32,337 nucleotides of DNA from Clostridiales bacterium (GTDB lineage: Bacteria; Bacillota; Clostridia; Christensenellales; Borkfalkiaceae): positions 1-32,337 of the forward strand of contig SVIT01000011.1 of assembly GCA_015069365.1 (NCBI GenBank), in the 5' to 3' direction. The translations under genes were made by a program, and so were the position numbers. Below the pieces are notes generated by a model. The model was not told where the DNA came from. It saw only the letters and a program-made list of their open reading frames with translations, and did no database searches. This document shows, piece after piece, positions 1 to 32,337 of the stretch (positions are counted from its first letter, which is position 1; each line of letters opens with the position of its first letter).

Positions 1-82
1 CAGAAAGGTGCTTGCTGATTTGGCAGTGACCGATGCAGCAGCATTCGCTCAGCTTGTTGAAAAAGCAAAAGCAGCGCTTTAA
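1..82 (+). CDS. rplT: 50S ribosomal protein L20, C-terminal fragment
   Basis: The reading frame runs from base 2 to a TAA at 80-82 and has no start in the window, so only the last 26 residues are present. They read RKVLADLAVTDAAAFAQLVE followed by KAKAAL, which matches the very conserved end of ribosomal protein L20. L20 binds 23S rRNA early in assembly of the large subunit. In many Bacillota it is the last gene of infC-rpmI-rplT, and the terminator just after it (93-119) fits the end of that operon. An RNA methyltransferase gene next to rplT is a common arrangement in this phylum. The assignment is from recognition of the C-terminus only, but the match is distinctive. Confidence 0.85.
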   Translation, partial: RKVLADLAVTDAAAFAQLVEKAKAAL

Positions 83-92
83 TCAAAAAACG

Positions 93-119
93 AAAAGCCT
101 TTGAACAAAAGGCTTTTTT
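93..119 (+). terminator. Intrinsic terminator after rplT
   Basis: The arms AAAAGCCTTT (93-102) and AAAGGCTTTT (108-117) pair around a short loop and run into a T tract. It lies 11 nt after the rplT stop and 16 nt before the next start codon, so the following methyltransferase must depend on readthrough or on a promoter I cannot see. Confidence 0.85.
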
Positions 120-135
120 CGCTATTTTAAGAAAA

Positions 136-885
136 ATGATTTTAACCTCGAAAAACAATCCGCTTATCAAAGAAACAGCGGCGTTAAAGGACAAAAAAGC
201 ACGCAAGGAAATGGGCTTATTCCTCGTGGAAGGGCGCAAAATGGCGGTGGAATGTCAAAAAAGCGATTTTGAGATAGACCGCGTTTTTGTCGCAGAAAGC
301 TACACGGGCGAAAATCCTTTCTCGGCAGAACAAACCGTGTGCGTTTCCGACGACGTATTCCGCTTTTTGTCCGATGAAAAGACGCCGCAGGGCATTCTTT
401 GTCGGGTAAAAATCCCTACGCATTCCTTGCGCGCACCCAAGGGCAAATGCTTGCTGTTGGACGGTGTTGCCGATCCTGGCAACATTGGTACGATTATTCG
501 TACGGCAAATGCCGCGGGATATGAGGAGATTTATTTGACGGAAGAATGCGCCGACCCATATTCCCCCAAGGGTGTTCGCGCAAGCATGTCGGGTGTATTT
601 TTCACCAAACTTTATCGCTCGTCCAGGGTAGAAATTTTATCCGTTTTATCGGGAATTCCTCTCGTGGTGGCGGACATGGGTGGGGCAAACGTATTTTCTT
701 TCCGCGCGCCCGAACGTTTTGCGTTGGCAATCGGTAATGAAGCCAACGGCATCTCCGAGGCGGTACGCTTGGCGGCTACGCATACGGTGCGTATTCCTAT
801 GCAAGCCACGCAGGAAAGCTTGAATGCGGCAATTTCGGCGGGTATCATCATGTACGTCTTAAATAAAGACGATTTTAAGGAATAA
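136..885 (+). CDS. SpoU/TrmH-family RNA 2'-O-methyltransferase
   Basis: A 249-residue protein of the SPOUT class that transfers a methyl group from SAM to a ribose 2'-OH in rRNA or tRNA. The three SPOUT motifs are visible: LDGVADPGNIGTIIRTANAA near residue 110, IGNEANGIS at about 199-207, and IPMQATQESLNAAISAGI at about 221-238. The N-terminal part (residues 1-95, with TSKNNPLIKE and FLVEGRKMAVE) resembles the substrate-binding domain of RlmB/TsnR-like members. Length is typical. The exact target nucleotide cannot be read from the sequence, so no gene symbol is given. The ATG at 136 has only a weak AAGAAAA upstream rather than a clear Shine-Dalgarno. The next gene follows after 18 nt, so the two are probably co-transcribed. 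Confidence 0.9.
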   Translation: MILTSKNNPLIKETAALKDKKARKEMGLFLVEGRKMAVECQKSDFEIDRVFVAESYTGENPFSAEQTVCVSDDVFRFLSDEKTPQGILCRVKIPTHSLRAPKGKCLLLDGVADPGNIGTIIRTANAAGYEEIYLTEECADPYSPKGVRASMSGVFFTKLYRSSRVEILSVLSGIPLVVADMGGANVFSFRAPERFALAIGNEANGISEAVRLAATHTVRIPMQATQESLNAAISAGIIMYVLNKDDFKE

Positions 886-903
886 ACTGAAAGGAGAAAT
901 ATC

Positions 904-1698
904 ATGTCAGGACATAGCAAATGGCATAACATACAGGCAAAAAAAGGTAAGGCAGACGCAGCGAAGGGTAGAATTTTCACCAAGCTCGGCAGAGAAATTG
1001 CGGTAGCGGCAAAATCCAACCCCAACCCCGAAACCAACAGTAAGTTGGCGGATATCATTGCAAAGGCAAAGGCTGCCAATATGCCCAACGACAACATTCA
1101 GCGTAGCATCAAAAAAGCGTCGGGCGAAATGAGTGGCGCAGATTATAAGGAATTGACGTACGAAGGCTACGGCGTAGCAGGTTCGGCGGTGATCATTGTA
1201 ACGTTGACGGACAACATCAACCGTACGGCGGGTGACGTGCGCGCAATTTTGGGTAAACACGGCGGTCAGCTCGGTCAAAACGGTTGCGTATCGTATAACT
1301 TTGATAACAAGGGTTATATCGTAATCGAAAGAACGGTAGAGTTGGACGAAGATACGATGACGGAATACGCGTTGGAAGCAGGCGCAGACGACGTACTTGT
1401 CAGTGATGACGTATACGAAATCTTTACCGCGCCCGAAACCTTCTCCGACGTGCGCAAGTACTTGGAAGACAAGAATGCAGAGTTAATGGCGGCAGCGCCT
1501 AAGGGCAAGAGAAACGAAGAGGAAGAACCCAAGATTCGTTTTGTACAGGCAGAGGTTGCTATGATTCCTCAAAACAGAATCACGTTGCCTGAGGATAAGG
1601 TCGCTACGTTCATCAAGATGGTTGATGCGTTGGAAGATCACGACGACGTTCAAAACGTATATCACAACGTAGAATTGCCCGACGAGGATGAGGAATAA
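904..1698 (+). CDS. yebC: YebC/PmpR family protein
   Basis: A 264-residue protein that opens with the family signature MSGHSKWHNIQAKKGKADAA and continues with the conserved FTKLGREIAVAAK and GQNGCVSYNF segments. YebC/PmpR proteins were first described as DNA-binding transcriptional regulators; more recent work on Bacillus and Streptococcus relatives ties them to translation through difficult peptide stretches such as polyproline. Which role applies here cannot be told from sequence. The protein is slightly longer than the usual 240-250 residues and ends in an acidic tail (DEDEE). The start is well supported by AAAGGAGA ahead of the ATG. It follows the methyltransferase by 18 nt and is followed by a new promoter at 1717. 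Confidence 0.93.
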   Translation: MSGHSKWHNIQAKKGKADAAKGRIFTKLGREIAVAAKSNPNPETNSKLADIIAKAKAANMPNDNIQRSIKKASGEMSGADYKELTYEGYGVAGSAVIIVTLTDNINRTAGDVRAILGKHGGQLGQNGCVSYNFDNKGYIVIERTVELDEDTMTEYALEAGADDVLVSDDVYEIFTAPETFSDVRKYLEDKNAELMAAAPKGKRNEEEEPKIRFVQAEVAMIPQNRITLPEDKVATFIKMVDALEDHDDVQNVYHNVELPDEDEE

Positions 1699-1716
1699 TT
1701 ATTTTCATTCAAACGT

Positions 1717-1746
1717 TTGACAAGACATTGTTTTAAATGTTATAAT
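1717..1746 (+). promoter_or_regulatory. Sigma-A type promoter of the riboswitch-ATPase unit
   Basis: TTGACA (1717-1722) and TATAAT (1741-1746) are separated by 18 nt, with a TG one base before the -10 (extended -10). The start of transcription would be near 1753, just before the conserved riboswitch core. A perfect 12-bp palindrome, TCAAACGTTTGA at 1709-1720, overlaps the -35. Confidence 0.85.
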
Positions 1747-1752
1747 TTAAAA

Positions 1753-1915
1753 AAAGGGAGTAGCATACGCGTACTGCGTGGTAAGTCAACAACACTGACT
1801 GAAAAACAGTCTGGCTTGCCTTAATTTGCGAGACTTAATTATATAGGTGTGCTGTATAATGAGTTCCTTTTAGAAATTCGACCGAGTACGGCATTGCCTA
1901 CTCGGTTTTATTTTT
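1753..1915 (+). promoter_or_regulatory. yybP-ykoY family Mn2+ riboswitch
   Basis: The leader carries the conserved yybP-ykoY elements: GGGAGTAGC at 1756-1764 and TTTGCGAGACTT at 1825-1836. Between them a helix can form from GGTAAG (about 1780-1785) with CTTGCC (1815-1820), and a hairpin from GACTG with CAGTC (about 1797-1811). The flanks ATAATTTAA and CTTAATTAT can close the outer helix. A terminator follows at 1881-1915, giving a transcriptional switch. Family members sense Mn2+ and commonly control Mn2+ exporters, including P-type ATPases, which matches the gene downstream. By analogy I expect Mn2+ to favour readthrough into the ATPase; that direction is inference, because I cannot compute the alternative folds. 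Confidence 0.85.
1881..1915 (+). terminator. Riboswitch expression-platform terminator
   Basis: ACCGAGTA (1881-1888) pairs with TACTCGGT (1899-1906), with a further GGC/GCC pair inside, followed by TTTATTTTT. It lies before the ATPase start codon at 1951, so it must be bypassed for expression. Confidence 0.85.
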
Positions 1916-1950
1916 CGTATAAAAGAAATAATATATATAAGGAGATAAAA

Positions 1951-4596
1951 ATGAGACACTATTGCGAAGAAAAGCAAGCGGTTTTGCAGGCCTTGGACTC
2001 AAACCGTGAAAATGGGCTTTCCGTTCAAGAATCGGCAACTCGTTTGGCTGAAAACGGAAGGAACCGTTTAGAGGCGGCGAAAAAGAAATCTCTTGTGCGC
2101 CGTTTCTTAGAACAGCTTGCCGATCCCATGATCATCATTCTCATCATTGCGGCGGCGATCAGCGGCGTTTTAGCGATTGTTGAGGGCGAGGGTTACGTAG
2201 ACGTCGTCATTATCATGGCGGTGGTTCTGATCAACGCTGTTCTGGGTGTATTCCAAGAAAGCAAAGCAGAAAAAGCGATAGAGGCACTACAAGAAATGTC
2301 AGCTGCGACCTCAAAAGTCTTGCGTGACGGAAAGGTCGTTGTGGTTCCCAGTGAAGAACTGGTTGTAGGCGACGTGGTGCTGTTGGAGGCAGGCGATGCA
2401 GTTCCTGCAGACGGTCGTGTTTTAGAATGTGCGAGTCTGAAAGTGGAAGAGGCGGCGCTCACGGGCGAATCTGTTCCCGTTACCAAAACGGAAGAGAAAA
2501 TTACGCTTGCAAAAGACGCGAAAGACGTGCCTTTGGGTGACCGTAAAAACATGGTCTATATGGGCAGTACGGTCGTATACGGGCGTGGCGTGGTCGTGAT
2601 TACGGCGACTGGTATGGCGACTGAAATGGGCAAGATTGCAGGCGCATTGTCGCAGGCGGAAGAGGGTAAAACACCCCTTCAAATCAAGCTCGGCCAGCTC
2701 TCGAAAACACTTACTTGGCTCGTCCTTGGTATCTGCGTAATCGTGTTCGGCGTACAGTTATTGCGTGCGGGCGATTTGAACTTCCAATTTGCGTTGAGCT
2801 CGTTCATGGTAGCCGTGTCTTTGGCTGTTGCGGCGATTCCTGAGGGTTTGGCGGCGGTTGTTACGGTCGTTTTATCAATCGGTGTTACGAACATGTCCAA
2901 ACGCAACGCGATTATACGTAAACTGACCGCGGTAGAAACGCTTGGCTGTGCGCAGATTATTTGTTCCGATAAAACGGGTACTTTGACGCAGAACAAGATG
3001 ACGGTAGTGGATCATTTTGGCGAAGACGAAAACCGTATTGCGGTGGGTATGGCGCTTTGTAGCGACGCAGAACTTGCCGACGACGGTACGTTGACGGGCG
3101 AACCGACCGAAACGGCACTTGTCGACTGGTCGGCAAAACTCGGTCAAAAGAAGAACTCGTTGAAGGTGGTATTCCCCCGCATAGGCGAGGCCCCGTTCGA
3201 CTCCAATCGTAAGATGATGTCCACCGTTCATGGGACGGAAAACGGATATATTCAATACACAAAAGGCGCGCCCGACGTTGTAATCGACCGTTGTGCGTAC
3301 TATCTTGAGAATGGCAAATGTGTGCCGATGACGGAGGAATATCGCGCTAAAATCCTTGCGGCGAACAAGGAAATGGCGGATAGAGCGCTCCGTGTTTTGG
3401 CATGCGCTGAACGCAGTTGGGAGAATGTTCCTACTGATTACGAACCTGAAAACTTGGAGAAAGAGCTTTGCTTTACTGGGCTTTGCGGTATGATCGACCC
3501 CGTTCGTCCCGAGGTAAAGGTCGCAATCGAGCAATGCTTGTCGGCGGGGGTGCGTCCGATTATGATTACGGGCGATCACGTGGATACGGCTGTGGCAATT
3601 GCGAAAGAACTGGGGATATTATCAGAGGGCACGCAGGCAATGACGGGTGCTCAGCTCGATTGTATGACGGAGGAAGAATTCCTTGCTCAGTTCCAAAACA
3701 TCAGCGTATATGCGCGTGTACAACCCGAACATAAGACTCGTATTGTCAATGCGTGGAGAGGAGCAGGTTACGTAACGGCAATGACGGGGGACGGCGTCAA
3801 CGATGCGCCCTCGATAAAATCGGCGGATATCGGTGTTGGTATGGGGATCACTGGTACGGACGTTACGAAGAACGTCGCGGACATGGTACTGGCGGACGAC
3901 AATTTTGCGACTATCGTCGGTGCAGTTGAAGAAGGGCGTCGTATCTATGACAATATCAGAAAAGCGATTCAATTCTTGCTCGCTTCGAACATGAGTGAGG
4001 TTATCTCCATCTTTGTTGCGACGCTGATCGGCTTTACGATTTTAAAGCCTGTGCATTTGCTTTGGATTAACCTCGTTACCGACTGTTTTCCTGCGCTTGC
4101 GCTCGGTATGGAACGTGCGGAAGACGATATTATGAAGCGTAAACCTAGACCCTCGTCTGCTGGTATATTTGCAGGCGGTTTGGGGGTAGATGTACTCTAT
4201 CAAGGGATTCTCGTTTCGATCTTGACGCTTGGTTCTTATTTCCTCGGTCACTATCTGCAATTCGGTACGTGGACGATTGAAAACACTACGCACGGCATGA
4301 CCATGGCTTTCTTGACGATGTCCATGGCGGAAATTTTCCACAGTTTGAATATGCGTTCACAAAGAGACAGTCTCTTTAAAATGAAACATCAAAACAAGGC
4401 GCTTTGGCTGGCGGCACTCGGATCGCTTGTGGCGACAACCCTAGTATGCTGTGTTCCGTTCCTTGCTACGGCGTTCGGGTTTGAAAGAATCGGCATTGAA
4501 GAATATGCGGTTGCAATGTTGTTAGGGTTCTTAGTCATACCCGTGGTCGAGGTTGTTAAACTTATCCAGAGAAAAATTGCAAAAAAACGCGGTTAA
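1951..4596 (+). CDS. P2A-type cation-transporting ATPase (Ca2+ or Mn2+)
   Basis: An 881-residue P-type ATPase that couples ATP hydrolysis to cation transport across the cytoplasmic membrane. Visible motifs: actuator TGES at 171-174, phosphorylation DKTGT with Asp340, and hinge TGDGVND at 612-618. The SERCA-type ion ligands are present: E298 in the M4 PEGL, N680 and E683 in M5 (ASNMSE), and N707, T710 and D711 in M6 (INLVTD). This places it in the P2A (SERCA-like) group rather than the heavy-metal P1B group, and no N-terminal CxxC metal domain is seen. The start at 1951 is chosen because GGAG sits 6 nt upstream; an in-frame GTG at 1849 lies inside the riboswitch and upstream of its terminator. 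Control by a Mn2+ riboswitch argues for Mn2+ (perhaps with Ca2+) efflux. Confidence 0.93.
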   Translation: MRHYCEEKQAVLQALDSNRENGLSVQESATRLAENGRNRLEAAKKKSLVRRFLEQLADPMIIILIIAAAISGVLAIVEGEGYVDVVIIMAVVLINAVLGVFQESKAEKAIEALQEMSAATSKVLRDGKVVVVPSEELVVGDVVLLEAGDAVPADGRVLECASLKVEEAALTGESVPVTKTEEKITLAKDAKDVPLGDRKNMVYMGSTVVYGRGVVVITATGMATEMGKIAGALSQAEEGKTPLQIKLGQLSKTLTWLVLGICVIVFGVQLLRAGDLNFQFALSSFMVAVSLAVAAIPEGLAAVVTVVLSIGVTNMSKRNAIIRKLTAVETLGCAQIICSDKTGTLTQNKMTVVDHFGEDENRIAVGMALCSDAELADDGTLTGEPTETALVDWSAKLGQKKNSLKVVFPRIGEAPFDSNRKMMSTVHGTENGYIQYTKGAPDVVIDRCAYYLENGKCVPMTEEYRAKILAANKEMADRALRVLACAERSWENVPTDYEPENLEKELCFTGLCGMIDPVRPEVKVAIEQCLSAGVRPIMITGDHVDTAVAIAKELGILSEGTQAMTGAQLDCMTEEEFLAQFQNISVYARVQPEHKTRIVNAWRGAGYVTAMTGDGVNDAPSIKSADIGVGMGITGTDVTKNVADMVLADDNFATIVGAVEEGRRIYDNIRKAIQFLLASNMSEVISIFVATLIGFTILKPVHLLWINLVTDCFPALALGMERAEDDIMKRKPRPSSAGIFAGGLGVDVLYQGILVSILTLGSYFLGHYLQFGTWTIENTTHGMTMAFLTMSMAEIFHSLNMRSQRDSLFKMKHQNKALWLAALGSLVATTLVCCVPFLATAFGFERIGIEEYAVAMLLGFLVIPVVEVVKLIQRKIAKKRG

Positions 4597-4616
4597 GCGT
4601 TGGGTTGAGAAGCGGA

Positions 4617-4677
4617 GGGTGAAAAAGCAAAAAAAATGTTTTTTCTTAAAAAAAATTTCATTTTTCCCAGTTTTTTT
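4617..4677 (+). terminator. Possible weak terminator after the ATPase
   Basis: GGG (4617-4619) plus an A tract can pair with TTTTTCCC (4661-4668), which runs into TTTTTTT at 4671-4677. The loop is long and A/T-rich, so this is only a plausible terminator. Most of the GC content is in three base pairs. Confidence 0.3.
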
Positions 4678-4688
4678 ACCCCAAACTC

Positions 4689-4717
4689 TTGACCGATTGA
4701 TTTAGATATGTTATAAT
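4689..4717 (+). promoter_or_regulatory. Promoter of the 740-residue repeat protein
   Basis: TTGACC (4689-4694) and TATAAT (4712-4717) are spaced by 17 nt, with TG placed as an extended -10 (TGTTATAAT). Transcription would start near 4724, about 205 nt before the start codon. Confidence 0.85.
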
Positions 4718-4723
4718 AATACT

Positions 4724-4928
4724 TGTAAAAGCAGGATTTTAGTTTTTTTGCGTAAAAAATAGGGTAATTCGGTACATGCTATCATGCTTTCCACATCTTG
4801 AGAAGAAAAAACGTATCGAAATGGACGAAAAAACACTTTAAAAAATTTTCGAGTCAAAAAAGCTTAAAATCACAATCCGAAGAAAATTAATTTCAGCCCT
4901 AAAGGCGGATAATAAAACGAGGTGTAAC
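4724..4928 (+). other. Long AT-rich 5' leader of the repeat protein
   Basis: About 205 nt of untranslated leader. I see no known riboswitch, tRNA-like element or terminator in it. Small features are a CATGC direct repeat near 4777-4790, a CGAAAA/TTTTCG pair spanning about 4829-4851, a six-codon ATG-to-TAA frame beginning ATGGACGAA near 4820 without a ribosome binding site, and GCC/GGC pairing near 4895-4907. The coding start is preceded by CGAGGTG. Confidence 0.4.
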
Positions 4929-7151
4929 ATGGCGAAACCTGAAAGAACTCAACCAGACAAATTTGACGCATTGTATCAATGGCTTTCGTATGAACTGCAA
5001 CAGGCGAAAGATACATTGATGACGGAAGTTCGTCTTTCTTCTGCACAGATCGGTGCCCTGTATCAGGAAATGAAGAATGACAGCGATGAAGCTTCGAAGG
5101 CTGTCTCGCAAGAAATCCGTTACAGCTACAAGCAGAATCAGACCATCTATGACGGTTTGGCAGCTATGCTTTCCCAAGAGGTCGGTGAAAGACTGAACTC
5201 GATGGATGAGAAGTTGGCTGCGTTGGAACAGCTTCAGGTTCTCCTTAACGAGCTTAACGAAATTAAATATAACTACATGCACTTGCAGGCAGTTTGCAGT
5301 GACATGGCTTCGGTCGTTTCGAACGAAGTTAACCCCAAGCTGGACGCCATCAGCAGTAAACAAGTTTTGCTCGATCAGATCGAATCTATTGTAGAAGAGA
5401 TTAATGCAAAGCTCGAGGGGTATCTTCCCACGGAAGAAGACTATAAAAAGCTCGCTGAAACGATCTCTGAAAAAACGGAAGAAAGCGTTTCTGAACACAG
5501 CCGCCAGGTTATCGAGGCTGTTTCTGGACTCGTTGTTCCCGAAAACGTTGATTACGACCGTATCGTAGAAGAGGTAGGCGACAAAGTTCTCGAGCTGTTG
5601 AACGAAATCAAAGGCGCTCAGCAGGATGAAAAGCTTGTTAGTTATTCCTCTACGGTTGATTATGACAGAATCATCTGCGGCGCAGCTGAAAAGGTAGTCG
5701 AATCTCTTCCTTACAATGAAAAGGTAGATTATAGCCGTATTGAAAAAGCAGCAGCGATCGATATGGACGCTTTGGCAGAAGCAGTTGCCGGCAAGATTGT
5801 AGTTCCTCAGGTTAACTACGAACGTCTTGCAGACCTTGTTGTTTCCAAGATCGCAGTTCCCGAGGTTGATTACGAACGTCTTGCTGACCTCGTTGTTTCC
5901 AAGATTGTTGTTCCCGAGGCACCTGCTGCTCCCGAAGTTGACTGCGAAGGCCTTGCTGATCTCGTTGTTGAAAAGATGGCTGCTGGTACGGAACAGACCT
6001 GCGAAGTTGTTCTTGATGACGCTGGTATTGCTGAGATCGCAGAAAAGGTATCCGAGAAGATCGTTACTGGTGTAGAGGCTATCGACTACGACAAAGTATG
6101 TCAGGCAGCGCAAGCAGCTCAGATTTTGCCTGATCCCGTTGATTACGATCGTATTGCTGAAATCGTTGAAGATAAATTGTCTGGTGAAGAACCTACATAC
6201 GATTTGGTTATCGACGAAGAAGGTATCAATGCAATCGCGAAAGGCGTATCCGAAGAACTTTGCCAGATGTACGTTCCTTGCGACGTTGAAGTTGTAGAAG
6301 AAGCTCCTGCTGAAGAGATTGTTGAGGAAACGGTTGAGGAGACAGTAGAAGAAACGCCTGTTGAGGAAGTTATTCAAGAATCTTTCGTAGAAGAAGTTAT
6401 TGAAGAAGCTCCCGTTGAGGAAGTTGTAGAGGAAGTTATTGAAGAAGCTCCCGTTGAAGAAGTTGCAGAGGAAGTCATTGAAGAGGCTCCCGTTGAAGAA
6501 GTTGTAGAGGAAGTTATTGAAGAAACTCCCGTTGAAGAAGTTGTAGAGCCTGTTGTTGAAGAAACGCCTGTTGAGGAAGAGCTTGCTGCAACGTCTGCAC
6601 ATGTATTCGAAGAAGTTGGCAACGAATTGGTTGACGCTGAAACGGGTCTTGTAATTCGCTTAAAGAGAAGCTTCACAGCGAAGATGAAACAGAGCGAAGA
6701 AAAGGTAAAGGGTTACTACAGCGACCTTAAGAACGAATTAACTTCTTATAAGAGAATCAACTCCAACGTAAGCTGGCACGGTGACAGATTCAACTTCGGT
6801 CGCGACACGGTTGCGAAGATCAATATCTGTGGTAAGACGTTGTGCTTCTATTTGGCACTTGATCCTAACGATGAGGAAACGTTCAAGACGACCGTATATC
6901 ACCAGAAAGACGTAGGTAATCAGAAAGCGTACGAAAATACGCCTTTTATGGTCAAGATTAAGAGTGACGCGGCCGCGAAGAAGGCTCTCCGTTTGGTTGG
7001 CTATCTTGCTGAAAAACTCGGCACGGAAAAAGAAGAAAATCCTGAAGTTGTAGACTATGTAGAAGAATTTGCGTATGAATCCACCAAGCAGCTCTTCGAC
7101 GAAGGCTTCATTAAAGCAACGAAGGAAAAGAAAGTAGAGTTCGATTTCTAA
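4929..7151 (+). CDS. Acidic repeat protein with conserved C-terminal domain, function unknown
   Basis: A 740-residue cytoplasmic-type protein (no signal peptide or membrane segment seen). Residues 1-200 are helical-looking and Gln/Glu/Lys-rich, plausibly coiled coil. From about 207 to 420 there are eight degenerate copies of a motif like VDYDRIAEIVEDKL, starting at residues 207, 243, 266, 295, 313, 337, 385 and 404. Residues 453-552 are an acidic Glu/Val/Pro tract containing four 13-residue copies of EVIEEAPVEEVVE (489-540). Residues 565-740 form a separate basic-to-mixed domain starting GLVIRLKRSFTAKM, with SWHGDRFNFGRD and CGKTLCFYLALDP. From memory, similar C-terminal domains occur in uncharacterised clostridial proteins; I know no function. 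It has its own promoter and terminator, so it is a single-gene unit. A scaffold or protein-binding role is only a guess. Confidence 0.85.
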   Translation: MAKPERTQPDKFDALYQWLSYELQQAKDTLMTEVRLSSAQIGALYQEMKNDSDEASKAVSQEIRYSYKQNQTIYDGLAAMLSQEVGERLNSMDEKLAALEQLQVLLNELNEIKYNYMHLQAVCSDMASVVSNEVNPKLDAISSKQVLLDQIESIVEEINAKLEGYLPTEEDYKKLAETISEKTEESVSEHSRQVIEAVSGLVVPENVDYDRIVEEVGDKVLELLNEIKGAQQDEKLVSYSSTVDYDRIICGAAEKVVESLPYNEKVDYSRIEKAAAIDMDALAEAVAGKIVVPQVNYERLADLVVSKIAVPEVDYERLADLVVSKIVVPEAPAAPEVDCEGLADLVVEKMAAGTEQTCEVVLDDAGIAEIAEKVSEKIVTGVEAIDYDKVCQAAQAAQILPDPVDYDRIAEIVEDKLSGEEPTYDLVIDEEGINAIAKGVSEELCQMYVPCDVEVVEEAPAEEIVEETVEETVEETPVEEVIQESFVEEVIEEAPVEEVVEEVIEEAPVEEVAEEVIEEAPVEEVVEEVIEETPVEEVVEPVVEETPVEEELAATSAHVFEEVGNELVDAETGLVIRLKRSFTAKMKQSEEKVKGYYSDLKNELTSYKRINSNVSWHGDRFNFGRDTVAKINICGKTLCFYLALDPNDEETFKTTVYHQKDVGNQKAYENTPFMVKIKSDAAAKKALRLVGYLAEKLGTEKEENPEVVDYVEEFAYESTKQLFDEGFIKATKEKKVEFDF
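5547..6190 (+). repeat. Eight degenerate VDYDRI-type peptide repeats
   Basis: Copies start at nucleotides 5547, 5655, 5724, 5811, 5865, 5937, 6081 and 6138. The consensus is V-[DN]-Y-[DE]-[RK]-[IL]-A-x-x-V-x-x-K-[IL], with spacing varying from 18 to 48 residues. The copies at 5811 and 5865 are the closest to each other (ERLADLVVSKI in both), suggesting recent duplication there. Confidence 0.75.
6393..6548 (+). repeat. 39-nt coding minisatellite, four copies
   Basis: Four tandem units at 6393-6431, 6432-6470, 6471-6509 and 6510-6548 encode EVIEEAPVEEVVE with minor changes (A for V in copy 2, T for A in copy 4). Related but diverged units flank them on both sides. Because the unit is a multiple of three, copy-number change would keep the frame. 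Confidence 0.85.
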
Positions 7152-7191
7152 TGATCGGCTCCCATACAAAAGAAACATACGAATAAAGAAA

Positions 7192-7230
7192 AGAGAGCTG
7201 ATAATTCCATATTTTCGGCTCTCTATTTTA
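7192..7230 (+). terminator. Intrinsic terminator after the repeat protein
   Basis: AGAGAGCTGA (7192-7201) pairs with TCGGCTCTCT (7215-7224) over 10 bp including one G-U pair, followed by ATTTTAT. It lies about 40 nt after the stop codon. Confidence 0.85.
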
Positions 7231-7265
7231 TAGGCGGAAAACCGCCGAGGAGAACGATTTAGACA

Positions 7266-9224
7266 GTGAAAATGAACAAACAGGACGGTTTGCGAGGGGA
7301 AAAGTCCGCGAAACGCAGTGAAAAAACGCCCCGCAAAAAGAGTTCCACTAAAGAAAAAAATCCGATGGGGACAGCGTTTGATCTAAAGACATCAATGGAA
7401 AGGGCGGAAAGAAAACCCCGCGCAACCAAAGGGCAGACCAGAAAGAATGAAGATGCTTCGTCTCGAACGGTTAAACAAAAAAAACAAACAGCACCGATAA
7501 AAGGAACAAAACAATCGACGCATAAAAAAGGAACCACACCTAAGGCGGATAAGATTAAGACGTCTGCAGGCAAGAAAAAAGCCGTAAGAATATTATTTTT
7601 GGGCGGTGTCGGTGAGATCGGTAAAAATATGACCGCGATCGAATACGGCAACGATATCATCGTAATTGACGCGGGCTTAACCTTTCCTAATGAGGATATG
7701 CCGGGGGTTGATTCGGTTGTGCCCGACGTGACGTATCTTGCCCAAAACAAGGATAAAATTCGTGGCATTTTGTTGACGCACGGACATGAAGATCATATCG
7801 GCGGCGTACCGTATTTAATGAAAGAACTCGACCCTGCTACCCCCATTTATGGGACAAAGCTTACGCTAATGCTCATGGACAACAAGTTGCAGGAACATCG
7901 TATTCAGAATACTGTCGAGCGCGTTGTCCAACCTGGCGATCGTGTAAAACTCGGCGCTTTTGAGGTCGAGTTTGTCAACGTAAATCATTCTATCTCAGGT
8001 GCGTGCGCTTTGGCGATTCGTACCCCTAACGGCTTGATCTATCACAGTGGAGACTTTAAAATCGACCTTACTCCCGTTGCAGGTGACGCGATTGATCTTA
8101 AGCGTATTGCCGAGCTGGGTCAAGAGGGCGTTTTGCTCTATTTAGCGGAATCTACGAATATCGAACGCCCAGGATATACCATGAGTGAAACGGTTGTTGG
8201 GACAACCCTCGACCATCTTTTTTCCGAGAATATGACCCGCAGAATGATCATTGCGACGTTTGCGTCCAACGTACACCGCTTGCAACAGATCATTGATTTG
8301 GCGGTAAAATATCGTCGTAAAGTGGCACTTTCGGGTAGAAGTATGTTCAAAGTGGTCGAAGCTGCAGTCAAAATCGGAGAATTGAAGATCCCCGAAGGTG
8401 TTTTAATCGATATTGAAAAGACTAAAAATCTGTTTGACGGAGAACTTTTGATTGTATCTACGGGCTCGCAAGGTGAGCCGATGAGCGCTTTGACTCGTAT
8501 GGCTTCGGGCGATTTTAACAAGGTTACAATTGGGGGAAATGATACGATTATTATTTCTGCTAACCCGATTCCTGGCAATGAGAAGATGATCTATCGTGTT
8601 ATCAACAACCTTTACAAGAAAGGCGCGAAGGTTGTCTACGAAAGCTTGGAAAAAATCCACGTTTCAGGGCATGCTTGTCAGGAAGAGCATAAGATCTTGC
8701 ATAATCTGTTAAAACCTCGTTTTTTCATTCCCGTACACGGCGAATACCGTCATTTGAAACGTCACGCGGAGCTTGCTGAATCATTGGGAATGAGCGGGCA
8801 AAATATCCTAATCACCGATATCGGGAACTGTGTGGAATTGACGGATAAGAGTATGAAATTCGGCGAAAACATACAGGCAGGTACGAGATTAATCGACGGA
8901 ACGGGGGTAGAGGACTACGGAACGAGCGAAGTCATGAAAGACAGATTAAAGATGTCTGCAGATGGGGTGTTTACCGTAGCGCTTGCCGTGACGGGCAACT
9001 ACGTGATCAATGAACCTGTTATCGAATCGCACGGTTGCGTGTTCGGCGACAACGATACCGAAACGGAATTGACGAGTGTCGTTCAACGCGCTGTTGAGGG
9101 TTACAATTACGAGAGTGGTGACAAGACTGATTTGGCGATAACCGTTCGTAAAGTATTAAAAAATTATTTTTACAAAAAGACAAAACAAGCGCCTTTGATT
9201 ATAGTATCTGTGCTTGAATTATAA
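7266..9224 (+). CDS. rnj: Ribonuclease J with basic N-terminal extension
   Basis: A 652-residue metallo-beta-lactamase/beta-CASP ribonuclease, with 5'-3' exonuclease and endonuclease roles in mRNA decay and rRNA maturation. The zinc motif HGHEDH is at 172-177. The catalytic core begins near residue 106 (VRILFLGGVGEIGKN) and includes FVNVNHSISGACA, HSGDFKID and the late HGEYRHLKRHAEL. About 104 residues of Lys/Arg/Thr-rich, low-complexity sequence precede the core, making the protein about 100 residues longer than typical RNase J; extensions of this kind may bind RNA. The start is GTG at 7266 (GAGGAG 12 nt upstream, and an in-frame stop directly before it) or ATG at 7272. No promoter is evident in the 35 nt between the preceding terminator and the start. 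Confidence 0.93.
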   Translation: MKMNKQDGLRGEKSAKRSEKTPRKKSSTKEKNPMGTAFDLKTSMERAERKPRATKGQTRKNEDASSRTVKQKKQTAPIKGTKQSTHKKGTTPKADKIKTSAGKKKAVRILFLGGVGEIGKNMTAIEYGNDIIVIDAGLTFPNEDMPGVDSVVPDVTYLAQNKDKIRGILLTHGHEDHIGGVPYLMKELDPATPIYGTKLTLMLMDNKLQEHRIQNTVERVVQPGDRVKLGAFEVEFVNVNHSISGACALAIRTPNGLIYHSGDFKIDLTPVAGDAIDLKRIAELGQEGVLLYLAESTNIERPGYTMSETVVGTTLDHLFSENMTRRMIIATFASNVHRLQQIIDLAVKYRRKVALSGRSMFKVVEAAVKIGELKIPEGVLIDIEKTKNLFDGELLIVSTGSQGEPMSALTRMASGDFNKVTIGGNDTIIISANPIPGNEKMIYRVINNLYKKGAKVVYESLEKIHVSGHACQEEHKILHNLLKPRFFIPVHGEYRHLKRHAELAESLGMSGQNILITDIGNCVELTDKSMKFGENIQAGTRLIDGTGVEDYGTSEVMKDRLKMSADGVFTVALAVTGNYVINEPVIESHGCVFGDNDTETELTSVVQRAVEGYNYESGDKTDLAITVRKVLKNYFYKKTKQAPLIIVSVLEL

Positions 9225-9239
9225 GGCGAAAAGGTAGAG

Positions 9240-9866
9240 ATGAAATATACGGCTTCGTTGGTAAAATTGAATATTGACGAACAAATTGCGCAAAGACGAA
9301 AAGAGGCGTTAGACCGCGGTATTCCCGTGGCAGACGATGAGACGTTGCAGTTCCTTTTACTGGTTCTCGAAATGAAATGTCCTGTGCGGATTTTGGAGAT
9401 CGGCACAGCGGTTGGTTTGTCGGGCGTTGCTATGCTTAAGACGTGTCCAAACGCGCGCCTAACGACCATGGAGCTGGAAGAGGACCGTTATATCGAGGCA
9501 AAGAAGAATTTCTCCGATTTTGGCGTAGAGGACCGTGTGACCGCATATCTTGGAGATGCGGCGGAGATACTCTCTATGATGGACGGAGAATATGATTTTG
9601 TCTTTCTGGACGGTCCAAAAGCGCAATATGAGAAATATTTATTCGACTTAAAGAGGTTGATGAAAAGGGGTGCGGTGCTGTTCTCCGATGACGTACTTTT
9701 GTACGGTTGGGTCAGCGGAGAAGAACCGACGCCGCAAAAACGTCATTCTATCGTAGACAAAATTCGCTCTTATTTAGAGGTGATTACTGCGGATAAAGAT
9801 TTCATAACGTCCGTCTTAAACGTGGGCGACGGAGTGGCTTTGTCGGTATACAACAAGCAAGAATAG
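9240..9866 (+). CDS. trmR: tRNA 5-hydroxyuridine methyltransferase
   Basis: A 208-residue class I SAM-dependent O-methyltransferase of the COMT-like family. The SAM-binding loop is ILEIGTAVGLSGVAML (about residues 57-72), with acidic TMELEEDR after it. Metal-binding acids are expected in FLDGPKAQYE and FSDDVLLYG; the usual D-N pair reads D-D here. In Bacillus subtilis the homologue YrrM/TrmR methylates 5-hydroxyuridine at tRNA position 34 to 5-methoxyuridine. The next gene is a U32 family TrhP, which supplies the hydroxyuridine, so the pair supports this specific role over a generic methyltransferase. It starts 15 nt after RNase J with a weak AAGGTAGAG ribosome binding site. Confidence 0.85.
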   Translation: MKYTASLVKLNIDEQIAQRRKEALDRGIPVADDETLQFLLLVLEMKCPVRILEIGTAVGLSGVAMLKTCPNARLTTMELEEDRYIEAKKNFSDFGVEDRVTAYLGDAAEILSMMDGEYDFVFLDGPKAQYEKYLFDLKRLMKRGAVLFSDDVLLYGWVSGEEPTPQKRHSIVDKIRSYLEVITADKDFITSVLNVGDGVALSVYNKQE

Positions 9867-9897
9867 CGGTTCAACGCGACCATGGGTGGCACATTTG

Positions 9898-11124
9898 ATG
9901 GACAAAAGAGAAAATAAACAAATCAAGGCAGAACTGTTGGCGCCTGCTGGCAGCTATGGGAAATTATTGACGGCTTTTCATTTCGGCGCAGATGCGGCGT
10001 ACGTTGGTGGAAAGAATTTTTCCTTGCGTACCTTTGCAGATAACTTCACCGCAGACGAATTAAAGAATGCGGTAGCTTTGGCGCATGGACTGGGAAAGAA
10101 ATTATATGTAACGGCGAACGTTTTTGCGCGTAACGCCGATTTTTCCGTGCTTGGCGATTATTTTACATTCCTGAATGAAATAGGGGTAGACGGGGCGATC
10201 GTCAGTGATCCAGGGGCAATCTATACAGCGAAAAAAGTTGCGCCCGATTTGACGTTGCATCTTTCAACACAAGCCAATACCACGAATAAATATGCGGTTA
10301 AATTTTGGCAGGAGCAAGGTGTTTCGCGTATCGTACTCGCGCGGGAGCTGTCCTTGAAAGAAATTTCTGAGATACACGATTTTGTCCCCGAGATGGAACT
10401 AGAAGCATTTGTCCATGGCGCAATGTGTATTTCGTATAGTGGGAGATGTTTATTGTCCGATTATTTAGACGGACGTTCTTCCAATAGAGGGGCATGCGTG
10501 CAGTCTTGCCGTTGGCGTTACGAGGTACGCGCATTGAATGCCACCAACGGAAAATCGGAATGGTTACCGATCGAACAAGACGAAAAAGGTACGTATATAT
10601 TTAACAGCAAAGACCTGAATATGCTCTCCTATTTACATGAAATGGAGGGGGCAGGTGTGAGTTCATTCAAAATTGAAGGCAGAATGAAGAGCGGATATTA
10701 TCTCGCTACGGTCATCAATGCGTATCGCCGTTATATGAACGGTGGGGCGTTTGACCTTTCCGAAACGGAACTTTCCAACGTAGCGCACCGCGATTATACG
10801 CAAGCGTATGCGCTTGGGGACAACCCTGAAACGGTGAATTATGCCGATAGCCAATCGAAAGGTGACTACGTCTATATCGCTGACGTTATCGCTTGCGAGA
10901 ACGGATATGTTTTTGCCGAAATGCGTAATCGCTTTAAAGTCGGGGAGAAGTTAGAAATTCTTTCTCCCGACGAAAACAATGGGAAGAGTTTTCTTATCGA
11001 AGAAATGTATGACTCGAAAGGTGAATATGCGGAAGACGGAAAGCTGGTGCAGGAGATCTATAAAATCAAGTGTCCGTTTTTAGTAAAAAAAGGCGACTAT
11101 CTTCGTCGTCAAAAAATGAATTGA
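9898..11124 (+). CDS. trhP: U32 family tRNA hydroxylation protein TrhP
   Basis: About 408 residues with the U32 signature EAFVHGAMCISYSGRCLLS followed by SSNRGACVQSCRWRY, which supplies the cluster-binding cysteines. Family members were named collagenase-like peptidases, but TrhP (YegQ, YrrN/YrrO) takes part in prephenate-dependent 5-hydroxyuridine formation at tRNA U34. Early segments ELLAPAGSYGKLLTAFHFGA and AYVGGKNFSLR are typical of the barrel domain. Adjacent trmR is the next step of the pathway. Only one copy is present, whereas B. subtilis has two. The ATG at 9898 has GGTGG 8 nt upstream; an in-frame GTG at 9886 would add four residues. Confidence 0.87.
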   Translation: MDKRENKQIKAELLAPAGSYGKLLTAFHFGADAAYVGGKNFSLRTFADNFTADELKNAVALAHGLGKKLYVTANVFARNADFSVLGDYFTFLNEIGVDGAIVSDPGAIYTAKKVAPDLTLHLSTQANTTNKYAVKFWQEQGVSRIVLARELSLKEISEIHDFVPEMELEAFVHGAMCISYSGRCLLSDYLDGRSSNRGACVQSCRWRYEVRALNATNGKSEWLPIEQDEKGTYIFNSKDLNMLSYLHEMEGAGVSSFKIEGRMKSGYYLATVINAYRRYMNGGAFDLSETELSNVAHRDYTQAYALGDNPETVNYADSQSKGDYVYIADVIACENGYVFAEMRNRFKVGEKLEILSPDENNGKSFLIEEMYDSKGEYAEDGKLVQEIYKIKCPFLVKKGDYLRRQKMN

Positions 11125-11142
11125 GTTGTTGAGGATATAAAT

Positions 11143-12135
11143 ATGAAAAAAATTTTATTGATCGCAACGGGTGGTACAATAGCCTCGCATTCTGGGGCAG
11201 AGGGATTGATTCCTAAAATGGCAGCGGAAGAATTATTGAAATCCGTACCTGAAGTATTTGACTTTTGTCAACCTTCGGCGATACAAATTTATAACATTGA
11301 TAGTACCAACGTTACGCCCGATCACTGGATTCGTTTGGCAACGACGATTAAGGAAAACTATGATGCCTATGACGGCTTTGTTGTGTGTCACGGAACGGAT
11401 ACAATGGCGTACACGGCGGCAATGATCTCGTACATGGTACAGCATTCTCCGAAACCTATCGTCTTTACGGGTTCGCAAAAACCGATAGATAAAGAGGATA
11501 CGGATGGCAGAATTAATCTTCGAGATAGCTTTTTATATGCGACTTCGGGACATGCGTCCGATGTGGTAATCGTCTTCCAAGGAAACGTAATTGCGGGTAC
11601 GCGCGCTAAGAAAGTTCGCACGAAAAGTTTTAATGCGTTTACCAGCGTGGATTTCCCGAATTTGGCGGTGATACGTGACGGAAGAATTATTCAGTATATA
11701 AAGACGCCAAAAGCGGACAAGCCTGAGTTTTATTTGGAACTAAACGATAAGGTCGGGCTTTTGACCTTGACGCCTGGGACAAAAGGGGAGATTTTAGACG
11801 CTTATTTTCGCTACAATGACGCGGTGGTACTTTCGGGGTACGGCACGGGTGGAATCCCCGAGGGGGATTATTATGGCTTTTATGACGTGATAGAAAGTTG
11901 GCAGAAAAAAGGGAAGACTTTGGTTGTCACAACTCAAGTCCAACAAGAGGGGAGTGATATGGACGTTTACCGTGTTGGTAGAGGTTTAAAAAATCGCTTT
12001 GACCTTTTAGAAAGTTATGCGATGACGTATGAAAGTATCATTACGAAACTAATGTGGATTCTTGCACAGACCAAGGCGGATAGCGAGGTTCGTACACTGT
12101 TCTACAAGAATATAAATTATGACTTAATCGGTTAA
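11143..12135 (+). CDS. ansA: L-asparaginase, type I (cytoplasmic)
   Basis: A 330-residue asparaginase that hydrolyses L-asparagine to aspartate and ammonia. Catalytic signatures are ATGGTIAS with Thr12 and VCHGTDTMAYTA with Thr85-Asp86; DSTNVTPDHW, GSQKPIDKEDTDGRINLRDS and LSGYGTGGIPEGDY also fit. There is no signal peptide, so it acts inside the cell (type I). It lies 18 nt after trhP and just before two peptidase genes, suggesting a peptide and amino-acid catabolism segment within the run. Confidence 0.92.
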   Translation: MKKILLIATGGTIASHSGAEGLIPKMAAEELLKSVPEVFDFCQPSAIQIYNIDSTNVTPDHWIRLATTIKENYDAYDGFVVCHGTDTMAYTAAMISYMVQHSPKPIVFTGSQKPIDKEDTDGRINLRDSFLYATSGHASDVVIVFQGNVIAGTRAKKVRTKSFNAFTSVDFPNLAVIRDGRIIQYIKTPKADKPEFYLELNDKVGLLTLTPGTKGEILDAYFRYNDAVVLSGYGTGGIPEGDYYGFYDVIESWQKKGKTLVVTTQVQQEGSDMDVYRVGRGLKNRFDLLESYAMTYESIITKLMWILAQTKADSEVRTLFYKNINYDLIG

Positions 12136-12155
12136 ATGAAGGGGGTATGTACGCA

Positions 12156-13874
12156 ATGAATGAGTTAAAACGTTTTGAAGATATGCAGTATGTGCGCCCA
12201 GATTTTGTGCGGTTGAAACAGCTTTACGAGCGACTGAATGCCCGTCTTTTAGAGGCAAAAACATATGCGGAAGTGAAGGCGTGTATTTTGGAGGAAGAAG
12301 AGATTTCCTCTCACTTGCATACGATGGGAACGTTGGCGATGGTTCGCCATACGATTGACACGACCGATCAATTTTACGAAGCGGAAGAGGAGTTCTTTAA
12401 TCACGAGTATCCAGAATTAATGCCGTATGCGCAACAGTTTGGATTGAATCTTTTAAATTCCCCGTTTAAGGCGGATATTGACAAGGAATACGGTGAGCAG
12501 TTTTTAAAAGCGGTGAAGCTTTCCGCAGACTGTTTCTCTGAGAAGAATATTTCCCTTATGCAAGAGGAAAGCGATCTTGTAAATCGTTATCAAAGACTGA
12601 CGTCGGCGTGTAAAATTTTGTTTGACGGCGGCGAGCATAATCTTTATGGGATTTTAAAATATTTTTCCGATCCCGACCGCGAGGTGCGTAAAGCGGCGGC
12701 AAAGAAATACGCCGAGTTTTTCGAGGCAAACGACGCGGAATTTGGTGAAATTTTTGATAAACTGGTAAAAATCCGTCATCAAATGGGCGTGAATATGGGT
12801 TTTGAGGATTTTGTTCCGCTCGGGTACATGCAACAAGGGCGTATGGACTATGACGAGAAGGACGTTGCAGCGTTTAGGGCGCAGGTTTTGGAGACGCTGG
12901 TTCCGTTCTGCGAGGAGATTTACAAAGCGCAGGCAAAGCGCATAGGCGTTGATAAAATTCGCTACTACGACGAACAGTTGATTTTTACGGACGGAAACGC
13001 AGTGCCAATCGGGGATAGAGAATATCTTGTCGAGCAGGCGCGCAAAATGTATCACGACATGAGCGCGGAAACGGGTGAGTTCATCGATTTTATGTTGGAG
13101 CACGGCTTAATGGATTTGGATAACAAGCCCAATAAAGCACCGACGGGATATATGACCACGTTCAACGATTATAAAGCGCCGTTTGTGTATTCCTGCTTCA
13201 ACGGAACAACGGGCGACGTGGACGTGCTGACACACGAAATGGGACATGCTTTTGCGGGATATATGGCAATGCGCCATCAGCCTTTGCAGGCAATGTGGAG
13301 CGAGCCTACGGATATTGCAGAGATACATTCCATGTCCATGGAGCAGTTTGCTTACCCGTATGCAGAGCTTTTCTTTGGCGATAAAGCGGATAAATACCGT
13401 TTCCAGCATTTGCAGGAGGCGCTTACGTTTATTCCGTTCGGTGTTGCCGTGGACGAGTTTCAGCACGTTGTGTATAAAAATCCCGAAATGACCCCGAATG
13501 AGCGCACAGCGGCATGGAAAGCGTTAGAGGAAAAATATATGCCTTGGCGTGATTATGGGGATGATAACGAGTTTTTCACCCGTGGCGGTTGGTGGTATCA
13601 TAAATTGCACATTTTCCACTATCCGTTCTATTATATCAACTACACGTTGACGAGCATGGGCGCTTTGGAGTTCAAATCCAAACAGGCGCAGGACAAGGCA
13701 AAATGTTGGGCGGATTATATGACCCTTTGCAAGGTGGGCGGTTCGCTCGGTTATTTGGAAACGTTAAAGGCGGCGAATCTCGCCAATCCGTTTGAAAAAG
13801 GTAGCGTACAGCGCGCGGTGGGCTACGCAATAGATATTTTGCGCGCAGAACTTAACAAGGAGAATATGAAATGA
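12156..13874 (+). CDS. M3 family oligoendopeptidase (PepF-like)
   Basis: A 572-residue zinc metallopeptidase that would cut short peptides in the cytoplasm. The gluzincin motif HEMGH is at 360-364 (His360, Glu361, His364), with the third ligand expected at Glu389 in AEIHSMSMEQF. The later GWWYHKLHIFHYPFYYINYTL segment is typical of the M3 family and holds substrate-binding His and Tyr residues. No signal peptide is present. I choose the ATG at 12156 because AAGGGGG ends 10 nt upstream; an ATG at 12147 would be only one base from that site. The gene overlaps the next by 4 nt (ATGA), so translation is probably coupled. Confidence 0.9.
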   Translation: MNELKRFEDMQYVRPDFVRLKQLYERLNARLLEAKTYAEVKACILEEEEISSHLHTMGTLAMVRHTIDTTDQFYEAEEEFFNHEYPELMPYAQQFGLNLLNSPFKADIDKEYGEQFLKAVKLSADCFSEKNISLMQEESDLVNRYQRLTSACKILFDGGEHNLYGILKYFSDPDREVRKAAAKKYAEFFEANDAEFGEIFDKLVKIRHQMGVNMGFEDFVPLGYMQQGRMDYDEKDVAAFRAQVLETLVPFCEEIYKAQAKRIGVDKIRYYDEQLIFTDGNAVPIGDREYLVEQARKMYHDMSAETGEFIDFMLEHGLMDLDNKPNKAPTGYMTTFNDYKAPFVYSCFNGTTGDVDVLTHEMGHAFAGYMAMRHQPLQAMWSEPTDIAEIHSMSMEQFAYPYAELFFGDKADKYRFQHLQEALTFIPFGVAVDEFQHVVYKNPEMTPNERTAAWKALEEKYMPWRDYGDDNEFFTRGGWWYHKLHIFHYPFYYINYTLTSMGALEFKSKQAQDKAKCWADYMTLCKVGGSLGYLETLKAANLANPFEKGSVQRAVGYAIDILRAELNKENMK

Positions 13875-15097
13875 GAACTTCACAATTACGCAAGTATGCA
13901 AAACTTTTAGCAAGAGTCGGGTTGAATGTAAAGAAAGGGCAGTCGGTATTTATCGCCGCATGCTTGGATCAACCTGAATTCGTCACGATGACCGTGGAAG
14001 AATGTTATAAGGCGGGGGCTAGCGAGGTGTACGTAGAATGGACGCACCAGCCTGCTGACAAGCTCAGCTCGCAGTACAGAACGTTGGAATCCTTGTCCGA
14101 ATTAAAGCCTTGGGCAAAGGCAAAGTGGGAATATAAAGCGGAGAAATATGCTTGCCGTTTGTGGATTGAATCGGAAGATCCCGACGGGATGAACGGGGTT
14201 GATCAGGAAAAAATGAGCAAAGCCCGTCAAGCGCTGTATCCGCAGATTAAACCGTTTAGAAAGGCGTTGGAAAACAGACATCAGTGGTGTATTGCGGCTG
14301 TTCCTGGGAAAGCTTGGGCGAAAAAGGTGTTCCCGCATTTATCCGAACGCCGCGCAGTAGAGGAAATGTGGAAGGTGATTTTGCTCACCGCGCGTGCAGA
14401 CGGTAAAAACCCCATTGCGGCATGGAAAGAGCATAACGCGGATTTGGACGCACGCTGCGCGTACTTGAACGGTTTGGGTTTGAAATATCTGGAATACAAG
14501 AGTTCGAATGGCACCGATTTTACTGTGGAACTTATGCCTGAAAGCATCTTTGCCGGCGGTAAGGAAAAAACGTTGCAGGGCAGAATTTTCAACCCTAACA
14601 TTCCTACCGAAGAAGTATTCACTTCCCCCAAAGCAGGCGCTGCGGAAGGCATCGTGTACTCGTCTAAACCCCTTTCCTATATGGGTGAATTGATCGAAGA
14701 CTTCTCCTTGCGTTTTGAAAACGGTAGCGTCGTTGAAGTCAAGGCGAAAAAGGGTGAAGAATTGCTCAAAAAGATGGTTTCGATGGATGAAGGCGCGGCT
14801 CGTCTTGGCGAATGTGCTTTGATTCCGTACAATTCTCCCATCAACGAATCGGGCGTTTTGTTCTACAATACGCTGTTTGATGAAAACGCAAGTTGCCACT
14901 TTGCTCTGGGGCATGGTTTTAACGAATGCTTAAAAGGCTTTGAAAAGCTGACCGATGAAGAATGTAAAGCAAAGGGAATCAACGACAGTATGATTCACGT
15001 GGATTTCATGATCGGTACGAAAGATATGTCGATCGTCGGGATTAAGGAAAACGGCGAACGCGTACAAATTTTCAAGGACGGAAACTGGGCGTTTTAA
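13871..15097 (+). CDS. M29 family aminopeptidase
   Basis: A 408-residue metallo-aminopeptidase of the AmpS/PepS/T family that removes N-terminal residues from peptides. Expected metal ligands appear in order: Glu in GAAEGIVYSS, Glu in RLGECALIPYNSPI, His in ASCHFALGHGF and His/Asp in MIHVDFMIGT. The N-terminal domain begins LRKYAKLLARVGLNVKKGQ, typical of the family. The start overlaps the M3 peptidase stop, so endopeptidase and aminopeptidase are made together and could complete peptide breakdown in sequence. Length is normal. Confidence 0.92.
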   Translation: MRTSQLRKYAKLLARVGLNVKKGQSVFIAACLDQPEFVTMTVEECYKAGASEVYVEWTHQPADKLSSQYRTLESLSELKPWAKAKWEYKAEKYACRLWIESEDPDGMNGVDQEKMSKARQALYPQIKPFRKALENRHQWCIAAVPGKAWAKKVFPHLSERRAVEEMWKVILLTARADGKNPIAAWKEHNADLDARCAYLNGLGLKYLEYKSSNGTDFTVELMPESIFAGGKEKTLQGRIFNPNIPTEEVFTSPKAGAAEGIVYSSKPLSYMGELIEDFSLRFENGSVVEVKAKKGEELLKKMVSMDEGAARLGECALIPYNSPINESGVLFYNTLFDENASCHFALGHGFNECLKGFEKLTDEECKAKGINDSMIHVDFMIGTKDMSIVGIKENGERVQIFKDGNWAF

Positions 15098-15155
15098 GTT
15101 TCAATCACGAAAAACTGCGGTATAAATAAAGTGAATAAGCGTAAGAGGTAACTTT

Positions 15156-16274
15156 ATGACGAAAATTGATATATTTTCCGGCTTTTTAGGGGCTGGAAAA
15201 ACAACTTTGATTAAAAAACTGATTCAAGAAGCATATAAAGGCGAGAAGGTAGTTTTGATCGAGAATGAATTTGGTGAAATCGGTATCGACGGCGGATTTT
15301 TAAAAGACGCAGGAATCAACGTTACGGAGATGAACTCGGGGTGTATCTGCTGTTCGCTCGTAGGGGATTTTGCCAAGGCTTTAAAGCAAGTATCGGTTCG
15401 ATATGCTCCCGATCGAATTATAATCGAACCTTCGGGGGTTGGGAAACTCAGCGACGTAATCAAGGCGGTTGCAAACGCGAAGATTGACGATGGAAAACTG
15501 AATGCATTCTGTACGGTAGTCGACGCGGCGAAATGTAAAATGTATATGAAAAACTTCGGTGAATTTTTCAATGATCAGGTAGAGAATGCTAGCTGTATTA
15601 TTCTTTCGCATACCGATAAAACTTCGGAAGAAAAACTTGAAGCGGCGGTGGCACTGTTAAAGGAAAAGAACTCGACGGCAACGGTGGTTACCTCGTCCTG
15701 GGATAGCTTGGACGGCAAGGCGATTTTAGCGGCAATGGAGCAAAAGGACTGCTTGCAAGCAGAACTTGATCGCCTCGCAAAAGAGTATGAAGAGTATCGC
15801 CATGAACATCATCATGGAGAGTGTCACGACCCGAATTGTGACTGTCATAATCACAGTGAACACGTACATGGTATGGGGGAACACCATCATGAGCATCATG
15901 AACAGCACCACCACGACCATGGCGACGGAGAGTGTCATGACCCGAACTGTGCTTGTCACGGACACCACGGACATCATCACGAGGGACATGATCATCACGC
16001 GGACGACGTGTTTACCAGTTGGGGAAAAGAAACCGCGCGAAAGTATACGAAAGAAGAAATGCAAGCAATCCTTACGGAGCTTCAAAATGAAGAGACGTAC
16101 GGCGTGATTTTGCGTGCGAAAGGCATTGTGGCAGGGGCGGAAGAATGGATTCATTTCGATTACGTACCTGGAGAACCCGACGTGCGCTTTGGCAGTGCAG
16201 GCGTCACGGGTAGATTGTGCGTTATCGGTTGCGGATTAAATGAAACGGCGCTTGCACAACTGTTCAAGATTTAA
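15156..16274 (+). CDS. COG0523/CobW-family metallochaperone GTPase with His-rich insert
   Basis: A 372-residue G3E GTPase. The Walker A GFLGAGKTTLIKKL is at about residues 8-21, the family metal motif C-x-C-C is at 63-66 (SGCICCSL), and SHTDK stands in the NKxD position. Residues 216-281 form a linker with 28 histidines and six cysteines, including two copies of GECHDPNCxCH. A CobW C-terminal domain follows (ILRAKGIVAGAEEWIHFDYVPGE). Members deliver Zn2+ or other metals to client proteins; the metal is not certain here. AAGAGG precedes the ATG. It starts 58 nt after the M29 gene with no clear promoter or metal-regulator box, and is paired with another P-loop gene 15 nt downstream. Confidence 0.9.
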   Translation: MTKIDIFSGFLGAGKTTLIKKLIQEAYKGEKVVLIENEFGEIGIDGGFLKDAGINVTEMNSGCICCSLVGDFAKALKQVSVRYAPDRIIIEPSGVGKLSDVIKAVANAKIDDGKLNAFCTVVDAAKCKMYMKNFGEFFNDQVENASCIILSHTDKTSEEKLEAAVALLKEKNSTATVVTSSWDSLDGKAILAAMEQKDCLQAELDRLAKEYEEYRHEHHHGECHDPNCDCHNHSEHVHGMGEHHHEHHEQHHHDHGDGECHDPNCACHGHHGHHHEGHDHHADDVFTSWGKETARKYTKEEMQAILTELQNEETYGVILRAKGIVAGAEEWIHFDYVPGEPDVRFGSAGVTGRLCVIGCGLNETALAQLFKI

Positions 16275-16289
16275 TAGTGAGGAGAGAAA

Positions 16290-17249
16290 ATGAAGAAATT
16301 ACCTGCAGAGACTCCCGTTTATCTTTTTTTGGGCTTTTTAGAATCGGGTAAGACGAAATTTATCCAAGAGACGTTTGAAGACCCCCGTTTTTCATCGGGT
16401 GAAAAAACGTTGTTGCTTGTTTGCGAGGAAGGGGTGGAGGAGTACGAAACCATCAAATTTTCTAACGCGGAGAGCGTGGATCTTGTCGTGATTGAGGAAA
16501 AATCACAGTTGACGGAAGAATATCTTGCGAATTTGCAGATTGAGCACGGCGCAGAACGTATCGTTGTTGAATACAACGGCATGTGGGAGTTGGAAGACTT
16601 CTTCAACGCCATGCCTGAGGGGTGGATGGTCAATCAAATTATGACTTTCTTCGATTCGAACACGTTTGTGACCTACAACGCGAATATGCGTCAGTTGGTG
16701 TATGATAAGATCAACAATACGCAGTTGGTTGTCTTTAACCGTTACAGTGACAGCATGGACAAAATGGAGTTCCACAAAATTGTCCGTGGAATCAGCCGTC
16801 GTTGCGATATTGTTTATGAAAGAGAAAATGGTCAGGCGGATTTTGACGATATTGAAGATCCGTTGCCGTTCGATATCAACGCGCCCGTAATATGTATTGA
16901 AGATAAAGACTATGCATTTTTCTACCGCGATTTAACAGAGAATTTAGAGGCGTATATCGGGAAAACGGTCAAATTCCGCGGCTTGGTTGCGACGGACAAG
17001 CGGTTATCTCCCCAAGACATTGTGGTTGGACGTCACGTTATGACCTGCTGTGAGGCGGATATTCAGTATTGCGGACTTGCTTGCGTATTGCCTGAGGTTT
17101 TGAATCTTAAAACACGTGACTGGATTAGCGTCACTGCAAAGGTCGCATTCCAAAAACACCGTATTTATAAGGGCAAGGGCCCAGTTTTGGTGGCAGAAAA
17201 AGTCATTATTTGTGAGAAGCCCGAAGAACAGCTTGCGACGTTCTATTAA
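16290..17249 (+). CDS. CobW-like P-loop protein with YcgQ/TIGR03943-like C-terminal domain
   Basis: A 319-residue protein. Residues 8-25 (VYLFLGFLESGKTKFIQE) resemble the CobW Walker A loop, but with E-S instead of the usual G-A before GKT. The C-x-C-C metal motif is absent, and the NKxD position reads VFNRYS. From about residue 227 (VKFRGLVATDKRLSPQDIVVGRHVMTCCEAD) the sequence resembles, as I remember it, the C-terminal domain of the TIGR03943/DUF1980 YcgQ proteins, including a Cys pair at 253-254 and the later DWISVTAKV. It would thus be a fusion of two families linked to metal handling. GGAG precedes the start, 15 nt after the COG0523 gene, so the two are co-transcribed. The function is unknown; a partner for the upstream GTPase is inference. 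Confidence 0.75.
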   Translation: MKKLPAETPVYLFLGFLESGKTKFIQETFEDPRFSSGEKTLLLVCEEGVEEYETIKFSNAESVDLVVIEEKSQLTEEYLANLQIEHGAERIVVEYNGMWELEDFFNAMPEGWMVNQIMTFFDSNTFVTYNANMRQLVYDKINNTQLVVFNRYSDSMDKMEFHKIVRGISRRCDIVYERENGQADFDDIEDPLPFDINAPVICIEDKDYAFFYRDLTENLEAYIGKTVKFRGLVATDKRLSPQDIVVGRHVMTCCEADIQYCGLACVLPEVLNLKTRDWISVTAKVAFQKHRIYKGKGPVLVAEKVIICEKPEEQLATFY

Positions 17250-17267
17250 TTCCTATATACAAAAATC

Positions 17268-17305
17268 AACGCCATTCAAGGACTAAGTCTTTGAATGGCG
17301 TTTTT
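17268..17305 (+). terminator. Strong bidirectional terminator between convergent genes
   Basis: AACGCCATTCAAGGAC (17268-17283) pairs with GTCTTTGAATGGCGTT (17287-17302) over 16 bp with one G-U pair and a TAA loop, followed by TTT on the + strand. On the - strand the stem is followed by TGATTTTTG, so it can also end nifJ transcription arriving from the right. Confidence 0.92.
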
Positions 17306-17312
17306 ATACTCC

Positions 17313-20300
17313 TTAAATGAGCTCAGATAATTTTTGGTAGAAAGAAAACAGTTTTTTACTTTCTTCCTCTGCTTCGGTAAAGAGTGTTTCTGCAGTTTCA
17401 GGCTCGGTCTTTTTAAGAGAATTAAAGCGGTTTTCACCCGATAAAAAGCTTTTAAAATCTACGGTGGGGGCTTTGCTGTCTAACACAAACGGATTTTTAC
17501 CCACCTCTTTTAACCTTGGATCAAAACGGAATAGATGCCAATATCCGCAATCCACCGCCAACTTTTCCTCGTCAACGCTTTTGCTCATATTCGCGCCGTG
17601 AGCAATACAAGGGGTGTACGCGATGATAAGAGAGGGGCCGTTATACGATTCTGCCTCGGTGAAAGCGTTTAAAAGCTGTTGTTTGTTTGCCCCCAAAGAG
17701 ACTTGCGCAACGTAGACGTAGCCGTAGCTCATTGCCATCAGCGCCAGTGGTTTTTTCTTTCTCCGTTTTCCTGAGGTCGCAAACCGCGCAACTGCGCCCA
17801 TGGGTGTGGATTTTGACGCTTGACCGCCCGTGTTTGAGTATACCTCTGAATCAAGCACCAGAATATTTACGTTTGCTCCGCTTGCGATTACGTGATCTAA
17901 GCCCCCGTACCCGATATCGTATGCCCAACCGTCTCCGCCTATGATCCATACGGACTTATCGGTGGCGTTATCGTTCGCAACCTCGCAGGCGAGCCGCATG
18001 CCTAGCCCAAATTCAGCATTGTCTTCAAAGAGCGAGTTCGCCCAAGCGGGCCCATGTCCCTCGCGATTGACGGTGTAGGGGCAAGTAGGGGCAGAGCCCC
18101 CGTAAATGGACGAACAGCCCGTGGCGTTAGCGATGACCATTTTTTCGCCGAATAATTGAGTGAGGAGCTTGATATAAGCAGTTTCGCCGCAGCCTGCGCA
18201 GGCGTAATGGAACTCGAATAAAGGCTGCTGAAATTGACTTCCCTTTACCGTATTTATCGGGAGAGAGGCAGGGAGTTGCGTAAGGGTTTGAGCGAATTCC
18301 CAGTTTCTTCCCTCTGTAGGCATAAGATCGAATGCAGGGCGCATTACGAGTGCTTTTTCCTTGGCAGGGCAAACGTTGGCACAGACGCCGCAACCCATGC
18401 AGTCGTGCGCCGCTACTTGAATGCGAAAACGGGTATTTGGCATACCGACAGTGGGTTTTGAGATAAAGCCGTTTGGCGTTTCTACGTTCTCAGCAAAGAT
18501 AAAGGGACGAATGGTTGCGTGCGGGCACACGAATGAGCATTGATTGCACTGTATGCAATTTTCTGGGATCCATTGCGGTATAAGGTAAGAAACGCCGTGT
18601 TTTTCTAATTTCGTCGTGCCAGTGGGGACGCTTCCGTCTGGTTTAAAGGCAGACGTGGGCAGACTATCGCCTTTCAAAGAAAGAATAGGGTGAATGAACT
18701 TGCGGAAATATGCATCCTCAGGGAAATCGAGTAGGGGGGCGCCCTCGTTGGTTGTCAACCATTCCTTCGGATACTCGATCTTTTTCAACTCACCTTGGAC
18801 TTGATCTATCGCTGCTATATTCATAGCAACGACCTCGTCACCCTTGCGGCAGAATTTGTTTTTTAATTCCTCTTTAAGATATTCGATTGCTTTTTCATAG
18901 GGCATTATCGAGGGATTTAAGAGGAAAAATGCCGCCTGCATAATGGTGCTGGTTCTTCCTTTTAAACCGACTTGGTTTGCGATTTTTGTCCCGTCGATTA
19001 CATATAGGGAAAGGCGTTTTTTTGCGATTTGATTTTTGAACGTGGCAGGCAGGTATGCGTTGAGTGTGTCTATATCCCCCCAAGGGCAGTTTAAAAGGAA
19101 GATCTTTTCCTCCTTGATATCGGATAGCATATCATATCTTGTGAGGTAAGAGGGATTGTGGCAAGCGATAAAATCCGCGCGGTCGATAAGATAGGAGGAA
19201 CGTATAGGGCTTTTACCGAACCGCAGATGGGAAATTGTCACACCGCCTGATTTTCTTGAATCGTAACAAAAATATGCCTGCACGTATAAATCGGTATGAT
19301 TGCCGATAATCTTGACGGAGTTCTTGTTCGCTCCAACCGTACCGTCAGAACCCAAGCCGTAAAATTTGCAGGCGACTTGATCGCTGTGCTCGATGAAATA
19401 TTTCTCCGTGATATCCAAAGAGGTATGGGTAACGTCGTCCGTGATTCCCACCGTAAAATGGCTTTTAGGATTTTCAGATTCAAGGTTTTTGAAAACGGCG
19501 TAACACATTGTCGGGGTAAATTCTTTCGACCCAAGACCGTATCTTCCGCCAATAACACGCACGGAGCGTTGTTTCTCTGCCAAGGCGCAAATCACGTCCA
19601 AATAGAGTGGTTCACCTGTTGAACCTGCTTCTTTTGTGCGGTCGAGTACCGCAACGTTTTTGCAAGTGCGGGGCAATGCCCTTAAAAATGCCTCGCTGTC
19701 AAAAGGACGGTAGAGACGTACTTTGATCAAGCCCATTTTATGCCCGTTACGATTGAGTTTTTCAACGGTTTCTTCCATGGCAGATGCGCCGCTTCCCATC
19801 ATAACAACGACGTTTTCTGCATCCTTTATGCCGAAATAATCAAAGACATGGTATGCCCGTCCTGTGATTTTTGCGACTTTATCCATCATTTCTTGCACAA
19901 TGGAAGGCACCGCTAAATGGTAGCGGTTTGCGGCTTCGCGGTTCTGAAAATAGATATCGCTGTTTTGCGCTGTGCCACGTTGTATGGGGCGGTTGGGATC
20001 TAATGCCCGTTTTTTGAACTTTTCAATATCGCGCATATCGATCAGTGTTTTTATTTCGTCATATTCCACAACGTCGATTTTGCATGCCTCGTGTGAGGTG
20101 CGGAAGCCGTCGAAGAAATGTAAAAAAGGTACACTACTCTTTAGTGTGGCGAGATGGGCAACGATTGCCAGATCCATCACTTCTTGGACGGAGGAGGACG
20201 CCAACATTGCAAATCCCGTTTGCCTACATGCCATCACGTCCTGATGATCGCCAAAAATACTCAGTGCATGGGTTGCGATTGCACGCGCGCTGACGTGAAA

Positions 20301-20618
20301 GACGCAGGGGAGTAATTCGCCAGCGATTTTATACATATTCGGTAACATCAATAGAAGTCCTTGGCTGCAAGTATAGGTTGTGGATAAAGCGCCGCAGGTA
20401 AGGCTTCCGTGTAAAGCGCCTGCCGCGCCGCTTTCCGATTGCATCTGTACGACTTTCGGTACTCCGTCAAAAAGATTGTTTTTTCCGTTTGCGGACCATT
20501 CGTCAGCGAGTTCCGCCATCGGTGAAGAAGGAGTGATGGGATAGATCACCGCCACCTCCGAAAACGCATAGGAAACGTGGCTTGCGGCGGTGTTTCCGTC
20601 CATAGTCATTTTTTTCAT
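17313..20618 (-). CDS. nifJ: Pyruvate:ferredoxin (flavodoxin) oxidoreductase
   Basis: A 1101-residue single-chain PFOR that oxidises pyruvate and CoA to acetyl-CoA and CO2 while reducing ferredoxin. Domains in order: N-terminal pyruvate-binding region with YPITPSSPMAELADEW, a transketolase-like middle, two 4Fe-4S motifs CIQCNQCSFVCP (about 688-699) and CMGCGVCANVCP (about 740-751), a proximal cluster motif CAGCGETAY near 805, and the TPP motif GDGWAYDIGYGG near 893. A further expected Cys lies in AYTPCIAHG. Length is close to the usual 1170-1200. The start at 20618 is chosen because GGAGG lies 6 nt upstream and the family begins MKKMTMDGNTAASHVSY; an in-frame ATG 39 codons earlier would begin upstream of the promoter. 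This marks an anaerobic energy metabolism. Confidence 0.97.
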   Translation of the reverse strand: MKKMTMDGNTAASHVSYAFSEVAVIYPITPSSPMAELADEWSANGKNNLFDGVPKVVQMQSESGAAGALHGSLTCGALSTTYTCSQGLLLMLPNMYKIAGELLPCVFHVSARAIATHALSIFGDHQDVMACRQTGFAMLASSSVQEVMDLAIVAHLATLKSSVPFLHFFDGFRTSHEACKIDVVEYDEIKTLIDMRDIEKFKKRALDPNRPIQRGTAQNSDIYFQNREAANRYHLAVPSIVQEMMDKVAKITGRAYHVFDYFGIKDAENVVVMMGSGASAMEETVEKLNRNGHKMGLIKVRLYRPFDSEAFLRALPRTCKNVAVLDRTKEAGSTGEPLYLDVICALAEKQRSVRVIGGRYGLGSKEFTPTMCYAVFKNLESENPKSHFTVGITDDVTHTSLDITEKYFIEHSDQVACKFYGLGSDGTVGANKNSVKIIGNHTDLYVQAYFCYDSRKSGGVTISHLRFGKSPIRSSYLIDRADFIACHNPSYLTRYDMLSDIKEEKIFLLNCPWGDIDTLNAYLPATFKNQIAKKRLSLYVIDGTKIANQVGLKGRTSTIMQAAFFLLNPSIMPYEKAIEYLKEELKNKFCRKGDEVVAMNIAAIDQVQGELKKIEYPKEWLTTNEGAPLLDFPEDAYFRKFIHPILSLKGDSLPTSAFKPDGSVPTGTTKLEKHGVSYLIPQWIPENCIQCNQCSFVCPHATIRPFIFAENVETPNGFISKPTVGMPNTRFRIQVAAHDCMGCGVCANVCPAKEKALVMRPAFDLMPTEGRNWEFAQTLTQLPASLPINTVKGSQFQQPLFEFHYACAGCGETAYIKLLTQLFGEKMVIANATGCSSIYGGSAPTCPYTVNREGHGPAWANSLFEDNAEFGLGMRLACEVANDNATDKSVWIIGGDGWAYDIGYGGLDHVIASGANVNILVLDSEVYSNTGGQASKSTPMGAVARFATSGKRRKKKPLALMAMSYGYVYVAQVSLGANKQQLLNAFTEAESYNGPSLIIAYTPCIAHGANMSKSVDEEKLAVDCGYWHLFRFDPRLKEVGKNPFVLDSKAPTVDFKSFLSGENRFNSLKKTEPETAETLFTEAEEESKKLFSFYQKLSELI

Positions 20619-20636
20619 AAAAGTCCTCCGTAAAGA

Positions 20637-20665
20637 TTTATACACAGTATTCTCCTTTTGAGCAA
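20637..20665 (-). promoter_or_regulatory. Likely nifJ promoter
   Basis: On the - strand TTGCTC (20665-20660) and TATAAA (20642-20637) are separated by 17 nt. Transcription would begin near 20630, leaving a leader of only about 12 nt that still holds the GGAGG site. Confidence 0.5.
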
Positions 20666-20733
20666 AAAAATGCTGTTGAAACACAAAGTGTAAAAGAAAG
20701 AATTTTGGACATACTAAGAATGGAGGTGAGAAC

Positions 20734-20889
20734 ATGAAATATATATGTACAGTTTGCGGTTATGAATATGATGAAACGAAGGGTGATCTCGACCATGGTG
20801 TGCCTGCAGGGACAAAATGGGCGGATCTGCCTCAAGATTGGACTTGTCCATTATGCGGCGTTGCAAAAGAGTTTTTTGCGGAAAAATAA
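20734..20889 (+). CDS. Rubredoxin
   Basis: A 51-residue one-iron electron carrier: MKYICTVCGYEYDETKGD at the start and DWTCPLCGVAKEFF near the end. The four iron ligands are Cys5, Cys8, Cys38 and Cys41 in two CxxCG-type knuckles, and the length is standard. TGGAGGTGAG gives a strong ribosome binding site 7 nt before the ATG. It is divergent from nifJ and lies directly upstream of a flavodiiron protein, for which rubredoxin is the usual electron donor in anaerobes. No convincing own promoter could be read in the 115-nt divergent region. Confidence 0.96.
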   Translation: MKYICTVCGYEYDETKGDLDHGVPAGTKWADLPQDWTCPLCGVAKEFFAEK

Positions 20890-20922
20890 TTATTAAAATC
20901 GTGCGAAAAAATCTTGAAAGAC

Positions 20923-20951
20923 TTGCAACGATTGTTTTTTTCTGTTATAAT
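20923..20951 (+). promoter_or_regulatory. Promoter of the flavodiiron protein gene
   Basis: TTGCAA (20923-20928) and TATAAT (20946-20951) are spaced by 17 nt, with an extended -10 TGTTATAAT. Transcription should start near 20958, 23 nt before the ATG. Confidence 0.85.
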
Positions 20952-20980
20952 ACTCTAAAGTATTTGGTAGGAGTAATTCA

Positions 20981-22135
20981 ATGGAGATGAAAGATATACA
21001 ATACGTAGGGGTGAACGATTACAAAATCGACTTGTTTGAGGGTATGTATATGGTGCCTAATGGCATGGCGTACAATTCCTACGTGATTATGGACGAGAAA
21101 ATTGCCGTTATGGATGCGGTGGATGGGGCTTTTGTCGCGGAATGGTTGGATAAGGTGGAAGAGGTACTGAACGGAGCCAAACCAGATTATCTTATCGTAC
21201 AGCACATGGAACCTGATCATTCAGCGGGTATTTTTGCCTTTATGGAAAAATATCCAAACGTTAAAATCGTATCGTCGTCCAGAGCGTTTATGATGATGAA
21301 AAATTATTTCGGCACGGATTTTTCTGACCGTCAAATCGTTGTTGGAGAGGGGAATAGTTTGCCTTTAGGCTCGAGGGAATTGCTGTTCTTTGCAGCACCG
21401 ATGGTGCACTGGCCCGAGGTTCTTATGACCTATGAAAAGACGGAAAAAATACTCTTTTCAGCAGACGCGTTTGGAAAATTCGGGGCGTTGGACGTTGAGG
21501 AAGAATGGGCGTGCGAAGCGAGAAGATATTATTTTGGGATCGTTGGAAAATACGGCGTCCAGGTACAGATGCTGTTGAAGAAACTTTCGGGTTATGAGAT
21601 CACGGCAATTTATCCTTTACACGGCCCGATTTTGAGAGAGAATCTGGGGTATTATTTAGATTTGTATAATACTTGGTCGAGTTACGGCGTGGAGAGCGAA
21701 GGCGTATTGATTGCATATACTTCCGTTTACGGTAACACGAAAAATGCGGTGGAATTGTTGGCGGAGGAATTGAAGAAAAACGGCTGTAAAAAGGTGGTTG
21801 TCAACGATTTGGCTCGTTGTGATATGGCAGAAGCGGTAGAGGATGGGTTCCGTTATGGAAAAATCGTTTTTGCAACGACTACCTATAACGGGGAGATTTT
21901 TCCTTTCATGAGAGAGTTTATCCACAACTTGACCGAGCGCAATTTCCAAAACAAAACGGTTGCGTTTATTGAGAACGGGAGTTGGGCGCCTATGGCAACG
22001 CGCGTGATGAAAGACTTGCTTTCAAAATGCAAGAATTTGCAATATGCAGCGACCGAGGTAAGTATTTTATCCGCATTAAAAGAAGAAACGCGCGAGAAAA
22101 TTGCAGAACTTGCAAAAGAGTTGTGTGCAGAATAA
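20981..22135 (+). CDS. A-type flavodiiron protein (O2/NO reductase)
   Basis: A 384-residue FprA-like protein that reduces O2 to water or NO to N2O in the cytoplasm. The N-terminal metallo-beta-lactamase-like domain keeps all diiron ligands: His75, Glu77, Asp79 and His80 in HMEPDHSAG, His143 in MVHWPE, Asp162 in SADAFGKFG and His214 in YPLHGPIL. The C-terminal flavodoxin domain starts near residue 243 with the FMN loop TSVYGNT at 247-253. There is no extra rubredoxin or reductase domain, so electrons must come from a separate donor; the rubredoxin gene 91 nt upstream is the obvious partner. AGGAG precedes the start. It ends at a terminator. Confidence 0.95.
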   Translation: MEMKDIQYVGVNDYKIDLFEGMYMVPNGMAYNSYVIMDEKIAVMDAVDGAFVAEWLDKVEEVLNGAKPDYLIVQHMEPDHSAGIFAFMEKYPNVKIVSSSRAFMMMKNYFGTDFSDRQIVVGEGNSLPLGSRELLFFAAPMVHWPEVLMTYEKTEKILFSADAFGKFGALDVEEEWACEARRYYFGIVGKYGVQVQMLLKKLSGYEITAIYPLHGPILRENLGYYLDLYNTWSSYGVESEGVLIAYTSVYGNTKNAVELLAEELKKNGCKKVVVNDLARCDMAEAVEDGFRYGKIVFATTTYNGEIFPFMREFIHNLTERNFQNKTVAFIENGSWAPMATRVMKDLLSKCKNLQYAATEVSILSALKEETREKIAELAKELCAE

Positions 22136-22146
22136 CAAGTGAAAAG

Positions 22147-22173
22147 AAAAACCGCAGATTTGCGGTTTTTTTC
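22147..22173 (+). terminator. Intrinsic terminator after the flavodiiron gene
   Basis: AAAAACCGCA (22147-22156) and TGCGGTTTTT (22161-22170) form a 10-bp stem with a GATT loop and a continuing T tract. Confidence 0.92.
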
Positions 22174-22184
22174 TTCTAAAAATC

Positions 22185-22213
22185 TTGCAATTCGTATTTT
22201 TTTATGATATAAT
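22185..22213 (+). promoter_or_regulatory. Promoter of the small [2Fe-2S] protein gene
   Basis: TTGCAA (22185-22190) and TATAAT (22208-22213) with a 17-nt spacer and TGA directly before the -10. Confidence 0.8.
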
Positions 22214-22245
22214 GCATTTATAAATCATTTGAGAGGACAAAAAAG

Positions 22246-22437
22246 ATGGAAAATATTATGATTTGTAACTGTATGCAGGTATCGGTGGCGGATATTGAAA
22301 AAGCTTTGCACGAAGGTCAGCAGTTTGCCGACGTAGAGAAGCAGTTTGATAAAGTGCAGGCGATTACGCACTGTTCCACGGGTTGTGGTGGCTGTCATGA
22401 CAAAGTGTTGGACGTTATCTCTGAGTTGATGGGTTAA
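22246..22437 (+). CDS. BFD-type [2Fe-2S] binding protein
   Basis: A 63-residue protein made only of a BFD-like domain, related to bacterioferritin-associated ferredoxin and the middle domain of NifU. Cysteines are at 7 and 9 (ICNCMQVS) and at 43, 47 and 50 (HCSTGCGGCHD), matching C-x-C ... C-x(3-4)-C-x-x-C; one of the five is probably not a ligand. AGAGGA gives a ribosome binding site 8 nt upstream. It has its own promoter and terminator, so it is a monocistronic unit between a flavodiiron gene and a metal transporter. A role in iron-sulfur or iron storage chemistry is likely from the family; the partner protein is not in this window. Confidence 0.85.
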   Translation: MENIMICNCMQVSVADIEKALHEGQQFADVEKQFDKVQAITHCSTGCGGCHDKVLDVISELMG

Positions 22438-22460
22438 TATTGATAAAAGTGAAAAATGGT

Positions 22461-22497
22461 AGCACCTCAAATATGGCTTGGGGTGCTTATTTTTTTC
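22461..22497 (+). terminator. Intrinsic terminator after the [2Fe-2S] gene
   Basis: AGCACCTCAA (22461-22470) pairs with TTGGGGTGCT (22478-22487) over 10 bp including one G-U pair, followed by TATTTTTTTC. Confidence 0.9.
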
Positions 22498-22524
22498 GGA
22501 ATTGCCTCTTCAAAACAATATGTC

Positions 22525-22553
22525 TTGACAATTATAACATTTAATGTTATAAT
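22525..22553 (+). promoter_or_regulatory. Promoter of the ZIP transporter gene
   Basis: A consensus TTGACA (22525-22530) and TATAAT (22548-22553) spaced by 17 nt, with TGTTATAAT as an extended -10. Such a near-perfect promoter probably needs repression; an inverted repeat fills its spacer. Confidence 0.88.
22531..22553. promoter_or_regulatory. Inverted repeat, probable operator of the ZIP gene
   Basis: ATTATAACAT (22531-22540) and ATGTTATAAT (22544-22553) are exact inverted copies around TTA. The repeat covers the whole spacer and the -10, where a bound repressor would block RNA polymerase. The regulator is not identified; a Fur-, Zur- or MntR-like metal sensor is an inference from the downstream metal transporter. 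Confidence 0.6.
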
Positions 22554-22590
22554 TTTAAGTAATAAAAGGTTTAACCTTGCGGAGAAAAAT

Positions 22591-23349
22591 ATGGAAATGG
22601 TATTATTGACCGCGCTTGGCGTGGGTGGTGCGACGATAATTGGCGCGCTAATCGGTTTTTTATTTAAAAATCCGTCACATAAATTCAACGATATAATTCT
22701 CTCGTTCGCGGCAGGAGTCATGCTTGCGGCAGCGGTCTTTGGATTAATTCTTCCGTCTTTAGAATACGGTGGTAACTGGTCGATTCTCGTGACGGTCGTT
22801 GGGATTTTGTTGGGCGCGGTATGCTTAAATTTAATAGACAAGCTCGTTCCGCATTTGCATAAAATGACGGGACTTGACCAAGAGTCGCATCCTGAAAAGA
22901 CGGCGCAATTAAATAAGGTGCTGTTATTCGTGATTGCAATCGCTATGCATAATTTGCCTGAGGGCATTGCGGCTGGGGTTAGTTTCGGCACGGAAAACGT
23001 AGCGCAGGCGCTGACGGTGGCAGGCGGTATCGCCTTGCAAAATATTCCAGAAGGCATGGTGATTATCGCTCCGATGATTGCTGCAGGAATGAGCAAAAAA
23101 CGCACCTTCCTCATCGCGCTTGCAACAGGCGTGGTTGAGGTAATCGGTACGTTGATCGGGTATTTTGCGGTCAGTATCTCCACGATTATTCTTCCGTTTG
23201 CCTTGGCGTTTGCAGGGGGGACGATGCTGTACGTTATCAGTGATGAAATGATCCCTGAGACACATTCCCACGGAAACGAGCGGGGGGCAACGTACGCGCT
23301 TTTGATTGGTTTTGCTCTTATGCTCACATTTGATTTCTTCTTAGGGTAA
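22591..23349 (+). CDS. ZIP family divalent metal transporter
   Basis: A 252-residue polytopic membrane protein with about eight transmembrane segments. The ZIP signatures HNLPEGIAAGVSFG (TM4) and LQNIPEGMVI (TM5) hold the metal-binding His, Asn and Glu residues. ZIP proteins bring Zn2+, Fe2+ or Mn2+ into the cytoplasm; a few members of the GufA-like bacterial group are of unclear direction. The start at 22591 has GGAG 6 nt upstream. An in-frame ATG at 22456 is rejected because it precedes the terminator and the promoter. The gene has its own promoter with an inverted repeat (22531-22553), suggesting metal-dependent control. Confidence 0.9.
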   Translation: MEMVLLTALGVGGATIIGALIGFLFKNPSHKFNDIILSFAAGVMLAAAVFGLILPSLEYGGNWSILVTVVGILLGAVCLNLIDKLVPHLHKMTGLDQESHPEKTAQLNKVLLFVIAIAMHNLPEGIAAGVSFGTENVAQALTVAGGIALQNIPEGMVIIAPMIAAGMSKKRTFLIALATGVVEVIGTLIGYFAVSISTIILPFALAFAGGTMLYVISDEMIPETHSHGNERGATYALLIGFALMLTFDFFLG

Positions 23350-23362
23350 TGTATAATAACGA

Positions 23363-23391
23363 TTGATTTTACTGACTATTTATGATAGAAT
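23363..23391 (+). promoter_or_regulatory. Promoter of the exonuclease gene
   Basis: TTGATT (23363-23368) and TAGAAT (23386-23391) with a 17-nt spacer and TGA as an extended -10. The likely start of transcription is about 15 nt before the GTG codon. Confidence 0.65.
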
Positions 23392-23412
23392 AAGGCAAAA
23401 GAGGAGCTAGCG

Positions 23413-24276
23413 GTGCGAGAGGCTGTAAAAAAGCATAAAATGTTGATCGTGGACGGAAACAATCTATTGTTTCAGATGTTCTATGGAATCCCTACAAAAA
23501 TTTATAATAAGCGTGGCAGAACAATTCATGCGACGATAGGTTTCGTTTCGGCGATCCAAAGAATGATTAAAACGTATGCAATTGATCGCTGCGTCGTGGT
23601 ATTTGACTGTGATTCCTCTCAAGAAAGAAAAGAGATTTTAGAGGACTATAAGGGAAACCGTCCGCAGGACTGGGAAACTCTTCCCATGGATGAAGTCCCT
23701 TTTTTTGAGGAGGAATACATACGCGAATGTCTTGCATATTTGAATATTACCACTCTTGATTCTTGCGGTATGGAAGCAGATGATTTGATTGCCTCGATCG
23801 CATTGAAAGAGGAAAGAGAAAACGAGGTGTATATTGCGTCGTTTGACAGCGATTTTTTTCAGTTGATCAATGAAAACGTTTCGGTGATACGATATCGCGG
23901 AAAGCATACGAAAGTGGTGGATTTAGTAACATTTATGCAGGAGTTCTCCTTTCCTCCAAATCGCTACGTTTTATTCAAATCTTTGACGGGTGATACTTCT
24001 GACAACGTACATGGGGTACCCGCAATCGGTAAAAAGCGGGCTACCGAGCTGGTTTGCGTATATCCCGACATTGAAGCGCTTTCGATGGGAAATTTGGATT
24101 TTCTTCCGCAAAAGGCGAGGGAGAGTCTTTATAGCTCTTTAGAGATCGTAAGGCGAAATATACGCTTGATTATGCTCGAGGAAAAACCGATTGAAAAATA
24201 TTGTGCATGCTTTAATGCTGAACGGATTTTAGAAACGAATTCCCAGGTATTAAGCGCATGCCGCATCTTTGATTAA
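23413..24276 (+). CDS. 5'-3' exonuclease, stand-alone FEN domain
   Basis: A 287-residue protein equal to the N-terminal 5' nuclease domain of DNA polymerase I without the polymerase. Metal-binding acids are visible: Asp14 in LIVDGNN, VVFDCDSSQERKEILEDYKGNR, MEADDLIAS, SFDSDFFQLI and LTGDTSDNVHGVPAIGKKRA with the helix-hairpin-helix. Such proteins (B. subtilis YpcP type) remove RNA primers and flaps during replication and repair. The start is GTG at 23413, 6 nt after GAGGAG; an internal ATG nine codons later would leave the conserved LIVDGNN with no N-terminal lead. It precedes a secreted nuclease gene by 47 nt. Confidence 0.9.
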   Translation: MREAVKKHKMLIVDGNNLLFQMFYGIPTKIYNKRGRTIHATIGFVSAIQRMIKTYAIDRCVVVFDCDSSQERKEILEDYKGNRPQDWETLPMDEVPFFEEEYIRECLAYLNITTLDSCGMEADDLIASIALKEERENEVYIASFDSDFFQLINENVSVIRYRGKHTKVVDLVTFMQEFSFPPNRYVLFKSLTGDTSDNVHGVPAIGKKRATELVCVYPDIEALSMGNLDFLPQKARESLYSSLEIVRRNIRLIMLEEKPIEKYCACFNAERILETNSQVLSACRIFD

Positions 24277-24285
24277 TTATTCAAA

Positions 24286-24299
24286 AAATATGCATATTT
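24286..24299. promoter_or_regulatory. Perfect 14-bp palindrome before the endonuclease gene
   Basis: AAATATGCATATTT is its own reverse complement and sits between the exonuclease stop and the endonuclease start, 24 nt before that ATG. It could bind a regulator or be chance in AT-rich sequence. Confidence 0.3.
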
Positions 24300-24323
24300 A
24301 CACAAAAAACAAGAGAGGTGTTT

Positions 24324-25604
24324 ATGAGAGGAATTAAAAGGCTTGCCGTTTTAGCGGTGCTGAGTATTACGTATGTTTTTTCTCCGTTGACGGCAACGGT
24401 ATCGGTAAATGCTGCCGAGCCGACTGGTTACGCCAAGGCAGAAGACGTTGTGTATGTAAAAGATGGGAAAAAAGTGGCGAACTGGGGCACGCGCGAAGAA
24501 GAATGTACGTTTTTGTCTACCTATGCCGCGGCTTTTTATCAAGGTGATTATTCCTACGAAGCTCTTTCCAAAAAGAATGGCGGGACGTCGAAAGAGAATG
24601 CCTCCAACAGTGATTTATATGGCTCGCTGCACGATTTAATGGAGACAAAACATAAGACGCCGCCTACTTACGGAGACGCGCGCTATTTGTTCGGTTATAC
24701 CGATTGTGAACGCAGTGACACGGCGACTATATCATGTTTCTATTCGGCGACGGATTTCAACAATAAGTGGGATCAAGGTGCTACGTGGAACAGAGAGCAT
24801 ACTTGGCCGAAGAGTAAATCTTTGAACGGCAGTTCCAAAGGCGGCGCAGACGAAGATGATTTTATTATGCTTCGTCCTACCTTGACGTCTAAAAACTCCG
24901 ATCGCGGAAATACAGCTTATGGGGAAAGCGCTGGTTTCTTCGATCCTGGCGAAAAGGTGAGGGGGGATTGCGCGAGAATTGCCCTTTACGTTTATACTCG
25001 CTGGGAAAATACAAAATATATGTGGGGTGAAAGCGGCGTTATGGAAAGTCTTTCCATTCTGTTAAAATGGATGGAAGAAGATCCCGTTGACACTTGGGAA
25101 ATGGGCAGAAACGACGCAGTGGAATCTATTACGGGCACAAGAAACGTGTTTGTTGATTATCCCGAATACGCATGGCTTTTATTCGGGGAGAAAATTCCTG
25201 CGGATATGACGACGCCTTCGGGGCTTGCAAAATCTTTAGGAGAGGTGGGTTCTCCCAGCGTACCCTCTGAACCTTCTGAACCCTCTGAACCTACTAAGCC
25301 CTCTACGCCTTCCGAACCTTCGGATGGTAAGGAAGAGAAACCGACGGGCGGCTGTGAAGAGGGGGTACATGATTACAGCGAATGGATTACGGTTAAAGAG
25401 GCGACAGACAGTCAAAATGGGCTGAGAATGCGTACATGCTATGCCTGTGGGGCTACAGAGGATGAAATTTTGCCTGCAACGCATTCGTCTCCTGGAACGT
25501 CTGATTTGATGTCAATGATCGGCTGCAATGCCTCTCTTGGCGTTGTTTCGGGAGTAAGTGTTATGCTCGCTTGCGCATTTGTAATTTTGCGAAAAAAGGA
25601 ATAA
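24324..25604 (+). CDS. Secreted, membrane-anchored endonuclease I family nuclease
   Basis: A 426-residue exported protein. A signal peptide covers residues 1-31 (cleavage likely after VNAA). The nuclease domain, about 50-300, carries the endonuclease I motif WNREHTWPKS with the catalytic His159, plus DEDDFIMLRPTL and SDRGNTAYGES; this is a beta-beta-alpha-metal fold. A Pro/Ser/Glu linker (PSEPSEPSEP-type) follows, then a segment HDYSEWITVKEATDS with RTCYACGATEDE that resembles a small module seen in clostridial surface proteins. The C-terminus is a hydrophobic helix (VVSGVSVMLACAFVIL) and RKKE, so the protein stays on the outer face of the membrane. It probably degrades external DNA. AGAGG precedes the ATG; an in-frame GTG two codons earlier is less likely. 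Confidence 0.88.
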   Translation: MRGIKRLAVLAVLSITYVFSPLTATVSVNAAEPTGYAKAEDVVYVKDGKKVANWGTREEECTFLSTYAAAFYQGDYSYEALSKKNGGTSKENASNSDLYGSLHDLMETKHKTPPTYGDARYLFGYTDCERSDTATISCFYSATDFNNKWDQGATWNREHTWPKSKSLNGSSKGGADEDDFIMLRPTLTSKNSDRGNTAYGESAGFFDPGEKVRGDCARIALYVYTRWENTKYMWGESGVMESLSILLKWMEEDPVDTWEMGRNDAVESITGTRNVFVDYPEYAWLLFGEKIPADMTTPSGLAKSLGEVGSPSVPSEPSEPSEPTKPSTPSEPSDGKEEKPTGGCEEGVHDYSEWITVKEATDSQNGLRMRTCYACGATEDEILPATHSSPGTSDLMSMIGCNASLGVVSGVSVMLACAFVILRKKE

Positions 25605-25616
25605 AGTCTTTGTAAG

Positions 25617-25647
25617 GAGAACGGACTGAAATTCGTTCTCTTTTTTA
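25617..25647 (+). terminator. Intrinsic terminator after the endonuclease gene
   Basis: GAGAACG (25617-25623) pairs with CGTTCTC (25634-25640), followed by TTTTTTA. Confidence 0.85.
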
Positions 25648-25718
25648 TTGGGTGCACGGGACAATAGACGCTATTAGCGACAAAAAAATAAAAAAATCGA
25701 CTTTTTTTGTGATTAGGG

Positions 25719-25746
25719 TTGACATTTTTGTTTTTTTCTGCATAAT
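25719..25746 (+). promoter_or_regulatory. Promoter of the O-antigen ligase-like gene
   Basis: TTGACA (25719-25724) and CATAAT (25741-25746) with a 16-nt spacer and TG before the -10. The leader to the ATG is about 62 nt. The 70 nt between the preceding terminator and this promoter are A/T-rich, with a small CGCT/AGCG hairpin and no gene. Confidence 0.7.
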
Positions 25747-25814
25747 AGTATTAATCGGGTAATTGATTGCTTGGCGGTTTTTTATATCGAGAATTTGTTT
25801 AACGAGGAAAATTT

Positions 25815-27356
25815 ATGCATACGGAGACAAAAACAAAGGGGCTTGCTGGAGTCAGACAATCTACTTTTATACGCAAGCTGAACGCGTTCGTGCTTTCGCC
25901 TTGGATGTTGGGGCTGCTTGCTGCGTTGACGGTATTGACGTTCATTTTTTCGCTGGAATTGTATTACTACACGTTCGTATTGTTCTATGGGATATACGTT
26001 ACTATTTTTGCAGATGATTTACTTCCGTTGGTGCCAGTATTCATTTTGTGCTACGTCGCACCGTCAATGTCGAACAATCCTGGGACTACGGCCGACTCTG
26101 TTTTTTACGGCAGCAAGGGTGGAATCTACATATTGGTTTTGGCAGCGATAGCCGTGGCGTTTATTTTTGCCAGAATTGCCACGGATAAAAACATGGGATT
26201 TAAGCGTCTGTTCTGCGAAAAACGTTCTTTGCTTTGGGGCATGTTGGCGCTTGGCGCGGTATATTTGCTGTCAGGTATAGGCAGTAAAGACTATAACAAG
26301 TTCATACTGCAGAATTTGGTTATGTCAACCATTCAATTTGCCTCTGTATTTCTCTTGTATTTTCTCTTTACAGCGACGGTTAACTGGGAAAAAGCGCCCA
26401 AGGATTATTTCGCGTGGGTTGGGATGTTTGTTGGGTATACCGTTTTTGCAGAATTGATGTACGGCTGTGTTGTTCAGGGAGTTTTTGAAAGCGGGTTAAT
26501 TAGAAAAATATTAATCAACTTTGGTTGGGGTATGCAAAATAATATTGGTGCGATGCTTGCGTTTACGGTGCCGTTTCCTTTGTATTTAGCGTGTAAAAGT
26601 AAGCGCCCTGGTATTTTCTTGATTTTGGCGGCAGTTTTGGCAGCTTCTGTCTTTTTGACGGGGTCGAGAACCTCGATGCTTGGGGTAATTCTCTCTTTTG
26701 GCGTACCGTTTGTGATTGCGTTTGTAAAGTGTGAAAACAAGCGTGGATTCCGTATAACGAGCATGGTTTTCTTTGTACTTTGCGCGGCGATGTTGGTGGT
26801 ATTTTGGGATAAAGTCATGAACATGTTTTCGACTGTGCCTAGCATTTTTAATCCCGACAGCGAAACTGGATATAACGATAGCGGACGGTTTAAAATCTAC
26901 AAAAACGGTATTGAAATTTTTAAACAAAATCCCATTTTGGGCGGTTCGTTTTTCTCGACCGATTCCAAGCCTTACGACCATGCTACAGTGCAGGCTTTTA
27001 GCGACTTTTTCCCTCCTCGTTGGCACAATACGACGGTGCAGATTCTCGCTTGTTGCGGTACGTTGGGTATGATCGCATATTTGTGGCATAGAATCGATAC
27101 CGTAATCCTGTTCGTAAAACGTGCAAATTTGATGAAAACGTTTATCGGGATTTTCGTGCTGACCCTTGTTATGATGAGTTGGCTGGATTGTCATTTCTTC
27201 AATGTCGGTCCGACGATGTTCTATTCCATTGCCTTAGCATTTGCGGAAAAATGTCAAGGGCCTGAAAAGCAACCCAAAATAGAAGAAAAAGAGGACGACG
27301 ATTCAGGGGTATTGGTCGTTGTTGCCGTGCCTAAAGATAGACAGGACAAACAATAA
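25815..27356 (+). CDS. O-antigen ligase/polymerase-like membrane protein
   Basis: A 513-residue polytopic protein with roughly ten or more transmembrane helices. The features of the Wzy_C/WaaL superfamily are present: FLTGSRTSMLGVILSF (GSRT at 283-286), then a large extracytoplasmic loop with GRFKIYKNGIEIFKQNPILGG and RWHNTTVQILACCGTLGMIAY. Members polymerise or transfer glycans outside the membrane, for example capsule, teichuronic acid or cell-wall polysaccharides. No glycosyltransferase or flippase gene lies beside it, so the substrate is unknown. The C-terminus is an acidic cytoplasmic tail (about 485-513). GAGG sits 7 nt before the ATG, and the gene has its own promoter and terminator. 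Confidence 0.8.
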   Translation: MHTETKTKGLAGVRQSTFIRKLNAFVLSPWMLGLLAALTVLTFIFSLELYYYTFVLFYGIYVTIFADDLLPLVPVFILCYVAPSMSNNPGTTADSVFYGSKGGIYILVLAAIAVAFIFARIATDKNMGFKRLFCEKRSLLWGMLALGAVYLLSGIGSKDYNKFILQNLVMSTIQFASVFLLYFLFTATVNWEKAPKDYFAWVGMFVGYTVFAELMYGCVVQGVFESGLIRKILINFGWGMQNNIGAMLAFTVPFPLYLACKSKRPGIFLILAAVLAASVFLTGSRTSMLGVILSFGVPFVIAFVKCENKRGFRITSMVFFVLCAAMLVVFWDKVMNMFSTVPSIFNPDSETGYNDSGRFKIYKNGIEIFKQNPILGGSFFSTDSKPYDHATVQAFSDFFPPRWHNTTVQILACCGTLGMIAYLWHRIDTVILFVKRANLMKTFIGIFVLTLVMMSWLDCHFFNVGPTMFYSIALAFAEKCQGPEKQPKIEEKEDDDSGVLVVVAVPKDRQDKQ

Positions 27357-27378
27357 TTCAGTGACTAAACAAAAGAAG

Positions 27379-27412
27379 AACGAGTTTGGAGTGATCCATG
27401 CTCGTTTTTTTT
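27379..27412 (+). terminator. Intrinsic terminator after the ligase-like gene
   Basis: AACGAG (27379-27384) pairs with CTCGTT (27401-27406), with GGA/TCC pairing inside the loop, followed by TTTTTT. Confidence 0.75.
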
Positions 27413-27470
27413 GTGACTAAATTGTGAAAAAAACTCTGATTTTTCCTAAGGAAACACGAGAATTGAAGAA

Positions 27471-27494
27471 AATGTCATTTAACATTATGACATT
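27471..27494. promoter_or_regulatory. Inverted repeat upstream of the ABC transporter operon
   Basis: AATGTCAT (27471-27478) and ATGACATT (27487-27494) are exact inverted copies separated by 8 nt, centred about 80 nt before the predicted transcription start. The position suits an activator more than a repressor. The surrounding 247 nt (27357-27603) contain no gene I can support. Confidence 0.4.
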
Positions 27495-27526
27495 CTGTTT
27501 TAAAAAAAATTTTTTCAAAAAATTAA

Positions 27527-27555
27527 TTGCTCAATCTTACAGATTGTAGTATAAT
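27527..27555 (+). promoter_or_regulatory. Promoter of the ABC transporter operon
   Basis: TTGCTC (27527-27532) and TATAAT (27550-27555) with a 17-nt spacer. Transcription near 27562 leaves a leader of about 110 nt to the ATPase start. Confidence 0.75.
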
Positions 27556-27675
27556 CATGTTAGAAGAAAAAATGTCGAATTATGCAAAAAATTTTATATA
27601 CGATTGTCGACGCAAAAGAACAAAGGAGAAGAGGATTTCGGCGAAGGTAAATTCGTCGGTGCGGAGTTCAGGATT

Positions 27676-28410
27676 ATGTTGGTAAAGATTGAAGGGTTAG
27701 GTAAAAAATACAGCGCGAAAGCGAAATACACGATTGAGGATATAAACCTTGAAGGCGATGCAGGCGAGATCATCGGTATCTTGGGTCATAACGGCGCGGG
27801 GAAATCGACGACGATCAAATGCGTGACGGGGATGCATCCTTACGAAAAGGGCAAGATCACGATTTGCGGATACGATATGGCGGAAAACCCTATCGAGGCG
27901 AAAAGAAACTTCGGTTATGTCAGCGACGAGTTCACACTCTTTGAGAAAATGACCGGTTATGAGTTTATCAACTTCATGGCGGATATCTACAAGGTCAGTG
28001 CAGAAGAAAGAAAAGCGCGGGTAGACGAGTTCCAGCAGCTGTTCGCTCTCGGTGATTCCATCTACAATGAGATTTCTTCTTACTCTCACGGTATGAAACA
28101 GAAGATTTCCTTGATGGGAGCTTTGATACATAACCCCAAAGTTTTCATTTTGGACGAACCGATGGTAGGGTTGGATCCTTACACGGCGAACCAAGTTAAA
28201 AAATTCTTCAAACAACACAGTGCGAATGGCAACCTCGTATTGTTCTCTTCGCACAATCTGGACGTTGTTGAGAAACTGTGTGACAGAGTATATATCATCG
28301 ACCAAGGCAGAATCTTGGAAGAGATTAACATTCGCGAATTCAAAGAAAGCGGTAGAGGGGATTTGGAAGAATACTTCCTCTCCATCACTAAGAGGGTTGC
28401 GAAAGTATGA
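27676..28410 (+). CDS. ABC transporter ATP-binding protein
   Basis: A 244-residue nucleotide-binding subunit that powers the membrane protein encoded next. Motifs: Walker A GHNGAGKST (37-45), signature YSHGMKQKISL, Walker B VFILDEPMVGLDP and H-loop SSHNLD. The best start is ATG at 27676, with CGGAG 9 nt upstream and the usual family N-terminus MLVKIEGLGKKY. The frame is open back to a TTG at 27604, which would add 24 residues without family resemblance. An AAAGGAG at 27621 has no start codon at a useful distance. The gene overlaps the permease by 4 nt (ATGA), so the two are translated together. Confidence 0.92.
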   Translation: MLVKIEGLGKKYSAKAKYTIEDINLEGDAGEIIGILGHNGAGKSTTIKCVTGMHPYEKGKITICGYDMAENPIEAKRNFGYVSDEFTLFEKMTGYEFINFMADIYKVSAEERKARVDEFQQLFALGDSIYNEISSYSHGMKQKISLMGALIHNPKVFILDEPMVGLDPYTANQVKKFFKQHSANGNLVLFSSHNLDVVEKLCDRVYIIDQGRILEEINIREFKESGRGDLEEYFLSITKRVAKV

Positions 28411-30080
28411 GCAGTTTTTCCACGTTATGTAAGTACGAATTTAAAAAGCAGTTTCCCTTTAAACTCAAAAAAGGTCGGGTAGACATTTTGGGGAATCTGT
28501 TGTCAATCCTGATTACTCTTTTGATTGTTGCCGTTGTGATCACGTTGCTTTCTGCGATTGCGGTCAACTACGTGGCGATCAAGCTGAACAAGGTTCGTGA
28601 TCCGCTTGCCAGAGCAAACGAACTGCTGAATCTGTTTTATGCAGTGATCATTGTGGCGATGAGCTTTATGTGCGTCGAGACGATGCGTAAAACGTTGACG
28701 CAGAAGAAAGACAGAGAGATGTTCTTGCGTTTACCCGTTAAACCGCAGACCATCTTCTTAAGCAAACTGGCAATGTTGATGCTCGGCAATTACATTATCG
28801 GCTTTTTCCTGATTGTCCCCGTAAACGTAATCATTTTTATGGCGTTAAAGCCTGCGGCGACCTTCTGGCTGACAACGTTCCTTGTTTGGGTGTTGTTACC
28901 GATCATTCCGTTCTTTATCGCAACGGTGCTTTTGGTGCCGTATATCAAGTTTATTGATTTCGTCAGCAATAAATACATCGTGCTGTTCGTATTGGTCAGC
29001 TTGATCTTGATCGGAGCATTCATTCTCTATTCGGGCTTGCTCACAGTCGTGCAGTCCTTGCTCGAGACTGGCTCTATCAAATTTTTATTCAATGAGGACT
29101 TTATTAATTTTCTGCAATCGCTTTTGACTTGGACGTATCCAGCGAACATGTTTGCGTCAATCGCTTTGGGGCAGAATTTGTTAAAGGCAATCTTGATTGT
29201 TATTGGGTGTGTGGCGGTATCTATTGCTGTTATCTATGCGATCACGAAAACTCTCTTCTACGTAACGCTGTATAAAAACGATAATCGTTTGAAGACAGGC
29301 AGAAAGAAGGACGGCTACAAACGATTGTCTCCCGTGCTTTCGCTGATTAAGAAAGAGTTTATCTCCGTTTTCCGTGAACCGAAGCACATGTTTTCGTATT
29401 TTGCGATCGCAACGGCGATGCCGATCATGGTCTATTGCTGTTACACCTTGTTCGAATCTTTGATTAGCAACTCACTGGGGCTTAGCGCAAACTTTGCATT
29501 GGCACTTCTCATTGTTTTGGTGTTCAGTATTTTGACGAATACCTTCTGCGCAACAAATATCAGTCGTGACGGTTTGGCGGCGCTCAAGAGTAAGGTGTTC
29601 CCCATAAAACCCTCCCGTCTGTTGCTGTCGAAAGTGCTGTTCTGTGCAATCGTCAGCACGCTGTCTGTAATCGTCAGCGTCGTAATGTTGGTTGCGGCGA
29701 CTTCGCTTTTGATCTTCGAAGGTTTGCTGTGTTGTGTGATTGGAGTGCTCTTCTCGTTCTCGCAGATTTTCTTAGCAACGCGAATGGACTTGAATCACGC
29801 AAAGGTTTCGGCGTCTCCCATCGAGGTGGAAAAGATCAGCAACCGTACGGTATCTAAGGTCGTATTCCTTGGCTTGGTGTTGGCGATTCTTTTGGGCATT
29901 ATGGCAATGTTCATCAGTATCTTTGCTACGGCAAGCGGAATCGGGTTTATTCAAAAACTCAACTTAAAATCCTGGTATACGTATCTATTCCCTGCGATCG
30001 GCAGTGTCTTATATCTCAGCTTTGCGCTGTTCTATTACACGTATAAGATCGACAAGAGTTTCGAACGGTTGATCGCATAA
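28407..30080 (+). CDS. ABC-2 type transporter permease
   Basis: A 557-residue membrane protein with about twelve hydrophobic segments, for example at residues 29-60 (LLSILITLLIVAVVITLL), in the 130s, and several after 480. After the first two helices comes a cytoplasmic stretch MRKTLTQKKDREMFLRLPVKPQTIFLSKL, the pattern that couples to the ATPase in ABC-2 exporters. It is longer than a simple ABC-2 subunit and looks like two fused halves, each with about six helices. The substrate is unknown. Adjacent secreted Ig-like proteins suggest export or surface work, but ABC-2 proteins also export lipids, drugs or glycans. Confidence 0.85.
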   Translation: MSSFSTLCKYEFKKQFPFKLKKGRVDILGNLLSILITLLIVAVVITLLSAIAVNYVAIKLNKVRDPLARANELLNLFYAVIIVAMSFMCVETMRKTLTQKKDREMFLRLPVKPQTIFLSKLAMLMLGNYIIGFFLIVPVNVIIFMALKPAATFWLTTFLVWVLLPIIPFFIATVLLVPYIKFIDFVSNKYIVLFVLVSLILIGAFILYSGLLTVVQSLLETGSIKFLFNEDFINFLQSLLTWTYPANMFASIALGQNLLKAILIVIGCVAVSIAVIYAITKTLFYVTLYKNDNRLKTGRKKDGYKRLSPVLSLIKKEFISVFREPKHMFSYFAIATAMPIMVYCCYTLFESLISNSLGLSANFALALLIVLVFSILTNTFCATNISRDGLAALKSKVFPIKPSRLLLSKVLFCAIVSTLSVIVSVVMLVAATSLLIFEGLLCCVIGVLFSFSQIFLATRMDLNHAKVSASPIEVEKISNRTVSKVVFLGLVLAILLGIMAMFISIFATASGIGFIQKLNLKSWYTYLFPAIGSVLYLSFALFYYTYKIDKSFERLIA

Positions 30081-30092
30081 GGAGAAAACGTC

Positions 30093-31313
30093 ATGAGTAA
30101 GAAATTGATTTTATTGATGTTGGCGTTGCCACTCCTTATCATGTTGAGTTTGTTCACTGCAACGAGTACAGTCAGCCTTGCGGTCAGCGTACCCGTTTCA
30201 AAGATAGAGATCACCAGTGATCCCGTTGTGTATTTGGATTTAGACGAGGCGGAAACGTATGCGGTAGATTATACGATCTATCCCACGAATGCGGCAAATA
30301 AAAACGTGACCTTCTCGACGGAAAAGATCGGCGAAGAGCCGTTGGCAGAGCTGGAATATAACGAGGGAATCATCACTCCCAAAACCTGCGGAAAAGCACT
30401 CGTATATTTAACGACGGTGGACGGCGGTTTTAAGGACAGTTTCATCATTCAGGTCGACTCGCAGAGTTTACAAGCGATCGCGGCAACCGTTTCCGACGCG
30501 GTTATCGACGTAGGCGGAACGGCAACGATCACTACAGAATTTACTCCGCTTAATGCACCCAACAAACAGTTGCGCTATGAAATTATCGAAGGTGATGGCG
30601 TAATCAGCGTAAATGCGCAGGGGCTCGTGACGGGCTTGGACGTTGGTGTGGCTACGGTGAAAGTGATTTCCCGTATGAACGAAGCGATCTGCACAGAGGT
30701 ATCGATTGAAGTAAAGAGCTCCGCTGCAATGCAGCTTGTAGAAGACAAAGTTACAACCACGACGAAACAAACGGGCGGTTCGATTAAACTGTTCATTGAC
30801 AGCGAAGTGGCGGCGGTTCCTACGATTGAAGTTTTGGATGCGGACGGAAACGCAACGGACTCTGTAATTTCTTATACGATAGATACGGTCAATAAAGTAT
30901 TGAATTATACCTATCTTGATACAGAGTTTGAAGGAAGACTCACGTTGAAATTGACGGTGAACGTTGAAGGGTTAGATCCGTACGTGGACAGCTGTACCCT
31001 TATACGTATCAATCAGATGCAAGCGCATTGGTTGGACGGCGATGGGGTTACAATCATCGAGTTGGGCGCAACCAAGTACGTAGCCTTTGAATGGGTTCCC
31101 GCTGACATTGAAGTAGAGTGTACCCCCAACTTATCCAACGATTATATTTCGATAGAAGTGGATCTGGCAACGGGCATGCTGAAAGTGGTTGCAAATAAGT
31201 TGGGACCTACAGCCGAAGAGAGCAATACGGTCGTTACGTTGACGTTGACGGATAAAAACAACCCTGACAGTAAAGTGGTGCTTGTTAAAACGATCGCTAT
31301 ATACAGTTTCTAA
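30093..31313 (+). CDS. Secreted protein with bacterial Ig-like (Big_2) domains
   Basis: A 406-residue exported protein. The N-terminus (MSKKLILLMLALPLLIML and on to about residue 31) is a signal peptide or an uncleaved anchor. Beta-rich modules follow: about 35-125 (KIEITSDPVVYLDLDEAETY), a clear Big_2 copy at about 128-208 (VIDVGGTATITTEFTPLNAPNKQLRYEI and GLVTGLDVGVATVKV), and two more divergent ones to the C-terminus. No LPxTG sorting motif, cell-wall binding repeat or catalytic domain is seen. Spacing of 12 nt from the permease with AAGGAG indicates co-transcription with the ABC genes. Big_2 modules usually serve as stalks or adhesive domains; the specific ligand is unknown. Confidence 0.85.
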   Translation: MSKKLILLMLALPLLIMLSLFTATSTVSLAVSVPVSKIEITSDPVVYLDLDEAETYAVDYTIYPTNAANKNVTFSTEKIGEEPLAELEYNEGIITPKTCGKALVYLTTVDGGFKDSFIIQVDSQSLQAIAATVSDAVIDVGGTATITTEFTPLNAPNKQLRYEIIEGDGVISVNAQGLVTGLDVGVATVKVISRMNEAICTEVSIEVKSSAAMQLVEDKVTTTTKQTGGSIKLFIDSEVAAVPTIEVLDADGNATDSVISYTIDTVNKVLNYTYLDTEFEGRLTLKLTVNVEGLDPYVDSCTLIRINQMQAHWLDGDGVTIIELGATKYVAFEWVPADIEVECTPNLSNDYISIEVDLATGMLKVVANKLGPTAEESNTVVTLTLTDKNNPDSKVVLVKTIAIYSF

Positions 31314-31416
31314 TGCGTATACATGCGTAATTATTTATGGAAAGCGTAAGCACGAAAAAACAAAACGGGCTTATATTAAATAACGAAAGAAAAATAATTC
31401 AGGAGATAAAGTGAAC

Positions 31417-32337
31417 ATGAAAAAGACTTTATTAGCAATTTTGGTTGCATTATGCAGCGTGACGATGGTACTTGGGTTTGCATCTTGTGGGATACCCACG
31501 ACGCCCCCGACGTCATCGCCTACTGAGGTAGTAGTGACCTATACGTTGGACAGCAACAGCTTCAATAAGACCGTAGCATACAAAGGCACGGTAAATTATG
31601 GTACGCTGAAACTGAAAGGCAGTGACGGTAAATCGGTCAACGTTACCAAAGATATGGTTACGGGTGTAGACACGAACAGTGTTGGGGCAAAACAGCTCAC
31701 CGTAACCTATAAGGGTGTTTCGCACAAAGTAGACTATACCGTTAAATACGAGGTAAAGTTTATGGCGGACGGCGCTTCGCTTGGTACGCAGTACGTACTT
31801 TCCGCAGACGAGATCGATATTCCGAGCGGTTATGAAATGGACGAATGGGAACCCGCTATCCCCGTTGCGCCTCAAACGATCAGTGATAATATGACGTTTG
31901 TTTATAAAGACGGTGGTTCGAACCCTACTGGCAATATGTCTGTAACGTTGGGCGGTAACGAATGTAAGCTTTACGTGGGTGAAGAACCTGCGACGTTCTC
32001 GGTTAGCGTATCGGCTCCTGCAACAACGAAGGTTAGATATGAAGTAACCAGCTCCAATGCTAACGTAACGGGTGTTTACAACGCAGGGGTTGTCATTGTC
32101 AACGCAACCAAGATCGGCGTCAGCGAATTGACTGTTAAGGCGATCAATACGGAAAATGCTGAAGACTATGCGATTGCAAAGAAAACGGTTGTTGTTATGC
32201 CTGCAACGAAACCCATTATCGTGCAGTCTGCAAATACCTATGGTATTGAAAAGACTCTCACGCTCGGTGGGGTTGACGCAGACGGTACCGACAGCACCTA
32301 TCAATTGACTCTTTCGCTCGGCGATGAAAATAAAATC
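31417..32337 (+). CDS. Lipoprotein with Ig-like domains, 3' end beyond the window
   Basis: The frame is open from ATG 31417 to the last base (307 codons, no stop), so the gene is cut by the window edge. Residues 1-24 are a lipoprotein signal ending GFASC, so Cys24 would be lipidated and the protein held on the outer membrane face. Then come a Thr/Pro-rich spacer, a Big_3-like module at about 40-110 (TVNYGTLKLKGSDGKSV and VGAKQLTVTYKG), a short segment resembling InlB-type repeats (VKFMADGASLGTQY and MTFVYKDGG), and a Big_2-like module from about 170. AGGAG at 31401 could also serve a GTG at 31411, two codons earlier. The 103-nt gap before it has no terminator, so it may belong to the ABC operon. 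Confidence 0.8.
   Translation, partial: MKKTLLAILVALCSVTMVLGFASCGIPTTPPTSSPTEVVVTYTLDSNSFNKTVAYKGTVNYGTLKLKGSDGKSVNVTKDMVTGVDTNSVGAKQLTVTYKGVSHKVDYTVKYEVKFMADGASLGTQYVLSADEIDIPSGYEMDEWEPAIPVAPQTISDNMTFVYKDGGSNPTGNMSVTLGGNECKLYVGEEPATFSVSVSAPATTKVRYEVTSSNANVTGVYNAGVVIVNATKIGVSELTVKAINTENAEDYAIAKKTVVVMPATKPIIVQSANTYGIEKTLTLGGVDADGTDSTYQLTLSLGDENKI

Follow-up and report, generated by a model that had tools for sequence, protein, structure and literature searches.

What does a strongly acidic protein of 740 residues do when it is encoded directly ahead of RNase J? This question is raised by the window that we analyzed, i.e., the whole stretch of 32,337 nucleotides from a Clostridiales bacterium (contig SVIT01000011.1), whose genome assembly amounts to 1.35 Mb and is 74% complete. 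The gene and the parts of its product are placed as follows.

4929..7151, + strand: coding sequence, 740 aa, net charge -100, pI 4.2
4953..5414, + strand: long N-terminal helices, residues 9-162, outlined by a low-confidence full-length model, with a conserved EIRYxYKQNQ stretch inside
5547..6200, + strand: eight VDYDRI-type repeats, residues 207-424, predicted to be short helices (motif count, model)
6270..6608, + strand: Glu/Val/Pro acidic tract, about residues 448-560, with a 13-residue repeat (composition, self-match, model)
6648..7148, + strand: C-terminal domain with a divergent YjbR/DUF1801/DUF5655-like (double-wing) fold and a short C-terminal extension

All parts of the anatomy given in the initial annotation were recovered: the ORF is acidic, its product begins with helices, and eight repeats and a Glu/Val/Pro tract lead up to a C-terminal domain that stands apart. 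The pattern [VI][DN][YC][DESK][RKG][IVL] matched eight times, at residues 207, 243, 266, 295, 313, 337, 385 and 404, whereas 2000 shuffles of the protein averaged 0.007 matches and never exceeded 1. Residues 450-560 contain 40% Glu and 25% Val. The 13-residue tandem repeat noted before was found again as well, with 63% self-match at lag 13; it is underlain by a 39-bp DNA repeat at 6387-6579 (4.9 copies, 89% match). Within the N-terminal helices, the EIRYxYKQNQ stretch was seen in conserved alignment columns (alignment A4) and in the orthologue sequences. An AlphaFold2 model of the full-length protein (19 aligned rows) displayed long helices at 9-162 and short ones across the repeats, then an unstructured stretch at about 447-558 and a folded part at 560-733. 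Because its mean pLDDT was 55 and its pTM 0.31, we used this model for outline only. The N-terminal helices probably form a coiled coil, as judged from the model.

Inspection of the translation by eye revealed neither a signal peptide nor a hydrophobic or membrane segment, so that secretion or a surface location appears less likely. Low-scoring matches of the N-terminus and the acidic tract in Pfam, NCBIfam and the PDB (Spore_III_AB, CCDC93, GerD, KHDC3 with E 8.5e-6, delta-prime) were set aside as coiled-coil or low-complexity noise. A viral origin likewise appears less likely: no relative was found in viral contigs by a single-protein query, which reaches close relatives only, and PHROG matches among 40 domain members were two, both marginal. 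An antisense open frame of 567 aa (4899-6602, - strand) most likely arises from the repetitive use of codons.

The C-terminal domain was modeled with AlphaFold2 on 40 aligned copies and reached a pLDDT of 96.8 and a pTM of 0.89. In a Foldseek comparison with the PDB, the first four of 420 matches were YjbR (2fki), DUF419 (2a1v), YdhG (2oc6) and 9t2w, a Listeria YdhG labeled 'frataxin', all with E values of 0.03-0.06; the fifth was an unrelated decarboxylase, and none of the 420 had E ≤ 0.001. Against viral models, a DUF5655 protein ranked first of 682 (E 1.4e-4). DUF5655 had already been our presumed lead for this domain ahead of the fold and profile comparisons. In sequence searches of Pfam, NCBIfam and the PDB, the window's domain gave nothing at a meaningful score. 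The domain profile and the DUF5655 model PF18899 matched the same places in genomes G216 and G115, and the profile matched 4 of 38 DUF5655 loci, with a best E of 8.5e-9 in that small set. An earlier profile comparison with a mixed set of seven DUF5655 rows had failed (0.3%); hhalign against a set of ten rows, seeded with four proteins already matched by the domain profile, yielded 95.9% and E 5e-9 over 106 columns.

The curated models themselves do not reach the protein. PF18899 had no match in the window's own genome and did not call the window protein, and in a scan of the 40 domain members one reached E 0.082, so that no match passed the cut-off. PF04237 and PF08818 were absent from the Pfam results for the window protein and the 40 members and had no match in the own genome. 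By whole-domain profile homology the domain nevertheless groups with DUF5655, and by its top four PDB fold matches with the YjbR/DUF1801 double-wing superfamily. Judged by fold and profile comparison, the C-terminal domain is a divergent member of the YjbR/DUF1801/DUF5655 superfamily by remote homology. The view that the protein belongs to no recognised family thus stands for sequence searches, but not for fold and profiles; a match to a characterised family, which had been named as the finding that would overturn it, exists in remote homology and fold, but not in function. The profile bridge of about 106 columns and the top viral fold match connect the domain to DUF5655, but the window's branch is basic, carries an extra C-terminal extension and stands behind acidic arms. 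MmcQ/YjbR (PF04237) and YdhG/DUF1801 (PF08818), i.e., double-wing or CyaY-like proteins, are its best PDB fold matches, with Foldseek E values of 0.03-0.06 and no sequence match in Pfam.

What might such a head bind? The net charge of the domain was positive in 45 of 45 measured relatives (+1 to +18). A strongly acidic stretch preceded it in 29 of these 45, compared with 1 of 318 sampled stretches of other ORFs from the same loci. The window's own domain, which is not among the 45, has a charge of +9 over the core (6654-7019) and only +2 with the tail included. B. subtilis YdhG has been proposed as a frataxin-like iron chaperone, and YdhG structures ranked third and fourth in the fold search; the 740-residue protein might accordingly be read as an iron chaperone. 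We regard this as highly improbable: the domain copies are basic, not acidic, and functional residues were reported as unshared even between YjbR and CyaY (PMC7641849). The same paper describes YjbR as a double-wing fold thought likely to bind DNA, like the C-terminus of MotA (PMC7641849).

A nucleoid- or DNA-associated protein, whose double-wing head would bind DNA while the acidic arm tuned the binding, would agree with the basic charge of the domain copies. It would also agree with two of the four DUF5655 proteins matched by the profile (L141, L147), whose N-terminus, judged by eye, we take to be NucS/DUF91 nuclease-like. A search of a literature library for DUF5655 found no paper. Membrane-anchored copies of the domain, however, fit DNA binding poorly, and the neighbors of the 740-residue gene concern RNA and metabolism. 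We consider this reading distinctly unlikely.

We then analyzed the transcription unit, which comprises the following elements.

4689..4717, + strand: sigma-A-type promoter TTGACC-17-TATAAT with TG before the -10 box, 11/12 match
7193..7223, + strand: H1, intercistronic hairpin GAGAGCTGA...TTTCGGCTCTC followed by a T-rich stretch, terminator- or attenuator-like
7233..7246, + strand: H2, second hairpin GGCGG-AAAA-CCGCC, just 5' of the RNase J ribosome-binding site, both sides changing in relatives
7266..9224, + strand: RNase J gene, 652 aa, next downstream
7266-7562, + strand: basic, low-complexity N-terminal extension of RNase J with the motif NPMGTAFD

The consensus promoter of the initial annotation held. 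It was found at 4689-4717 in a scan for which 3.3 weaker-or-equal sites are expected by chance, and it was kept in 16 of 21 orthologue regions, the window included; of the five misses, one lay at a contig edge and others had doubtful starts or too little upstream sequence. The long leader, in contrast, was not conserved, as the promoter lies about 95-300 nt upstream of the called start in relatives (-34 in L040, where the start is doubtful).

The next gene after the 740-residue gene was RNase J in 20/20 fetched regions and 44/44 loci of named genomes, which are largely of the same species; beyond the window's genus, the adjacency was found in G059 (one of the 20), G290 and G332. With the RNase J start located by a ribosome-site pattern, H1 ended a median of 45 nt before it (44 loci) and at most 53 nt in 36 of 44. 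No promoter is conserved ahead of RNase J: in the preceding 600 nt, 36 of 45 loci had no promoter-like site of at least 9/12, and 9 of 45 had one. The description as a single-gene unit was therefore not upheld, since the RNase J start lies so close that a promoter of its own would hardly fit. Given this spacing and the scarcity of promoter-like sites, transcription probably reads through H1 into RNase J, and the 740-residue gene probably opens a two-gene unit. The hairpin that had been taken for the gene's own terminator is real and conserved, but if RNase J is reached by read-through, it is better seen as an attenuator-like element.

The H1 pattern matched exactly once in each of 42 of the 57 genus genomes, always on the same contig as the domain match and close behind it, and a reversed-pattern control gave 0 matches. 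It missed 3 of 45 loci (L093, L125, L127), where a hairpin with changed pairs was seen by eye. For the hairpin alignment A5, 38 of 45 loci passed selection (L126, L128, L129 and L133 were dropped, three had no match). As A5 was built from rows chosen by the search pattern itself, part of the apparent constancy of the H1 stem is an artefact. As far as can be judged from the loci compared, H1 is conserved as a structure, and in sequence strongly but not absolutely.

A5 finally held 28 of the 38 loci, and since the ten left out were those with an unclear or missing H2, its counts lean towards H2. In these rows all five H2 pairs were doubly changed in some row and 77% of cells were paired. There were 30 doubly changed cells, compared with a shuffled mean of 12.6 (0/500 shuffles), while the number of pairs with a double change was no higher than shuffles give (309/500). 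RNA model R1 found one site each in 13 of 121 family genomes under strict filters, with the genus sites beside the 740-residue gene; an Rfam scan of 4600-7400 returned only IS009 (E 0.81). The two-hairpin element between both genes (7173-7252, + strand) is a candidate cis-acting RNA.

The RNase J proteins of these genomes begin with a basic extension of about 70-230 residues. The tail motif GT[APST][MF] occurred in 39 of 45 loci (the mis-cut row L092 being counted as a miss) and NPMGT in 22, whereas 300 rounds of shuffling, which ignore kinship, gave at most 2. Outside the genus, seven tailed loci yielded only the looser GTPV, in G332. NPMGTAFD is a short conserved motif, as a docking motif would look. 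Counting as basic tails those of at least 48 residues and a net charge of at least +6, we found them in 23/23 loci with a 740-aa-type gene upstream and in 7/27 without. By genus within the family, the tail was present in 4/4 genera with the gene (the window's genus, G059, G332, G290) and 4/12 without; here the incomplete G390 and G394 were dropped and the upstream view was at most 1.5 kb, in several cases 0.6-1.1 kb. The coupling may reflect kinship, because the tailed genera have the most alike RNase J proteins.

RNase Y has been reported, with some dispute, as a scaffold of RNase J in Gram-positives (PMC5289998). The possibility that RNase Y is missing and replaced by the 740-residue protein was refuted: RNase Y is present in the own genome and above the cut-off in 37 of 57. 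Neighborhood and kinship could hence explain the RNase J link, because the tail occurs without the gene in four genera, the genes downstream of RNase J are conserved too and RNase Y is present. The protein might then be the same scaffold with a double-wing-like head but have no working link to RNase J, organizing another part of the cytoplasm or envelope and keeping its place by inherited gene order. The presence of RNase Y agrees with this, as does a larger surrounding gene block that keeps its order in the genus, RNase J's downstream neighbors included. On the other hand, the gene upstream of the 740-residue gene varies (Ca-ATPase, YebC, others) while the RNase J adjacency stays constant, the hairpin occurs once per genome, and there is little room for a separate RNase J promoter. 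We consider such a scaffold without a working link quite possible.

We tentatively favor a cytoplasmic coiled-coil scaffold with a nucleic-acid-binding-like head that would be co-transcribed and work with RNase J. The initial annotation had suggested a scaffold or cell-organising protein; the scaffold-like cytoplasmic reading fits the anatomy and is kept as what we infer from it. In our proposal, the N-terminal helices would self-associate as a coiled coil, and the eight short helical repeats and the disordered acidic spacer would keep the small globular domain at a distance. This head would most likely contact nucleic acid, or else an acidic partner, possibly its own spacer. The conserved near-consensus promoter would drive the 740-residue gene, and RNase J would probably be co-transcribed through the hairpin, which would terminate some of the transcripts and thereby give an excess of scaffold over RNase J. 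The scaffold would gather RNase J, perhaps through the basic RNase J tail, together with RNA. A more specific version appears unlikely to us, i.e., a previously undescribed scaffold dedicated to RNase J in Candidatus Scatosoma and near genera, with an acidic coiled-coil arm and a double-wing head that would bind RNA and dock the basic RNase J tail with its motif, and made in excess through a conserved attenuator between the genes, possibly under the control of RNase J or of the scaffold itself.

Like the degradosome scaffolds RNase Y and the C-terminal half of RNase E, the protein is predicted to combine a coiled-coil or disordered arm with an RNA-binding module, but it has no recognised catalytic, KH or membrane segment, and RNase Y coexists with it. 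Its adjacency to RNase J hints that it may help to organize RNA turnover in uncultured gut bacteria. Were the link true, it would be a new type of degradosome organizer beside RNase Y, and the RNA element between both genes could set the ratio of scaffold to RNase J. Apart from this link, what was a 'hypothetical protein' can now be tested as a remote relative within the double-wing superfamily. A basic module, in many cases preceded by an acidic arm, is seen to recur in an order of uncultured gut Clostridia and is not covered by the Pfam models used here.

How widely does the domain occur, and in which proteins? It was present in 67 of 101 relatives (own genome counted) and, within the genus, in 52 of 57 genomes; as G050 has distant copies only, a close copy is found in 51 of 57, and completeness is 65-79% in the five genomes that lack the domain. 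Among 291 genomes drawn from the whole class, 7 had a match, the own included, and in two of the seven the match is one of the DUF5655 proteins. Some relatives carry up to four copies. A listing of all proteins with this domain in the window's genome, proposed in the initial annotation, returned the 740-residue protein only, at 74% completeness. Of the Clostridia MAGs that carry 42 of 44 relatives, those with a source on record come from the guts of deer, sheep, goat and chicken.

Other hosts of the domain were sought in twenty additional regions, from which ten proteins were scanned. The domain forms the end of proteins with MBG or Ig-like repeats (the membrane proteins L055 and L059 by Pfam, L061 and L063 by eye), and in L056 it comes after a MalK-like ABC ATPase. 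L062 (Pfam) and L068 (by eye) have it fused to DUF2357, and L053 and, by eye, L057 have it fused to an unassigned DUF2357-similar N-terminus. Its occurrence in L055, L059, L056 and L062, all unrelated to RNase J, favors the scaffold without a working RNase J link.

The DUF2357-joined paralogues beside PDC-M26A-like genes may belong to an anti-phage or restriction-like system, and the 740-residue protein might be part of one too. Genes adjoining L053, L057 and L062 match the PADLOC candidate PDC-M26A, PDC-S18 matches inside the L062 domain (E 3e-5), and a paralogue with DUF2357 was found in G002. The 740-residue gene, however, is not patchy, occurring in 51 of the 57 genus genomes, and it adjoins RNase J and ordinary metabolic genes; we hold a defense role for very unlikely.

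Some arrangements were observed in passing. A ribosomal L15/L27A-like tail follows the domain in L052 and L065 above the Pfam cut-off, in L064 just below it, and by eye in L069 and L070, where a scan of L070 found nothing; this is an odd fusion. L062 (3925-11211) and L068 (3794-10787) show the same four-gene row in two genus genomes, judged in L068 by size and eye: an unassigned or PDC-M26A-like gene, DUF2357 with the domain, a small gene (signal-peptidase-like in L062) and a large gene (EAL in L062). In L051 (2-7858) and L060 (6898-14843), domain-bearing membrane proteins adjoin giant open frames with MBG or BspA-type repeats, as if a surface protein were paired with a cytoplasmic tail protein.
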